This document shows positions 1-62,507 of a DNA stretch of 62,507 nt, piece by piece. Numbering within the stretch: the stretch's first letter is position 1; the number at the start of each line of letters is the position of its first letter. Where the stretch lies: assembly GCA_913778085.1 (NCBI GenBank), contig CAJYXJ010000026.1, positions 1-62,507 of the forward strand, given 5' to 3'. The stretch is from an uncultured Chryseobacterium sp. (GTDB lineage Bacteria; Bacteroidota; Bacteroidia; Flavobacteriales; Weeksellaceae). The notes beneath the pieces were generated by a model. It had not been told where the DNA came from and made no database searches. It saw only the letters and a program-made list of their open reading frames with translations. The translations under genes were made by a program, and so were the position numbers.

Positions 1-811
1 GTTCTTAAAAAAAATCTGCCGATACTAACGCCCTTTCCTGCAAAACCATTGGTGATCTGTATGGCCTTGACGGAAGGAAATTCCAGCGGCAGTACAAAAA
101 GAAACTCAGCGATTTTAAGGACTGGGAACAAAAGCCCCATGCAGAAGAGTGGATTCTTTATCCTGATAACCTTTCGCAGCAGCTTTCCCTGGATGAAGTG
201 GCTTTATCCGATGGGGAGCTCTATACGGTTCTTACCTCAAAGCAGGCAAAAGGCAGAAAAGGAAGTATTGTGGCTGTTGTAAAAGGGACACAAAGTGATC
301 TAGTCATTTCCCATCTTTTAAAAATTAAAAGAAAGCTACGAATGGCGGTAAAAGAGATTACCCTGGATATGGCGGGTTCGATGAAACGGATTGCGAAAAG
401 ATGTTTTCCCTGGGCAGATCAGGTGATCGATCGTTTCCATGTGCAGAAGCTGGCTATGGAAGCTATTCAGGAAATCAGGGTTAGGCACCGCTGGGAGGCT
501 ATTGAAATGGAAAATAAGGAAACGGAAAGAACGGATAAAGACAAAAAAGCAACCACCGAAGTATTCGAAAACGGAGATTCCCGCAAACAGCTTTTGGCAA
601 GAAGCAGGTATCTGCTTTATAAAAGCCGTGAAAAATGGACCCTCTCCCAAAGCCAAAGGGCCTGTATCCTTTTTTCACAATATCCGGACCTGGAAGCACC
701 AATGCAGCCGCCGAATCCTTTAATGCCAAAATCAAAAACTTCAGGATGCAGCTCCGGGGAGTCAAAGACCGGACCTTCTTCCTATTCAGATTAACCAAAC
801 TTTTTGCATAG
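1..811 (+). pseudogene. ISAon1-type transposase, internally deleted remnant (5' end outside window)
   Basis: A frame open from base 9 encodes the catalytic half of an ISAon1/ISL3-like DDE transposase. Seen are the first Asp (ITLDMAGSM), the second Asp context (DRFHVQKLAMEAIQEIR) and the IRVRHRWEAIEMEN block. After YPDLE at about 690 this frame turns to nonsense, while frame 2 from about 696 to the TAG at 809-811 supplies the family's C-terminus (STNAAAESFNAKIKNF, then FFLFRLTKLFA) with the catalytic Glu. From memory of the family, about 60 residues normally lie between these blocks, so an internal deletion with a frame change killed the gene. The run of eight A at 7-14 separates frame 1 from frame 3 and may be the ORFA/ORFB slippage site. 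The N-terminal part is not in the window. Confidence 0.85.
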
Positions 812-870
812 TCCCCAGGTTTTGTTACTGATCCCCTATTTTGGTTTTTTTTGATACTGCGCTAAAACAA

Positions 871-904
871 AAAACGCTGTAAACATTGATGTTTACAGCG
901 TTTT
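871..904. terminator. Hairpin between IS remnant and tRNA-Ser
   Basis: A perfect 16-bp inverted repeat (AAAACGCTGTAAACAT and its complement around a TG loop) is followed by T-rich sequence on either strand. It lies just past the 3' end of tRNA-Ser (minus strand) and past the IS remnant (plus strand), so it can act as a bidirectional intrinsic terminator. Confidence 0.7.
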
Positions 905-925
905 AGCTTATTTTGGTTTCCCAAC

Positions 926-1013
926 TGGCGGAGAGTGAGGGATTCGAACCCCCGGACCTGTTACAGTCAACAGTTTTCAAGACTGCCGCAATCGACCACT
1001 CTGCCAACTCTCC
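926..1013 (-). tRNA. tRNA-Ser (anticodon UGA)
   Basis: On the minus strand a 7-bp acceptor stem (GGAGAGT with ACTCTCC), a T-arm with GGTTCGAATCC, a long class II variable arm and the anticodon-loop context CTTGAAA are visible. The anticodon is UGA. The 3' CCA is encoded (TGG at 926-928). It decodes UCA/UCG serine codons. A consensus promoter lies 35 nt upstream and a hairpin terminator downstream, so it is a single-gene unit. Confidence 0.95.
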
Positions 1014-1047
1014 CTGAACTCCGGCGATACCGTCGTTTTCAGTGGTG

Positions 1048-1079
1048 CAAATATAATACGTTTTTCTATTTTGGCAAAA
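1048..1079 (-). promoter_or_regulatory. Consensus Bacteroidota promoter of tRNA-Ser
   Basis: On the minus strand TTTTG, 19 nt, TATATTTG: an exact match to the -33/-7 pattern of the Bacteroidota primary sigma factor. The tRNA begins about 34 nt downstream. The same spacing is found at pyrB. Confidence 0.8.
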
Positions 1080-1154
1080 CAATTTTCATACAAATTTTAA
1101 CAAATCGTAATAATCGGCTAAAAATCAGCCTTTTTATTTTTCGGTATTAAATAA

Positions 1155-1186
1155 AAAAGCGTGTCTCAGTAAAGGAACACGCTTTT
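1155..1186 (-). terminator. Intrinsic terminator of trxB
   Basis: A 10-bp perfect stem (AAAAGCGTGT with ACACGCTTTT) around a 12-nt loop, with A/T-rich arms, lies 23 bp past the trxB stop codon. Confidence 0.75.
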
Positions 1187-1208
1187 CTAATATTGATTCT
1201 ATTGTGAA

Positions 1209-2150
1209 TTAACGCAGTTCAGCAAGGTATTTTTCTGCATCCATGGCTGCCATACAGCCGCTTCCTGCAGCCGTAATCGCCTGTCGGTAGATATGATCCT
1301 GAACGTCTCCGGCTGCGAAAACGCCCGGAAGGTTTGTTTTTGCCGTCCCTTTTTCGGTAGCAATGTATCCGTTTTCATCCAAATCGATCTGCCCGACGAA
1401 AATTTCCGTGTTCGGCTTATGGCCGATGGCGATGAAAATCCCGTGCACATCGATTTTTGATACTTCCTGCGTCTGGTTGTTGATGACCACCGCTCTTTCA
1501 ACCAGGTTGTTTTCCCCTTCAATCCCAATCAGTTCATGGTGGAACTTCACTTCGATATTCGGGGTGTTGTTTACGCGGTGGATCATTGCTTTGGAAGCCC
1601 TGAACTCATCTTTTCTTACCAGCATCGTTACTTTGTTCACCAATTTTGCAAGATACGTAGCTTCTTCGGCAGCAGTATCCCCGGCGCCTACCACGACTAC
1701 ATCTTTTCCTCTGTAGAAGAATCCGTCACAGGTGGCACAGGCAGAAACCCCTCCTCCATTATATTTTTTCTCGTCATCAAGACCCAGGTATTTTGCAGTG
1801 GCTCCAGTAGAAATAATAACGGTTCTTGCCAGAATCTCCTTATTGCCTGCATATAATTTATGAATGCCACCTTCCTCTTTGGAAAATTCGGCTTTGGTAA
1901 TCATTTCGTAATGCACTTTGGTTTCGAAGCGTTCCGCTTGTTTCTGCAAATCCATCATCATTTCAGGACCTGTAATTCCTGCCGGATATCCCGGGAAGTT
2001 CTCTACTTCCGTTGTGGTCGTCAGCTGTCCGCCCGGCTCCAAACCTGTATACAGTTCAGGTTTCAAATCTGCTCTAGCCGCATAAATAGCTGCTGTAAAG
2101 CCGGAAGGTCCGGATCCAACGATCACACAATCTAAAATGTTTTGCTCCAT
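1209..2150 (-). CDS. trxB: Thioredoxin-disulfide reductase
   Basis: A 313-residue protein, the usual length for bacterial low-molecular-weight TrxB. It reduces thioredoxin with NADPH through FAD in the cytoplasm. The N-terminal FAD fold has VGSGPSGFTAAIYAARA (residues 11-27). The redox pair is C138-A-T-C141 in SACATCDGFF. The NADPH-binding fold carries VVGAGDTAAEEA (about 153-164), and the C-terminal FAD-contact motif is GVFAAGDVQD (about 277-286). The ATG start leaves no spare N-terminus. The gene is monocistronic, with its own terminator downstream and a repeat-filled spacer upstream. Confidence 0.97.
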   Translation of the reverse strand: MEQNILDCVIVGSGPSGFTAAIYAARADLKPELYTGLEPGGQLTTTTEVENFPGYPAGITGPEMMMDLQKQAERFETKVHYEMITKAEFSKEEGGIHKLYAGNKEILARTVIISTGATAKYLGLDDEKKYNGGGVSACATCDGFFYRGKDVVVVGAGDTAAEEATYLAKLVNKVTMLVRKDEFRASKAMIHRVNNTPNIEVKFHHELIGIEGENNLVERAVVINNQTQEVSKIDVHGIFIAIGHKPNTEIFVGQIDLDENGYIATEKGTAKTNLPGVFAAGDVQDHIYRQAITAAGSGCMAAMDAEKYLAELR

Positions 2151-2244
2151 AATTTGCTTTTCAAAAGGATTTAAAATTTACGTTCGCTAAGTTCGTAATT
2201 TTTAATCTGTAATTAAAGTTATTTTAATGATACTTGTCAATATC

Positions 2245-2590
2245 TGATATGTTGAATGTCGATGAAAAATTGTGTGGTCAATTGTCAATGGTGAATTGTG
2301 AATTTTCGTACTGCTGAAATTGACAAACGAAGCGGATTGACCATTTACTCCTTTGTCAATACGTCAATGGTTAATTGTGAATTCTCATACTGCTAAAATT
2401 GACAAATGAAGTGAATTGACCATTCACCTTTCACTTTATAAAAACCACCCCGTCAAAAATTCTTTCTGAATTTTTGCTACCCCTCCAGAGGAGGGGAATT
2501 TTTGGTTAATGTATGGCGGTTTGTCAATAACAGGGAATCTTCACCCTTTCAAATTCACCAGCAAAGCGGGTTGACCATTCACCTTTCACT
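2245..2590. repeat. Intergenic field of CATTCAC/TTGACC word repeats
   Basis: The spacer between trxB and holA contains two imperfect direct copies of a roughly 70-bp unit (about 2271-2345 and 2354-2428). Each begins with a GTCAATGGT-type word, continues with AATTGTGAATT and ends in ATTGACCATTnAC. A third partial copy lies at 2540-2590. The same words recur near 29150-29260 and 53140-53870, so this is a dispersed repeat family. I see no gene here. Confidence 0.6.
2443..2506. repeat. ACCACCCCGTC double-hairpin repeat, copy 1
   Basis: The unit begins AACCACCCCGTCAAAAATTC, forms a first A/T-rich hairpin and then a second, GC-rich one (CCCCTCC with GGAGGGG). A second copy of the same design lies at 18899-18957 between pyrB and carA. 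Its hairpins could act as terminators or RNA-stability elements. Confidence 0.6.
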
Positions 2591-2593
2591 TTT

Positions 2594-3631
2594 TCAAACT
2601 TTCATTTTAATTTTGTCGACATTGATGATTTTATAAACCAATTCTTTGATCAGTTCCGCTTCGCTCATGTTGACGGCACCCAGGCCTTTTCCTTTCATAT
2701 CGAATTCCCGTAGAATGGAAATCACCCGTGTGGCATGTTTCAGAGGATATAACCGGGCCGATTCCGCATAATCTTTGATGAAATACGGATTGACGCCCAT
2801 CTGGGAAGCGATCGCCTGCGGCGACTGTCCCGCCATCGTACTGTAAATAATGACATTGGAAAAATAATTGTAAAGGCTCGCCAGCATCATCACGAAAGGA
2901 TTGTTTTTGGGATTTTTTCCCATGAAATGAGCAATTTTAAACGCTGCATTAGCATTTTTCGTTCCCAGAGCTTTCTGAAGCTCAAACACGTTATATTCTT
3001 TGCTGATACCGATGTGGTCTTCCACAATTCTCCCGTCCAGCAGTTCGCCGGGTTTAAGGATAATTTTGAGTTTATTCAGTTCGTTGGCAATCCTGGAAAG
3101 ATCATTTCCTAAATATTCCGCCAGCAGGTGGGAAATATTGGGGGCTGTTTTGATGCTCAGCCTGATGCATTCGTCGGCAATCCATTTCGGGAGCTGTGAT
3201 TCTTTGATGGATTCGCTCAGGAACAAAGCTCCGGATTTTTCCAGGGATTTGGTTACCTTTTTTCGGCTGTCTAGCTTTTTGTGCTTGTGCGCAAAGACCA
3301 GAACAGTGGAGGGAACCGGATTCTGAACATAGGTTTCCAAAGCGTTGGTCTCACTTTCTGCCAGCCTGAGGTCCTGTGCTTCTTTGACGATGATCACCTG
3401 CTTATCGCCCATCATCGGAAACTGCCTGGCCAGCGAAAGGATTTCCTGATATGAAGTATCTTTCCCATAGACAACCGTCTGGTTGAATGCTTTTTCATCT
3501 TCCGTTAAAAAGTCGTGTTCAAGGGCTTTTACGGCAAGATCGATAAAATAGGGTTCTTCTCCATGGAAAAAATAAATCGGTAGAACTTCTTTATTTTTAA
3601 TATTTTTGAGGATTAAATCTAATTCTTTCAT
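2594..3631 (-). CDS. holA: DNA polymerase III subunit delta
   Basis: A 345-residue protein matching the HolA clamp-loader subunit, which opens the beta clamp during replication. The N-terminus (IYFFHGEEPYFIDLAVKAL, about 19-37) is typical of the family's Rossmann-like first domain. The middle segment with YLGNDLSRIANELNKLKI and the C-terminal helical collar region follow in the usual order, and length is normal. The start lies only 7 bp from the start of the divergent gene at 3639, so the promoters of both must overlap each other's coding sequence. Confidence 0.93.
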   Translation of the reverse strand: MKELDLILKNIKNKEVLPIYFFHGEEPYFIDLAVKALEHDFLTEDEKAFNQTVVYGKDTSYQEILSLARQFPMMGDKQVIIVKEAQDLRLAESETNALETYVQNPVPSTVLVFAHKHKKLDSRKKVTKSLEKSGALFLSESIKESQLPKWIADECIRLSIKTAPNISHLLAEYLGNDLSRIANELNKLKIILKPGELLDGRIVEDHIGISKEYNVFELQKALGTKNANAAFKIAHFMGKNPKNNPFVMMLASLYNYFSNVIIYSTMAGQSPQAIASQMGVNPYFIKDYAESARLYPLKHATRVISILREFDMKGKGLGAVNMSEAELIKELVYKIINVDKIKMKV

Positions 3632-3638
3632 CGTATAA

Positions 3639-4070
3639 ATGGAACTTCCAAAACTGAACTTTCAGGAAACTTTTGATTTTAAATTCAGGAAAGACAAAGA
3701 TAAGTTTTTTATTTATGACTTGGTTCGTAAAACTTACCTTTTGCTCACGCCTGAAGAATGGGTGAGACAGCATTGGGTACATTATTATCTTACCGTAAAG
3801 TCCTACTCTACCTCAGCTTTAATTACTGAAAAAAAGATTGTTTTGAATGGATTAACTAAGCGTATTGACCTTTTAATCACTGAAAAAGCACAGCCAAAAA
3901 TTCTGATTGAATGTAAAGCTCCACAAATTAAATTAACAGAAAAAACTTTTGAGCAAACAGCAAGATATAATTCTATTATCGGTGCTTCTGAAATTGTTTT
4001 AACGAATGGTTTACAGCATATTAATGCATTTTATGAGGACGGGCAATACCAGTTTTATAAGCCTGAATAA
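3639..4070 (+). CDS. Small HSDR_N-type protein (type I restriction R N-terminal-like, PD-(D/E)XK fold)
   Basis: A 143-residue protein resembling the HSDR_N_2 family, a stand-alone version of the N-terminal nuclease-like domain of type I restriction R subunits. Seen are the RIDLLI Asp (about residue 77) and ILIECKAP with the ExK pair (about 89-91), the layout of a PD-(D/E)XK active site. No helicase domain, HsdM or HsdS gene lies nearby, so it is not part of a restriction system here. It is divergent from holA with a 7-bp gap. In my recollection such genes often sit beside holA in Flavobacteriia. Its role is unknown; a DNA-maintenance function is only inference. Confidence 0.75.
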   Translation: MELPKLNFQETFDFKFRKDKDKFFIYDLVRKTYLLLTPEEWVRQHWVHYYLTVKSYSTSALITEKKIVLNGLTKRIDLLITEKAQPKILIECKAPQIKLTEKTFEQTARYNSIIGASEIVLTNGLQHINAFYEDGQYQFYKPE

Positions 4071-4180
4071 TTTCGGATAATAAGCTGCATTAAGATTTTT
4101 AAATTTATTTTTATTCAGAATATCGCATTTAAATCTTTTACAATTTGAACAATATAATCCTACAAAAATAGGGTTTGACC

Positions 4181-4474
4181 ATGGAAAAATCACCCGAGAG
4201 ATTTCATGGCATTATTTCAGGGAATCCAATTGCTAATTACATTTATAGTTACAGACCTCCTGATGATGTAGCTGATGTGAATTTAGCAATTTCAGGCAAT
4301 TTTTCATTGATTGAAGATCCCGATCATGGAGGTGGTATGGGAAATTATTGGTTTGCGCAAATAACACCGACTCATTTTGAACTGTGGCAGGAAGGACACG
4401 AAATAACAATAATTCTGCTAGATGATTGGAAAGAAATATTACTGTCCTGGAAAGAGTGTTTGGAATATGAATAA
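4181..4474 (+). CDS. Hypothetical small protein (97 aa)
   Basis: I do not recognise a family. The frame opens with TTG at 4175, but ATG at 4181 is the more likely start (97 residues, beginning MEKSPERFHG). It is acidic, with no signal peptide or membrane segment, and is rich in aromatic residues (IYSYRPPDD, GNYWFAQITP, ILLDDWKEI). Size and composition fit a soluble, possibly accessory protein. It follows the HSDR_N-like gene by about 110 bp and precedes a secreted T9SS protein. No function is assigned. Confidence 0.55.
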   Translation: MEKSPERFHGIISGNPIANYIYSYRPPDDVADVNLAISGNFSLIEDPDHGGGMGNYWFAQITPTHFELWQEGHEITIILLDDWKEILLSWKECLEYE

Positions 4475-4597
4475 ACAGAAGTTACTGTAGTTAAATTTTA
4501 TATATAACCTGTTAAAATATAGAAAGTTAATAAAATTTAATTCTTATATTTAGATCTGTGAAAACGAATTCACTCAGAAAATCCAAATACAGAATCT

Positions 4598-6151
4598 ATG
4601 AAATATAAATTACTCTTTTGTTTTTTACTCTTCATCAACAGCTTAAAAATTTGCAGCCAGTCACCTTCAATACAATGGCAAAAATCTTTGGGTGGGAGTC
4701 TCAGTGAAACTGCCAAATCGATCCGTCAAACCCAAGATGGCGGTTTTATAATTGCCGGATCTACAATATCCAATGACGGTGATGTTACGGGACTACATGG
4801 GACATCACTCGATTGTTGGATTGTAAAACTTGACAATTCCGGAACTATACAATGGCAAAAAACATACGGCGGAACCGGTAATGATGCAGCAAACGACATT
4901 CAGCAAACTGCAGACGGAGGATATATTTTTGTTGGGTATTCTTCATTTGCAAATGGAGACGTAACCTTAAATAAAGGCTCAAGCGATTACTGGGTGGTAA
5001 AATTAAATGCTGTGGGAAATATACAATGGCAGAAATCTTTCGGTGGAATTAACATTGATGAGGCGACCTCTGTACAACAGACTTCAGAAGGAGGATATAT
5101 TGTTGCAGGCCAATCCAGTTCAAACGATTTATATGCTGATGTGACGGGAAACCACGGGTTTAATGATTATTGGGTAGTTAAATTAAATTCGTCAGGAAAT
5201 TTACAATGGCAGAAATCTTTTGGAGGAAGTGCACAAGATTACGCTGGTACAATTAAACAGACTTTGGACAATGGGTATATTATGGTAGGAAGCACTACCT
5301 CAAATAATGGAGACGTTTCACAAAATTATGGAAATTGGGATTATTGGGTTATAAAAATCGATGCTTCCGGAAATTTAATGTGGGAAAAATCGTTAGGAGG
5401 AAGTGGTCTGGAACAAGCTTTTGATGTCGTACAAAATCAGGACGGTGATTATGTGGTTGCAGGTTTTGCTGTTATGCCAAACACCCAGACTCCAGACGCA
5501 CCTGGCTCCCGTGATTTTTGGATTGTAAAGCTTAGTTCATCAGGGAATGTAATATGGGGGAAAAATTTCGGAGGAAGTAGTGCAGATGGTGCAGGCTCAA
5601 TCAATCTGACTTCTGACGGAGGATATATTGTTGGCGGATATACGCAGTCTGCTGACGGAAACGTTACTCAAAATTTTGGGAATACAGATTACTGGATTGT
5701 AAAGTTGGATTCAGCGGGAAATTTACAGTGGCAAAAATCTCTAGGAGGAAGTAATGTTGATCAATTATATGCTGTGCAGCAAATTTCAGATAATGGATAT
5801 ATTATGGTTGGATATACCATGTCTTCTAACGTAAATATTACGATGAATCATGGTGCCTCCGATATTTGGGTTGTAAAATTGGGTTCAACGTTAGGAATTA
5901 AAGAAAATAAAAGTATTTCAAAACCTTCTTTTTATCCCAATCCTGCAAAAGATTTGGTGAGTGTAGAAAAACTTCCAAAAGAATCAACGATTAGTATCAC
6001 TGATTTATCCGGAAGAAAACTATTTTCCAATAAATACATTGATGAAAAAGCTACGGTCAATTTATCTGATCTTATAAATGGAGTCTATTTAATTAAAGCT
6101 GAAACCGTAGGAACTATTATTTTATCTGAAAAATTGATTATAAAGAAATAA
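4598..6151 (+). CDS. Secreted repeat protein with T9SS type A sorting domain
   Basis: A 517-residue protein with an N-terminal signal peptide (LLFCFLLFINSL, cut after about residue 20) and a C-terminal type IX sorting domain (about 440-517), recognised by FYPNPAKDLVSVE, SGRKLF and the terminal KLIIKK. Between them are seven imperfect repeats of about 55 residues. Each starts with a QWQKSLGG-type strand, contains a DGGYIxxG element and ends with DYWVVKL. They resemble the blade repeats of SBBP/delta-60 beta-propeller proteins. Export by Sec and then T9SS to the cell surface or medium is inferred from the two end signals. The ligand or activity is not visible. Confidence 0.85.
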   Translation: MKYKLLFCFLLFINSLKICSQSPSIQWQKSLGGSLSETAKSIRQTQDGGFIIAGSTISNDGDVTGLHGTSLDCWIVKLDNSGTIQWQKTYGGTGNDAANDIQQTADGGYIFVGYSSFANGDVTLNKGSSDYWVVKLNAVGNIQWQKSFGGINIDEATSVQQTSEGGYIVAGQSSSNDLYADVTGNHGFNDYWVVKLNSSGNLQWQKSFGGSAQDYAGTIKQTLDNGYIMVGSTTSNNGDVSQNYGNWDYWVIKIDASGNLMWEKSLGGSGLEQAFDVVQNQDGDYVVAGFAVMPNTQTPDAPGSRDFWIVKLSSSGNVIWGKNFGGSSADGAGSINLTSDGGYIVGGYTQSADGNVTQNFGNTDYWIVKLDSAGNLQWQKSLGGSNVDQLYAVQQISDNGYIMVGYTMSSNVNITMNHGASDIWVVKLGSTLGIKENKSISKPSFYPNPAKDLVSVEKLPKESTISITDLSGRKLFSNKYIDEKATVNLSDLINGVYLIKAETVGTIILSEKLIIKK

Positions 6152-6291
6152 ATTGAAAGTTTTAAGACTTAATTGATTTCGGTTATCCAAATTTTATCAT
6201 TAATTTATTAATTAACCACTATTGACATAAATTTTTACACGAATTGCACAATAATTGTTAATATAATTCGCGTTTAATTAAATTACAAAAT

Positions 6292-7035
6292 ATGATACGT
6301 TCAATATTATTATCAGGATTTCTAATATCTTCAACTACCGTTTTCAGTCAGAAATTAAAACCTGTATCTTATCAGGATGGTTCTCAAAAACTCAACGGAT
6401 TAGTTACATCAAATGCAGGTAAAAAGCTTCCCGGAGTTCTCATTCTGCCTGCCTGGAAAGGAATCGACGACGAAGCGAAAACCGCCGCAGCCGATCTTGA
6501 GAAACAGGGATATGTTGCTTTTATTGCAGATATTTACGGGGAAGGAAATATTCCGACCAACATGGATACGGCCGCCAAAAATTCAGGCTATTACAAGAAG
6601 AATTATGAGGCTTACCAGAAGAGGATTTCCCTTGCCTTGGAACAGCTTAAGAAAAACGGTGCCGTTCCGGATAAAATTGCCGTGATCGGCTACTGCTTCG
6701 GAGGAACGGGTGCCCTGGAATCTGCAAGAGGAAAACTGCCGGTGGTGGGTGTGGTTTCCATCCACGGAAGCATCGGAAAGGACAAGTCCAGACCCAACGG
6801 ACCTCTTTCGACAAAAATCCTGGTGGAAAATCCTGCGGATGACCAGAGCGTAACACCGGAAGATTACAACAATCTGATTAAGGAGATGAACGATGGTAAT
6901 GCCGACTGGCAGATCATTACTTACGCCCATTCCAAGCATACGTTTACAGATCCGAAATCACCGGACTACAATCCTGTCATGGCAAAAAGAGCCTGGAACC
7001 ACACACTGATGTTCCTGAAGGAAATTCTTAAATAA
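6292..7035 (+). CDS. Dienelactone hydrolase family protein, exported
   Basis: A 247-residue alpha/beta hydrolase. The signal peptide covers about residues 1-20 (ILLSGFLISSTTVFSQ). The nucleophile elbow GYCFGG carries the Cys typical of dienelactone hydrolases (about residue 134), and His near HSKHTF (about 220) and an acidic residue before it would complete the triad. The PAWKGIDDEAK and GYVAFIADIYGEG segments are family features. The substrate is unknown. Most exported Bacteroidota homologues are annotated only to family. It stands alone, with a repeat-rich spacer downstream. Confidence 0.85.
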   Translation: MIRSILLSGFLISSTTVFSQKLKPVSYQDGSQKLNGLVTSNAGKKLPGVLILPAWKGIDDEAKTAAADLEKQGYVAFIADIYGEGNIPTNMDTAAKNSGYYKKNYEAYQKRISLALEQLKKNGAVPDKIAVIGYCFGGTGALESARGKLPVVGVVSIHGSIGKDKSRPNGPLSTKILVENPADDQSVTPEDYNNLIKEMNDGNADWQIITYAHSKHTFTDPKSPDYNPVMAKRAWNHTLMFLKEILK

Positions 7036-7140
7036 TGTAGCAATATAACAGTGTAGCAATTTAGCAATTTTAGCAATGTAACAGTGTATCAATGTGACAA
7101 GTAAATGTTATTACACTGTTACACTGTTAAATTATCAGAT
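7036..7140. repeat. GTAGCAAT/TAACAGTGT word repeat
   Basis: Several near-copies of the words GTAGCAAT, TTAGCAAT and GTAACAGTGT, with reverse complements (ACACTGTTAC), follow the dienelactone hydrolase gene. The arms can fold into a hairpin around 7076-7130. Related words recur at 7610-7790. Confidence 0.55.
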
Positions 7141-7152
7141 TGGTAAATTTTA

Positions 7153-7530
7153 TTATTTTGCTTCCAATTCTACCTTATAATCTTTCGGTGAATATTTGGT
7201 AAGGGAACCGGTAGCAGCATCAATTCCCACACCGATAGCTCCGCCTAAAAGAATGTTAACCAAAGTGACAGGATTAAACGTTTTGGTAAGTTTCACTTCT
7301 TTCGTGTTAAATCCTTCCTTTTCAAAAGTCACCGTCTGCTTGCTTAGAGATCTTGGAATCTCAGCCGTACAAGGTGTTGTGCATTTTTCGATCCCATTAT
7401 GGATTACCTTAGCACCTTCGGGACTGGAATTAAATGTGATTTTGTCTTTCGTTCCGGTAAGGATTGTTGCACATGAAGACATAGACAGGACCATGCTCAA
7501 TAAAAGAGCTGCTGAAAATTTGTTTCTCAT
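7153..7530 (-). CDS. Small lipoprotein with PEGA-like domain
   Basis: A 125-residue protein with a lipoprotein signal: hydrophobic residues 8-18, then SMSSC with the acylated Cys at about residue 20. The body reads like a PEGA surface-layer-type domain, with FNSSPEGAKVIHNG and a later FEKEGFNTKEVKL strand. A glycine-rich hydrophobic stretch (ILLGGAIGVGIDAATG, about 94-109) is typical of this lipoprotein group. It is probably anchored in the outer membrane or periplasm. The function is unknown. It stands alone between two repeat-filled spacers. Confidence 0.75.
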   Translation of the reverse strand: MRNKFSAALLLSMVLSMSSCATILTGTKDKITFNSSPEGAKVIHNGIEKCTTPCTAEIPRSLSKQTVTFEKEGFNTKEVKLTKTFNPVTLVNILLGGAIGVGIDAATGSLTKYSPKDYKVELEAK

Positions 7531-7609
7531 AGTTTAAGTTTTTCTTATCTTAAAAATTTTCGCGAACATACGAAATTTGAGACAATGAAACAATGTCGCT
7601 TTTTATTAT

Positions 7610-7786
7610 ATGTAACAATATAAAAGCATAGCAATCTATCAATGTTGAGATATTGCATTGTTACACTGTTAAATTATCAGATGATCACATTATCTCAAAT
7701 ATTCAAATAAAAAAACAGTGCAGCAATGAACTATTGGAATGTATTTTCATTGTTACACTGTTATATTATTAAATTGTTACATTGCA
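7610..7786. repeat. Second field of AACAATG/CATTGTTAC word repeats
   Basis: The spacer upstream of the PEGA-like gene and downstream of the cupin gene carries repeated words such as ATTGTTACACTGTTA (two copies, near 7658 and 7748) and their complements. They match the family at 7036-7140. I see no gene in it. Confidence 0.5.
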
Positions 7787-8158
7787 TTAATCAACACCCT
7801 CTACCTCCCGGTGTACCGATTCCATGGAAAAGGCGGGAAGGCAGACAGAGAGGTATTCGCATTCTTCCGGAAAGGGATTGCTGTAGCGGATCCTCGCTCC
7901 TTTTTCGATCATAATGCTCTGCCCTTTTTCCAGGACGACGGTTTCGCCATCGATTTCAAACTGCTTTTTCCCTGAAATAATAAAGGTAAATTCATCAAAC
8001 TCTGGCGTCTGATGCGGCTCGCTCCATCCTGCAGGGGCTACCATATGTGCAATGGAAACTTCTGAGGTCCCGGTGGAATTTCCCCAATGTTCCTCGATCA
8101 GCTTGCCGTCGGTAGTAGGAACGATAAATGGGTTTTGTTGGATTTTAAATTTTTTCAT
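7787..8158 (-). CDS. Cupin domain-containing protein
   Basis: A single-domain cupin of 123 residues. Seen are EEHWGNSTGTSEVSIAHM, then PHQTPEFDEFTFIISGK, the first cupin motif with a His/Glu-type metal set, and the ILEKG-like second motif region VLEKGQSIMIEKGARIRYS. The frame extends further upstream to 8227, but the ATG at 8158 (MKKFKIQQNP) avoids a long overlap with the next gene and matches the natural N-terminus. It is 7 bp downstream of the GNAT gene and probably co-transcribed. The substrate is unknown. Confidence 0.8.
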   Translation of the reverse strand: MKKFKIQQNPFIVPTTDGKLIEEHWGNSTGTSEVSIAHMVAPAGWSEPHQTPEFDEFTFIISGKKQFEIDGETVVLEKGQSIMIEKGARIRYSNPFPEECEYLSVCLPAFSMESVHREVEGVD

Positions 8159-8165
8159 AAACTGT

Positions 8166-8681
8166 TTATTTTTGGATCTGGTATAAGATATTGATTCGGG
8201 AAGGTTCTCCGAAATAAGCCACTTCATGCTCGCCTACACTTTCTGCACCTAGTCTTTCCATTGCGGTCCGCGAACGCATATTGTCTTTTCCTACATGGAA
8301 ATATACGGTTTCTACAAACTGAAAGATGTAATCCAGCATCAGCTTCTTGACCTGCGGATTGATCTTCTTCCCCCAGGATTTTGTACCGTAAAAGGTATAG
8401 CCGATAAAGATGCTGTTGTTTTCTTCATCATAATCGTAAAAACGGGTGCTGCCCAAGACTTCACCGGTCAACCGGTCGACTATTTTAAAAGCGCCCCGGC
8501 TTTCGATAGCGCCTTTAAAAAAGTTTTCGAATACTTCTCTCCGATAGCGGTCTTTGTTGGGATGCTGTTCCCAGACTTTAGGATCGGAAGCCACTTCGAA
8601 TAAAGACTCAAAATCCCCTTGCTGTAAGGGGATTAACTGATATTTTTCGTTTTCTAAAAAGGTTTGAACAGAAAACTTCAT
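8166..8681 (-). CDS. GNAT family N-acetyltransferase
   Basis: A 171-residue protein of the RimJ/RimL-like GNAT type. It has LIPLQQGDFESLFEVASDP near the N-terminus, the central strand IVDRLTGEVLGSTRFYDYD and IFIGYTFYGTKSWGKKINP where the acetyl-CoA pyrophosphate loop begins. The C-terminal NMRSRTAMERLGAESVGE is also typical of the group. Its acceptor is unknown. It lies 3 bp from the DUF2911 gene and 7 bp from the cupin gene, in one minus-strand run. Confidence 0.88.
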   Translation of the reverse strand: MKFSVQTFLENEKYQLIPLQQGDFESLFEVASDPKVWEQHPNKDRYRREVFENFFKGAIESRGAFKIVDRLTGEVLGSTRFYDYDEENNSIFIGYTFYGTKSWGKKINPQVKKLMLDYIFQFVETVYFHVGKDNMRSRTAMERLGAESVGEHEVAYFGEPSRINILYQIQK

Positions 8682-8684
8682 TTT

Positions 8685-9290
8685 TTAGCTTTTTGTTTTT
8701 GCTGCGTCGGATTCGATCTTTTTGATCTCTTTCAGCTTTTCGGCGATCTTTGTTACCGCTTCAGGTTTTGAAGGCTTCAAAGCGACCTCAGCCTGGGCAT
8801 AATCCCATTTCAGTACCAGATTCGCCGAATTTTCGTCGGTAGGGTTTAGGGTGATCTCAAACCATTCCTGCTTGTCGGCAAGCTTATTTACAGGAACGGT
8901 AACGTCTACCACATCCTGTCTGGGATCATACGTAAAGGCACCCCACTGCTGGAAGTCTTTATTTAAAATGACTTTCCATTCTTTCTCCGTAGGAACAATG
9001 AATAAACCATAGGTCCCGGCCTGAACGATTTTTCCGCCAAAGTTTACCGACTGGCCGAAAGTGATTTTCGTAGAGGAGTTGGCTCCCGCTCTCCAAACCT
9101 GTCCGTACGGCACCAGCTCCCCGAATATTTTCCTTCCTTTTACCCCCGGTCTTCCATAGTCTATGGTAATCTTAGACATGGAAAACTGCTGCTCCACAGT
9201 CTGGCGCGGACTGGCTGCCGGCACCGAATAATCCTGGGCAAAACTGAAAACCGAAGCCGTAAGGCAAACTGCAAATATGAACTTTTTCAC
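8685..9290 (-). CDS. DUF2911 domain-containing exported protein
   Basis: A 201-residue protein with a signal peptide (FIFAVCLTASVFSFAQ) and a DUF2911 body recognised by SMSKITIDYGRPGVKGRKIF, VPYGQVWRAGAN, ITFGQSVNFGGK and QAGTYGLFIVP. The family is common in Bacteroidota and has no assigned biochemical role. A C-terminal Lys/Glu-rich helix ends the protein. It is the first gene of the minus-strand run DUF2911, GNAT, cupin. Confidence 0.88.
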   Translation of the reverse strand: MKKFIFAVCLTASVFSFAQDYSVPAASPRQTVEQQFSMSKITIDYGRPGVKGRKIFGELVPYGQVWRAGANSSTKITFGQSVNFGGKIVQAGTYGLFIVPTEKEWKVILNKDFQQWGAFTYDPRQDVVDVTVPVNKLADKQEWFEITLNPTDENSANLVLKWDYAQAEVALKPSKPEAVTKIAEKLKEIKKIESDAAKTKS

Positions 9291-9573
9291 TTTTTTAAAT
9301 TTTGTTTAAAATTACGAAATTGGATACAGAAATCATTTTCCGGGTCTGATAAATTTTGTTAAATTAAACCGGAACAAAGGAGTGATTTAACATAAATCCG
9401 AAGCAGAAGTCAGGAGATCGGCGGGAAGCAGGATGATGGGTGCGGGAAGTTTTTTTTCCCCGAAATACGGATAATCAAAAGAGTTAATTTGTTATTTCAT
9501 CAAAAGAGATCTATTTGAATCCTGATTCATCAAGTTTACTTTTTTTCACCACCCTGACAACACACTGATATTT

Positions 9574-11442
9574 TTATTCCGGCATGGCTTTCCACCGGTG
9601 AAGGACAGCTGTGTAAAAATAGACAAAAACGAATCCGCCCGTTAAAATGATATAGCTCAGATTGAATTCAAGGGTATCGAAAATGGTAGGGCAATTGTAC
9701 GACCCGATTTTTACGGTATCGCAGTGCTGCTTCTGATGGATGCTGATAATAAAAAAGATCAGAAACAGGAAAAGCACAAAGCCATTGAGAGAAATATTGA
9801 TCAGCAAAGATGCTGCAAACTTTCTGAGGCTCTTCATCATTAAGATGGGTGTAAGTAAAATAACCAGCCCGATGGCCAAAACAAAGTAGGCGATAAAGAA
9901 CTCCATATTTACTCTCTCGAAAGATGCCGAATACAGCACTGTTACAAGGATCACTGCCAAAAACAGCACCCCTGCGCCAATCACACTGAAAAGAAGGGAT
10001 TTCAGCCCCGTAATCCTGAAGCTGAAAATAAAGGTTGCCAGGAAAAAGGAAACCCATACATAAAGATGGATGTTTTCTGAAAAAAAGTCCGTTGACTTTA
10101 TAACATCAATATTCGTTAAAAGGTCTTTGAGACTTTCGGTATAATAGTAATAATCCGTTACATTGTTTTTAAAATACTGCTCAGGAGAAAGCTGTTTTCC
10201 GATATCCGGATTGAAGTCCTTAATCTGAACGGAATCATTCACCACCGCTCCATCCACTACGGCTGCTGTGGAATCTGTAATTGCTTCGGTATATACATAA
10301 TTTCCCTCCTCGTCCATCGGGGTCTGATTAAGATTATACTCTTCACCCGGCTCCGGCTTGTATTTTTTGATGAAATAACGGACTTCGAAAGTATCGGGAT
10401 GATACACCATTTGAAGCCAGCTTTTCGCATCCAAGTTGGTTCTGATATCAAATTTTTTCGAAATATCAAGGAAATCCTGGAGCAGCTTGCCAATTTCGGC
10501 CTCTTTCTTTTTGTTGAGTAGTCCGGCGGTAAGCCTGCTTATCTCGATTTTTTTCTTTTTATAAGCTTCTTTAGGTAAATCGTAAGGATTTCCATTGTAA
10601 GAATTCCTTAACCGGAAATAGGTTTTCTCCCGAAGATCATTTTCATAAAAAATCTCCGAAAAATTAGAATAGGTCAACCCCGTGGTCCTGATGTAAGGAG
10701 AAAGGTCTACCACGTCTTTTTTGAAATAGTAGATCATCGAATTGTCTTTATTTTCGGTGTACGCCAGGTTCGTGTTTTTTTCACCTGCCGGAAAAAGAAA
10801 ATCGCCATACCTGTTTTTTTTAAAAACCTGACGGGCATACACGGTATAAAACTGGTATACCCTGTTGTAATACACGAAATACTTGCCGTTCCGGTCTATT
10901 TTATTAAGGTCGGTTTCGCAGTAAATATCGTGAAACCCTGGAAGAATCCTGTTATCGAGCGTATAGTACTCGGGATTCTGAGAAAGAAAAGCATTCGCCC
11001 TGTTGATGATCTCCACATATTCCGACATCTGCCGGTCCGGATACTTGTTTTTAATAAACATTTTAAAGCCGGCCATATAGGAAAAGTAGAACGTCGTATT
11101 GATAAAAAGAATGATAAAATACTGAACGAACTGTAGAAAGAGTTTTCTACGGGAAGAGGGATAAAAGTTTTTGAACGCATTGTTCCTGAACATCATGATC
11201 AGCCATCCTACAATCAGCAGGACGGAGATGATGAGATGGATAAAAATCATGCCTTCACGGAAATAATCGTCTTTTACATCCGTTTTCTGCAGCGAAGAGG
11301 GATCAGCGTGGGAAACGTACCCTACGATAAAGAAGAAAAGATGGAGAACAATTCCCGCCAGAAGCATCCATACGATTTTTGTATTCCAGACCGTAGGGTA
11401 CTTTTCCAGCAGATATTGGTTGAATTTATTTATTTTTTGCAT
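9574..11442 (-). CDS. Large membrane protein, probable partner of the ABC ATPase
   Basis: A 622-residue protein I cannot place in a named family. Three hydrophobic segments lie near the N-terminus (about 26-45, 69-86, 104-122). A long soluble region of about 320 residues follows (125-445), and four to five membrane segments end it (about 448-466, 472-492, 510-532, 545-570, 590-610). This split of membrane segments around a large extracytoplasmic domain resembles ABC-2-type permeases of Bacteroidota. It starts 23 bp downstream of the ABC ATPase gene, so the two probably form one transporter. The direction and substrate are unknown. Confidence 0.65.
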   Translation of the reverse strand: MQKINKFNQYLLEKYPTVWNTKIVWMLLAGIVLHLFFFIVGYVSHADPSSLQKTDVKDDYFREGMIFIHLIISVLLIVGWLIMMFRNNAFKNFYPSSRRKLFLQFVQYFIILFINTTFYFSYMAGFKMFIKNKYPDRQMSEYVEIINRANAFLSQNPEYYTLDNRILPGFHDIYCETDLNKIDRNGKYFVYYNRVYQFYTVYARQVFKKNRYGDFLFPAGEKNTNLAYTENKDNSMIYYFKKDVVDLSPYIRTTGLTYSNFSEIFYENDLREKTYFRLRNSYNGNPYDLPKEAYKKKKIEISRLTAGLLNKKKEAEIGKLLQDFLDISKKFDIRTNLDAKSWLQMVYHPDTFEVRYFIKKYKPEPGEEYNLNQTPMDEEGNYVYTEAITDSTAAVVDGAVVNDSVQIKDFNPDIGKQLSPEQYFKNNVTDYYYYTESLKDLLTNIDVIKSTDFFSENIHLYVWVSFFLATFIFSFRITGLKSLLFSVIGAGVLFLAVILVTVLYSASFERVNMEFFIAYFVLAIGLVILLTPILMMKSLRKFAASLLINISLNGFVLFLFLIFFIISIHQKQHCDTVKIGSYNCPTIFDTLEFNLSYIILTGGFVFVYFYTAVLHRWKAMPE

Positions 11443-11465
11443 TTTTATCAGATTTAGGAGAAGAA

Positions 11466-12617
11466 TTAGCTTACGAAAAAACGTCGGGTTGAAGATGAGA
11501 TGTTCCGGATATAAATCACGTTGATCCGGGCCTTTCCCAATGCCGACATTACCTCATGAAATGCCGTACCGGCAGAAAAATGGGCAACGTAAACACCCCC
11601 GTTGAAATTAAGCTTTTCAAGTTGGCAGTTTTCGAAAGCATTCAGCAAATCCTCCCGGGAATTCGCGGTATCGATCTCAATGATGAGGCCTACGTTTTCA
11701 TCACTGGCCAGTTCGGAATTGTCTTTGTACTGACCGTTTTTGAGAAAGATGACCTTATCCGAAACCTTCTCCACTTCGTACAGCTGCTGTGAGCTCAGGA
11801 TCAGCGCAATCGGGTTGTTCACCGAATTGGCGATTGATTTCAGATCTTCCAGGATTACCTGCTGTGCCAGAACGTCGAGATTCGCGAGGGGTTCGTCGAG
11901 TAAAAGGATTTCAGGTTTCCGGAGCAGGGTTCTCGCCAGCTCGAAACGCATTTTGTAGCCGGAAGACAGCTCGTTCCATTTCAGGTCTTTGTAATTCCAG
12001 AGGCCGAGGCGGGCAATCATCATTAAGGTCCGGGTTTCGTTTTCTTCGGAAGGAATGCCGTAGTTGGCCAATACAAATTTGAGGTTGTCTTTCAGGCTTC
12101 CGTACCATTTTGCGGTCCTTTGCGGAATGTAGACAAGTTTTGTGCGGAGATCGTAATCATTTTCAGGCTCTTCATTGAAAGAGTAATGCAGTTCTCCCTC
12201 ACTGTGGCCTATTTCTTTTGCCAAAATCCTCAGCAGCGTGGTTTTCCCGTTACCGTTTTCGCCAACGAGACCATAGACCTGTCCTTTACGGATTTCCATA
12301 GAGACGGGACCGAGTGAAAACCGGTTGCTCGCGTATGATTTCAGAATATTCCTGGCTCTCAACACGGATTTTTCCAGCGGCTGTTCCCTGACCGGGATTT
12401 TTTCTATCTTCCGTAGAAGGTTTCCTGATTTTTCGGTGAGTTCTTCCGTGTACGAAGGAAACTTTTCTTTCCAGTCGGTAAGTTCCACCGCTTCCCGGTA
12501 GATCGCCATATTTTGGGTATCCATTGCACAGTCGAGCAATTTTCTAAATCCTAAAACGGTATCTTTATTGTCGAAAAAATGATCGACTTCAGCTACCCTC
12601 TCCTGATGTTTCGTCAT
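11466..12617 (-). CDS. ABC transporter ATP-binding protein with N-terminal extension
   Basis: A 383-residue protein. About 100 residues precede the ABC domain and have no recognised motif. The ATPase then shows Walker A GENGNGKTTLL (119-129), the Q-loop region YIPQRTAKWYGSL, the signature LSSGYKMRF (216-224) and Walker B EILLLDEPLANLD (235-247). The signature has SSGY instead of SGGQ. About 80 residues follow the ATPase. It is the first gene of a two-gene unit with the membrane protein at 9574-11442. Confidence 0.9.
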   Translation of the reverse strand: MTKHQERVAEVDHFFDNKDTVLGFRKLLDCAMDTQNMAIYREAVELTDWKEKFPSYTEELTEKSGNLLRKIEKIPVREQPLEKSVLRARNILKSYASNRFSLGPVSMEIRKGQVYGLVGENGNGKTTLLRILAKEIGHSEGELHYSFNEEPENDYDLRTKLVYIPQRTAKWYGSLKDNLKFVLANYGIPSEENETRTLMMIARLGLWNYKDLKWNELSSGYKMRFELARTLLRKPEILLLDEPLANLDVLAQQVILEDLKSIANSVNNPIALILSSQQLYEVEKVSDKVIFLKNGQYKDNSELASDENVGLIIEIDTANSREDLLNAFENCQLEKLNFNGGVYVAHFSAGTAFHEVMSALGKARINVIYIRNISSSTRRFFVS

Positions 12618-12734
12618 TGGGTTTCAGAGTTATTGATTTTGAGGTTTTAAAGATAGAGAATTTCTTTTCTTTCCCACTTCTTTGGATTTAAATAATAACT
12701 AATTTTATTTTTACAGAAAAATCAAATATTACCG

Positions 12735-13580
12735 ATGCCAAGAATCCTTTTATCTTTTCTGCTTGTCTATTCTCTGACCATAGCTCAAGCCCAGGAAACT
12801 ATTCCGTTCAGGATCACGAAGTACAACAACATTCTGGTCAGCTCCGTGGTCAACCGGAAGGATTCCCTGGACCTGATGTTTCAGATTGCCATGGAAGAAG
12901 CTTCGATTTCCCCGGAACGGAAGAGAAGCGCCGATCATATCGTTTTTAAGGACGGAATCAGTGACGGAAATACCGTAACTATAGGAAAAAACATTTATCG
13001 GGATGTCCGTTTTTTTGATGATGAGCTCACCGGTCATGAAGCAGACGGGAAGATCGGAACAGGAATTTTTAAAGGAAAAATTTTCGGGATCGATTATGAT
13101 AACAACCGGTTTTCAGTATATGAAACCATGCCTAGCCTGAAAGGTTACCAGGCAGTTCCATTGGTAAACCGGAACGGGCAGCTTTTTATTCAGGCAGAGA
13201 ATGTCATTGACGGGATTCCTGTGGCTGCCGATTTTCTCCTGCAATCCGGATATTCCGGCGGAATAATTTACAGCAATGCCTTTGCCGATGGAAAAGACCT
13301 GGACCAGAAACTGAAAATCACCGGTGAAAAAACACTAAGAAACTCAGCCGGAAAAAGCATCACGACCAAAAACGGAATTTTGCCCCTGCTGAAAATCGGA
13401 AACTTTACACTGAAAGATGTTTCGGCAGGATTCTTTACAGGAGATCTTAAAACCCAAAAGGCAAGCTATCTCGGAGCCGATGTACTGAAAAGATTCAACT
13501 GGATTTTTGATGCAGAACGGAAAACGGTTTTTATCAAACCCAGCAAATATTTTACGGAAGCTTATTTTAAAATGAACTAA
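12735..13580 (+). CDS. Exported aspartyl-protease-like protein lacking the catalytic Asp residues
   Basis: A 281-residue protein with a signal peptide (LLSFLLVYSLTIAQA). The body shows two related halves like the retropepsin-type proteins common in Bacteroidota. In the first half, the place for the catalytic Asp-Thr-Gly reads LDLMFQIAMEEAS. In the second it reads ADFLLQSGYSGG, where active relatives have DTG or DTGYSG. Both catalytic Asp residues are therefore absent, and it may be a binding protein rather than a protease. DGKIGTGIFKGKIFGIDYD and YLGADVLKRF are typical of the family's turns. A plausible promoter (TTTG, about 19 nt, TATTTTTA) precedes it. Confidence 0.65.
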   Translation: MPRILLSFLLVYSLTIAQAQETIPFRITKYNNILVSSVVNRKDSLDLMFQIAMEEASISPERKRSADHIVFKDGISDGNTVTIGKNIYRDVRFFDDELTGHEADGKIGTGIFKGKIFGIDYDNNRFSVYETMPSLKGYQAVPLVNRNGQLFIQAENVIDGIPVAADFLLQSGYSGGIIYSNAFADGKDLDQKLKITGEKTLRNSAGKSITTKNGILPLLKIGNFTLKDVSAGFFTGDLKTQKASYLGADVLKRFNWIFDAERKTVFIKPSKYFTEAYFKMN

Positions 13581-13597
13581 ATCGATTCTATTTATTT

Positions 13598-14077
13598 CTA
13601 AAGCATTTCGATTTTGGTATACCGGAAGACCTTCCCGGCTTCGTTTTCATTCACCTTGCCCAAATTTTTATTTTTCGGAAATCCTTTTTCCGTCACTACC
13701 TGTCCCGTTACTCTAATCTTTACAGGCAGATGGGTTCCGTCAAACAGCTGATCTGCATCCATCAGGTTTTTGTCGGCCGGCTCCAGCCAGTAATAAGCTT
13801 TCTTACCGGCGTCTCTCTTATCGATTTTTGAATCGCTCCACTGGGCACAAGTGCATGCAATGGCATTGTAATTCAAGAACAGGGTTTCGACTTTGGTTGG
13901 TTTAAGATCATGTTCAGACTTATTAATTCTGTTGGAACTGTTTTTTTCTTCTGCAATATTTCGATATATCCGATTTTTATTTTGCCCGATGTCATTCATT
14001 GGCTCAGGTCTTTTACTCTCTTCTAAACAGGAAACAATCAGGACTAAAATTAAGAATATTAGAGTAATTTTTGACAT
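13598..14077 (-). CDS. Hypothetical lipoprotein
   Basis: A 159-residue protein of unknown family. A lipoprotein signal is clear: ILVLIVSC with the Cys at about residue 17. A low-complexity polar linker rich in Asn, Ser, Lys and Glu follows (about 20-60). The mature domain contains CTCAQWSD (about 75-82) and KIRVTGQVVTEKGFP, with a strand-rich C-terminus. It may be surface or periplasmic. It converges with the aspartyl-protease-like gene, 18 bp between stops. Confidence 0.6.
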   Translation of the reverse strand: MSKITLIFLILVLIVSCLEESKRPEPMNDIGQNKNRIYRNIAEEKNSSNRINKSEHDLKPTKVETLFLNYNAIACTCAQWSDSKIDKRDAGKKAYYWLEPADKNLMDADQLFDGTHLPVKIRVTGQVVTEKGFPKNKNLGKVNENEAGKVFRYTKIEML

Positions 14078-14385
14078 GTCTTAATTGTTGGTTATTAAAT
14101 TTGAAAACCCGGCAGGTGTGTATTCATTCGCAATGACTTACAAAGTTATCCTAAAAAGACTTTCCGAATTAAAATATGATACATATTTGTAAAAACTAAG
14201 AAGAAGGAATCTATTATTCTTGAAAATATCAATAAAATCCGAAAAGTATTTTGGAGAAAGTTTTAATTTACATAGAGGAAATTACAAAGGATAAAAACAA
14301 CGGGTTTGTAGTTTCTTACTGTTGACAGGAAAGAAAATCGCAAGCATATTCTAAACTTCCCAAAATCCTGAGAAAAATCCATAAA
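14078..14385. other. Spacer without recognised gene
   Basis: About 300 bp upstream of the lipoprotein gene and downstream of carB. It is AT-rich, with no open frame of gene-like composition, no clear repeat and no TAnnTTTG promoter that I can support. Confidence 0.5.
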
Positions 14386-14386
14386 G

Positions 14387-14412
14387 AAAGCGGAAGAAAA
14401 ATCTCCCGCTTT
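14387..14412 (-). terminator. Probable terminator of the pyrimidine run
   Basis: A 7-bp stem (AAAGCGG with CCGCTTT) around a 12-nt loop lies 24 bp past the carB stop. A T-rich tail follows on the minus strand. Confidence 0.55.
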
Positions 14413-14435
14413 TATTTATTTAAAAGATCCGAAAA

Positions 14436-17400
14436 CTACATCGTCTCCATCTTAAAGCTCATGCTTTCAATTACTTTCAGGATAGCTTCTACCGTATCCA
14501 TGGAGGTAAGACAAGGAACACCGTTTTCTACGGACATTCTTCTGATCTGGAATCCGTCTCTCTCGGCCTGCTTTCCTTTGGTGGTAGTGTTGACCACATA
14601 CTGCACTTTTCCTTTTTGAATCAGGTCGATCAGGTTCACGCTTTCTTCTCCTATCTTATATCCTATTTTGCAAGGGATTCCTTTTTCCTCAAAGAATTTA
14701 GCCGTTCCTTCCGTCGCCCAGATCCTGAATCCGACCTCATGGAATCTCGCTGCCAGATCAGCCGCTTCCTGTTTATGCTTGTCTGCCACGGTGAATAAAA
14801 TGGAACCGTGCATCGGAACTTTTCTTCCTGCGGCGACCAATCCTTTATAAAGGGCTTTTTCAAGCGTTGTATCTTTTCCCATGACTTCTCCGGTAGACTT
14901 CATTTCAGGACCCAGGGAGATGTCTACTTTCGTTAGTTTGGAGAAAGAGAACACCGGTACTTTTACAAAAACCCCTTCTTTGTTCGGAACCAGGCCGTTT
15001 TTATAACCAAGATCGGTTAGTTTCTGACCTAAAATTGCCTTCGTTGCCAGGTTAGCCATCGGTACCTCCGTGATTTTGGAAAGGAAAGGAACCGTTCTTG
15101 ATGAACGCGGATTCACCTCGATTACATAGACATTGCCCTCAAAAAGGACGTACTGGATATTCATCAAACCAACCACTTTGAGGCCTTTTGCCAATCTTTG
15201 GGTATAATCCACCAGCGTATCTACTTCACTCTGGGAAATATTCTGCGGAGGATATACGGCGATGGAGTCTCCGGAGTGAACCCCTGCTCTTTCGATGTGT
15301 TCCATGATTCCCGGAATCACAACCGTTTCACCATCGCAGATGGCATCTACCTCGATTTCTTTTCCGACCATATACCGGTCAACCAATACCGGATGTTCCG
15401 GGCTTGCGTCTACCGCGAATTCCATATAATGTGCCAGTTCGTTTTCGGAGTATACGATCTCCATGGCACGGCCTCCCAAAACGTAGCTCGGACGTACCAA
15501 AACCGGATAACCGATTTCATTGGCAATCTTTATCGCTTCCTCTTTTGAGGTGGATGTTTTTCCTAAAGGTTGAGGAATTCCCATTTCCTGAAGGGCTTTT
15601 TCAAATTTATCCCTGTTTTCCGCACGGTCAAGGTCTTCCAAGGTAGTCCCTAAGATCTGAACCCCGTGAGCAGCCAGTTTATCCGCTAAATTGATGGCCG
15701 TCTGCCCACCGAACTGTACCACAACCCCTTTCGGCTGTTCAAGCTCGATGATGTTCATTACATCTTCTTCTGTCAATGGCTCGAAATACAGCTTATCCGA
15801 GATCGAGAAGTCGGTGGAAACCGTTTCCGGGTTATTGTTGATGATGATGGCTTCGTACCCCATTTCTTTAATGGCCCAAACCGAATGAACGGTTGCATAA
15901 TCAAACTCAACTCCCTGCCCGATTCTGATCGGTCCTGAACCAAGAACAATGATTTTTTCTTTATCGGAAACCACGCTTTCGTTTTCCTCTTCATAGGTTC
16001 CGTAGAAGTAAGGCGTCTCGGATTCAAATTCCGCGGCGCAGGTATCCACCATTTTATACACCGGCATGATAGCGTTTTCTTTTCTGAAGTTGAAAACCTC
16101 CCGCTCCTTTACGTCCCAGAGAACCGCGATGTTTACATCGGCAAAGCCTAATCTCTTGGCTTCAATTAAAGTTTCTTTGTTAAATTTATTTTCAGCGATG
16201 GTCTTTTCGAAATCAACCAGCTTTTTCAGTTTCCAGATGAAGAACTTATCGATCTTGCTCCACTCCACGATCTGTTCCCAATCGTATCCTCTTCTCAAAG
16301 CATCCCCGATGATGAACAGTCTTTCGTCATCACATACCCTGATTCTTCTTTCGATTTCTTCAGCGGTAAGAGCCGCAGCCTGCTTGGTTTTTAAACCCAA
16401 ATGTCTGATCCCGGTTTCTAAAGAACGGATGGCCTTCTGTAAGGATTCCTCGAAGTTTCTCCCTATCGCCATCACCTCACCTGTCGCTTTCATCTGGGTA
16501 GATAATCTTCGGTCTGCCGTTTCAAATTTATCGAACGGGAATCTCGGGAATTTGGTTACCACATAATCCAGCGCCGGCTCGAAGCAGGCATATGTTTTCC
16601 CCGTTACCGGGTTCATGATTTCGTCTAAGGTCAATCCTACTGCGATTTTTGCAGCGATTTTCGCAATCGGGTAACCCGTTGCTTTAGAAGCTAAGGCTGA
16701 TGATCGGGAAACCCTAGGGTTTACCTCGATGATATAGTAGTTGAAAGAGTGCGGGTCTAAAGCCAGCTGCACGTTACATCCTCCTTCGATTCCCAACGCT
16801 CTGATGATTTTCAGGGAAGCATTTCTCAACAATTGGTATTCTCTGTCCGAAAGCGTCTGGGAAGGTGCTACTACGATAGAGTCTCCCGTATGAACTCCAA
16901 CCGGGTCGATGTTCTCCATGTTACACACCACGATCGCATTGTCATTGGCATCACGCATTACCTCATACTCGATTTCTTTGAAACCGGCGATGGACTTTTC
17001 GATCAGACACTGCGTTACCGGGCTGTGTTTTAATCCCAGTTCTGCAATTTCTTTCAGTTCTGCTTCATTGGAAGCGATTCCGCCTCCTGTTCCTCCCATG
17101 GTGAAGGCAGGACGGACGATTACCGGATAACCGATTCTGTCGGCAAAATTCAATGCACCTTCTACCGTATTTACGATATCGGATTCAGGTACCGGCTCAT
17201 TAAGTTCCCTCATCAGCTCACGGAAAAGGTCACGGTCTTCCGCTCTGTTGATCGCTGAAAGCTTGGTTCCCAATACTTCCACTTTGCATTCTTCAAGGAT
17301 CCCTGATTTTTCCAGCTCTACCGCCATGTTCAGTCCGGTTTGCCCTCCCAACGTCGGTAACAAAGCGTCCGGGCGTTCTTTTCTGATAATGTGGCTTACA

Positions 17401-17618
17401 AACTGAAGGGAAATCGGTTCGATATACACCTTGTCTGCGATTTCCACATCCGTCATGATCGTTGCCGGGTTGGAGTTGATCAGGATAACCTTGTAACCTT
17501 CTTCTCTTAAAGATAAACAAGCCTGAGTTCCTGCATAATCGAATTCAGCTGCCTGACCGATGATGATGGGTCCTGATCCGATTACCAAAATTGTTTTTAT
17601 ATCTGTACGTTTTGCCAT
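14436..17618 (-). CDS. carB: Carbamoyl-phosphate synthase large subunit
   Basis: A protein of 1060 residues when started at the ATG at 17618 ([16 protein letters not shown]). The frame stays open 32 codons further, but those codons run through intercistronic hairpins and read as low-complexity Asn-rich sequence. Two homologous ATP-grasp halves are visible, each opening with a GSGPIxIGQ motif (the second [19 protein letters not shown]). The C-terminal MGS-like allosteric domain includes [21 protein letters not shown]. With CarA it makes carbamoyl phosphate from glutamine, bicarbonate and 2 ATP for pyrimidine and arginine synthesis. It is the last gene after pyrB and carA. Confidence 0.97.
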
Positions 17619-17642
17619 TTTAATTTTTTTAATTTTTCCGTC

Positions 17643-17754
17643 ACGGAGGTTATCCGTATTCATTGTTGTTTTGCACGGTTTTGGGCCGTGGTTATTGTTG
17701 TTGAACCATTTCATGGTTCGGTTGATATATCATTCCATCATGCGGATGAAACCG
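17643..17754 (-). other. Array of short hairpins between carA and carB
   Basis: The 153-bp spacer holds successive inverted repeats: CGGTT/AACCG (17719-17754), GAACCAT/ATGGTTC (17703-17719, 7 bp, 3-nt loop), CACGG/CCGTG (17674-17690) and ACGGA/TCCGT (17643-17657). On the transcript strand the last three hairpins are separated by linkers that both contain ACAACAAT. No terminator T-run follows any of them. They could tune carB translation or mRNA processing. This is inference from structure only. Confidence 0.6.
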
Positions 17755-17771
17755 ATATATTTTACGGATTG

Positions 17772-18854
17772 TTAAACCGGTACATTTTTAAATTCGTTCA
17801 TCATATCGATGAAATCATCAAACAGATAATTTGCATCTTCAGGACCCGGGCTTGCTTCCGGGTGGTACTGTACGGAGAAACAAGGGTGGATTTTATGTTT
17901 CAGACCTTCATTGGTTCTGTCGTTCAGTGCGATATGCGTTTCAATAAGATCCGTGTCTTTTAAACTTTCCTGATCTACGGCATAGCCATGGTTTTGGGAA
18001 GTGATGGCCACCTTGTTTTTTTCCAGATCCAGAACCGGGTGATTCCCTCCTCTGTGCCCGAATTTTAACTTGAATGTTTTTGCGCCGCAAGCCAGACCGA
18101 TCAGCTGGTGTCCTAAGCAGATCCCGAAGATCGGCACTTTTCCTAAGATTCCGCGGATCATTTCCAGGGCCTGCTGGTTGTCTTCAGGGTCGCCGGGACC
18201 GTTGGATAACATAACGCCGTCCGGATTCATCAGCAGGATCTCTTCTGCCGTTACATCCTGGGAAACAACAGTAATGTCGCAGTTTCTCTGAGAGAGTTCG
18301 CGGATGATTCCCAGTTTGGAACCGAAATCCACCAATACTACTTTTAAGCCTCTTCCCGGATTAGCGTACGGTGTCTTGGTAGATACCGTTTCCACCTGAT
18401 TGGTCGGGAACGTGGTTGATTTTAGTTCTGCAACCACCGTGCTTTCGTCTGCATCGGCATTTACAATTTTTCCTTTTACAACGCCGTAGTTACGAAGCAC
18501 TCTGGTAAGCCTTCTGGTATCGATGCCGGAAATTCCCGAAAGATTCTTCTTTTTAAACAGCTCATCCAAGGTGATCTGTGTACGGAAATTGGACGGAAAA
18601 TCGCAGAGTTCTTTCACGATCAGCCCTTTGATGGCCGGCTCGATGCTTTCATAATCATCACGGTTAATACCATAATTACCGATAAGCGGATACGTCATGC
18701 AAACGATCTGTCCGCAGTAGGAAGGGTCGGAAATAAGTTCCTGATACCCTGTCATTCCGGTATTGAAAACCACTTCTCCTGCCGTTTCCAATGCTGCTCC
18801 GAAACCTTCTCCATGAAACACTTCACCGGACTCCAGTATTAATTTTTTCTTCAT
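17772..18854 (-). CDS. carA: Carbamoyl-phosphate synthase small subunit (glutaminase)
   Basis: A 360-residue protein of normal length. The N-terminal CPSase domain ([20 protein letters not shown], about 15-34) is followed by a class I glutamine amidotransferase domain. Its catalytic Cys is C246 in [11 protein letters not shown] and the His/Glu pair H331/E333 in [11 protein letters not shown]. It hydrolyses glutamine and channels ammonia to CarB. It lies about 180 bp downstream of pyrB, with a repeat in between, and 153 bp upstream of carB. Confidence 0.97.
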
Positions 18855-18898
18855 TTTAAACTTTTATCTCTTATTATTTTATTCTTACTTAATTTTTT

Positions 18899-18957
18899 AA
18901 ACCACCCCGTCAAAATTCTTTGAATTTTGCCACCCCTCCATAGAAGGGGAATTTTGC
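18899..18957. repeat. ACCACCCCGTC double-hairpin repeat, copy 2
   Basis: The unit AACCACCCCGTCAAAATTC is followed by an A/T hairpin (CAAAATT/GAATTTTG-type) and a GC-rich one (CCCCTCC...GGGG). It matches the copy at 2443-2506. It lies between pyrB and carA and could reduce read-through or set differential mRNA stability. Confidence 0.6.
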
Positions 18958-19032
18958 GGTGAAGATTTGATTTTGCTGAATTGTTGATTCAGGACACATC
19001 AAACTTTTTACTTTTACCTTTTAGCATGGCTC

Positions 19033-19923
19033 TTATTTAAAGGTATACCCTTCTTTTTCCAAAGCTTCCTTTAATATGGCCATTCTCGCGAAAACGCCGT
19101 TCTGCATCTGCCTGAATATCCTTGAACGTTCACATTCCACCAGATCCGTATCGATTTCCACGCCGCGGTTGATGGGTGCCGGGTGCATGATGATCGCTTC
19201 TTTTTTCATGGCTTTCTCCCTTTCCTTTGTCAATCCGTATTTTCTGTGGTATTCTGAAGCGGAGAAGCTCATTTTAGAATCATGTCTTTCATGCTGGATT
19301 CTCAATAACATCAAGACGTCTACTTCGTGAATCAGCTCGTCAACGCTCAGATAGGTGCCGTTGATCAGGGCTCCTTCGTCGAACCATTGTTCCGGGCCGG
19401 AGAAATACACTTTTGCACCTAATCTTCTCAACGCTTCCGCATTGGAATTGGCGACCCTGCTGTGTTTTACATCACCTACGATGCCGACTTTCAGGCCTTC
19501 AAATTTCCCGAATTCCTGGTAGATCGTCATCAGGTCGAGCATACACTGGGACGGGTGGTTTCCGGTACCGTCACCACCGTTGATCACGGGGATCTTAATA
19601 TTTTTCAGCTCATCGAAATACCGGTCTTTTTTGTCTCTGATCACCACCAGGTTTACGCCGAGGCTTTCGATCGTTTTTACCGTATCGTATAAGCTTTCCC
19701 CTTTGTTTACGGAACTGTTTGAGGCATCAAACGGAACCACCTGCAGTCCTAATTTTCTTTCGGCAATATCAAAACTTGTTTTGGTTCTGGTGCTGTCTTC
19801 AAAGAAAAGGTTGGAACAGAAAACCTCGCCTTCTATCTTGGCAGTCTTCCCTTCTGCAAAAGCCAATGCTTCCTGTACTATTCGGTTGATTCTCTCGGTG
19901 CTCAGTTCTGTAATCGTAAACAT
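19033..19923 (-). CDS. pyrB: Aspartate carbamoyltransferase catalytic chain
   Basis: A 296-residue ATCase. It joins carbamoyl phosphate to aspartate, the committed step of pyrimidine synthesis. The carbamoyl-phosphate loop reads [13 protein letters not shown] (about 40-52), [12 protein letters not shown] is the usual central motif, and [10 protein letters not shown] (about 245-254) binds near the active site. No pyrI regulatory chain follows; carA and carB are next. Transcription begins at the consensus promoter at 20049-20080 and passes through an attenuator-like leader. I therefore expect control at the level of termination by pyrimidine nucleotides, although no PyrR gene or PyrR-binding loop was recognised. 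Confidence 0.95.
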
Positions 19924-19941
19924 AATATTTTAAAATTTTTA

Positions 19942-19972
19942 CAAAAAAAAAGCGAAGAAAATATCTTCGCTT
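19942..19972 (-). terminator. Intrinsic terminator in the pyrB leader (attenuator)
   Basis: On the minus strand AAGCGAAG, a short ATATTTT-type loop, CTTCGCTT and then an uninterrupted run of T, all about 20 nt before the pyrB ATG. This is a textbook Rho-independent terminator standing between promoter and gene, so pyrB expression must depend on read-through. Confidence 0.85.
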
Positions 19973-20042
19973 AAAATAAATAAATATCGTAAAGGGCGTC
20001 TACGCCCGGTAATTCTAATGATATAAATACTGTGTTATTCAT
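19971..20042 (-). CDS. Candidate pyr leader peptide (23 aa)
   Basis: An ATG at 20042 opens a 23-codon frame whose TAA (19973-19971) touches the first arm of the terminator. It begins MNNTVFISLELPG and ends DALYDIYLF. The final codons are U-rich in the RNA (TTTACGATATTTATTTATTTTAA). A GC hairpin (GGGCG/CGCCC) lies within the frame, where a pause hairpin sits in E. coli pyrL. The ATG lies about 7 nt after the -7 element, so the transcript would be leaderless or nearly so. Coding is inference; no Shine-Dalgarno sequence is available. Confidence 0.5.
   Translation of the reverse strand: MNNTVFISLELPGVDALYDIYLF
19994..20007 (-). promoter_or_regulatory. GC-rich hairpin in pyrB leader (candidate pause site)
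   Basis: GGGCG TAGA CGCCC forms a compact stem-loop, followed on the transcript by a U-rich stretch and then the terminator. Together with a 7-bp CTAATGA/TCATTAG pair at the 5' end of the leader, it gives the order hairpin, pause hairpin, U-rich, terminator. Confidence 0.55.
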
Positions 20043-20048
20043 TAGGTG

Positions 20049-20080
20049 CAAAGATACAACAATTCTTCAAAATGACAAAA
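20049..20080 (-). promoter_or_regulatory. Consensus promoter of pyrB
   Basis: On the minus strand TTTTG (20080-20076), 19 nt, TATCTTTG (20056-20049): an exact match to the Bacteroidota -33/-7 pattern, identical in spacing to the tRNA-Ser promoter. Predicted start of transcription is about 20042-20044. Confidence 0.8.
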
Positions 20081-20130
20081 CAGAATGTAGTTGTTTTTTA
20101 ATTTTAGAACAGAAATATTCTGCATATACT

Positions 20131-21312
20131 TTAACGGGCAAGCCTGATTCCCGTAAACTGCCATTGCAGCCGCGCATGAAAAAAATTACGGTAGGTATTC
20201 CTGCTGTGCCCTTCCGGAGTTGCGATGGAAGCACCGCGTAAAACCATCTGATTAACCATAAATTTTCCGTTATATTCTCCTACGGCTCCGGCTACTTTTT
20301 TAAATCCCGGATACGGCAGGTAAGCACTTCCTGTCCACTCCCAGCGTTTTCCCCAATCGAAATGTTCCGACGCCACTTCCCATTCGGCTTCTGTGGGTAA
20401 ACGCATTCCTTTCCATGAAGCAAACGCTGAAGCTTCGTAGAAATTAATATGGGTAACCGCTTCTTCAGGATTTACTTTAATCAATCCTTTTAAGGTGTAT
20501 TGCATCCATGTTCCATCAACGAAATGCCAGTACAACGGAGCTTTTGCCTGGTTTTCCTTTACCCATTCCCAGCCTTCCGCATGCCAGTAACGAAAATCGG
20601 AATAGCCGCCATCCTCAATAAATTCAAGATATTCAGCATTGTTTACGAGGCCGGAAGAAATTTCAAAATCATTCAGATATACTTTATGACGGTTCAGTTC
20701 GTTGTCAAAACAAAAGCCTTCGCCTTTAAATCCTATTTCATAAACTTCTTCCGGAAAAGAAATCATCCGTGATTTCCGGATTCCCGTTTCTTCTATATCA
20801 CTATGTTCATCATAGGCCGGAAATAAAGGATTATGGCCTAAGATAAATTTTATGTCGGTCAGGAGCAGCTCCTGATGCTGTTGTTCGTGGTTTAGGCCTA
20901 ACTCAAACAGTTTGCTGAGATCTTCAGACAGATGATGTGTAGCCAGGAAATTATTCATTTGTTTATCCACATATTCCCGGTACCTATAAATGTCCGATAC
21001 GGAGGGCCGGCTTAAATTTCCCCGGTCCGTACGGATCACTCTTGCCCCAATGGTTTCATAATAACTGTTGAAGACAAAATTATACTGCGGATCGAAAACT
21101 TCGTATCCTTCAAAATTCGGGATCAAAATAAAGGTTTCAAAAAACCAGGTGGTATGCCCCAAATGCCATTTTGGCGGACTGACGTCAACCACTGGCTGAA
21201 CGACATAATCTTCAATAGCAAGCGGTTTACAGATCTCAACGGAACGGTTTCTGATTTTTGTGTAATTTTCAAGAAGTACCTTTTCCCGGGATAGAATATT
21301 TTGTCCGACCAT
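20131..21312 (-). CDS. egtB: EgtB-type sulfoxide synthase (ergothioneine biosynthesis)
   Basis: A 393-residue protein. A DinB-like N-terminal domain supplies iron-binding His residues (WHLGHTTWFFETF, about 48-60, and HEQQHQELLLTD, about 142-153). An FGE-sulfatase/C-type-lectin-like domain follows, with LPTEAEWEVASEHFDWGKRW and, at the C-terminus, LRGASIATPEGHSRNTYRNF. EgtB enzymes join trimethylhistidine with a cysteine-containing thiol using O2 and non-haem iron. It is 17 bp downstream of egtD, forming a two-gene unit. No egtA, egtC or egtE gene is next to it, so the sulfur donor may be cysteine and the lyase may lie elsewhere. Confidence 0.88.
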   Translation of the reverse strand: MVGQNILSREKVLLENYTKIRNRSVEICKPLAIEDYVVQPVVDVSPPKWHLGHTTWFFETFILIPNFEGYEVFDPQYNFVFNSYYETIGARVIRTDRGNLSRPSVSDIYRYREYVDKQMNNFLATHHLSEDLSKLFELGLNHEQQHQELLLTDIKFILGHNPLFPAYDEHSDIEETGIRKSRMISFPEEVYEIGFKGEGFCFDNELNRHKVYLNDFEISSGLVNNAEYLEFIEDGGYSDFRYWHAEGWEWVKENQAKAPLYWHFVDGTWMQYTLKGLIKVNPEEAVTHINFYEASAFASWKGMRLPTEAEWEVASEHFDWGKRWEWTGSAYLPYPGFKKVAGAVGEYNGKFMVNQMVLRGASIATPEGHSRNTYRNFFHARLQWQFTGIRLAR

Positions 21313-21329
21313 AATTTTACCTTATTATA

Positions 21330-22319
21330 TTATACAACTTTCCAGATCGCATCGATAAACCAGCCTTTAGCGTCTGCAATATGCTTAACCGGCTGAAACC
21401 CATTTTTTACAGCCATCGCATCGGTTTCTTCAGGAGCATATTTCTGCGAGATTTCCATATAGATGGCTTCATTTTCTTTAAAATCAATGAATTGATTCCC
21501 AATTCTCACATGCTGCTCTTCCAGACTGATGAGATAGCTTCTGCAAGCTCCCGAAAGCGGATCATACGTCTGGTAGTGTTTGAACTTACTGATATCGAAA
21601 CGGGCATCAAGCTCGTTGTTGATTCTTTCTAAAAGATTAAGATTGAAAGCTGCGGTGATTCCTGCTTTATCATTATAAGCGGAAAGAATAATGTCCGGAT
21701 CTTTCTTCAGATCAAAACCAATCAGAAGAATATCTCCGGGATTAAGCTTTTTGCGTAACTCGTTGCAGAACTGATAGGCTTCCTCCACTTCCATATTGCC
21801 GATGTTCCCGCCTAAGAACAAGATAACTTTTCTTCGCGACGAAATGCTGTTGGCTTTATCGAGCATTTCAAAATATTCACCATTCAGACCGATCAGATCA
21901 AGAGCAGGAATTTCCTTTGAAAGACGCTCCTGAAGAACAGAAATGATATTTCCTGAAATATCGATCGGCATATACGTAAAATCAGCTTTCCGGTCGACAA
22001 GATATTTAAGAAGATGGGATGATTTTGTAGCATCGCCCGCACCCAGTTCAACCAGATCAAACGATGCATCAAATGCTTTGATTGCCTGTACGATTTCTTC
22101 TTTTTTATCGGTAAAAATTTCCAGTTCGCAACCGGTAAGATAATATTCCGGCATGCTCATGATCTGCTGGAAAAGCACATCACCTTTCTGATCGTAAAAA
22201 TATTTGGAAAACAGATGTTTGGGATTATCTTTCAGGCCTTTGACAATTTCGATTTCAAATTTTTGATGGCTTTCACAGTATTCGCAGGAAATCGTTTCCA
22301 TAGATATATTCTGGTCCAT
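21330..22319 (-). CDS. egtD: L-histidine N(alpha)-methyltransferase
   Basis: A 329-residue methyltransferase of the EgtD family (Methyltransf_33). It trimethylates histidine to hercynine with three SAM. Seen are YYLTGCELEIFTD (about 59-71), the SAM-binding VELGAGDATKSSHLL (about 90-104), the IDISGNIISVLQERL segment, FLGGNIGNMEVEEA and LLIGFDLKKDP. It is the first gene of the egtD-egtB unit and divergent from the Lrp/AsnC regulator across 165 bp. Confidence 0.92.
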   Translation of the reverse strand: MDQNISMETISCEYCESHQKFEIEIVKGLKDNPKHLFSKYFYDQKGDVLFQQIMSMPEYYLTGCELEIFTDKKEEIVQAIKAFDASFDLVELGAGDATKSSHLLKYLVDRKADFTYMPIDISGNIISVLQERLSKEIPALDLIGLNGEYFEMLDKANSISSRRKVILFLGGNIGNMEVEEAYQFCNELRKKLNPGDILLIGFDLKKDPDIILSAYNDKAGITAAFNLNLLERINNELDARFDISKFKHYQTYDPLSGACRSYLISLEEQHVRIGNQFIDFKENEAIYMEISQKYAPEETDAMAVKNGFQPVKHIADAKGWFIDAIWKVV

Positions 22320-22437
22320 AAGAATGGGATTTTGGTAGACATTTTACAGCAATTATGCTGCCATTGGTGAATGCTTTACTTTTTATCTGCTTAACATTCG
22401 TTAATATCATTTTCGGAGTATCCGCCGTAAATTCTTC

Positions 22438-22466
22438 TTGTAATTTTTTATAAAATCGTATATTTA
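22438..22466 (+). promoter_or_regulatory. Near-consensus promoter of the Lrp/AsnC gene
   Basis: TTG (22438-22440), 18 nt, TATATTTA (22459-22466), with the last base of the -7 box differing from consensus. The ATG at 22485 lies 18 nt further. Confidence 0.6.
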
Positions 22467-22484
22467 CGGCTCAAACGCGACCAT

Positions 22485-22946
22485 ATGGATTTAAAAGACA
22501 GGATGATTCTAAGTATTATTCAGGAAGACTCAACTTTATCAGTAAAGGAAATTTCGGAGAGAATAGGACTGACCTTTACCCCAACCTATGAACGGATCAA
22601 ACAGCTGGAAAAGAACGGAATTATCGAGAAATATGTAGGCCTTTTAAACCGTGAGAAACTGGGACTGAATATTGTGGTGTACTGCAACGTCCGCCTGAAG
22701 GAACAGTCAAAAAAGGTTCTGGAAACGTTTGAGAAAAATATTATGCAGTATGATGAAGTACAGGAAATCATCAGCCTTTCCGGCGAATACGATTATATGC
22801 TGAAAATTATTGCCAAAGACATTAATTCTTATAACGCCTTTACGGTGAACGTGATTTCAAATATCCCGAATATCGGGCAATACCACAGCTCTATTGTGCT
22901 TCATGAAGTGAAAAAGTCTACCAAATTTAAGATTGATTTGGATTAA
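22485..22946 (+). CDS. Lrp/AsnC family transcriptional regulator
   Basis: A 153-residue protein with an N-terminal winged HTH (MILSIIQEDSTLSVKEISER, then LTFTPTYERIKQLEKNGII) and a C-terminal RAM ligand-binding domain (VYCNVRLKEQSKKVLETF, YDYMLKIIAKDINSYNAF). Lrp-type proteins sense amino acids and control their metabolism. It lies between egtDB and the arginine operon, so either could be its target. This is inference from position alone. The gene has its own promoter and is followed by a 157-bp inverted-repeat element. Confidence 0.9.
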   Translation: MDLKDRMILSIIQEDSTLSVKEISERIGLTFTPTYERIKQLEKNGIIEKYVGLLNREKLGLNIVVYCNVRLKEQSKKVLETFEKNIMQYDEVQEIISLSGEYDYMLKIIAKDINSYNAFTVNVISNIPNIGQYHSSIVLHEVKKSTKFKIDLD

Positions 22947-22949
22947 TTA

Positions 22950-23106
22950 AACGCAAAGTTTTAACTAAATATTGCGAAATGAAAAGGAGCAAAGAGGCTG
23001 GCATAGCCGGTCATGAAGCTTACGGATATAAGGCCGCTTCATCGATCAGCTTGCTGATCATTCTTTTGCCCCCTTAATTTTTACCCGTAAAATAAAACTT
23101 TGCGTT
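22950..23106. repeat. MITE-like element with 14-bp terminal inverted repeats
   Basis: The 157-bp stretch is bounded by AACGCAAAGTTTTA (22950-22963) and its exact complement (23093-23106). Inside are a 16-nt palindrome GATCAGCTTGCTGATC (23043-23058) and TGAAGC/GCTTCA arms. It codes for nothing and sits between the converging ends of the Lrp gene and argH. Relatives of the AACGCAAAGTTTT terminus are common in Chryseobacterium spacers, from memory. Confidence 0.65.
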
Positions 23107-23144
23107 AGAAGAAATCAGAGTCGATTTTAGATCTTTGTTATAAA

Positions 23145-24449
23145 TTATCCCCGTAATTTATTTTTCACCTTATTAAACTGATACTCTATTTTATCCAGAC
23201 AAAGATTGCTAATACTTCCCTGATGGGTATGCTCTAAATTTTCAATTTTAAAATCAAACGTGTTGTTTTCAATTTCCTGTCCGACCTTAACGTAAGCATC
23301 CCGGAAAGAGCTGCCGTTTTTCACTTCTTCGTTGATTTTCTCTACACTAAATAGGTATTTATACTTTTCATCCTCTAAAATGCCATCTTTTACCTGAATA
23401 TTGGGCAACGTATAATTTAAGATTTCCAGACATTCTTTCAACGAATCAATCGCGGGGAAAAGGATCTCCTTTGTCAACTGCATATCGCGGTGGTAACCGG
23501 ACGGAAGATTGTTGGTTAGTAAAATAAACTCATTCGGTACCGACTGGATTCTGCTGCACCGCGCGCGGACCAGCTCGAAGATGTCCGGGTTTTTCTTGTG
23601 CGGCATAATGCTGCTTCCCGTCGTAAATTCTTTCGGAAAACTTATGAAATCAAAATTCTGGCTCAGATACAAACAGACATCGTATGAAAATTTCCCTAAG
23701 GTTCCTGCCAGGGTCGCCATTGCCATCGCGAGCAACTTCTCCGATTTTCCACGGGTCATCTGCGCGTATACCGCATTGTAATTCATCGATTGAAAGCCCA
23801 GATGGTAAGTGGTGCTTTCCCGATTGATCGGAAATGAAGAGCCGTAGCCTGCCGCCGAACCTAAAGGGTTTTTATTAATGATATTTTTAACGGAAAAGAG
23901 CATTTCCATATCATCCAGCAGTGCTTCCGCATACGCGCCGAACCATAATCCGAAGGAGGAAGGCATTGCGATCTGCAAATGGGTATAGCCCGGAAGCAGC
24001 ACCTTTTTATGCTGTTCCGCCAGTCGGATCAACAGCTGGAAAAATTCATCCGTTAAAGCCGTAATTTCTCTGATTTCATCCAGTAAATACAATTTAATAT
24101 CCAGTAGAACCTGATCGTTTCTCGATCTCGCTGTATGAATTTTTTTCCCGGTATCACCCAGCCTCTCAATTAAAACCGATTCGATTTGGGAATGGATGTC
24201 CTCCGCATTTTTATCGATTTCAAAATTTCCACTTTCTATGTTTTCTAAAATTTCCGCTAAGACAGACAGCATTTGTTCTGACTCTTCATCAGAAATAATC
24301 CCGACTTCCGCCAGCATTTTGCAGTGTGCCATGGAACCTTTGACGTCGTATTTCGCCAGACGCTCATCAAAATCGAGATCTTTTCCAACGGTAAATGTAT
24401 TAACTAATATATTGGTGGCAAGGTCGTCCTTCTGCCATATTTTTTTCAT
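23145..24449 (-). CDS. argH: Argininosuccinate lyase
   Basis: A 434-residue enzyme of the fumarase/aspartase superfamily that cleaves argininosuccinate to arginine and fumarate. Seen are HTARSRNDQV (105-114), PGYTHLQIAMP (about 153-163) and the signature loop TTGSSIMPHKKNPD (276-289), which holds the catalytic Ser. It is the last gene of the arginine operon, separated from argE by a 155-bp spacer with repeat-like sequence. It converges with the Lrp gene. Confidence 0.97.
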   Translation of the reverse strand: MKKIWQKDDLATNILVNTFTVGKDLDFDERLAKYDVKGSMAHCKMLAEVGIISDEESEQMLSVLAEILENIESGNFEIDKNAEDIHSQIESVLIERLGDTGKKIHTARSRNDQVLLDIKLYLLDEIREITALTDEFFQLLIRLAEQHKKVLLPGYTHLQIAMPSSFGLWFGAYAEALLDDMEMLFSVKNIINKNPLGSAAGYGSSFPINRESTTYHLGFQSMNYNAVYAQMTRGKSEKLLAMAMATLAGTLGKFSYDVCLYLSQNFDFISFPKEFTTGSSIMPHKKNPDIFELVRARCSRIQSVPNEFILLTNNLPSGYHRDMQLTKEILFPAIDSLKECLEILNYTLPNIQVKDGILEDEKYKYLFSVEKINEEVKNGSSFRDAYVKVGQEIENNTFDFKIENLEHTHQGSISNLCLDKIEYQFNKVKNKLRG

Positions 24450-24604
24450 AAGTTTCTATTTTGTTGGAAGATGGAAGCAGGAGGCCGGAAGTTTACTACG
24501 AACTGCTCTATCTTCATTTAATTGTAAAAATTTGTCATGTATCCAGAAAAAAGGCCGGTTTGCAGGTATCATTTACTTCCAGCATCCATCGCCCCGCTTT
24601 CAGC

Positions 24605-25687
24605 CTACAAAACCCTCTCCAGAATCTTGATATAAACTTCAATTCCCTCTTCGATTTCTTCAATATAAATAAATTCATCTGCGGTGTGGGAACGCGTGCT
24701 GTCGCCTGGACCCAGCTTTACCGAGGTACACGGAATGATCGCCTGGTCGGAGGAGGTCGGTGAACCATAAGTGGTCCTGCCTATTTCCAATCCAGCTTTT
24801 ACAAACGGATGATCCAAGGCAATTTTTGAGGAATTTAACCGGAATGACCTCGCCGTTAAAACCGATTTCATCTGGGACTGAATGATTTCGAAGACTTCTC
24901 TGTTGGAATATTCGTCCGTCACCCTCACATCCAGCGTGAAAGTACATGATTCCGGAACGACATTGTGCTGGACGCCCGCATGAATGCCTGAAAGCGTTAC
25001 CTTAATTTCACCCAGATAATCGGAAACCTTTGGAAATTTAAAGTTTAAAATATGCTGCAGGTCTTCCATGCATTTTACAATGGAATTATCCTTGTTCGGA
25101 TGAGCGGCATGGGAAGGCGTTCCTTTCATTTCTCCATCGATCACCAGCAGACCTTTTTCTGCAATGGCCAGATTCATTTGGGTCGGTTCTCCTACGATAG
25201 CGAGTTCTATATTCGGAAGTTGCGGGAATAAGGCTTCGATCCCGTCAAAACCGGATATTTCTTCTTCGGCAGAGAGCGCGATGATCAGATTATACTGTAA
25301 ATCTTCTCTGTCATAAAAGTATAAAAAAACCTGCGCCATCGAAACCAGAGAGGCTCCTGCATCATTGCTTCCCAACCCGAATAATTTCCCGTCTTTTTCA
25401 ATGGGTAAAAACGGATCCAGGGTATAGGCTTTGTTCGGTTTTACCGTATCGTGATGGGTATTCAGCAGAATTGATGGTTTGAATACATCGAAATTTCTGT
25501 TCACCGCCCAAATATTGTTTTTAAAACGTTTGGTGGGGATCCCATGCTTTTTGAAAAAATTTTCAATTTCTACGGAAGTATTGAATTCATCCTTACTGAA
25601 AGACGGAATTTCAATAAGATTTTTCAGTAATTCTATCGCGTTGTTCAGCAATTCTTCTTTGCTATAAACAGATCTCAGTTCCTGCAT
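24605..25687 (-). CDS. argE: N-acylornithine deacetylase, M20 family
   Basis: A 360-residue M20 metallopeptidase. The metal ligands are H78 and D80 (NTHHDTV), D109 (GSNDAG) and E141/E142 (SAEEE, the general base), with a dimerisation insert between about 170 and 280. It removes the acyl group from N-acetyl- or N-succinyl-ornithine or citrulline. With an argF'-type carbamoyltransferase in the same operon, acylcitrulline is the likely substrate. It overlaps the argB stop by 26 nt, which suggests translational coupling. Confidence 0.9.
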   Translation of the reverse strand: MQELRSVYSKEELLNNAIELLKNLIEIPSFSKDEFNTSVEIENFFKKHGIPTKRFKNNIWAVNRNFDVFKPSILLNTHHDTVKPNKAYTLDPFLPIEKDGKLFGLGSNDAGASLVSMAQVFLYFYDREDLQYNLIIALSAEEEISGFDGIEALFPQLPNIELAIVGEPTQMNLAIAEKGLLVIDGEMKGTPSHAAHPNKDNSIVKCMEDLQHILNFKFPKVSDYLGEIKVTLSGIHAGVQHNVVPESCTFTLDVRVTDEYSNREVFEIIQSQMKSVLTARSFRLNSSKIALDHPFVKAGLEIGRTTYGSPTSSDQAIIPCTSVKLGPGDSTRSHTADEFIYIEEIEEGIEVYIKILERVL

Positions 25688-26456
25688 GATGGTTTTCGAT
25701 ATGGTTTTTCAGTTGGGTTTCTTTTATTAAGAATACCTTGTTTACATTATTTCTTATGGCTCCCAGCGCATTTTCAAGCTTGGGTAGAATTCCTTTGTGC
25801 AATTTCCCTTCGTTTTTCAAAAGGGAAAATTCCTGTTCGGAAATATTTTTAATCAGAGATTCCGGATTATTTACGTCTTCCAAAACCCCTTCTTTATCAA
25901 AACAGTAGACCAATTCCACATCATATTTTACGGATAAAGCCTGGGCGATCACCGAAGCAATCGTATCTGCATTGGTATTGAAAAGGTGTCCTTTTTTATC
26001 ATGGGTGATAGCGGAAAAGACAGGCACGAGTTCGAGCTTCAGCAACTTGGCAATCAGTTTTCTGTTTACCCCTTTCTCGGTAATATCGCCTACGAATCCG
26101 AAATCGATTTCCGCATCTTCCCTTTTTTTAGCCTTAATTAAATTCGCATCCGCCCCTGAAAAGCCGATGGCCTTGCATTTTTTCTGCTGAAGCCTGGCCA
26201 CGATATTTTTATTGATGCCGCCAGCATAGACCATGGCCACCAGATCCAGGGTTTCTTTATCCGTAATCCGGCGTCCGTTCACCATCTTCTGCTCGATTCC
26301 AAGTTTATCCGCCAAAGTCGTAGCAAGCTTCCCTCCGCCATGAACCAGGATCTTTTTCTCCCCGATCCCCGCAAACTGTTCCAGGAATTCGTCGAGCAGC
26401 TCCTCATCGTCGATCAGTGCGCCGCCAATTTTTACGATGTATAACTTTTCTTTCAT
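25662..26456 (-). CDS. argB: Acetylglutamate kinase family protein
   Basis: A 264-residue amino-acid kinase. Seen are VKIGGALIDDEELL, the glycine-rich loop VHGGGKLATTLADKLG (about 39-54), NGRRITDKETLD and the nucleotide-binding region FNTNADTIASVIAQAL. It phosphorylates the gamma-carboxyl of N-acylglutamate. Bacteroidota may use the succinyl form. The gene follows a perfect 33-bp palindrome downstream of argF' and overlaps argE. Confidence 0.95.
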   Translation of the reverse strand: MKEKLYIVKIGGALIDDEELLDEFLEQFAGIGEKKILVHGGGKLATTLADKLGIEQKMVNGRRITDKETLDLVAMVYAGGINKNIVARLQQKKCKAIGFSGADANLIKAKKREDAEIDFGFVGDITEKGVNRKLIAKLLKLELVPVFSAITHDKKGHLFNTNADTIASVIAQALSVKYDVELVYCFDKEGVLEDVNNPESLIKNISEQEFSLLKNEGKLHKGILPKLENALGAIRNNVNKVFLIKETQLKNHIENHHAGTEICL

Positions 26457-26484
26457 TTTTATCCTTTTTTTCCAAACTTTATTT

Positions 26485-26517
26485 AAACCTCATAGGTTTT
26501 CAAAACCTATGAGGTTT
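26485..26517. repeat. Perfect 33-bp palindrome between argF' and argB
   Basis: AAACCTCATAGGTTTT, a C, then its exact complement: 16 bp of perfect stem with a 1-nt centre. This hairpin sits in a 63-bp gap inside the operon. Copies of the same sequence are frequent in Bacteroidota spacers, from memory. It may modulate operon mRNA stability. Confidence 0.75.
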
Positions 26518-26519
26518 AG

Positions 26520-27479
26520 TTAGTTGGTATTGATTCCATCCAGAATTTCAGAAAACACGGCCTGTGCCGAGAAAATCCTGTTTTTGGCCTGCTGGTAAAT
26601 AATGGAATGTTCCCCATCCATCACCTCATCACTCAGTTCCACATTTCTGCGGACCGGAAGGCAGTGCATTACCTTTGCCTCATGGGTGGCTTTCAGTTTT
26701 TCATTCGTCAGCATCCAGTTTTCTTTTACTTCGGGCATCGCCGCATAATCATCAAATGAAGACCAGTTTTTAACATACACAAAATCGGCATCTTTCAGGG
26801 CTTCTTCCTGGTTATGGATAACCGGTACTTCTTTCGTAAAATTCTTATCCAGATCATAACCTTCCGGATTGGCGATCACGAAATCGACATCCATTTCCTG
26901 CATCCATTCGGCAAAAGAGTTCCCCACGGCTTGTGCAATGGGCTTGATGTGCGGAGCCCAGGTCAGAACAACTTTCGGCTTGCCTTCTTTCTTCCAGTTT
27001 TCTGTAATCGTGATACAATCGGCGAGGCTCTGCAAAGGATGGCGCGTCGCCGATTCCAATGAAATGACCGGAACTTTGGCGTGCTGCTCAAACTGACTTA
27101 AAATACTTTCATTTACATCATCTTCCTTGCTTTTCATGCCGGCAAAACAACGCACGGCGATGATATCGCAATACTGGTTCAGCACCTCGATCGCGTCTTT
27201 GATGTGTTCTACGGTTTCACCGTTCATCACGGCACCGTCAGCAAATTCAAGGTTCCAGGCTTCCTGGGCTGCATTTAGAGTAAGCACATTTAACCCTAAA
27301 TTCTGGGCTGCAATCTGGCTGCTGAGACGTGTTCGTAAACTGGAATTTAAAAAGACCAGTCCGATGGTTTTCCCTTTTCCCTTCTCCGTTTCCGAGAGCG
27401 GATCTTCTTTGATTAATAAAGCTTTTTTTATAATTTCCTGTAAGTTTTCAACATCACTTACAGCGGTGAATTTTTTCAT
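26520..27479 (-). CDS. argF': N-acylornithine carbamoyltransferase (N-succinyl/N-acetylornithine type)
   Basis: A 319-residue transcarbamylase close to the N-succinylornithine enzyme of Bacteroides fragilis and the N-acetylornithine enzyme of Xanthomonas. The carbamoyl-phosphate loop FLNSSLRTRLSSQ (43-55) differs from the STRT loop of normal OTC. Trp75 in AWNLEFADG and ESATRHPLQSLAD are typical of this subgroup, and CLPVRRNVELSDE binds near the C-terminus. Residue 90, reported to set specificity (Pro for succinyl, Glu for acetyl), is Val in NGETVEHIKD. It makes N-acylcitrulline. A 447-bp repeat-filled gap separates it from argD. Confidence 0.9.
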   Translation of the reverse strand: MKKFTAVSDVENLQEIIKKALLIKEDPLSETEKGKGKTIGLVFLNSSLRTRLSSQIAAQNLGLNVLTLNAAQEAWNLEFADGAVMNGETVEHIKDAIEVLNQYCDIIAVRCFAGMKSKEDDVNESILSQFEQHAKVPVISLESATRHPLQSLADCITITENWKKEGKPKVVLTWAPHIKPIAQAVGNSFAEWMQEMDVDFVIANPEGYDLDKNFTKEVPVIHNQEEALKDADFVYVKNWSSFDDYAAMPEVKENWMLTNEKLKATHEAKVMHCLPVRRNVELSDEVMDGEHSIIYQQAKNRIFSAQAVFSEILDGINTN

Positions 27480-27518
27480 TGTAATAGATTTTTAAGAGCT
27501 TTCGGTTATTGCTTTTTT

Positions 27519-27908
27519 CCCACAGATTTCACGGATTTTCACAGATGACAGCCCTTCATTTTAACACATCAGTCACAGGAGAGAATTTTATTTACTTTTA
27601 AAATATTTTAAAACATATCAGAAGAAAATCAAAGATTTTCTGAAACTGATGTGGTCTGTTTTCAAATCTATAGCTCTAATTTTCAATGTATTGAGCCTTT
27701 GTAACTTTTGTGGTTTAAATCCTCCCACAGATTGCACAGATTTTCACAGATGACAGCGTAGCCTGGAGAGCATCAGCCACCAACAGGATAGACCCAATTG
27801 AAAATCTTTGATTTTCTTCTTCTGTGATCTAAAAATATACGTAAAGCTTTAAACTTAAAATCTAATATGCCTAATGTGTTAGAAAGCTTTTGTGACTTTT
27901 GTGGTTTA
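27519..27908. repeat. Two tandem copies of a ~190-bp CCCACAGATT repeat
   Basis: Copy 1 (27519-27717) and copy 2 (27724-27908) both begin with CCCACAGATT and TTTTCACAGATGACAG. Both carry an inverted AAAATCnnnGATTTTC word and end in ACTTTTGTGGTTTAA. They fill the argD-argF' gap. I see no gene in them. Operon transcription must cross both copies. Confidence 0.7.
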
Positions 27909-27926
27909 ATTCTGTCACGTAATTTC

Positions 27927-29096
27927 CTAATGTGTAAAAACTTCCTGCTCTTTTACCGTTATATTTTCTAAAACCGTTTTTAAAGCTGTAATAAACAGGT
28001 CGGTTTCTTCCTTTTTAATATTCAGCGCCGGAAGAATCCTCAGCACCGTCTTATCGTTGGAATTTCCTGTAAAAATATGGTGGTCATACAACAGGCTGTT
28101 CCTGACTTCCGCACAGTCCTGGTCGAGTTCGATTCCGATCATTAAACCTTTCTTTCGGATGGTCCTGATGTGTGGAAAATCCTTGATTTCATTTTCAATA
28201 TACGCTCCCATCTCCTTGGCATTTTCCATCAGGTTCTCCTCTTTCATTACATCCAGTACGGCAATGGCAGCTACACAGGCCAGATGGTTTCCTCCAAAAG
28301 TAGTTCCCAGCAGCCCGTTGCTGGCTTTAAATTTCGGGTGGATCAGAACGCCGCCGATCGGGAAACCATTGCCCATTCCTTTCGCTGTCGTAATCAGATC
28401 AGCTTCAATTCCGGATTCCTGATGTGCGAAAAAGTATCCGCTTCTTCCATAGCCCGACTGCACTTCATCCAGAATCAGAACCGAATCATACTTTTCGCAT
28501 AATTCCTTGATCTTGGTTAAAAATTCAACCGTTGGGATCATAATACCGCCCACGCCCTGAATGCCTTCAATGATCAAGGATGAAATGTCACGGCCTTCTT
28601 TCTCGAAAATTTCTTCAAGCTGAGCGATGCTATTCCACTCCGATTTAATAAATCTTTCATCGTAATTTACCGGAGCAACGATCTTAGGATTGTCTGTTAC
28701 TGAAACAGCTGCTGATGTTCTCCCGTGGAAGGAACCTGAAAAATAAACGACTTTATTTTTACCATTGTGAAAAGAGGCCAGCTTTAAGGCATTCTCATTG
28801 GCTTCTGCTCCCGAATTGCACAGAAAAAGGTTATACTCTTCAAGCCCGGAAAGCTTTCCTAATTTTCCGGCCAGCTCAGTCTGCAATTCATTCTGAACAG
28901 AGTTGGAATAGAAAGATATTTTGTCTAACTGCTCTTTTAATCTGCCCTGATAATGCGGATGATTATGCCCGATGGAAATCACCGCATGGCCGCCGTAAAA
29001 ATCTAGATATTGTTCTCCTTTGTCGTCCCAGAGGAATGATCCCTGCGCTTTGACAGGATTGATGTTAAATAATGGATATACGTTGAATAAATTCAT
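27927..29096 (-). CDS. argD: N-acylornithine aminotransferase
   Basis: A 389-residue class III PLP aminotransferase. Seen are DFYGGHAVISIGHNHP, CNSGAEANENALKLA (about 111-125), LILDEVQSGYGRSG (about 203-216), the PLP lysine in TTAKGMGNGFPIGG (about 237-250) and GTTFGGNHLACVAAIAV. It converts N-acyl-glutamate semialdehyde to N-acylornithine using glutamate. It lies third after argG and argC, with a repeat-rich 164-bp gap before it. Confidence 0.95.
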   Translation of the reverse strand: MNLFNVYPLFNINPVKAQGSFLWDDKGEQYLDFYGGHAVISIGHNHPHYQGRLKEQLDKISFYSNSVQNELQTELAGKLGKLSGLEEYNLFLCNSGAEANENALKLASFHNGKNKVVYFSGSFHGRTSAAVSVTDNPKIVAPVNYDERFIKSEWNSIAQLEEIFEKEGRDISSLIIEGIQGVGGIMIPTVEFLTKIKELCEKYDSVLILDEVQSGYGRSGYFFAHQESGIEADLITTAKGMGNGFPIGGVLIHPKFKASNGLLGTTFGGNHLACVAAIAVLDVMKEENLMENAKEMGAYIENEIKDFPHIRTIRKKGLMIGIELDQDCAEVRNSLLYDHHIFTGNSNDKTVLRILPALNIKKEETDLFITALKTVLENITVKEQEVFTH

Positions 29097-29104
29097 ACCT
29101 TAAA

Positions 29105-29260
29105 TTATAAATGATGATTGATGATTGATAAATGATTGCTTCTAAAATTCACCATTGACTTATTGACTATTCACCTTTTGAGTTATAAGTGATAAGTAAT
29201 GATTGATAAGTGATAATTCACCATTGACCTATTGACCATTCACTTACTGACCATTCACTT
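29105..29260. repeat. GATGATTGAT and CATTGACC word repeats between argC and argD
   Basis: Short words alternate: AAATGATGATTGATGATTGA, AAGTGATAAGTAATGATTGA, and two copies of the TTCACCATTGACnTATTGAC type. They belong to the same repeat families as 2245-2590 and 36182-36326. No coding sequence is apparent. Confidence 0.55.
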
Positions 29261-30223
29261 TTAAAAAGCTACCGGCTTCAGGTTCAGTCCCAGGTTTTCT
29301 TCCCATCCCATCGCGATATTCATATTTTGTACCGCCTGCCCGGAAGCGCCTTTCAATAGATTGTCAACCGCTGAGTGAATGACGGTCACATTCCCACATC
29401 TTTCAATCTGAATCACACAGCGATTGGTATTGACAACCTGTTTTAAATCAATGGCTTTTTCACTTACCGTTACAAAAGGCGCATCTGCATAAAAATCCCT
29501 GAACCACTGCTCAATGTCTGAAAGCGCCGCCTCTGTTTTTATCGTAGAGCTCGTAAAAATTCCTCTTGCAAAATCCCCTCTCCACGGAACAAAATTCAGG
29601 CTGACTTCATCTGAGTTCAACGCAACCAGCTGTTGCAAAATTTCATCCACATGCTGATGCGTCAGTGTTTTATAAGCTGAAATATTATCGTTCCTCCAGG
29701 TAAAATGCGTCGTCGCCTGCAAAGACTGCCCCGCTCCGGTAGACCCTGTAATTCCGGTGGTGTAAACATCATTAAGCAATCCTTTATCCGCTAAAGGAAG
29801 CAAAGCCAGCTGAATGGCGGTGGCAAAACATCCCGGATTGGCAATACTTTTAGCTCCTGAAAGCTGTTTTTTATGAATTTCGGGCAATCCGTAGATAAAG
29901 TTTCGGTCTCCGAAATTCCCGTCCAACCGGAAATCATTTCCCAGATCAATTATCAATGTTTCTTCTTTTACCGGATTCTGGGCCAGCCAGTTCCGGCTTT
30001 CTTTGTGAGGAAGGCACAGGAATACAATATCGGTATCCTGCGGCTGATCTGTCAGCACCATATCGCAAACGGTTTCCAGGTCCGGGTACAGATCTGAAAT
30101 CTTTATTCCCGGATTGGAACGGCTGTATAAAAAGCTCAGCGAAACGTTCGGATGAAAAGCCAGAATGCGGATCAGTTCGCTGCCGGTATATCCGTTCGCT
30201 CCTATAATTCCTGCTGTTTTCAT
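29261..30223 (-). CDS. argC: N-acyl-gamma-glutamyl-phosphate reductase
   Basis: A 320-residue NADP-dependent reductase. The Rossmann motif is GIIGANGYTGSELIRIL (5-21), the catalytic Cys is C132 in IANPGCFATAIQLALL, and a conserved His region follows (YKTLTHQHVDEI, LNFVPWRGDFARGI). It reduces N-acylglutamyl phosphate to the semialdehyde. It lies 103 bp downstream of argG. Confidence 0.95.
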   Translation of the reverse strand: MKTAGIIGANGYTGSELIRILAFHPNVSLSFLYSRSNPGIKISDLYPDLETVCDMVLTDQPQDTDIVFLCLPHKESRNWLAQNPVKEETLIIDLGNDFRLDGNFGDRNFIYGLPEIHKKQLSGAKSIANPGCFATAIQLALLPLADKGLLNDVYTTGITGSTGAGQSLQATTHFTWRNDNISAYKTLTHQHVDEILQQLVALNSDEVSLNFVPWRGDFARGIFTSSTIKTEAALSDIEQWFRDFYADAPFVTVSEKAIDLKQVVNTNRCVIQIERCGNVTVIHSAVDNLLKGASGQAVQNMNIAMGWEENLGLNLKPVAF

Positions 30224-30325
30224 TTATTTAAATACTATTTTTAAACAGAATCAACGCTGTATTTTTAGCGTTTCTTCTGATTAATCTGCTGTTATAAAAA
30301 GTAAATTAAAGTCAATAACCAGCTG

Positions 30326-31534
30326 CTAATGGCCATTTGCCCTGTGCTCCTTATTGATCTGATGGTATATATTCAATGAATTGCTCAGGATTTTCGTATA
30401 GCCTTTTACATCATCGCCCGTCCAGGCCCTGTTCGCTTCCCCATAACTTCCGAATTTGTCGGACATCAGATCATGAACAGATTCAATTCCGTTTAAAATA
30501 AAACGGTACGGATGAAGGGTTACGAAAACTTTACCGCTGACTGTTTTCTGGGAATCCGTAAGGAAAGACTCGATATTTCTTATGACCGGATCCAGGAAAA
30601 GTGCTTCGTGAAGCCAGTTCCCGTACCAATCGGACAGCTGTGACTTTATCGTCTGCTGGTATTTTGAAAGCGTATGTTTTTCCAGTAAATGATGCGCCTT
30701 GATAATTACGGAGGCTGCCGCCGCTTCAAATCCTACCCTGCCTTTAATGCCTACGATGGTATCCCCGACATGAATATCACGGCCTATTCCGTAAGCAGAT
30801 GCCAACTGCTCAATCTTCTGAATTGCATAGACCGGATGCTCAAAATATTCTCCGTTTACTGCGGTAATTTCCCCATGGGTAAACTCGATTTCCAGTCCGG
30901 AAGGCTGGGTTTCTTTAATTTGTGATGGAAACGCTTCTTCAGGAAGGTAATTTCTTGAAGTCAGGGTTTCCTTTCCGCCCACCGAAGTTCCCCACAATCC
31001 TTTGTTTACGGAATACTGCGATTTCTCGAATTCCTTTTCATAGCCGTGGCTCTTAAGGAATTCAATTTCTTCTTCACGGGACAAAGCCATATCACGGATC
31101 GGCGTGATGATTTCCACATCAGGACACATTACCTGGAAAATCAGGTCAAAGCGGACCTGATCGTTCCCCGCTCCTGTGCTTCCGTGCGCAATAGCATCCG
31201 CACCGGTCTCAATCGCATATTTAGCAATTTCCTGTGCCTGGATGGTGCGTTCCGCGCTTACAGACAAAGGATAAGTGTTGTTTTTCAAAACATTCCCGAA
31301 AATTAGGTATTTGACACAAGAATTATAATAATCTTTTTGAGCATCTATGCACCTGTACTTTTTTACGCCAAGGTTCAGGACCCTTTTTTCCAGTTCTTTT
31401 TCCTCTTCTTCCGTAAAACCTCCGGTGTTCACCGTTACGGCATACACCTCATAACCCAGCGTTTCACTAAGGTACTTAGCACAGTACGAGGTATCGAGCC
31501 CCCCGCTAAACGCTAAAACTACTTTCTTGCTCAT
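30326..31534 (-). CDS. argG: Argininosuccinate synthase
   Basis: A 402-residue protein from the ATG at 31534 (MSKKVVLAFSGGLDTSYCAK). The PP-loop ATP motif AFSGGLDTS lies at about 8-16, and AHGSTGAGNDQVRFDL is the second signature. It joins citrulline and aspartate with ATP. The open frame reaches 31570, but the upstream codons overlap the preceding gene and lack family similarity. The start overlaps the GNAT stop by 29 nt, so the first two genes are probably translationally coupled. Confidence 0.96.
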   Translation of the reverse strand: MSKKVVLAFSGGLDTSYCAKYLSETLGYEVYAVTVNTGGFTEEEEKELEKRVLNLGVKKYRCIDAQKDYYNSCVKYLIFGNVLKNNTYPLSVSAERTIQAQEIAKYAIETGADAIAHGSTGAGNDQVRFDLIFQVMCPDVEIITPIRDMALSREEEIEFLKSHGYEKEFEKSQYSVNKGLWGTSVGGKETLTSRNYLPEEAFPSQIKETQPSGLEIEFTHGEITAVNGEYFEHPVYAIQKIEQLASAYGIGRDIHVGDTIVGIKGRVGFEAAAASVIIKAHHLLEKHTLSKYQQTIKSQLSDWYGNWLHEALFLDPVIRNIESFLTDSQKTVSGKVFVTLHPYRFILNGIESVHDLMSDKFGSYGEANRAWTGDDVKGYTKILSNSLNIYHQINKEHRANGH

Positions 31535-32105
31535 TATTGTATCGATTATCCGGCTGACTATTTTCAGCACTATTTTTTTTTACATTCTCAGGAACGAAAA
31601 GCATCGCCGTACACAGGCAGTTCTTCCGGTCTTTTTTCATCAGAATATCGTAATTCACACAGCTTTTGCAGCCATTCCAGAATTCTTCATCCTGGGTAAG
31701 TTCGGAATAGATGACCGGCTTGTAACCGAGATCGCTGTTGATCTTCATCACCGCCAATCCGGTGGTTAATCCGAAAATTTTAGCATCCGGATACTTACTC
31801 CGGGATAAAGCGAATACTTTATCCTTGATCAGGGTAGCGACTCCCAAATGCCTGAAATTCGGAGAAACAATAAGTCCCGAATTGGCTACAAACTGACCAT
31901 GAGACCAGGTTTCAATATAGCAGAACCCTACCCACTTTCCATTGTCCGTCGCCACCACGGCATTTCCTTCAATAATTTTTTTACTGAGGTATTCTACGGA
32001 ACGCTTGGCTATTCCCGTCCCTCTGCGCTGTGCAGAATCGTACATTTCCTGTTGTATTTCATTCACATACATCAGGTGAATGGATGAGGAAACTTCTATA
32101 TTCAT
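31506..32105 (-). CDS. GNAT protein, candidate N-acylglutamate synthase (first arginine step)
   Basis: A 199-residue GNAT protein started at the ATG at 32105 (MNIEVSSSIHL). A TTG start at 32129 would overlap the promoter. The acetyl-CoA loop reads VSPNFRHLGVATLIKDKV, and GLTTGLAVMKINSDLGYKP is a family block. The C-terminus has a Cys set (GCKSCVNYD, then KNCLCTAM). It heads the arginine operon where argA is otherwise missing. I recall a B. thetaiotaomicron GNAT protein at this position (BT3761) linked to this step by genetics. Whether the acyl group is acetyl or succinyl is open. Confidence 0.72.
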   Translation of the reverse strand: MNIEVSSSIHLMYVNEIQQEMYDSAQRRGTGIAKRSVEYLSKKIIEGNAVVATDNGKWVGFCYIETWSHGQFVANSGLIVSPNFRHLGVATLIKDKVFALSRSKYPDAKIFGLTTGLAVMKINSDLGYKPVIYSELTQDEEFWNGCKSCVNYDILMKKDRKNCLCTAMLFVPENVKKNSAENSQPDNRYNNEQESSFSV

Positions 32106-32126
32106 GTATTTATCTGAATTTTTTGA

Positions 32127-32159
32127 CAAATTTAAGACATAATCACTCTAAAAAACAAA
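32127..32159 (-). promoter_or_regulatory. Promoter of the arginine operon
   Basis: On the minus strand TTTG (32159-32156), 21 nt, TAAATTTG (32134-32127), matching the -33/-7 pattern. Transcription would begin about 15 nt before the ATG at 32105. The leader is therefore too short for an attenuator. Control, if any, should be by a repressor in the 160-bp divergent spacer. Confidence 0.65.
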
Positions 32160-32241
32160 TTTTGAAGATATTTTTTAGCTTAAAATATTATTAAAAAGTT
32201 AATTTATCTTTACATTAAATTAATATATTGCTAAATTATTA

Positions 32242-32249
32242 TATATTTG
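32242..32249 (+). promoter_or_regulatory. -7 element of the InsA-like gene
   Basis: TATATTTG, an exact TAnnTTTG, 16 nt before the ATG at 32266. A good -33 TTTG is not seen at the proper distance, which may mean help from an activator. It shares the spacer with the arginine promoter. Confidence 0.55.
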
Positions 32250-32265
32250 CTAAAAAGATATAGTC

Positions 32266-32682
32266 ATGGAAAATCAATGTCCTAAATGCAACAGTACCAA
32301 CGCTGTAAAGAGCGGAATCATCAATGAAAAACAGCGCTTCCTCTGTAAAGACTGCGGGTATTATTTTACCGTGAAAAAGCTAGGGAAACAGATTGATGAT
32401 TATTATGTAACAAAAGCCCTGCAGCTTTATCTCGAAGGATTGAGCTTCCGTGAAATCGAAAGGATCATCGGCGTTTCCCACGTCACCGTCAGTTCATGGA
32501 TCAAAAAATACAATATAACGAGGCCGCCCCATTCCGAATTTCATCCGGTCTATAAAATCCTGAAGCAGAATGAACTGATTGACTACATGTCAAAAGAAGA
32601 AAATATCAAAAATTCAGGACTTATCATTACCCAATTTGCAGATAAGTACATGCTGATCAAATGGGAAAGGTTTAAAAAATGA
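32266..32682 (+). CDS. InsA-like zinc-ribbon/HTH protein, probably domesticated regulator
   Basis: A 138-residue protein. It begins with a zinc ribbon CPKCNST...FLCKDCGYYF (Cys at about 5, 8, 26, 29), as in IS1 InsA and IS1595-type transposases. It continues with a helix-turn-helix (LEGLSFREIERIIGVSHVTV, about 64-83, and SWIKKYNI). About 45 residues without a DDE catalytic domain end the protein. No second transposase ORF, terminal inverted repeat or target duplication is apparent. The gene has its own -7 element and is divergent from the arginine operon. I infer a former transposase DNA-binding part kept as a regulator; the target is not known. Confidence 0.7.
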   Translation: MENQCPKCNSTNAVKSGIINEKQRFLCKDCGYYFTVKKLGKQIDDYYVTKALQLYLEGLSFREIERIIGVSHVTVSSWIKKYNITRPPHSEFHPVYKILKQNELIDYMSKEENIKNSGLIITQFADKYMLIKWERFKK

Positions 32683-32864
32683 GCAATGAGTTGTGAGTTA
32701 TTAATTGATGAATTATGAGTTCTGAACCTTAGATACTTATATTACAACTAATCATTTACAACCTAAAACTATACCCTTAGCATAAATATATATTAAATTT
32801 TCGTAACTAAATTATTAATTACAATTTGGCTTTCATAAAAAACAACGCCAAAAATTGATAATTT

Positions 32865-34244
32865 ATGAAGAAAATACTCACTTTTATCGGATTAGCTTTA
32901 ATCAGCAATTTGTTATATTCTCAAGGTTCGCCGGATTATGGAAGCGGATTAAAACTCAACCTGAATCAACAGGGCGACAAATACGTTCGGTTTATTTTAT
33001 GGGATCAGTTCTGGCTAAGAAATACCGAAATGAATCCCGGAAGCATGGTGGGCGGAGAACCTACTGACAATTCCTGGAGTCTGGGGAACCGCAGACTTCG
33101 TACTTTGGCGTATGCGCAGATTTCCAAAAGATATATGATCTTACTGCATTTCGGAATCAACAATCAGACCTTCATCAACGGTGGTGCACCGGGAACCACC
33201 GGTACCGGAGGAAATGGCAATGGGAAAAAGACCCAGCTGTTTTTCCATGACGCCTGGAATGAATATGCCGTAGTGATGCCTGGAGAAGCAGGAAAATTCA
33301 GCCTTTCCCTGGGAGCCGGACTGCATTATTACATGGGACTTTCCCGGATGACAATGGCCTCCACCCTAAATTTCCTTACTGTAGATTCCCCCGTTTTTAC
33401 GTGGCCGCTGATCGACAATTCCGACCAGTTCGCCCGCCAGCTGGGAATGTTTGCGAAAGGAAAATACGGAAAACTGGAATACCGTTTCAGTCTGAACAAA
33501 CCTTTCGCTACTGATCTTACTCCTACCAATGTTACCGATCCGGCAAAAGCCGTAGCTGTAGACAATAATGGCAACCCGAATTTTTCAAAGGCAGGCTATG
33601 TGGAATACCAATTTCTGGATGAAGAATCCAATACACTGCCTTTTAAAGTGGGCTCCTATTTAGGCACAAAAAAAGTTTTCAATGTAGGTGCCGGGTTCTA
33701 CCATCAGAAAGACGGAACAAGAACTTCAGTAAATTCAAACATCGAAAAGCATGACATCAGCCTTTTCGCCGTGGATGCTTTTGCAGATATTCCTCTGGGT
33801 AATGCCAAAAATAAAATGGCCGTTTCTGCTTATGCCGGTTACTACAATTATCAGTTCGGTCCGAATTACCTGAGAAACCTCGGAACGATGAACATCGCCG
33901 CTTCCGATCCGAATTTTATCGGCCAGAAAGCCATTGCAGGCCCGGGTAATCTCCAGCCTGTAATCGGGACAGGGAATATGATTTACGCACAGGCCGGATT
34001 ATTACTGCCGAGCCAGGCGGAAAAACCCAAAATCAGAATTCAGCCTTTTGCAGCCTACACCCATAAAAGCTTTGAAGCTTTAGACAAATCATCATCGCAG
34101 TTCGACGTAGGAGCCAACTGGTTCCTGGACGGCCACCATGCCAAAATTACCACCCAGTACTCCACAAGACCTGTTTATACCAGCCCAACGGAAAGCCCTT
34201 CTTCAAAAGGGGAATTCATTGTACAGTTCCAGATTTATCTATAA
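32865..34244 (+). CDS. Outer-membrane porin
   Basis: A 459-residue protein with a signal peptide (FIGLALISNLLYSQ, about 5-18). Alternating polar and aromatic strands separated by Gly/Asn-rich turns are typical of a beta-barrel (YVRFILWDQFW, RRLRTLAYAQISKRYMILLH, AVSAYAGYYNYQF). The C-terminus ends FIVQFQIYL with aromatic and hydrophobic alternation as in outer-membrane proteins. It precedes an MHS transporter by 75 bp. I infer uptake of short-chain acids through this pair; the substrate is not shown by sequence. Confidence 0.78.
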   Translation: MKKILTFIGLALISNLLYSQGSPDYGSGLKLNLNQQGDKYVRFILWDQFWLRNTEMNPGSMVGGEPTDNSWSLGNRRLRTLAYAQISKRYMILLHFGINNQTFINGGAPGTTGTGGNGNGKKTQLFFHDAWNEYAVVMPGEAGKFSLSLGAGLHYYMGLSRMTMASTLNFLTVDSPVFTWPLIDNSDQFARQLGMFAKGKYGKLEYRFSLNKPFATDLTPTNVTDPAKAVAVDNNGNPNFSKAGYVEYQFLDEESNTLPFKVGSYLGTKKVFNVGAGFYHQKDGTRTSVNSNIEKHDISLFAVDAFADIPLGNAKNKMAVSAYAGYYNYQFGPNYLRNLGTMNIAASDPNFIGQKAIAGPGNLQPVIGTGNMIYAQAGLLLPSQAEKPKIRIQPFAAYTHKSFEALDKSSSQFDVGANWFLDGHHAKITTQYSTRPVYTSPTESPSSKGEFIVQFQIYL

Positions 34245-34319
34245 AATACCGGCATCAGCCATCAGAATAAATTTCAGAAAACTCAATAAAAAAATTTAAC
34301 CAACACTAAACCAAGCCAT

Positions 34320-35900
34320 ATGAGCGAAAATCATCACGATGCTTATCAAAACATGACCGAGAAGCAGAAAAACCGCACGATCTGGAGCGTTATTACAGCC
34401 TCCTCACTCGGCACCCTGATCGAATGGTACGACTTCTATATCTTCGGAAGCCTTGCCGTCGTTTTAGCAACAAAATTTTTCCCGGCAGACAATCCTACCG
34501 CCGCATTCTTATCCACACTGGCTACTTTTGCCGCAGGATTCGTGGTGAGGCCTTTCGGAGCGTTATTTTTCGGAAGGCTGGGAGACCTGATCGGAAGAAA
34601 ATACACTTTCCTGGTTACATTACTGATTATGGGATTCTCTACCTTCCTGATCGGATGTATTCCAAGCTATGAAACCATCGGGTTCATGGCACCGGTCCTG
34701 GTTCTGATTTTAAGATTATTACAAGGCCTGGCATTGGGCGGAGAATACGGAGGTGCGGCTACATACGTCGCAGAATATGCCCAGCCTCACCGGCGGGGTT
34801 ACTGGACTTCCTGGATCCAGACCACCGCTACGGCAGGTCTTTTCATTTCCTTAATCATCATCCTAATTACCAAAAGTACATTATCGGCCGAAGATTTCGA
34901 TATCTGGGGATGGAGGGTTCCGTTCTGGATCTCGATCCTGATGGTAGGTGTTTCCTACATCATCAGAAAGAATATGAAAGAGTCGCCGCTTTTTGCAAAA
35001 GCTAAAAGTGAGGGAAAAACTTCAAAAAACCCTTTAAAAGAAAGCTTCGGCAATAAATTCAACTTTAAATTCGTCCTGCTGGCCTTGTTCGGAGCAGCCA
35101 TGGGACAGGGGGTAATCTGGTATACCGGGCAGTTTTATGCCATGAGCTTCCTGCAGAAAGTAATGAACATCGAATCCGCACAGGTAGATAAGCTGATGGC
35201 CATCGCCCTTCTGATGGGAACCCCATTTTTCGTTTTTTTCGGATGGCTTTCCGATAAGGTAGGGAGAAAAGCCGTTATGATGACAGGAATGCTGATTGCC
35301 ATCCTGGCCTATCGTCCGATTTATGATAAAATGTTTAAAAGCGTGGATTTAAAATCCAAAACGACAGCAGAAAGCGGCCTGGTTGAAAAAAGAACGGCAA
35401 AAGCACATGATAAAATCGCTACCGACAGCCTGATTACTTTCCATAAAGAACTGACCTATACCGACGGAACTTTGATGAAAAAAGACAGCATTGTCCACTG
35501 GTCGCCGGCAGGACCTGTTATGAAAGACGGGAAAGCGGAAGAACCTAAAGTCACCCAATCCGTTAAGATCAATACCGACACCAATATGCTGCTGATATTT
35601 TTAGTATTCATCCAGGTGATTTTCGTAACAATGGTGTACGGCCCTATTGCTGCATTTTTAGTGGAAATGTTCCCGGTGAGGATCCGTTACACCTCGATGT
35701 CGCTGCCTTACCATATCGGAAACGGTGTTTTCGGAGGGCTGCTTCCGGCGGTAGCGACTTATCTGGTTACGACAGGAAAAGAAGCGGGCCATGCCACCTG
35801 GTATCTGGAAGGACTATGGTACCCTATAGGCGTTGCTTCCGTATGTTTACTGATCGGATTATTTTATCTTAAAAACAAGAACAACAATATTCACGATTAA
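34320..35900 (+). CDS. MHS-type MFS transporter with an inserted hydrophilic loop
   Basis: A 526-residue transporter of the metabolite:H+ symporter group (ProP/ShiA/KgtP-like). Its signature is SLGTLIEWYDFYIFGSLA (about 29-46), then FFGRLGDLIGRKYTF, LQGLALGGEYGGAATYVAEY and GWRVPFWISI. Twelve membrane segments fit. Between segments corresponding to 9 and 10 there is an unusual polar insert (about residues 343-425) rich in Lys, Thr and Ser. Typical members have about 430-450 residues, so the insert explains the extra length. Substrates of this group are mono- and dicarboxylates or betaines. Its place before acyl-CoA synthetases suggests a short-chain acid. Confidence 0.88.
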   Translation: MSENHHDAYQNMTEKQKNRTIWSVITASSLGTLIEWYDFYIFGSLAVVLATKFFPADNPTAAFLSTLATFAAGFVVRPFGALFFGRLGDLIGRKYTFLVTLLIMGFSTFLIGCIPSYETIGFMAPVLVLILRLLQGLALGGEYGGAATYVAEYAQPHRRGYWTSWIQTTATAGLFISLIIILITKSTLSAEDFDIWGWRVPFWISILMVGVSYIIRKNMKESPLFAKAKSEGKTSKNPLKESFGNKFNFKFVLLALFGAAMGQGVIWYTGQFYAMSFLQKVMNIESAQVDKLMAIALLMGTPFFVFFGWLSDKVGRKAVMMTGMLIAILAYRPIYDKMFKSVDLKSKTTAESGLVEKRTAKAHDKIATDSLITFHKELTYTDGTLMKKDSIVHWSPAGPVMKDGKAEEPKVTQSVKINTDTNMLLIFLVFIQVIFVTMVYGPIAAFLVEMFPVRIRYTSMSLPYHIGNGVFGGLLPAVATYLVTTGKEAGHATWYLEGLWYPIGVASVCLLIGLFYLKNKNNNIHD

Positions 35901-35943
35901 GTGCTGAAGCATTCAAATTTTTATTAATTTTAAATTTACTAAA

Positions 35944-36171
35944 ATGAACGGACTAAAAAAGATATTAGGTATACTCTGGATCGCCATTGCACTGGTGGTA
36001 GGATATTTCGGGATTACGGTATTGGGGATCCCAAAAATAAGCTCGGGAAAACAGGAAGACCTGGTCTTCGGGATCATCATCCTATTTGTGCTGATGCCGA
36101 TTATTTCAGGCGGACTGGCTATTTTCGGCTATTATGCCCTCACCGGAGAATATGCCGATGAAAAGAGCTAA
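35944..36171 (+). CDS. Small membrane protein (DUF6814-like)
   Basis: A 75-residue protein with two membrane segments (ILGILWIAIALVVGYFGITV, about 7-26, and GIIILFVLMPIISGGLAIFG, about 44-63). The ends are short and polar. I think this is the family called DUF6814, seen beside such transporters in Flavobacteriia, but this is from memory. It lies 43 bp after the MFS gene and is probably part of the same transcript. Confidence 0.65.
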   Translation: MNGLKKILGILWIAIALVVGYFGITVLGIPKISSGKQEDLVFGIIILFVLMPIISGGLAIFGYYALTGEYADEKS

Positions 36172-36181
36172 ATGATAAATG

Positions 36182-36240
36182 ATGAATGATAATTGATCAG
36201 CGACGGATAAAGTTCTGTTTGGTGATCAATTATCATTCAT
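36182..36240. repeat. 18-bp perfect inverted repeat and GATGAATGAT words
   Basis: ATGAATGATAATTGATCA (36182-36199) and its exact complement (36223-36240) enclose 23 nt. Further GATAATCAATCATCATTTAT-type words continue to 36326. The hairpin lies inside the module between the DUF6814-like gene and the next small membrane protein. It could be a terminator-like or mRNA-stabilising element. Confidence 0.65.
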
Positions 36241-36326
36241 TAATTATTTGCCATAAAAAAATTATAAAAATAAATGACGGATTACATTTCATCGGATAAT
36301 CAATCATCATTTATCAATCATCAATC

Positions 36327-36521
36327 ATGAAAAAAAGACACGAACAGAAACTAATCATCCTGAGCATAGGGCTCGTGATCGCCTTCAGTATTCCCATATC
36401 GCTGCTGTTCAACAGTTCGCAGGAAGTATTCGGCTATCCGATGATCTTAGTTTACATTTTTGCTGTCTGGATGGTTTCCATCATTATTTCTTTTGTAATC
36501 GTAAAAAAATATGATGAGTAG
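36327..36521 (+). CDS. Small membrane protein upstream of SLC5-kinase
   Basis: A 64-residue protein with two membrane segments (IILSIGLVIAFSIPISLLF, about 10-28, and MILVYIFAVWMVSIIISFVI, about 39-58). It overlaps the kinase start by 11 nt, so the two are probably translationally coupled. Small two-segment proteins often precede SLC5-type permeases (DUF4212/DUF485 style), so this may be a partner of the kinase's transport domain. I am not certain of its family. Confidence 0.7.
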   Translation: MKKRHEQKLIILSIGLVIAFSIPISLLFNSSQEVFGYPMILVYIFAVWMVSIIISFVIVKKYDE

Positions 36522-39183
36522 CTTCGCTTTATTTACCGTGGTTTTGTTTTACCTGGCCCTTCTGTTCTTAGTCGCTTACCTGGCGGAGAAGAAGACAAGC
36601 AAGCTATGGATCAACAATCCGTACATCTACGCACTATCTTTGGCGGTTTACTGCACGGCATGGACGTACTACGGAAGCATAGGCGTGGCAGCGACAAGCG
36701 GCCTTAATTATCTACCGATTTATGTGGGGCCGATTATCGTTATTCCTGCATGGATCTACATCAATACCCGTATTGTCAGGATCTCACGGGTGAACAAAAT
36801 CAGCAGCCTGGCCGATTTTATTTCTTTACGGTACGGCAACAGCAGAAGCCTCAGTGCCATCATTACCATTGTCTGCCTTCTGGCTATTGTGCCCTACATT
36901 GGCTTACAGATTAAAGCGATTTCCGAGACTTTCCATCTGGTTACCGAAACGGAAATATCACAAAATATTTTAACGGACAATGCAACTTTTGTAGTGATTC
37001 TGATCGCCCTGTTCTCTTCCTATTACGGAACGCGTTATGTGGACGCTTCGGAAAAACGGCTGGGCATCATTTCAGCAATCGCTCTTGAAAGCTTTCTGAA
37101 ATTATTCTTCATCATTATTTTGGGAGTATTCGTTATTTACTTCGTGTTCAACGGTTTTTCGGATATTTATGGAAAGGCCAGCCGATTTGCCGATTTTAAA
37201 CAGAAGAATACCTTTAACGGGATCGAGGGAGCCATGAACTGGATGATATTGTGTATGATCTCAGGGACGGCCATCTGTCTTCTTCCGCGACAGTTCCATA
37301 CCGCCATCATCGAGAACCGGCAGGAAAAACACATCAAAACAGCCATCTGGTTTTTCCCTTTATACTTACTGGTTTTTACCGTTTTCATCTTCCCGATTGC
37401 CTGGGCCGGAAGACTGATCTTCAACGGGCAGGATGTTAATCCGGAGTTTTATTCCATTCTCATTCCTCAGCATTTGGGAAATACCTGGATTACGGTATGC
37501 GTTTTCCTGGGCGGCCTGAGTTCTTCCATTTCAATGATTATTATTTCAGCCATTACTTTATCCATCATGCTTTCGAACAACTTAATCATTCCATACGGCC
37601 TGTTGGGTAAATTTAAAGCGGAAAATGAGGCTAAAAATAACAGGAGCATCACTAACGCCAGAAAATTCAGCATTTTTGCACTGATCATTATGGCGTTTGC
37701 TTTTTATAAATATTTTATTCTTAAAACTTCGCTGGATTCGGTAGGCCTGATCTCCTTCGTGGTCATTGCGCAACTCGCACCCGCATTTTTCGGAGCTATT
37801 TTCTGGCGAAGAGGAAGTTATAAAGGTGCACTTGCAGGACTGATTGCCGGGCTTGCCATCTGTTATTTCGGATTGATCATTCCTCAGTATTATTTTTCTT
37901 ACAATCAGGAATTCAAAGGGGTGCTGAGAGATCTATATAATGCTTTCGGATTTTTTACCATCCCTTTTTTAGGAAGGATTCCGGAAATCTTCTTCTGGTC
38001 TCTTCTGGTAAATACAGGATTGTTCAGCATTATTTCAGTAAGCACAAAGGGCAACTACCGGGAGAGAAATTTTGCAGAATTGTATGTGGATATTGACAAA
38101 TATATCCAGAACCACGAGAATGCCTTCATCTGGCGCGGAACCGCTTATGTTTCGGATATTAAAAACATTCTCGAACGGTTTCTGGGCAGAAAGAAAACCG
38201 AACAGGCCATGCGGATCTTCAATTTAAAATACAACATCGACTCGGAAACGGAAACTGCAGATTCCCGCTTTATTAAATTTTCGGAAAACCTGCTGGCAGG
38301 AAGGATAGGAACCGCTTCGGCAAAAATTTTAATTGAAGGTGTTACCAAAGAAGATAAAATCTCACTGAAGGAAGTACTGAATATTTTAGAGGAATCCAAA
38401 GAAAACATCATCCTCAATAAAAAGCTTACCGAACAGTCGGAAGAGCTGAAAAAATTATCAGATGACCTGAGAAATGCCAATAAAAATTTAATTATTAAAG
38501 ACCAACAGAAAGACGACTTCCTGGATTCTGTGGCACATGAGCTGAGAACGCCCATCACCGCCATCCGCGCGGCCGGAGAAATTCTGGCAGACGACGATGA
38601 CATTCCATCGGAAATCAAAAAGGAGTTTCTGAACAATATCATTACCGAATCTGACCGCTTAAGTGAAATTATCAACGACATCCTGTATCTGGACAAATTG
38701 GAACATGGGGAAATTGCCCTGCACATTAAGGAAAACAACATACTTGAAACTTATAAAAAAGCATTGAATCCTCTCCTGCATCTGATTCAGCAGAAAAACA
38801 TCCATTTAAGCGAAGTCAATCTTCTCAACAAGGTTTTGTTTGCGTATGATGAGGCACGGATGATCCAGCTGTTCCAGAATATTTTGGGGAATGCATTGAA
38901 ATTTACAGATGAGAATGGCACGATCCAGACCAAATTATCCGAAAAAGAAAACGAGGTAATCATTAAGATCTTCAACACAGGAAAACATATCCCGGAAGAA
39001 GACCTGGAACTGATTTTCGATAAATTTTACCAGTCCAAAAACCAGAATATTCTAAAACCTACAGGAAGCGGCCTTGGGCTGGCCATTTCGAAAAAAATAG
39101 TACAGGCACAAGGCGGAAGCATAAAAGCAGAAAACAGCGGGTTAGGCGTTACCTTTACGGTTACCCTGCCCGACAGAAAATAA
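36511..39183 (+). CDS. SLC5-STAC-histidine kinase fusion (CbrA/CrbS type)
   Basis: An 890-residue sensor. Residues 1 to about 510 form a sodium/solute symporter domain of about 13 membrane segments (WINNPYIYALSLAVYCTAWT, SLADFISLRYGNSRSLSAII, SSSISMIIISAITLSIMLSN). A STAC-like linker follows (VSDIKNILERFLGRKKTEQA, about 545-564), then a coiled coil. The kinase core shows the H-box DSVAHELRTP with His676, N-box NILGNALKFT and G-box GSGLGLAISKK; the G1 box is FNTGKHIPEED. CbrA and CrbS of proteobacteria have the same order, and CrbS controls acs. Here acyl-CoA synthetases are downstream. Confidence 0.9.
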   Translation: MMSSFALFTVVLFYLALLFLVAYLAEKKTSKLWINNPYIYALSLAVYCTAWTYYGSIGVAATSGLNYLPIYVGPIIVIPAWIYINTRIVRISRVNKISSLADFISLRYGNSRSLSAIITIVCLLAIVPYIGLQIKAISETFHLVTETEISQNILTDNATFVVILIALFSSYYGTRYVDASEKRLGIISAIALESFLKLFFIIILGVFVIYFVFNGFSDIYGKASRFADFKQKNTFNGIEGAMNWMILCMISGTAICLLPRQFHTAIIENRQEKHIKTAIWFFPLYLLVFTVFIFPIAWAGRLIFNGQDVNPEFYSILIPQHLGNTWITVCVFLGGLSSSISMIIISAITLSIMLSNNLIIPYGLLGKFKAENEAKNNRSITNARKFSIFALIIMAFAFYKYFILKTSLDSVGLISFVVIAQLAPAFFGAIFWRRGSYKGALAGLIAGLAICYFGLIIPQYYFSYNQEFKGVLRDLYNAFGFFTIPFLGRIPEIFFWSLLVNTGLFSIISVSTKGNYRERNFAELYVDIDKYIQNHENAFIWRGTAYVSDIKNILERFLGRKKTEQAMRIFNLKYNIDSETETADSRFIKFSENLLAGRIGTASAKILIEGVTKEDKISLKEVLNILEESKENIILNKKLTEQSEELKKLSDDLRNANKNLIIKDQQKDDFLDSVAHELRTPITAIRAAGEILADDDDIPSEIKKEFLNNIITESDRLSEIINDILYLDKLEHGEIALHIKENNILETYKKALNPLLHLIQQKNIHLSEVNLLNKVLFAYDEARMIQLFQNILGNALKFTDENGTIQTKLSEKENEVIIKIFNTGKHIPEEDLELIFDKFYQSKNQNILKPTGSGLGLAISKKIVQAQGGSIKAENSGLGVTFTVTLPDRK

Positions 39184-39195
39184 TATGGATGAAAG

Positions 39196-39240
39196 AAACC
39201 CGGAGGGTTCAACAAAAATAGCCGTAGGTGAAACCTATGG
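39196..39240 (+). repeat. REP-like unit, left flank of RAYT relic
   Basis: An AACCCGGAGGGTT palindrome followed by TAGCCGTA and AAACCTATGG. The right flank (39777-39818) carries the same unit in inverse orientation. A second palindrome GAACCCGAAGGGTTC lies at 39259-39273. Confidence 0.65.
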
Positions 39241-39258
39241 TAAAACGACAAGCAGACA

Positions 39259-39273
39259 GAACCCGAAGGGTTC
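39259..39273. repeat. REP palindrome GAACCCGAAGGGTTC
   Basis: A perfect 6-bp stem with 3-nt centre, identical to the palindrome at 39804-39818 read from the other strand. It lies 18 bp before the start of the transposase relic. Confidence 0.65.
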
Positions 39274-39291
39274 AATAAAATTAAAACACAA

Positions 39292-39724
39292 ATGGGAACG
39301 TATACACAAATATTTTATCACCTTGTTTTCGGCACAAAGCACAAAGAAGAGGCGATTAATGAAACAAATGAAAAAGAATTATACAAATATATCTGGGAAA
39401 TATTAAAAAATAAAAAAATGTAAGCTGTACAGAATAAATGGAATGCCGGATCATATCCACATCTTTTTTGATTTGCACAGAAGTCTGAGTCTTAGCAACA
39501 TGGTTAAAGATATTAAAGTATAAACAAACTTATGGATGAAAGAGTCAGGACTTTTTCCGGAATTCAGAGAATGGCAGGAAGGATATGGAGCATTCACCTG
39601 TTCAGTTAAAGAAAAGGCAATGGTCATAAATTATATAAAAAATCAGAAACAACATCATAGAAATGAAAATTTTGAAAATGAATACCGGAAACTGTTAAAG
39701 GAACAGGGCTTAGAAATTGAATAA
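39292..39724 (+). pseudogene. Decayed IS200/RAYT-type (Y1 HUH) transposase
   Basis: A frame starts at ATG 39292 (MGTYTQIFYHLVFGTKHKEE), the N-terminus of small IS200-like or REP-associated transposases. It stops at TAA 39421 after an A-rich run. Frame 2 continues from 39419 with CKLYRINGMPDHIHIFFDLH, containing the HUH motif, then hits a TAA at 39521. It resumes with TNLWMKESGLFPEFREWQEG and INYIKNQKQHHRNENFENEY, which holds the expected catalytic Tyr, to the TAA at 39724. One frameshift and one nonsense mutation have therefore killed it. REP-like palindromes lie on both sides. It separates kinase and receiver genes. Confidence 0.88.
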
Positions 39725-39776
39725 ATTTGAAATTGGATTGCCCCCCCTTCAAGGGGCGCTTTTACAACACTAAAAA

Positions 39777-39818
39777 CCATAGGTTTTTACGGCTACGAAC
39801 ATTGAACCCTTCGGGTTC
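39777..39818 (-). repeat. REP-like unit, right flank of RAYT relic (inverted)
   Basis: CCATAGGTTT, TACGGCTA and GAACCCTTCGGGTTC: the left-flank unit in opposite orientation. The two flanks form a BIME-like inverted pair around the dead transposase. Confidence 0.65.
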
Positions 39819-39841
39819 TCATTTAATAAAGGAAAGAAAAC

Positions 39842-40210
39842 ATGAAAAGGATCATTATTGCTGATGATGAGCACAAAATATTAATGTCACTGGAATACAG
39901 TTTCAGGAAAAACGGCTATGATGTATATATTGCAAGAGACGGAACAGAAGTTCTGGAGTTTTTAAAAACCATTACTCCCGATATCATTTTACTTGATATT
40001 ATGATGCCGAATCTGGACGGTTACAGTACCCTGGAAATCATTAAAAAAGATGAAAAACTGAAAAATACCAAAGTGATTTTCCTGAGTGCAAAAAACAACC
40101 CGAAAGATATGGAAAAAGGGCTGGAAATGGGTGCGGATGCCTACGTTACAAAACCTTACTCGATCAAAAAACTCATGCAGCAGATTGAGGAAATGCTGGG
40201 GAATGAATGA
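39842..40210 (+). CDS. Stand-alone response regulator receiver
   Basis: A 122-residue CheY-like receiver with no output domain. The acidic pocket is ADDE (7-10), the phosphorylation site is D52 in ILLDIMMPN, the switch Ser is S82 (FLSAK) and the conserved Lys is K104 (VTKPYS). It is the evident partner of the SLC5-kinase from which the RAYT relic separates it. In CrbS/CrbR systems the regulator carries a LuxR-type HTH; here it must act through protein contact or phosphorelay. It lies 52 bp upstream of the prpE-like gene. Confidence 0.93.
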   Translation: MKRIIIADDEHKILMSLEYSFRKNGYDVYIARDGTEVLEFLKTITPDIILLDIMMPNLDGYSTLEIIKKDEKLKNTKVIFLSAKNNPKDMEKGLEMGADAYVTKPYSIKKLMQQIEEMLGNE

Positions 40211-40262
40211 TGGTTGATAGTGGATGGTGATATACCCGTGATTAAATTTAACTGAAAATCGT

Positions 40263-42152
40263 ATGACGAACATGGAAGATTTATTTAAAAGGAGCATAGA
40301 AGACAAGGAGGATTTCTGGAAGGAACAGGCCCAGGAAATAAGCTGGTTTGAATTTCCAACACAGATTCTATCCAGGGACGAAAACAGGTATGCCCAATGG
40401 TTTCCCGATGGGGAACTGAATATGTGCTATCTCTGCATCGATAAACATATTGAAGACGGCTTCGGGGAACAGACGGCAATTGTTTACGATTCCCCCGTTA
40501 CCGGTCAGAAAATAAAATACACCTTCAGCCAGGCTAAAGAGGAAATCTCAAAGCTTGCCGGCGGACTGGTTTCGTTAGGATTGCGGAAAGGAGATACCGC
40601 GGTTATTTATATGCCGATGATCCCGCAGACTTTGTTTGCCATGCTGGCCTGTGCAAGGATCGGTGTGATCCACAATGTGGTTTTTGGAGGATTTGCACCG
40701 CATGAACTGGTGGTACGGATCGATGACTGCAAACCGAAAGCCCTCATAACCGCAACAGCAGGAGTTGAAATTTCAAGAAGAATTCCCTACCTTCCATTAG
40801 TCGAAAAAGCGATTGAACTTGCTCAGGATAAAGTGGAAAACATCATCGTCTATAACAGGAAGCTGGCCGATAATCAGCATGAAATGTTTGACGGCCTGAT
40901 CGATTACGAAGAACTCCTCCAACAGTCGGAGCCGGCAGACTGTATTGCCGTGGAATCCACGCACCCACTCTATCTCCTGTATACTTCCGGGACTACGGGA
41001 AAACCGAAAGGCATTACCCGGGATACCGGCGGTTATGCCACAGCGCTACAATTTTCCATGAAATATATTTACGGCGTAAGACCGGGCGAAACCTATTGGG
41101 CCGCTTCCGATTTCGGATGGGCGGTCGGACACAGTTTTTCCGTATACGGACCGCTGATCAACCGCAACACTACAATTATTTTTGAAGGGAAACCGGTGAT
41201 GACCCCTGATGCGGGAACTTTCTGGAGGATCATTTCGGAACATAAAGTCTCGGTTATGTTTACGGCGCCAACCGCCATCCGCGCAATCAAAAAAGAAGAT
41301 CCCGACGGAGAACTGGTTAAGAAATACGATTTAACCCATTTTAAAAAGCAGTTTCTCGCCGGGGAAAGATGCGATGTCGCCACCCTCGACTGGTTTGCAG
41401 AACATATCGGTGTTCCTGCCATCGATCATTGGTGGCAGACGGAATCGGGATGGCCGATGCTCGGCCTCATGACAGCAGATGAAAATTATAAAATCAAACG
41501 CGCTTCCGCCGGAAAACCGATTCCCGGATACGATATCAAAATCTTTGATGAAAACGGCCTGGAACTCGATGCCCATCGGGAAGGATACCTGGTCATCAAA
41601 TTGCCTCTTCCTCCGGGCGCCCTGCTGGGTATATGGAATGATAATGAACGTTTCAGAAGCAGTTATTTATCCCAGTATTCAGGATATTATTTTTCGGGAG
41701 ACGGTGCCATAAAAGATGAAGACGGTTATTTGTTCATCACAGGAAGGGTTGACGATGTCATCAATGTCGCCGGACACCGCCTTTCAACTTCCGAAATGGA
41801 AGAGATCGTTTCCTCGCATCCTGATGTTGCCGAATGTGCCGTAGTAGGAATCGATGATGAACTGAAAGGCCAGGTTCCCTTTGCAGCGGTTGTCCTAAAG
41901 AACGGCTCGGATATTTCAGACGAAATTATAGAGCGGCAGATCATACAAATGGTCCGGGAGAAAATCGGTGCGGTAGCCTGTCTCAAAAATGTGATGACCG
42001 TAAAACGCCTGCCGAAAACCCGCTCCGGAAAAATCCTGAGAAAGCTGATCCGCACTTTGCTGGACGGTAAGGAATTCCAGGTTCCATCGACGATTGATGA
42101 TGAAAAAATCATTGAAGAAATTCAGCTAAAAATTAAAGAATATAGGGCGTAA
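40263..42152 (+). CDS. prpE: Propionyl-CoA-synthetase-like acyl-CoA ligase
   Basis: A 629-residue AMP-forming ligase of the PrpE/ACSS3 subgroup. Seen are LLYTSGTTGKPKGITRDTGG (the P-loop A3 motif), ASDFGWAVGHSFSVYGPL, IDHWWQTESGWPM and RVDDVINVAGHRLSTSEMEE. The C-terminal lysine K590 in PKTRSGKILRK is needed for adenylation and is the usual acetylation target. The SGWP in place of TGG after QTE separates PrpE-like proteins from Acs. It makes acyl-CoA from a short-chain acid, ATP and CoA. The second ligase starts 57 bp downstream. Confidence 0.83.
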   Translation: MTNMEDLFKRSIEDKEDFWKEQAQEISWFEFPTQILSRDENRYAQWFPDGELNMCYLCIDKHIEDGFGEQTAIVYDSPVTGQKIKYTFSQAKEEISKLAGGLVSLGLRKGDTAVIYMPMIPQTLFAMLACARIGVIHNVVFGGFAPHELVVRIDDCKPKALITATAGVEISRRIPYLPLVEKAIELAQDKVENIIVYNRKLADNQHEMFDGLIDYEELLQQSEPADCIAVESTHPLYLLYTSGTTGKPKGITRDTGGYATALQFSMKYIYGVRPGETYWAASDFGWAVGHSFSVYGPLINRNTTIIFEGKPVMTPDAGTFWRIISEHKVSVMFTAPTAIRAIKKEDPDGELVKKYDLTHFKKQFLAGERCDVATLDWFAEHIGVPAIDHWWQTESGWPMLGLMTADENYKIKRASAGKPIPGYDIKIFDENGLELDAHREGYLVIKLPLPPGALLGIWNDNERFRSSYLSQYSGYYFSGDGAIKDEDGYLFITGRVDDVINVAGHRLSTSEMEEIVSSHPDVAECAVVGIDDELKGQVPFAAVVLKNGSDISDEIIERQIIQMVREKIGAVACLKNVMTVKRLPKTRSGKILRKLIRTLLDGKEFQVPSTIDDEKIIEEIQLKIKEYRA

Positions 42153-42209
42153 ACAAGAAATTAGACCTAAATTTAAATAACAAAATTCAAATAAAAACGA
42201 AAAAGGGAT

Positions 42210-44117
<1,908 letters not shown>

Positions 44118-44170
44118 GATTAATCTGCCACAGACCTCCTGATGCAGACTTAATAAAAATGAATACTTAT

Positions 44171-44192
44171 AAGCGGGCCTTCGGGTCCGCTT
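44171..44192 (+). terminator. Terminator of the acs module
   Basis: AAGCGGGCC, TTCG tetraloop, GGTCCGCTT: a 9-bp stem, one G-U pair, followed by TTCAAAA. It lies 54 bp past the acs stop. Confidence 0.75.
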
Positions 44193-44599
44193 TCAAAACG
44201 CGAATTCGAGCTTATTCACTTACATTCAGCTATTTAATTAATTTAAAAATAAAAATAAGACTGATTCGTTAAAGATTTTAGATAGAATTTCTCTTGGCAG
44301 AATAAATAAACGATTCACGCTTCTGACAGGATTTTATCCTCTCCTGTGAAGCCATCTTACGGGACTTTAAAGCCAAGGTGAATCCGCCTCTATTCAAATT
44401 GTATTCAATTATTTATTTACTAAAAAAAATAAAACTACGGCCACTTACTTATTCATGATTTTAAATAAGAACTCTCTGACAGAATGAAAAGAGATTTATT
44501 CTGGTCAGCAAGACCTTCGGTCATATTTTGACAGGAGAAATTTCCGCACGATGTTTTCTCGCTCCAGCCTAATAATCCGGTTTTTACTTCGAGCTTACC
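44193..44599. other. Spacer with no recognised gene
   Basis: About 400 bp of AT-rich sequence between the acs terminator and the DUF2625 gene stop. I see small hairpins (for example GACCTTCGGTC near 44511) and recurring short words (CTGACAG, GAATAAATAA), but no frame with gene-like composition. It may be remnant repeat material. Confidence 0.45.
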
Positions 44600-45337
44600 T
44601 TATTTTATTCCTAACTGTTTTCGGAACTCTATATTCAGTCTGTATTGTTCTTCGACCGGAACGTCTTTTCTGGATGCTTTCTCAATGTCTTTTCCTTCTT
44701 TTGTCCACAAATACGGAACAAAACTGAAGACCCTGTCCCCGCTTAGTTTGGCAATATCTTCTTTCCAGGTTTTCCATCGGAAGCTTCGGTAAAACTCTTC
44801 AAGATTATGATCAAAACAAAAATTCAGAAATTCCGTGTAAGTGACATCAAGCGGTTCGAATTCCAGGGTATCGGGTGCAAAGTAATACATCTTGCCTACG
44901 TCTTTTCCGATACCACCGCCATTCAATAAGAAAAACCCGCCGATGGCATCATCTGCCACCAAGAGAAATGAGGATGGCTGTCCGAACTCCTTAAGACCTT
45001 TACCAAGGTTCCAGTCGGGCAGACTTCTGTTTAATCCGGGACTTCCGGAGCCCAGGATTCTGATCCAGCCGTTATCAATTAAAATCCCGCCGGTTTCATA
45101 GATGACGGAACCCATCGGCGAACGGGTGGTAACCTGTGCTTTATAAAGCGTATTTTTTGCTTTTTGTCTGTCGACCGGCAGGATTTCAACTTTATTTTTT
45201 GCTGATTTAATCCATTCCAATACGAATGGCCAGCCCGAATCACTTTCGTTTACCAATTCTTCAAGAGGACGCATTGCTGTCTGAGAAAATGTTGTTAGGA
45301 AAAAAAATGTTAAAACTATAATCAGTAATTTTTTCAT
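44600..45337 (-). CDS. Exported DUF2625 domain protein
   Basis: A 245-residue protein with a signal peptide (LLIIVLTFFFLTTFSQ, about 4-19) and a DUF2625 body: MRPLEELVNESDSGWPFVLE, QVTTRSPMGSVIYETGGILI, GWIRILGSGSPGLNRSLPDW. The family has no known biochemical role. The rest of the domain follows the expected order to the C-terminus. It is monocistronic and divergent from the Rel gene. Confidence 0.88.
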   Translation of the reverse strand: MKKLLIIVLTFFFLTTFSQTAMRPLEELVNESDSGWPFVLEWIKSAKNKVEILPVDRQKAKNTLYKAQVTTRSPMGSVIYETGGILIDNGWIRILGSGSPGLNRSLPDWNLGKGLKEFGQPSSFLLVADDAIGGFFLLNGGGIGKDVGKMYYFAPDTLEFEPLDVTYTEFLNFCFDHNLEEFYRSFRWKTWKEDIAKLSGDRVFSFVPYLWTKEGKDIEKASRKDVPVEEQYRLNIEFRKQLGIK

Positions 45338-45534
45338 TGACGTTTGTTTAACATATTTTTTATTTTAACAGTTAAAGGATAAAAATAGTAAATAAAATGC
45401 TTTTGAAACAGTATTTAAAAAAAATTCAGCAAAAAAATCAACAAACCCTAATTTATATATCGTTCTGCAGATTTTTTAGCTTTGAAAAGTGCGGAAATTT
45501 TTGTATTTTCGTTTAAATATAGGCTTTTGCACAA

Positions 45535-47739
45535 ATGAGTTACGACTTAGAACAGGAAAACAAAGAAATCCTTGCCAGATACAAGGATCTTATTTCAAAT
45601 ACATACCGAACACTTGATGAGGAAAACAACAAGCTCATCCGGAAAGCATTTGATATTGCCCTGGATGCCCACAAGGACCAGCGCAGGAAAACCGGTGAGC
45701 CCTACATCTATCATCCGATCGCCGTTGCGAAAATCGTAGCGACGGAAATCGGCCTGGGAGCAACTTCCATTGCGTGCGCACTGTTGCACGACGTCATCGA
45801 AGATTCCGATTATACCTATGAAGATCTCAAAAAAATATTCGGCCAAAAAATAGCAGATATTGTAAATGGGCTGACGAAGATCTCCATCATGAATCATCAG
45901 AACATTTCGGTACAGTCTGAGAACTACCGGAAGCTGTTGCTGACTCTTTCCGAAGATTTCCGGGTGATCCTGATCAAAATCGCCGACCGCCTTCACAACA
46001 TGAGAACCCTGGAAAGCATGGCGCCGGACAAACAGAAGAAAATTGCTTCCGAAACGGTGTATATTTATGCACCGATGGCGCACCGTTTGGGCCTTTACAA
46101 CATCAAATCCGAACTGGAGGATCTTTCACTGAAATACAACAATCCTGACGTTTATAACGAGATTACGGAAAAACTTGAGCTTGCAAAGGAAAATCGCGAA
46201 CGGTATATTGAAGAGTTTAAAACAGAGGTTTCCGAAAAACTGCATGAAGAAGGACTGCATTTTAAAATCAAGGGCCGGGCAAAAGCGATTTCCTCCATTT
46301 ACCGAAAAATGCTGAAACAGGGCGTTTCCTTTGAGGAAGTGTATGATAACTACGCCATCCGGATCATCTATAAATCCGATGCCAAAAACGAAAAATTCCT
46401 GGCCTGGAAAATTTATTCTATCGTAACCGATGTGTACCACAGCAATCCTTCAAGGATGCGTGACTGGATTACACAGCCGCGTTCCACGGGCTATGAAAGT
46501 TTGCATTTGACGGTGTTGGGACCTGATAAAAAGTGGATTGAAGTACAGATCCGTTCGGAAAGAATGGACGAAATTGCAGAAAAAGGGGTGGCTGCCCATT
46601 ACAAATATAAAGAAGGCTACAAGCAGAGCTCGGATGACCGTAACTTTGAAAACTGGGTAACGGAAATCCGTGAAGTTCTGGAACAGCAGCAAAATCTCAC
46701 AACTTCGGAACTTCTGGATAATATCAAGCTGAACCTTTATTCTAAAGAAGTTTTTGTCTTTACCCCAAAGGGTGAAATTAAAATTTTACCAACGAACGCT
46801 ACGGCGCTTGACTTTGCTTTCTCCGTTCACTCCGATCTGGGGATGAAATGTTTAGGAGCTAAAATCAACGGAAAGCTTGTTCCGATTTCCTATGTTCTGC
46901 AAAACGGGGATCAGGTGGATATCTTATCTTCCCAAAACCAGAAACCAAAATCCGACTGGCTGGAATTTGTAGTTACTTCAAAAGCCAAATCGAAGATCAA
47001 GAGTTATTTAAACTCACAAAAAAACCAATTGGTAGAAGACGGAAAAGAAATCCTGCAGAGAAAGCTTCGTCATGCAAAAATTAATTTTAATGATGAAGAA
47101 ATTAATAAACTTCAGAAATTCTTCAATCTTAAAAGTTCCCAGGAGCTATTTTTGAAGTTCCAAAGTAACGAACTGGATGCAAGCAGTTTAAGGAAATATA
47201 TTGAAAGTAAAAACGTATTCAACAACCTGCTTTCAAGATTCAGAAAATCTCCGACGAAAAATACCGTTTACGTAGAGCCGAAGGAGCAGAATTTGGACAT
47301 GATCGTCTTTGGAAAAGATGAAGAAAAGCTGAACTACAGCTATGCCAAATGCTGTACGGTAATCCCGGGCGACAAAATTTTCGGGTTCATCACGATTTCA
47401 GATGGGATCAAAGTTCACAGCGACAACTGCCCGAATGCCATCAATCTGCGCGCCCAATACGATTACCGGGTCATTCCTGCAAAATGGGTAAATGCGGAAA
47501 GCTTTAAAAACAGGGTGAAAATAGAAATCGAAGGACTTGACAGAATGGGAATGATCAACGATATCACCACCGTGATCAGCGGTTCGATGGGAATGGATAT
47601 GAAAAGCATGTCCATAGAATCCAACGACGGAATTTTCACGGGAACGATTATCCTGGAGGTTAAAAATAAAAGCCAGCTGGAGCAGACCTTTAAGAAACTG
47701 AAAGACATCAACGGCGTTTCCAGAATCAGGAGAATATAG
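45535..47739 (+). CDS. rel: Bifunctional (p)ppGpp synthetase/hydrolase
   Basis: A 734-residue RelA/SpoT homologue. The hydrolase domain has an intact HD pair (H85-D86 in ALLHDVIEDSDYT), suggesting (p)ppGpp breakdown is active. The synthetase domain includes YAIRIIYKS and TGYESLHLTVLGPDKKWIEV (about 320-340). A TGS domain (EVFVFTPKGEIKILPTNATA, about 403-422), a zinc-finger-like region with CCTVIPGDKI and a C-terminal ACT domain (VKIEIEGLDRMGMINDITTV) follow. It sets the stringent response. A likely promoter (TTTG, 19 nt, TATTTTCG) ends about 45 bp before the ATG. Confidence 0.95.
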   Translation: MSYDLEQENKEILARYKDLISNTYRTLDEENNKLIRKAFDIALDAHKDQRRKTGEPYIYHPIAVAKIVATEIGLGATSIACALLHDVIEDSDYTYEDLKKIFGQKIADIVNGLTKISIMNHQNISVQSENYRKLLLTLSEDFRVILIKIADRLHNMRTLESMAPDKQKKIASETVYIYAPMAHRLGLYNIKSELEDLSLKYNNPDVYNEITEKLELAKENRERYIEEFKTEVSEKLHEEGLHFKIKGRAKAISSIYRKMLKQGVSFEEVYDNYAIRIIYKSDAKNEKFLAWKIYSIVTDVYHSNPSRMRDWITQPRSTGYESLHLTVLGPDKKWIEVQIRSERMDEIAEKGVAAHYKYKEGYKQSSDDRNFENWVTEIREVLEQQQNLTTSELLDNIKLNLYSKEVFVFTPKGEIKILPTNATALDFAFSVHSDLGMKCLGAKINGKLVPISYVLQNGDQVDILSSQNQKPKSDWLEFVVTSKAKSKIKSYLNSQKNQLVEDGKEILQRKLRHAKINFNDEEINKLQKFFNLKSSQELFLKFQSNELDASSLRKYIESKNVFNNLLSRFRKSPTKNTVYVEPKEQNLDMIVFGKDEEKLNYSYAKCCTVIPGDKIFGFITISDGIKVHSDNCPNAINLRAQYDYRVIPAKWVNAESFKNRVKIEIEGLDRMGMINDITTVISGSMGMDMKSMSIESNDGIFTGTIILEVKNKSQLEQTFKKLKDINGVSRIRRI

Positions 47740-47751
47740 TAATAGTATAAG

Positions 47752-48930
47752 ATGAATCTGACGGAATATTTTAAAAAATTCTTCCGGAGTAGCCAGTCTT
47801 CGGGAATCATCCTGATTTTCTGTGTGGCAGCGTCTTTATTGATTGCCAATTCTTCTTTTGCAGAAAGCTTTCAAAACTTTTTGGATAAAGAAACCGGAAC
47901 GGATATTTTTCATCTGCAATATCCGGTAAGCATCTGGATCAATGATGGCTTAATGGCTGTCTTTTTCCTGTTGGTAGGCCTGGAAATCAAAAGGGAAATG
48001 GTAGAAGGTGAACTCTCATCGTTTAAAAATGCCTCACTTCCTATCTTTGCAGCCATCGGCGGAATGCTGGTACCGGCGGTTATTTTTATGTTTTTCAATT
48101 CCGGAAGCAAGTATACCAATGGCTGGGGAATTCCGATGGCGACAGATATTGCTTTTTCACTGGCTATTATTTCCATGCTTGGGAAAAAAGTACCGAACTC
48201 CATCAAGATCTTCCTGGCAGCACTGGCTATTGTCGATGATTTGGGCGCTATTCTGGTAATCGCCGTATTTTATACGGAACAGATCCACTGGATCTATTTA
48301 TTGCTGTCTTTCGGAGTTACCGCCCTACTCTTTCTGCTTAATTTTTTAAAGGTTACTAAAATTATTTTTTACCTCATCCCGGGATTGTTTTTATGGTATT
48401 TCCTGCACCATTCTGGAATTCATGCTACGATTGCGGGTGTTCTTCTGGCGTTTTCCATTCCGACAAATGTGTCTACAACAGAAATTTCGCCCTTGGAGAA
48501 ACTTGAGCACAACCTGCATTTTCCGGTAAGCTTTCTGATCATGCCTGTATTCGCTTTAACAAATACAAATATTACCTTTACGGAGGATATGGTTTCAGGA
48601 CTTACCAGTACTCTTGGCCTTGGGATTATCTGTGGTTTGGTATTGGGAAAATTAGCAGGTATTAATTTATTTTCACTGATCGCCATTAAACTTAAACTGA
48701 GCTCGCTGCCTCAGAACAGCTCATGGAAGCACATGCTGGGTGTCGGGCTTTTGGCCGGAATCGGATTTACCATGTCAATTTTTATTGCTCTGCTTTCATT
48801 TAAAGGAGAAATTGATATTCAGAACGAAGCCAAATTTGCGGTTATCATTGCTTCGCTGATCGCAGCTGTCTCAGGGTTCCTGGTTTTGAAAACAGCATCT
48901 GAAAATCCGCTCACGGACGATGAGGATTAG
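47752..48930 (+). CDS. nhaA: Na+/H+ antiporter NhaA
   Basis: A 392-residue inner-membrane antiporter. The transport site residues are present: D132 in MATDIAFSLAI and the pair D162-D163 in AIVDDLGAIL, matching D133, D163 and D164 of E. coli. WINDGLMAVFFLLVGLEIKR is the family signature near the N-terminus, and LLAGIGFTMSIFIALLSF is in the late membrane segments. It exports sodium at alkaline pH. It starts 12 bp after rel and may be co-transcribed. Its stop overlaps that of the converging yihY-type gene by 4 nt. Confidence 0.95.
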   Translation: MNLTEYFKKFFRSSQSSGIILIFCVAASLLIANSSFAESFQNFLDKETGTDIFHLQYPVSIWINDGLMAVFFLLVGLEIKREMVEGELSSFKNASLPIFAAIGGMLVPAVIFMFFNSGSKYTNGWGIPMATDIAFSLAIISMLGKKVPNSIKIFLAALAIVDDLGAILVIAVFYTEQIHWIYLLLSFGVTALLFLLNFLKVTKIIFYLIPGLFLWYFLHHSGIHATIAGVLLAFSIPTNVSTTEISPLEKLEHNLHFPVSFLIMPVFALTNTNITFTEDMVSGLTSTLGLGIICGLVLGKLAGINLFSLIAIKLKLSSLPQNSSWKHMLGVGLLAGIGFTMSIFIALLSFKGEIDIQNEAKFAVIIASLIAAVSGFLVLKTASENPLTDDED

Positions 48931-49931
48931 CCTTTTTCCTCATTCCTGTCTTTAAGGGTTTTGCGGCGGTTTTTCAGGGTTTTATCATCTATATTTTTAT
49001 TTTTGCTTTCCCTTCTCAGTTCATCTGCCAGGAGTTTTTCAATCCGCACTTTACGGATGGCCATATTGAGCTCATTTCCGAAGAGTAGCAGGTAAACATT
49101 TACGTTAATCCAGATCATCAGCAGGATCATGCTTCCGATAGAACCGTATAAAACGTTATAACGGGCTATATTCTTTACATAAAGCGCAAAAATATAAGTG
49201 GTGACTACGAATAAGACCGTCGTTAGAATAGCTCCCGGAACTGCCTGCCGGAACCTCGCGATCCGCACCGTTCCCAGCCAGTAAAATAAAGTGAGCAGAA
49301 TAAAGTAGAAAATGGGAAAAGAAACAAATCCGATAATCTTCGAGAGATTTTTAACCAGCCATGAAATATCTTTTACCGGCGTAAAAAGCTTTAATACGAA
49401 TTCCGAATAGTAAACCCCGAAAAGCGACAGGAATACAATGGATATAAAACCGATGGTAATGAAAAAAGAAAGGATAAATTCTTTTACATCCGTCATTTTT
49501 TCATCCGTATTTTCATTAAATCCGTTAATGAGGGAAAAAGTTCCGTTCGTAGCAAAGATCAGGGCAAAAACAATAGTCAGGTTACTGATTCCTTTCATAT
49601 TCGGGACAATACTGTTTTCGATATAATCCCTTACATCGCCTTCGATATTAGACGGGAAAATATTGTGGAGCAGAACGTCAAAAATATAGAACTGAAGCTT
49701 GTCGTAATGCGGCATATACGGCAGGATCGACAATAGGAAAAGAATAAAAGGGAACAGACTGATGGTAAAACTCCAGGATATGGCCGCTGCCTTACGTCCT
49801 ATTTTATCCTTAAAAATTCCGCGGATATAAATCTGGAACATCTGCCAGAGGGAAATTCCCAGTACGGGAATGTGGATACCGTCGAAAAACTCTTGAATTT
49901 TCAAGATAAATTTAGGAAGTTTTGCGCTCAT
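48927..49931 (-). CDS. YihY/BrkB family membrane protein
   Basis: A 334-residue protein with the six membrane segments of the YihY/UPF0761 family. It starts with a soluble stretch, then AAAISWSFTISLFPFILFLL (about 44-63), FALIFATNGTFSLINGFNEN and SIGSMILLMIWINVNVYLLL. The C-terminal tail is highly charged (Lys/Arg-rich, about 300-334). The family's role is not settled. Upstream of it lies a -7 element (TACTTTTG, 50074-50067) and a stem-closed leader (49956-50056), so expression might be set at RNA level. Confidence 0.85.
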   Translation of the reverse strand: MSAKLPKFILKIQEFFDGIHIPVLGISLWQMFQIYIRGIFKDKIGRKAAAISWSFTISLFPFILFLLSILPYMPHYDKLQFYIFDVLLHNIFPSNIEGDVRDYIENSIVPNMKGISNLTIVFALIFATNGTFSLINGFNENTDEKMTDVKEFILSFFITIGFISIVFLSLFGVYYSEFVLKLFTPVKDISWLVKNLSKIIGFVSFPIFYFILLTLFYWLGTVRIARFRQAVPGAILTTVLFVVTTYIFALYVKNIARYNVLYGSIGSMILLMIWINVNVYLLLFGNELNMAIRKVRIEKLLADELRRESKNKNIDDKTLKNRRKTLKDRNEEKG

Positions 49932-49955
49932 TCTTTACTTTAATATAATCTGTTT

Positions 49956-50056
49956 GGTCCGATGTTTCCGGTAGCTATCATCAATACTCCCGCCAAAGCA
50001 GGAATCTGTGAGCAATACGGAAAAATACAGGAAGGAATGTATATCTGCATCGGACC
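49956..50056 (-). other. Stem-closed leader element upstream of the YihY gene
   Basis: GGTCCGATG (49956-49964) and its exact complement CATCGGACC (50048-50056) enclose 83 nt. Inside are ATACA/TGTAT (50025-50042) and a CC-GC-rich hairpin near 50000. On the minus strand transcription from TACTTTTG (50074-50067) would start just before the closing stem, and the YihY ATG would follow 25 nt after it. This is riboswitch-like geometry, but no known class is recognised. On the plus strand a 37-codon ATG frame (49962-50075) crosses it, which is an alternative explanation. Confidence 0.45.
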
Positions 50057-50139
50057 GGTGTTCTTACAAAAGTAATGATTTTTTTAAAATTAAGATTCTC
50101 CGTGGAATTGAGGAATTATGACGTTCTTTAATTTATGAA

Positions 50140-50147
50140 TATCTTTG
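50140..50147 (+). promoter_or_regulatory. -7 element of rlmH
   Basis: TATCTTTG, an exact TAnnTTTG, 22 nt before the rlmH ATG. No -33 TTTG at the usual distance. Confidence 0.55.
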
Positions 50148-50169
50148 CAGCCTATAATATACCCTAATA

Positions 50170-50643
50170 ATGCAGATCAGCTTACTTTGTATCGGAAAAA
50201 CAGATGATAAGGAAATTACTTCGCTCATTAATTATTACCTGAAACGTCTTCCGAAACACTGGAATTTCGAAATCACCGAAATCCCGGACGTGAAAAATGC
50301 AAAAAACCTGTCGCCGGATCTCCTGAAGAAAGAAGAAACCAAATTGTTCTTAAACCATATTGACAAAGCCGATCTTGTGATGATTCTGGATGAAAAGGGA
50401 AAACAGTTTACAAGCAGGGAGTTTGCCGGTAAAATAGACGGCTGGATGAATTCCTCTGTAAAAAAAATCCATCTGCTGATCGGTGGCGCTTACGGTTTTT
50501 CTGAAGAGATGTACACCAGAGCAAACGAGAAAATGTCGCTTTCTAAAATGACTTTTACTCACCAGATGATCCGGCTTTTTATTGTAGAGCAGATTTACAG
50601 GGCGGATCAGATCTTACAGGGAAAGCCTTACCATAATGACTGA
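50170..50643 (+). CDS. rlmH: 23S rRNA pseudouridine-1915 N3-methyltransferase
   Basis: A 157-residue SPOUT methyltransferase of standard size. It methylates pseudouridine 1915 in helix 69 of 23S rRNA on the assembled ribosome. The trefoil-knot sequence is visible: MILDEKGKQFTSREFAGKID, HLLIGGAYGFSEEMYTRANE and MTFTHQMIRLFIVEQIYRAD, ending QILQGKPYHND, which is the family's invariant C-terminus. It stands alone with its own -7 element. Confidence 0.97.
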   Translation: MQISLLCIGKTDDKEITSLINYYLKRLPKHWNFEITEIPDVKNAKNLSPDLLKKEETKLFLNHIDKADLVMILDEKGKQFTSREFAGKIDGWMNSSVKKIHLLIGGAYGFSEEMYTRANEKMSLSKMTFTHQMIRLFIVEQIYRADQILQGKPYHND

Positions 50644-50697
50644 TAAGGTTTAAATTCACGCTCAGGCCTTAACCGGAATATTTTAAAACGAAAAGTT

Positions 50698-51264
50698 TTA
50701 TGAATCTACAGACTGCTTGTTAATTACTTTTTTCGCAAGAATCCCGAAAACAGTTCCTAACACGGAGCCGGCAAATGCGCCTACCAGAACATCGCCGGGA
50801 AAATGTACTCCCAAATAGATCCTGCTGTAAGACACTACCACGGCCCATACCAACAGTACATAAGGAAACCATCTTAGCTTGCGGCCTAATAGAATGGTTA
50901 AATATATAGCTAAGAAAAAGGTATTGGAAGCATGCGAAGAATAGAATCCGAACTGTCCCCCACATTTCACGATCCTCATGACGTGCTCCAAGCCTGGATC
51001 GTGACACGGCCGCAGCCTTTCAAAACCATGCTTAAAAACACCGGCCAACTGATCGGAAACGGTAACCCCGATTGCGACAAAGATGAGGATAAAAACCAAA
51101 GACCGAAGTTTATAGTTTTTAAATAAGAAATAAAAGAAAATAATGTACAGAGGAACCCAGATCCATGTGCTGGAAATCAGCATCCAGAACTGGTCAAAAC
51201 GGGAGTCTCCCAAATTATTGAGAAACAAAAAGATTTTTTTGTCTTCCTGAATAATTTCCTCCAT
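50698..51264 (-). CDS. PAP2 family phosphatase
   Basis: A 188-residue membrane phosphatase with the three PAP2 motifs: KHGFERLRP (about 75-83), SSHASNTF (about 107-114) and SRIYLGVHFPGDVLVG (about 150-165) with its catalytic His. Five or six membrane segments. Such enzymes dephosphorylate undecaprenyl diphosphate or other lipid phosphates, and the exact lipid is not evident. It begins 5 bp downstream of the Tat gene. Confidence 0.9.
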   Translation of the reverse strand: MEEIIQEDKKIFLFLNNLGDSRFDQFWMLISSTWIWVPLYIIFFYFLFKNYKLRSLVFILIFVAIGVTVSDQLAGVFKHGFERLRPCHDPGLEHVMRIVKCGGQFGFYSSHASNTFFLAIYLTILLGRKLRWFPYVLLVWAVVVSYSRIYLGVHFPGDVLVGAFAGSVLGTVFGILAKKVINKQSVDS

Positions 51265-51269
51265 CCGTC

Positions 51270-51605
51270 CTATCGGCTTACAGGGCCTTCATATGTTTCG
51301 TCATCCGACGGCTTGGGTTTCGGAGGTTCATTGGATGCCAAAGGATCAGCGATGACCTCTTTCTGAACATCATTCATCGGATTGTAATCTTTTGCTGCAT
51401 CTTTTACCTTCTCAATTTCACGTTTTATTTCGGAAACAGGGTTATCTGTTTCCTTCATGATTTCGGTTTTAATATCCTCGACAGCGCCCCGCATCTTACG
51501 TACTCCTGATCCCAGGTCACGTGCAATCTGAGGAAGCTTGTCCGGTCCGAATAAGACAACAATTGCAACAGCAATGAGTGCCATTTCTCCAATGCTTAAT
51601 TCCAT
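51270..51605 (-). CDS. tatA: Twin-arginine translocase subunit TatA/TatB
   Basis: A 111-residue protein with one N-terminal membrane helix (MALIAVAIVVLFG, about 8-20), the LFGPDKLPQIARDLG hinge and amphipathic helix, then a charged helix (about 36-75) and a Pro/Lys-rich tail. It would build the pore for folded proteins across the inner membrane. TatA and TatB cannot be told apart safely from this sequence. No tatC is adjacent. It precedes the PAP2 gene by 5 bp. Confidence 0.9.
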   Translation of the reverse strand: MELSIGEMALIAVAIVVLFGPDKLPQIARDLGSGVRKMRGAVEDIKTEIMKETDNPVSEIKREIEKVKDAAKDYNPMNDVQKEVIADPLASNEPPKPKPSDDETYEGPVSR

Positions 51606-51837
51606 ATTGTAAAATTACGAAAGATATATGAAACTGGATGTTAAATATTAACTTTTAATGAAATATTAAGCTTCAATAAAATTTAATCATTTCCAGGAAG
51701 GCAGATACTGGCTGCATATCCGCCTGTAAAATCCTTTTATGAATTCCCTTGGTTCTCTGTCTCTATCTGTGAGAATAACAGGTCTGATATGGATAAATAG
51801 CGGTTCAAAAGGAGTTTTTAAATCTGAAAAATATCCT

Positions 51838-53079
51838 TTACTGTGACTGAATTTCTTCTTTTTTAATATCCTTTCTTTTGAAATTAAAATACGTAATTAC
51901 CACGCTTACCGACATTAAAACAAATGCCAGAAAGAAAGGTGCACCCGGGAATTTCAGCGATGCATCATCTTTGCTGAACTGGTAGTACAGGCTGGCCATT
52001 AACGGAGGTCCTATGGTAGAAGTAATGCTCATTAAGCTGGTCAAGGCTCCCTGAAGTTCTCCCTGTTCGTTCGCAGCTACGTTTTTTGTGATCACCGACT
52101 GCAGGGAAGGTCCGCAGATTCCGCCCAGGCAATACGGAATAAGAATGGCAAACATCATCCACCCTTCCGTAGCAAAGGAAAAGAGCAGCATCCCGATGGC
52201 ATACATCCCAAGACCGATATAAATGCTTTTGTATTCTCCCAGCTTCGGTGCCGTCCATCTGATGAGGACCCCCTGCACCAAGGCCACTAAGATCCCGACC
52301 ACGCCCAGGGAAACTCCTACGGTAAACTCCGTCCACTTAAATTGTCCCATGGTAAAAAAGCTCCAGTTGCTCTGTACGGCATGCCCGGCCACATATACCA
52401 AGAAAAGCGTTGCCACCAATCCGGAAAGTTCGGGATGTTTAAATAAAAACTTCAGAGAACCAATCGGGTTAGCCCGTTTCCAGTCGAACTCCCTCCTTTT
52501 ATCCTTATCAAGACTTTCAGGCAAAATGAAATAGCCATACAGGAAATTCAGCAGGCATAGTCCTGCGGCTGCGTAGAAAGGCATTCTCGCCCCGAAATGC
52601 CCTAAAGCTCCACCGATTAGGGGACCGATAATAAAGCCCAATCCAAAGGCAGCACCAATAAGCCCGAAATTCTTAGCCCGGTCTTCATCTGTAGAAATAT
52701 CGGCGATATAGGCACTTGCTGTGGTAAAGCTGGCTCCCGTAATTCCGGCAATAACCCGACCTACAAAAAGCAGCCAGATCGTAGGCGCCAAAGCCAGAAA
52801 CACATAATCTATGGTAAACCCGAAAAGGGAAATCAGAATAATAGGTCTTCTTCCGAATTTGTCGCTCAGGTTTCCGATCACAGGAGAAAATACGAATTGG
52901 GTAAAAGCATAGGCAAAACTCAGCCAACCGCCATATTTTGCCGCTTCCTTTACGTCTCCGTGAATAAGCTCTTCAATGAGTTTCGGGATCACAGGAATAA
53001 TGATTCCCAATCCGATAATATCAATCAGCAGGGTAATAAATATGAAGCCGATGGCCGCCTTTTTTCTCGAATTTTCCAT
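51838..53079 (-). CDS. Tet-like MFS transporter
   Basis: A 413-residue, 12-segment MFS protein of the TCR/Tet drug-exporter type. Seen are FITLLIDIIGLGIIIPVIPK (about 15-34), the loop motif GNLSDKFGRRPIILISLFGF and GRVIAGITGASFTTASAYIA. The family includes true tetracycline pumps, but most chromosomal members in environmental Flavobacteriia have unknown substrates, so resistance is not claimed. A -7 element TATTTTTG (53094-53087) lies close to the ATG. A repeat field precedes it. Confidence 0.85.
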   Translation of the reverse strand: MENSRKKAAIGFIFITLLIDIIGLGIIIPVIPKLIEELIHGDVKEAAKYGGWLSFAYAFTQFVFSPVIGNLSDKFGRRPIILISLFGFTIDYVFLALAPTIWLLFVGRVIAGITGASFTTASAYIADISTDEDRAKNFGLIGAAFGLGFIIGPLIGGALGHFGARMPFYAAAGLCLLNFLYGYFILPESLDKDKRREFDWKRANPIGSLKFLFKHPELSGLVATLFLVYVAGHAVQSNWSFFTMGQFKWTEFTVGVSLGVVGILVALVQGVLIRWTAPKLGEYKSIYIGLGMYAIGMLLFSFATEGWMMFAILIPYCLGGICGPSLQSVITKNVAANEQGELQGALTSLMSITSTIGPPLMASLYYQFSKDDASLKFPGAPFFLAFVLMSVSVVITYFNFKRKDIKKEEIQSQ

Positions 53080-53139
53080 AGTAATGCAAAAATAGTGAAA
53101 TCGGAGATATGGAGAATTGCCAATTGGTAATTTTGAAGA

Positions 53140-53340
53140 AGGATATTGGAAGTGAATGATGAATGGTCAATCTTGCTGCGCAAGTGAATTTTTAAAGCGG
53201 ATAATAAGTAACCATTGATCCGTAGGGATTCATCATGGACTCAATGTGAATGGTCAATAGTCAATTTCGCTGCGCAAGTGAATTTTTAAAGCGGCTAACA
53301 AGTAACCATTGATCCCGAAGAAATCGGCTATTGACATAAT
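53140..53340. repeat. Two tandem ~110-bp CAAT/GCTGCGCAAG repeats
   Basis: Two copies (about 53155-53240 and 53240-53335) share TGAATGGTCAAT, GCTGCGCAAGTGAATTTTTA, AAGCGG and AAGTAACCATTGATCC. They belong to the same word family as 2245-2590 and lie in the 900-bp spacer upstream of the Tet-like gene. I see no gene. Confidence 0.7.
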
Positions 53341-53473
53341 GTTAACCGTGAATCGGCAGTTTTGTTGCGAAAATCAGCTTTCAGAGATGATTAAAGCAAT
53401 TCAGCATCCACAGCAGAAATTCAACAATAACAATACGACTGATGAGCTTCATAAAAGATATTTAGAAAAACAA

Positions 53474-53635
53474 TATTCCGTAGGAATAATATCTGTGTAG
53501 GAAAACAGGGTTCAGCACAAACAGCACGCCGGAGGTGTGCTATCTGACGAAACGTTTAAAAGATAGAACTCCTAAGGAGTTCGGGCCATATTTCTTCTAT
53601 ATATACTACACAGATATTGCTCCTTCGGAGCAAAG
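53474..53635. repeat. Cluster of CC(n)GG palindromes with an outer 12-bp inverted repeat
   Basis: TATTCCGTAGGAATA (53474-53488), then ATATCTGTGTAG (53489-53500) matched by CTACACAGATAT (53606-53617). Between them are AGCACGCCGGAGGTGTGCT, CTATCT/AGATAG arms and GAACTCCTAAGGAGTTC. TTGCTCCTTCGGAGCAA follows at 53618-53634. The units resemble the REP palindromes beside the RAYT relic at 39.3 kb. No coding sequence. Confidence 0.65.
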
Positions 53636-53659
53636 CAATTTTCGTAATAAGTTAAGGAA

Positions 53660-53870
53660 TTTACTATTGACGCAATGTGAATGGTGAATGGCCAATTTTG
53701 CTACGCAAATGAATTTTGTGTAACTGAAAATTCACCATTGCCTCGAAGAAATTGACCATCGAAAAGATAAGAATAGTTAATAGTGATTTGGCTTGGCATG
53801 TGAATTTCCTGCAACTGGAAATTCACCATTGGCCCCGAAGGGAATTCAACATTGACAACAAGGAAGGCCA
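53660..53870. repeat. Third block of AAATTCACCATTG word repeats
   Basis: GCAACTGGAAATTCACCATTG-like words occur at about 53728 and 53815, with inverse GAATGGTGAATGG near 53681. They belong to the dispersed repeat family. The rest of the spacer up to 53930 holds nothing I can identify. Confidence 0.5.
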
Positions 53871-53930
53871 TTCTGACTTCCGAAGGTAAGCCGATGCAAT
53901 TTAACTTTAATCCACAAACCTTAAACCAAA

Positions 53931-53960
53931 AAAAAGCCTTTCATTACTGAAAGGCTTTTT
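53931..53960 (-). terminator. Terminator of secDF
   Basis: A 12-bp perfect stem (AAAAAGCCTTTC with GAAAGGCTTTTT) and 6-nt loop, 20 bp past the secDF stop, with A/T-rich arms on both strands. Confidence 0.85.
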
Positions 53961-53980
53961 TCTTATTTATTGTAGTTTAC

Positions 53981-56890
53981 TTATTTTGAAGCAAGTACTT
54001 CTTTATCAGTCGTCGTTTTACCGTGAACCTCGTCTTCTTTTCCTGTTTTCAGGAAGTCGTACGCGATCGCCGATGCCACGAAAATGGATGAATATGTACC
54101 AAACCCGATACCGATTAACATCGCAAACATAAATCCTCTCAAGTTGTCTCCCCCGAAGATGAAGATCGCCAGGATCACCAAAATGGTAGTGAATGAGGTG
54201 TTGAATGTTCTACCCAATGTGCTCGAAATAGAGTCATCGAACAATCCGGCCAGGGTTAAAGATTTCTTCTCTCTCAAATATTCTCTAATTCTGTCGAAGA
54301 TAATTACCGTATCATTGATGGAATATCCTAATACCGTAAGGATTGCCGCCACGAAATCCTGGTTGATTTCCATGTTGAACGGCATATATTTATGAAGCAA
54401 TGAATAAGCTCCAAGGATAATTACTGCATCATGGAATAATGCCGCAACGGCACCTAAAGAGAACTGCCATTTTCTGAATCGTACCAAAATGTAGATAAAG
54501 ATCATGGCCAACGCAGCTACAACGGCGTAAATTCCGTGCACCTGGATATCATCAGCTACAGAAGGACCTACCTTTTCGGAAGAAACAATTCCGGCGTGAT
54601 CCTTATCTGCAGATTTGAAATCTTTCAGGGTAGTTCCGGCAGGTAAGTTTGATTTTAAACCTTCAAACAGTTTCTGTTCGATAATCTGGTCAGCCTTCAG
54701 GGATTCGTCTTCGATAAGGTAATCCGTAGAGATTTTCAGTTGCTTTTCGTTTCCGAAAGTTTTAGCTTCTACCGAAGAGTTTTTACCATCCTCCGTTTTA
54801 AATAATGCGACTAATTTCTCTTCAATATCTTCAGCTTTTACGTTTTTATCAAATCTTACGACGTAATTTCTACCTCCGGTAAAATCGATACCGTATTTGA
54901 AGCCGTGTGTAGCAATGGAAATGATACAAACGACCGTTAAAACAGCTGAGAAGATATAAGCATATTTTCTTTTTCCAATGAAATCGATCCAGGTATTTCT
55001 GAATAGGTTTTTCGTTGCCGGAGTCCATACGGAAAGTCCTTTTCCTTTATTCAATCTTGAGAAGATCATGGCTCTGGAAAGAAGTACGGATGTGAATAAC
55101 GTCATCGCAATACCGATCATTAACGTCAGTGCAAAACCTTTGATAGGTCCTGTCCCGAAGAAGAACAATACAACCGCCGTTAAGAAAGTAGTGGTATGAC
55201 CGTCGATGATCGCATTCAATGCATGTTTGAAACCGTCTTTATATGCTTCCAGAATACTCTTTCCTGCAAATAATTCTTCTTTGGTTCTTTCATAAATAAT
55301 AACGTTCGTATCCACTGCGACCGCCATCGTAAGAACGATACCTGCGATTCCCGGAAGGGTCAGGGTAAAGTCACCGGAATCCATGATCCCAAAGATATAG
55401 AATAAGTTGATGACCATTGCAATTACCGCATACACACCCGCTCCACCGTAATAGAAAATAATGTAAACGATAATGATAGCAAATGCAATAATGAATGACA
55501 TTAAACCGGAATCAATAGCTTCCTGTCCTAAAGACGGACCTACTACCGTAGCCTGAACTACTTTTGCACCCGCCGGCAGTTTTCCTGCTCCTAAAACGTC
55601 TACCAGTTCTTTCGCTTCTTCCTGAGAGAAGTTTCCGGAGATCTGTGTTCTACCGTTTGGAATGGCATTTACAACGTTTGGTGCCGTATATACTCTGTTA
55701 TCTAAGGTAACCGCTACCGGCTTTCCTACGTTTTTCTCGGTAAGGGTTTTCCATTCTTTTGCCCCTTTGGAATCCATCTGCATATCTACTACAACTCTGC
55801 TTAATTCGTCATAGCCGATGTTTGCACTTTCCACAGCACCGTCTACCGGGGCTTTCTGATTGATGTTTCCTCTGATGGCATATAATACAAGACTTTCAGC
55901 GTCGGTGGCTTCCGGCTTGTATCCCCACATGAATTGGGTATATTTAATGTTGGCAGGACGTAAAGACTGAGCCACTTTGCTGTTCAAGATTTTGTTTACA
56001 GCAGCTGTGTCAGACAATTTTACGTTGGCTACCCCATTGGTTCTTAATTTGTCAAGGTGCAGAAGATTCATGAAGTTCGTGTTCTTAGCCACGCCCATAG
56101 AATCTCCTTTTGCAGCAATAACTGAAGTTAAGGTCTGGAAATAAGGCGCTACTTCAGGAACCTGCTGTACTTCCCAGAACTGTAGTTTTGCAGAAGTCTG
56201 AAGCATCTTTTTCACTTTATCGATGTCCTTCATCCCCGGCATTTCCACAGAAATCCTCGCAGTACCCGGAACTCTCTGAACATTCGGCTGGATCGCCCCA
56301 AGCTTATCGATCCTGGTTCTGATTACTTCGAAAGCTGTCCCTACAGAAGCATCGATTTTTCTTTTGACGATGTTTTTTACCTGATCATCAGGCGTATTGT
56401 ACTTTACTTCCGTCAGCGTAGTATTTCCGAAAAGCTCCGGATCCGCCAACTTCAGGTTTGTACCTTTAGCCTTGTTGATTGCATCGAACTGCTCAAAGAA
56501 ATTGTCGATGTAAGATTTAGTGGAATTTTTCTGAACTTCATCCGTCTTGTTTAAAGCCTCGATCAGGATCGGATTGGTGGAATAATTGGTTAGATCATTC
56601 ACAAGATCCCTCTGGTTGATCTCCAAAAGAACGTTGATCCCGCCTTTAAGGTCAAGACCAAGCTTCATTTCCTTGTCTTTGGCTTTGGTGTAATAAAGTT
56701 TAGTGAATCCCAGGTTCAGCGTATCCTTAGAAAGTTTTGCAATCTCTTTCTGATACTTTTCCGGATTGTCTCCTGCAACAGCAGTTGCCTGCCTTTCAAT
56801 TTTGCCGGCGTACCATGTTGGTAATAGCTCGTTTAAGCAAATTAACCCTAGTACAATAGCAACAATTGTAATAAGTCCTTTTCCTTGCAT
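53981..56890 (-). CDS. secDF: Fused SecDF protein translocase subunit
   Basis: A 969-residue fusion of SecD and SecF, the usual form in Bacteroidota. Twelve membrane segments are expected. The first is ITIVAIVLGLICLNELLPTW (7-26). The SecD motif LGLDLKGGINVLLEINQRDL follows, then P1 domain blocks (DKLGAIQPNVQRVPGTARIS). The SecD membrane part includes GIAGIVLTMAVAVDTNVIIY, and the SecF part GFKYGIDFTGGRNYVVRF and LTVLGYSINDTVIIFDRIRE. It uses the proton gradient to finish Sec export. A -7 element TATATTTG (56927-56920) lies about 30 bp upstream. Confidence 0.96.
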   Translation of the reverse strand: MQGKGLITIVAIVLGLICLNELLPTWYAGKIERQATAVAGDNPEKYQKEIAKLSKDTLNLGFTKLYYTKAKDKEMKLGLDLKGGINVLLEINQRDLVNDLTNYSTNPILIEALNKTDEVQKNSTKSYIDNFFEQFDAINKAKGTNLKLADPELFGNTTLTEVKYNTPDDQVKNIVKRKIDASVGTAFEVIRTRIDKLGAIQPNVQRVPGTARISVEMPGMKDIDKVKKMLQTSAKLQFWEVQQVPEVAPYFQTLTSVIAAKGDSMGVAKNTNFMNLLHLDKLRTNGVANVKLSDTAAVNKILNSKVAQSLRPANIKYTQFMWGYKPEATDAESLVLYAIRGNINQKAPVDGAVESANIGYDELSRVVVDMQMDSKGAKEWKTLTEKNVGKPVAVTLDNRVYTAPNVVNAIPNGRTQISGNFSQEEAKELVDVLGAGKLPAGAKVVQATVVGPSLGQEAIDSGLMSFIIAFAIIIVYIIFYYGGAGVYAVIAMVINLFYIFGIMDSGDFTLTLPGIAGIVLTMAVAVDTNVIIYERTKEELFAGKSILEAYKDGFKHALNAIIDGHTTTFLTAVVLFFFGTGPIKGFALTLMIGIAMTLFTSVLLSRAMIFSRLNKGKGLSVWTPATKNLFRNTWIDFIGKRKYAYIFSAVLTVVCIISIATHGFKYGIDFTGGRNYVVRFDKNVKAEDIEEKLVALFKTEDGKNSSVEAKTFGNEKQLKISTDYLIEDESLKADQIIEQKLFEGLKSNLPAGTTLKDFKSADKDHAGIVSSEKVGPSVADDIQVHGIYAVVAALAMIFIYILVRFRKWQFSLGAVAALFHDAVIILGAYSLLHKYMPFNMEINQDFVAAILTVLGYSINDTVIIFDRIREYLREKKSLTLAGLFDDSISSTLGRTFNTSFTTILVILAIFIFGGDNLRGFMFAMLIGIGFGTYSSIFVASAIAYDFLKTGKEDEVHGKTTTDKEVLASK

Positions 56891-56919
56891 TTTGTTATAA
56901 CTACGTTAAATTAAGTCGG

Positions 56920-56927
56920 CAAATATA
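56920..56927 (-). promoter_or_regulatory. -7 element of secDF
   Basis: TATATTTG on the minus strand, an exact TAnnTTTG about 30 bp before the ATG at 56890. A -33 TTTG is not clear. Confidence 0.5.
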
Positions 56928-57104
56928 ATCATTTTCTTTAATTTTATGAATTTAAAGTACAGAAATCGTTTATTTTCAGACATATCGGCAGTCTTATTTT
57001 TATTTAAAATTCAATATCTTTTTTGTGGTATGCTGATGCGGATTTTCATGATCCATTGGTACGGAATTTTCATTCATATTTAATGCACTAAATATCAAAT
57101 TATT

Positions 57105-58472
57105 ATGAAAAAACTACTTTTTTGCGCAAGTATTTTTTCTTCCTTTATGTTTAATGCCCAAAGCATTACCCTGGAAGAATTTGCGACCGGGTTCACGGCA
57201 CCCGTAGAAATTGTAAACGCGAATGACGCCCGGATGTTCGTTGTACAGCAGAACGGCATCATTAAAATTTTACAGGCCAATGGAACGGTAAACGCTACCA
57301 ACTTTTTAAACATCGGCTCAAAAATCACTTATGGAGGAGAAAGAGGCCTTCTTGGATTAGCATTTCACCCGCAGTACCCGACGAACGGGTATTTTTTTGT
57401 TTACTACAATGACACCGCCGGGAATATTACGGTGGCCCGGTACACCAGAAGCTCTACCAATCCTGATGTAGCCGATCCTTCCACGGAAAAGATCATTCTG
57501 AATATTCCGAAGCCATTTGACAACCATAACGGCGGAAGTATTCATTTTGCACCGGACGGCTATCTTTGGGTAGTGACCGGTGACGGCGGGAGCGGCGGCG
57601 ACCCGAACAACAATGCACAGAACAAAAATTCCCTGTTGGGAAAACTGCTGAGGCTGGACATCAATTCTACCGGAGCTTACAACATTCCGCCGGGAAATCC
57701 TTTCATTGGAATCGACGGAGCCGATGAAGTGTGGGCTTACGGACTGAGAAATGCCTGGAAATTTAATTTCGATACCGCTTCCGGCAATGTGATGATCGCA
57801 GATGTAGGACAGGGACAGATCGAAGAGATTAACCGAATGCCATTGACCCAAGCAGGAATCAATTACGGCTGGAGATGCTATGAAGGCAACAATGCCTATA
57901 ACACAACAGGTTGTGCCGCCCAATCTACGATGACGTTTCCGGTGGCTGCCTACGATCATTCCGGCGGGAAATGTTCCATTACCGGAGGTTATGTGTACCG
58001 TGGAACCCAGTATCCGGCATTACAGGGAAGGTATTTCTTTGCCGACTACTGCTCTACCCAAATCGGAAGCCTGAATCCGGATGATTCCATTACCTGGAGT
58101 GCCGCCTCACCCGGAAATAATTTTTCCACTTTCGGCGTGAATAATCAGAATGAACTTTTTGCAGCAGCATTAAGCAGCGGAAAAATTTTTAAAATTACGA
58201 CTTCTGCTGTTTTGGGAACTCAGGAAAACGACCTGTCGACATCAGTAAAAGTGTATCCTAACCCAGCCTCCAGAACGGTTTTCATTGAAGGCGTCAAGGA
58301 TAAGGAGGCAACCGTTGAAATTTACAGCTTCGAGGGAAGAAAGGTGCTTGAACAGGGAAAAATCGACAGCAACAACAGCATCAATATTTCAGGAATCCCG
58401 GCAGGTACTTATTTTATCAACATCAATTCTGGAAATCTTAAATCGTACAGTAAAAAATTGATTATCAGATAA
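57105..58472 (+). CDS. Secreted PQQ-dependent sugar dehydrogenase-like protein with T9SS tail
   Basis: A 455-residue protein. Signal peptide about 1-18 (LLFCASIFSSFMFNAQ). A six-blade glucose/sorbosone dehydrogenase domain shows GERGLLGLAFHPQYPTNGYF, NHNGGSIHFAPDGYLWVVTG, GDGGSGGDP and VWAYGLRNAWKFNFD. These carry the Ca and PQQ contacts of soluble glucose dehydrogenase. The last 75 residues form a type A sorting domain (VKVYPNPASRTVFIEG, GTYFININSG, KKLIIR). It should be secreted by T9SS and oxidise sugars or aldoses; the real substrate is uncertain. Confidence 0.88.
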   Translation: MKKLLFCASIFSSFMFNAQSITLEEFATGFTAPVEIVNANDARMFVVQQNGIIKILQANGTVNATNFLNIGSKITYGGERGLLGLAFHPQYPTNGYFFVYYNDTAGNITVARYTRSSTNPDVADPSTEKIILNIPKPFDNHNGGSIHFAPDGYLWVVTGDGGSGGDPNNNAQNKNSLLGKLLRLDINSTGAYNIPPGNPFIGIDGADEVWAYGLRNAWKFNFDTASGNVMIADVGQGQIEEINRMPLTQAGINYGWRCYEGNNAYNTTGCAAQSTMTFPVAAYDHSGGKCSITGGYVYRGTQYPALQGRYFFADYCSTQIGSLNPDDSITWSAASPGNNFSTFGVNNQNELFAAALSSGKIFKITTSAVLGTQENDLSTSVKVYPNPASRTVFIEGVKDKEATVEIYSFEGRKVLEQGKIDSNNSINISGIPAGTYFININSGNLKSYSKKLIIR

Positions 58473-58510
58473 ATTTTTCAATTATTTTCAGACAGTTTTC
58501 AGGGCCTCAT

Positions 58511-59719
58511 TCAAACTTGTTTTGACTGAGGCTTTTTCAGCAGGTACAGCATTAAGAAAAGAGGGAGAACCAGAATGATTTTAACGGGTATAGAAAATCT
58601 CTCGGTTTCACCATCAAACAACACATTCGGAATTAAGGTAACCAACAGAAAAGAAGTCACAAAAAATACCGTTTCAAGGGCCGACAGGTTTTTCACCTGA
58701 GCATTTTTATGATCTGTCAAACTCAGGATCCAGAACCCTAAGAACAGGATCATAAAAGGAAATGTCCAGATCCTGTAGGTATCGTATGCGATGGAATGCA
58801 GCAATAGAGGAATAAATGTGATAACCGAAAGTAAAATGAATACACCGATATTTTCTTTTAATTCAAATTCCTTTAAAGTTATCCATAATAAAAAAAGCAA
58901 AGGTATCCCGTAAAATAAGGTCGCCTTTGAAATGAATACCCTCTGGATAAAATGTTTATGCTGCTCCTGAAAAGAGAGGCTGAAACTCTGGGTATAGCCT
59001 GAAGTTACGGACTGTGCCACCTTATCGGGGATAAAAGGAATTTCTCTTAAATAATTAAATACCTTAAAAGCATAAGTTGTTCCGTCATATTCATGAAAAA
59101 ATGAGATAAAAATGACTGATAAAAAAGGTAAGATTAAAAACAAAGCCATTTTCTTAACCATTCCCTTTGAAAGAATATTTTTAAATAAGAACGGTATTTT
59201 CGGGCTTTCAAAAATTAACAATGCAAAGACACTGACGGGCAGCATCAGGAAAAGGGAAATCTCATGAATAAAAACACTGACTGTTGCGATGAGCGATGCC
59301 TGAAATATTCTGTCTTTTCTGATCAGATAAATAACGGCCAGGGTAAGCAGAAAAACTACATGATCCAGATAGCCGATGAGATGCGCCGAGAATACGATGT
59401 ATTGCGAGAGAAAGAATATTAGGAAAAACAAGATCCTGTAAAAACTGTTTTCCCTCTTAATGGTTTCTTTAAAAGCAATCCCGATCATAAAAACAGATAG
59501 CAAAAGCAGAATTACGGCCGAAAGGATTAAAATGGAAAATTCATCTTTTGTGCAGAACCAGCCAAAAATTTCACCGGCCAGCCCTCTTTTGATAAACCCG
59601 AACCGGTAATCCATCATCCAATGCGATTCCGACCATTTATTAGGAAGCCTCAATGTTCTGCCAACACTGAACAGCAGAGCGTACAGATACAGGCCAATTA
59701 AAAGAAGCTTCCTGCCCAT
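58511..59719 (-). CDS. Polytopic membrane protein of unknown function
   Basis: A 402-residue protein with about ten to eleven hydrophobic segments (for example FSILILSAVILLLLSVFMIG and HVVFLLTLAVIYLI). An early polar motif WMMDYRFGFIKRGLAGEIFG lies before the first strong segments, and FIHEISLFLMLPVSVF in the middle. This DYR...RGLxG motif is seen in uncharacterised Bacteroidota membrane proteins, possibly glycan-related, but I cannot name a family. It starts 3 bp after hemN's stop, so it is in the same operon. Confidence 0.7.
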   Translation of the reverse strand: MGRKLLLIGLYLYALLFSVGRTLRLPNKWSESHWMMDYRFGFIKRGLAGEIFGWFCTKDEFSILILSAVILLLLSVFMIGIAFKETIKRENSFYRILFFLIFFLSQYIVFSAHLIGYLDHVVFLLTLAVIYLIRKDRIFQASLIATVSVFIHEISLFLMLPVSVFALLIFESPKIPFLFKNILSKGMVKKMALFLILPFLSVIFISFFHEYDGTTYAFKVFNYLREIPFIPDKVAQSVTSGYTQSFSLSFQEQHKHFIQRVFISKATLFYGIPLLFLLWITLKEFELKENIGVFILLSVITFIPLLLHSIAYDTYRIWTFPFMILFLGFWILSLTDHKNAQVKNLSALETVFFVTSFLLVTLIPNVLFDGETERFSIPVKIILVLPLFLMLYLLKKPQSKQV

Positions 59720-59722
59720 GGG

Positions 59723-61081
59723 TTAGATGGTCATGGAGAAAATACGGGTTTCCGGCTTATTTCTCATCATTCTGAGATCGAAAACCATGGCAACGTTTCT
59801 CGTAAACGCCCTTCCTTTTTCAGTAATCTGTATATGATGGCCGTTGATTTCTACCAGTTCATCTTTTTCCATTTCTTCCAGCATTTCAAAGGCATTCTGC
59901 AATTCGGGGAAAGAGTTGTTGATATCAAAAGTAGTTTCCAGCTGGCACATCAGATTCAGGATATGCCTTCTCATCGTCAGGTCTTCATCATTAAGAATAT
60001 GACCTTTTACGACCGGAATTTCCCCTTCTTCCACCATTTTCTGATACTCTTCCACGGTTTTTACATTCTGTGCAAAAGCATACCATGAATCTGAAATAGC
60101 CGACATTCCCAGACCAACCATCAATTGGGTTTTGCTTGAGGTATAGCCCATAAAATTTCTATGCAGCTTCTTATGGATCAGGGATTGGTATAAATCGTCA
60201 TGTTCCAGGGAAAAATGGTCCATCCCAACTTCGATATATCCCAGTTCTTCCAGTAATTTTTTACCGTCTTCATACAGCCTGCGTTTTTCTTCGCCGCTTG
60301 GAAGATCATTTTCATCAAAACCTCTCTGTCCTACGCCTTTTATCCACGGCACGTGCGCATAGGAATAGAAAGCCAGGCGGTCCGGTTTCAGCTCCATGGT
60401 TTTGCGGATGGTATTTTCCATTGCTTCCCAGGTCTGGTGCGGCAGTCCGAATACCAGGTCATGACTGATGCCCCGATAGCCGATTTCTTTGGCCCATTCG
60501 GTTACTTCCTTTACTTTTTCGAAAGTCTGGATCCTGTTAATGGCTTTCTGCACTTTCGGATCGTAATCCTGAACCCCGAAGCTTACCCTTCTGAATCCTA
60601 AATTGTATAAAGTTTCCAGATGTTCGCGGGTGGTATTGTTCGGGTGGCCTTCAAAAGAAAACTCCTGATCTTCCGCAATGTCTACAGTTTCAAAAATCCC
60701 TTCCAGAAGGGTTTTTAGATTCTGTGGTGAGAAGAACGTCGGTGTTCCGCCGCCAAGGTGCAGTTCTTTCAGTTTCGGCCTCTCGCCGAACATCCGGAGG
60801 TACAGCTGCCATTCTTTAAGTACGCTTTCCAGGTATGGAATTTCCACACTGTGCTGCTTGGTGATCCGCTTGTGGCAGGCACAGAACGTACATAAAGCCT
60901 CACAGAAAGGAAGGTGAATATAGATAGAGATCCCTTCTTCCGCATTGGACTCTTTAAAAGTTCTGATCACACTCTGCTTCCAGAGTTCCGGAGAAAAAGA
61001 ATTTTCATCCCAGTAAGGAACGGTAGGATAAGAAGTGTAACGCGGGCCGGGAATATTATATTTATCGATTAAAGAATTCAT
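59723..61081 (-). CDS. hemN: Oxygen-independent coproporphyrinogen III dehydrogenase
   Basis: A 452-residue radical SAM protein started at the ATG at 61081 (MNSLIDKYNIPGPRYTSYPT), matching the E. coli HemN N-terminus. The frame runs 15 codons further to a TTG. The iron-sulfur Cys are C60, C64 and C67 in HLPFCEALCTFCACHKR. GGGTPTFF and FEGHPNNTT are SAM-binding neighbours, and YSYAHVPWIKGVGQRGF is typical of true HemN rather than HemW. It converts coproporphyrinogen to protoporphyrinogen without oxygen. A -7 box TAATTTTG (61136-61129) lies upstream. Confidence 0.93.
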   Translation of the reverse strand: MNSLIDKYNIPGPRYTSYPTVPYWDENSFSPELWKQSVIRTFKESNAEEGISIYIHLPFCEALCTFCACHKRITKQHSVEIPYLESVLKEWQLYLRMFGERPKLKELHLGGGTPTFFSPQNLKTLLEGIFETVDIAEDQEFSFEGHPNNTTREHLETLYNLGFRRVSFGVQDYDPKVQKAINRIQTFEKVKEVTEWAKEIGYRGISHDLVFGLPHQTWEAMENTIRKTMELKPDRLAFYSYAHVPWIKGVGQRGFDENDLPSGEEKRRLYEDGKKLLEELGYIEVGMDHFSLEHDDLYQSLIHKKLHRNFMGYTSSKTQLMVGLGMSAISDSWYAFAQNVKTVEEYQKMVEEGEIPVVKGHILNDEDLTMRRHILNLMCQLETTFDINNSFPELQNAFEMLEEMEKDELVEINGHHIQITEKGRAFTRNVAMVFDLRMMRNKPETRIFSMTI

Positions 61082-61332
61082 TTCTTGTTTTAAAATGTTA
61101 GCATCAACTTCTATTAAAGCTGACAATGCAAAATTAAATATATCTTATGGATTTTGAATCATGAAATATATTAGGGTATTTTTTCCGGAATTTATAATGA
61201 GTCTAAATACTTTTCTATATTAAACCAATTGCAAAGATAGAGTGAAAATAATGATCCGGAAAACGATATCTTCTATTTGTCAGATTTAAAAATTTAATTT
61301 CTGTTATTCAATTCTGAAGATTCTTAATACCG

Positions 61333-62373
61333 TTATTTAATTTTCATTTTCACAATACGGTCTTTGCCGGCAAAAACAACGTTATGTTGATCTACCCATT
61401 TACAGACGTACAGGTTCTTTTCATCGGAGATTTTTGTCCAGGTCTTCCCGAAGTCCGAAGAATAGCTGATGTGCTTATCTCCGACAGAGATCATCTCTTT
61501 TCCTTTGGAGCCCGGTTTTATTTTCACGCACGTCGTGTAGCCTGCATTTTTCCCCGAAGCACGAACCTTCCAGGTTTTACCGCCGTCATTCGTGGTGGCG
61601 ATATTGTTGATATTGGCTTCCGGTTTGGTGTAATCTCCGCCAACAGCAATTCCGAATTTATCTTCATAAAAATCGATGGAATAAATACCCTGTGAAGATT
61701 CTCCCTGAATGAAAGGCGTATTGTACACACTTGATTCTAAAGATGCAAAATCACCTTTTATGATCCTTGACATTTTTCCTCCTGTTGCTACCCAAAATTT
61801 AGTTTGATAGGTCGCAATATTCGTATTGCTTGCAGCAAAAGCCGCTTCTCCTTCATTAAATTTTATGAATTTATTTTTATCTTTTGTTTTGGTTTCATTG
61901 AAATCGTAAATGTGCCGGGCGGACATAAGTACCATTTCCAGCCGCATATGATGATCTTTGTCCGGATCGCTTAAGGCTAAACCCATTTCTTCATCTGCAT
62001 AAACAAATGAATCGTAAAAGGCTGTCTTTAAAGTATCCGTATAAATATTAATTATACTAAGATCCTTCTTATCTATTCTAAAAAACTCTGCAGGACTCTC
62101 TATATTTATAGCATAAAAAGCTTTTTTATCCTGTGCTAAAGTTCTGAATTGCAATTTCTTTTCAGATAATTTAATCTGCTTTTGATTTTCAGGGTTTTTA
62201 AGATCCACAAAGCCAAATTTCGAATCCGTACCGCTATACCAGACTTTGTTGTCATAGATTTCTAATGCCCTGATGCTTATTTTATCATTTAAAATAGTTG
62301 TAAAACTTTCTATTTTTTGAGAGAATGCCGAAAAACAGAGAAATAACAGTATAAATATTGATGCTTTTTTCAT
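61333..62373 (-). CDS. Exported BNR/YCF48-type repeat protein
   Basis: A 346-residue protein from the ATG at 62373, with a signal peptide (FILLFLCFSAFSQ). The body has beta-propeller repeats of the BNR or YCF48 kind: VWYSGTDSKFGFVDL, TNDGGKTWKVRASG and SSDFGKTWTKIS, which are Asp-box-like. The role is unknown. A TATTTTTG box (62386-62379) ends only 5 nt before the ATG, so the transcript may be leaderless. Confidence 0.75.
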   Translation of the reverse strand: MKKASIFILLFLCFSAFSQKIESFTTILNDKISIRALEIYDNKVWYSGTDSKFGFVDLKNPENQKQIKLSEKKLQFRTLAQDKKAFYAINIESPAEFFRIDKKDLSIINIYTDTLKTAFYDSFVYADEEMGLALSDPDKDHHMRLEMVLMSARHIYDFNETKTKDKNKFIKFNEGEAAFAASNTNIATYQTKFWVATGGKMSRIIKGDFASLESSVYNTPFIQGESSQGIYSIDFYEDKFGIAVGGDYTKPEANINNIATTNDGGKTWKVRASGKNAGYTTCVKIKPGSKGKEMISVGDKHISYSSDFGKTWTKISDEKNLYVCKWVDQHNVVFAGKDRIVKMKIK

Positions 62374-62378
62374 ACTCA

Positions 62379-62386
62379 CAAAAATA
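62379..62386 (-). promoter_or_regulatory. -7 element directly at the start of the BNR/YCF48-type gene
   Basis: TATTTTTG on the minus strand (TAnnTTTG) followed by TGAGT and the ATG at 62373. The expected transcript start falls at the ATG. The -33 match is poor in spacing (TTG 14 nt upstream), so this is tentative. Confidence 0.4.
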
Positions 62387-62389
62387 AAG

Positions 62390-62415
62390 AATCCGTCTCA
62401 CAACTGAGGCGGATT
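62390..62415 (-). terminator. Terminator-like hairpin near the right edge
   Basis: AATCCGTCTC and GAGGCGGATT pair through 10 bp with one G-U; on the minus strand a T-rich tail (TCTTTATTTTTG) follows. It lies upstream of the BNR/YCF48-type gene and could end a transcript from beyond the window or from the IS. Confidence 0.6.
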
Positions 62416-62419
62416 ATTC

Positions 62420-62450
62420 TTGGTTATTATTTTAGATTTTTGTATATTTA
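62420..62450 (+). promoter_or_regulatory. Promoter of the IS1182-like transposase
   Basis: TTG (62420-62422), 20 nt, TATATTTA (62443-62450), close to the -33/-7 pattern. The ATG at 62475 follows after 24 nt. Confidence 0.5.
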
Positions 62451-62474
62451 CATCTGACAATCAGGTATTTATAT

Positions 62475-62507
62475 ATGAATTTCAAGTATTACAACCAAAA
62501 TCAGACT
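62475..62507 (+). mobile_element. IS1182-like transposase, first 11 codons (cut by window end)
   Basis: The frame begins MNFKYYNQNQT, which matches the N-terminus of IS1182-family transposases of Bacteroidota as I remember them. Only eleven codons are in the window, so this is a resemblance rather than a proof. The left end of the element should lie between about 62416 and 62474. Confidence 0.55.

Follow-up and report, generated by a model that had tools for sequence, protein, structure and literature searches.

The pyrB locus of an uncultured Chryseobacterium sp. raises the question of how a pyrimidine operon is controlled in a genome that holds no PyrR scoring over the profile cut-off. The locus was analyzed within a window of 62,507 nucleotides, i.e., the whole stretch of DNA under study, in which pyrB, carA and carB follow one another on the minus strand (Table 1). 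All three gene names were taken from NCBIfam with scores above the respective cut-offs, and the genes presumably form one transcript. A sequence-only reading of this DNA had proposed that the pyrB leader is an attenuator built like that of E. coli pyrBI, pointing to a promoter, an ATG, a 23-codon frame, a GC hairpin, a U-rich tract and a terminator stem with its T-run. Each of these elements was confirmed in the window sequence. From the comparison described below, we consider it probable that the leader is a translation-coupled, UTP-sensing attenuator like that of E. coli pyrBI, that it is read from a near-leaderless mRNA and that it stands in for PyrR.

Table 1 Features of the pyrB locus in the window
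Feature	Positions	Strand	Basis
pyrB, aspartate carbamoyltransferase (ATG at 19923)	19033..19923	-	NF002032, 358.3 bits, cut-off 263
carA, carbamoyl-phosphate synthase small subunit	17772..18854	-	NF009475, 484.4 bits, cut-off 221
carB, carbamoyl-phosphate synthase large subunit	14436..17714	-	NF003671, 1631.9 bits, cut-off 599
Sigma-A-type promoter: TTTTG 20080-20076, 19-nt spacer, -7 box TATCTTTG 20056-20049	20049..20080	-	Sequence
Leader ORF, 23 codons: ATG 20042-20040, stop TAA 19973-19971 at the terminator stem	19971..20042	-	Frame conservation
H1, 5' hairpin CTAATGA (20045-20039)/TCATTAG (20021-20015), encloses the start codon	20015..20045	-	Accessory, ~10/25 genera
H2, mid-frame hairpin GGGCG-TAGA-CGCCC, candidate pause hairpin	19994..20007	-	Stem versus shuffles
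U-rich tract with ATATTT, last ORF codons, candidate UTP-sensitive pause region	19974..19993	-	Composition
Intrinsic terminator: stem 19972-19950 and T-run	19942..19972	-	Fold; compensated changes

The 23-codon frame of the window translates to MNNTVFISLELPGVDALYDIYLF*, and the 117-nt leader folds with a z-score of -6.1, none of 200 shuffles being equally stable. The 5' hairpin H1, a 7-bp stem holding the ATG in the window, had been absent from the earlier list of elements. Scans for promoters or terminators alone performed near chance in this AT-rich stretch (three promoters of E. coli-type consensus found versus 1.5 expected; one terminator found versus 0.8 expected), and weight was therefore placed on the conservation of the layout among related leaders.

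Conservation of the leader layout

Leaders were collected from the family of the window (f1), which we call Weeksellaceae after the NCBI lineage of Chryseobacterium. The set comprised 160 sequences, 80 of them from Chryseobacterium and the other 80 from the 94 places found outside the genus in 148 family genomes; the 14 places left out belong to g9 (seven) and g17 (seven). The Chryseobacterium set consisted of the window and 79 of the 80 loci found, two of the 79 being labelled as this genus (g1) by kinship to the window. The remaining locus (L034), whose sequence ends before the gene start, was left out, and a second set of loci from the genus, which overlaps with this one, was not counted apart.

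The sequence comparison showed that a promoter-ATG spacing, a reading frame, a contact between stop and terminator, a U tract and the terminator itself recur in these leaders, with no detectable antiterminator and no PyrR over the cut-off. The layout was present in 158 of the 160 pyrB leaders and in 25 of the 26 pyrB-bearing genera, with an intrinsic terminator placed between the leader and the pyrimidine biosynthesis genes downstream. Within Chryseobacterium the leaders are almost identical; between genera the sequence diverges strongly and the layout is kept. The parse used for the frame counts (158 of 160) accepts only leaders whose ATG follows a -7-like box by 4-8 nt, and a parse without this demand read 157 of the 160 leaders and misread one (L140). 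In a MAFFT alignment of 51 of the 160 leaders (A1), compensated changes were observed in five of the nine terminator pairs. Pair counts from this alignment were restricted to the terminator because H1 and H2 are misaligned between genera; the two hairpins were instead tested per leader by script. Counts per genus for H2, for antiterminator pairing and for the U tract refer to one leader per genus.

Both leaders that failed to parse (L192 and L193) come from g17, of which two of nine loci were read, and are without the layout. The pyrB of this genus has diverged, its identity to the query being ~51-54% (~52-54% for L192 and L193), and the family as a whole has no PyrR that passes the cut-off. 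Eight genomes of the family (G125, G127, G136, G138, G145, G146, G157 and G163) gave no pyrB match at E <= 1e-8; it is possible that they lack pyrB and are pyrimidine auxotrophs, or that the gene falls into gaps of incomplete assemblies.

Start and reading frame of the leader

The distance between the -7-like box and the ATG is narrowly kept, being 5-7 nt in 156 of the 157 leaders parsed and 6 nt in the window. In Flavobacterium psychrophilum, the sigma-A box TAnnTTTG was mapped at -12 to -5, and leaderless mRNAs made up ~5.5% of those mapped, according to excerpts of the published study (PMC9723704). This box position, together with the spacing to the ATG, places the RNA start 0-2 nt before the ATG and thereby fits the earlier claim that the ATG lies at the expected transcript start. 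With its 5' end predicted in this way, the leader is probably read from a near-leaderless mRNA. A search of the window's own genome with the pattern TANNTTTGN6ATG gave 129 places, and the reversed pattern, used as a control, gave 69; a moderate share of leaderless starts may therefore exist in this genome. To our knowledge, Bacteroidota are without Shine-Dalgarno signals.

A second pyr control in E. coli, reiterative addition of U at the promoter, is separate from attenuation itself. No U run was found at the expected start of the leaders studied here: an A directly precedes the ATG in 156 of 158, and one position further upstream there is T or C in 157 of 158.

In 156 of 158 leaders, the ATG frame shows no stop codon until at most 6 nt remain to the terminator core, and the +1 and +2 frames pass the same criterion in 2 and 32 of 158, respectively; the 158 leaders are related and 80 come from one genus, so these counts are not independent. 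Taken by genus majority, the ATG frame is open in 23 of 25 genera, and the other two frames in 1 and 5 of 25. In 145 of the 158 leaders the ORF has 21-26 codons. Its end abuts the terminator core in 144, enters or crosses the terminator in 12 and comes early in two (at -16 in L134 and at -9 in L158). The sequence-only reading had seen the stop touch the terminator in one genome and had suggested a check in others; there, the ATG and its frame were found conserved together with the terminator (23 of 25 genera by majority), and the contact, counting frames that enter or cross the terminator, was found in 156 of 158 leaders.

Some leaders have a different frame end. Two Chryseobacterium leaders (L024 and L048) have a length change before the stop, and their frame enters or crosses the terminator. 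In two leaders of g2 (L136 and L144), the frame crosses the whole terminator and is still open where the sequence that was read stops, 9 nt inside pyrB, an arrangement nearer to that of E. coli pyrL.

The encoded peptides vary widely, and they vary even within Chryseobacterium; MNNTVFISLELPGVDALYDIYLF, MKRTFPLDDLHKGSDAGNYHIYFI, MNLVQNLATLVFGKFADNNNIFYI, METLHPTIQVQDVKFDGLPAIKIFIF and MCRLENIFNLKTEGQGPSQRYCYY are examples, and hydrophobic or aromatic residues are frequent at their C-terminal ends. Since the amino acids differ and the frame stays open, the kept feature appears to be reading by a ribosome as far as the terminator, not a peptide. Translation of the leader frame is supported by this comparison.

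Candidate mechanism and its alternatives

For the attenuator proposed here, we infer translation, pausing and a dependence on UTP. Transcription would begin 0-2 nt before the ATG, and the leader peptide would be read from an almost leaderless mRNA. RNA polymerase would make H2 and then enter the U-rich tract. At low UTP it would slow in the tract, and the leader ribosome would catch up, reach the stop at the terminator foot (or enter the terminator) and cover the 5' arm of the stem; with the stem blocked, the polymerase would continue into pyrB-carA-carB. With ample UTP, the polymerase would get to the terminator before the ribosome, the stem would form and transcription would stop. Neither PyrR nor an alternative antiterminator hairpin would be required.

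The pyrBI leader of E. coli has a U-rich pause region, and a U-rich region upstream of the terminator was likewise found here: in 21 of 25 genera the part of the leader following H2 is richer in U than the part preceding it, and in 22 of 25 the U-richest 12-mer stops 2-7 nt short of the terminator core. The motif ATATTT lies inside the tract after H2 in 145 of the 158 leaders, which come from 17 of the 25 genera. Within the tract, 16 genera carry it in frame 1, four in frame 0 and two in frame 2, some genera counting twice; counted anywhere in the ORF, the numbers by frame are 17, 5 and 2 genera. As the motif is read in three frames, it is the nucleotides that appear to matter, not the residues. 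The U-rich last codons noticed in the window persist among the leaders while their frame and amino acids change. Because neither the peptide nor the frame in which the U tract is read stays constant, an arrest peptide was rejected.

The composition after H2 (279 T and 244 A) describes an A+U-rich tract and, with A so frequent, is by itself no proof of UTP specificity. The same translation-coupled attenuator might therefore answer to a signal other than UTP, such as ribosome supply, a stalled nascent peptide or another nucleotide. The frame supports coupling well for this alternative too, and it could draw on the hydrophobic or aromatic last residues and on a tract that is not purely U-rich. 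We nonetheless regard it as unlikely, because the occurrence of ATATTT in three frames and the varying amino acids speak against a peptide or codon signal, and because the genes controlled make pyrimidines.

In 19 of 25 genera the mid-frame hairpin H2 exceeds its shuffles in stability (p <= 0.1), the other six lying above p = 0.1, and it ends 4-11 nt before ATATTT, a distance near the spacing of hairpin-stabilised pauses. The pause in E. coli pyrL was neither hairpin- nor NusA-stabilised in one study, as far as its accessible passages state (PMC9291695), and for this reason the role of H2 as a pause hairpin is offered as a guess.

The hairpin around the start codon is more restricted. Stems of at least 5 bp around the ATG were found in all 28 distinct Chryseobacterium leaders and in 16 of the 17 distinct leaders of g26. 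H1 is absent or at chance in about 15 of the 25 genera, and the script found no CATT in the searched stretch of many leaders. The pair next to AATG/CATT is T-A in g1, g5, g20, g26 and g32 and C-G in g4, g7, g18, g23 (one leader) and g30, and CATT occurs without that pair in g2, g5 (one), g9, g22, g24 and g27. H1 is a lineage feature. It could hinder ribosome loading, and our guess is that, on a 5' end left exposed with no ribosome, it closes the start codon.

Such hairpins might also belong to a structured RNA around H1 and H2, either a protein-binding site or a riboswitch, that governs the terminator without translation. The near-identity of the Chryseobacterium leaders, wobble positions included, the T-A and C-G versions of H1 and the above-chance stability of H2 in 19 of 25 genera would all agree with it. 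It is very unlikely all the same: across genera the primary sequence and both stem and loop of H2 diverge while the frame stays open, H1 is missing or at chance in most of the genera, 24 of 25 genera have no upstream competitor for the terminator 5' arm beyond chance, and no Rfam match reaches its gathering score.

To look for this competitor, upstream leader segments were paired with the terminator 5' arm; a single genus of the 25 exceeded its shuffles (p <= 0.05). The ribosome itself is left as the blocker of the terminator, as in E. coli pyrBI. The same result weighs against amino-acid-type attenuation as in trp or his, in which regulatory codons act with an antiterminator. A leader ORF and a terminator do precede a biosynthetic operon here, and clues for leader-peptide attenuation before amino-acid operons of F. 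psychrophilum are given in excerpts of the study of that species (PMC9723704), but inspection of the peptides by eye revealed no single-codon run common to the genera, and we rejected this alternative as highly improbable. A plain constitutive terminator behind a chance ORF is scarcely credible, for although the leader is AT-rich and ~16% of mono-nucleotide shuffles leave the frame unbroken up to the terminator, 156 of the 158 (related) leaders do so in the ATG frame versus 2 and 32 in the others.

A further-reaching form of the translation-coupled UTP sensor is put forward tentatively, and with some doubt. A leaderless minimal sensor of this kind would have replaced PyrR early in most of the family, with ribosomes loading only on the fresh 5' end; in several genera H1 would shut the start codon after ~30 nt, giving one ribosome chance per transcript. 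If this one-chance reading is true, Bacteroidota would couple transcription and translation kinetically right where their mRNAs begin.

PyrR, related systems and neighboring genes

PyrR (NF003549) was found over the cut-off neither in the window's own genome nor in any of the 148 family genomes, and was found over it in all 20 genomes from other families of the order. The best match of the PyrR search in the window's own genome is a hypoxanthine phosphoribosyltransferase. At 27 of 28 loci of other Flavobacteriales families (the exception being L215), a motif of our own finds PyrR-like sequence directly before pyrB. Within 19900-20110 of the window, Rfam gave three matches at E <= 1, all far below their gathering scores, and no PyrR RNA element at that threshold. 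PyrR and its binding loop, which had already gone unrecognised in the sequence-only reading, thus escaped both the profile search and Rfam, and PyrR control and a known Rfam element were rejected as candidates. The absence of PyrR over the cut-off in this family and its presence in the other families point to the leader as its likely stand-in.

Model R1 finds well only the pyrB leader in the window's own genome (E 2e-8); the next three matches have E values of 0.2 to 4.4, and the two of them whose surroundings were read (L223 and L224) do not lie before pyr genes. The idea that the genome carries a pyr regulon with several leaders of this type was accordingly rejected. Spread beyond the family was rejected too: a search of 247 genomes of the class gave six matches at E <= 0.01, with filters strict enough that divergent copies could be missed; two of these are pyrB leaders of Chryseobacterium, and the other four are weak and not before pyr genes.

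Among known systems, E. coli pyrBI is alike in that a leader ORF (PyrL) and an intrinsic terminator precede the aspartate carbamoyltransferase gene. There, the ribosome has to be tightly coupled to the polymerase over the leader if the terminator is to be prevented, as stated in excerpts of the source (PMC5021804). When E. coli MG1655 was run as a control, pyrL had 44 codons and 89 nt from ATG to core, its frame reached 46 nt past the core start and its U-richest 12-mer ended 60 nt before the core; by these values, our frame measure fits the known case and our U measure does not. Unlike pyrL, which continues through the terminator, the ORF described here is about half as many codons long and mostly ends at the terminator foot. 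Further differences from pyrBI are the start 0-2 nt from the expected 5' end, the presence of H1 in some genera, the gene order pyrB-carA-carB and the lack of pyrI, PyrI having been found in none of the 15 family genomes tested. The likeness is one of layout, and no sequence homology to pyrL is claimed.

In the rph-pyrE attenuator of E. coli, translation is supplied by a full-length gene and ends a few nucleotides before the terminator; in the leader studied here translation would likewise end just before the terminator, but with a 23-codon ORF. The pyr attenuators of Bacillus subtilis are PyrR-controlled. Attenuators of this type share with the present leader the control of pyrimidine genes by a terminator and differ in the PyrR protein, which was not found over the cut-off here. 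The leader-peptide RNA of Sinorhizobium meliloti trpL begins at its ATG and is leaderless, according to excerpts of the report (PMC7298713); unlike the leader described here, trpL senses tryptophan via codons and alternative hairpins. For Bacteroides thetaiotaomicron, the accessible part of one study describes sORFs in long 5' UTRs as reminiscent of leader peptides (PMC7366714). No report of leader-peptide attenuation of pyrB in Bacteroidetes, of pyrimidine attenuation in Chryseobacterium or of this leader was found in a search that had most subscription journals outside its scope. These comparisons suggest that the leader may be grouped with the pyrBI kind of attenuator, in a form for which we found no report.

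If the UTP-sensing reading is true, translated-leader attenuation that senses UTP exists in Bacteroidota, takes the role of PyrR throughout a family and operates from a start that is nearly leaderless. The leader would then provide a compact natural reporter for whether ribosomes closely follow RNA polymerase in Bacteroidota.

The neighborhood of the operon was also annotated. Directly upstream of the pyrB promoter and on the same strand (20131-22319, minus), two ergothioneine genes were recognized, one EgtB-like (TIGR03440, over the cut-off) and one EgtD-like (TIGR03438, 287.7 bits, just under the cut-off of 290.9). The following region (22485-27455) contains an Lrp-like regulator (under the cut-off), argH (over the cut-off) and an N-acetylornithine carbamoyltransferase-like gene (281.7 bits versus a cut-off of 288). 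Arginine genes are found near pyrB-carAB, and carbamoyl phosphate is common to both.
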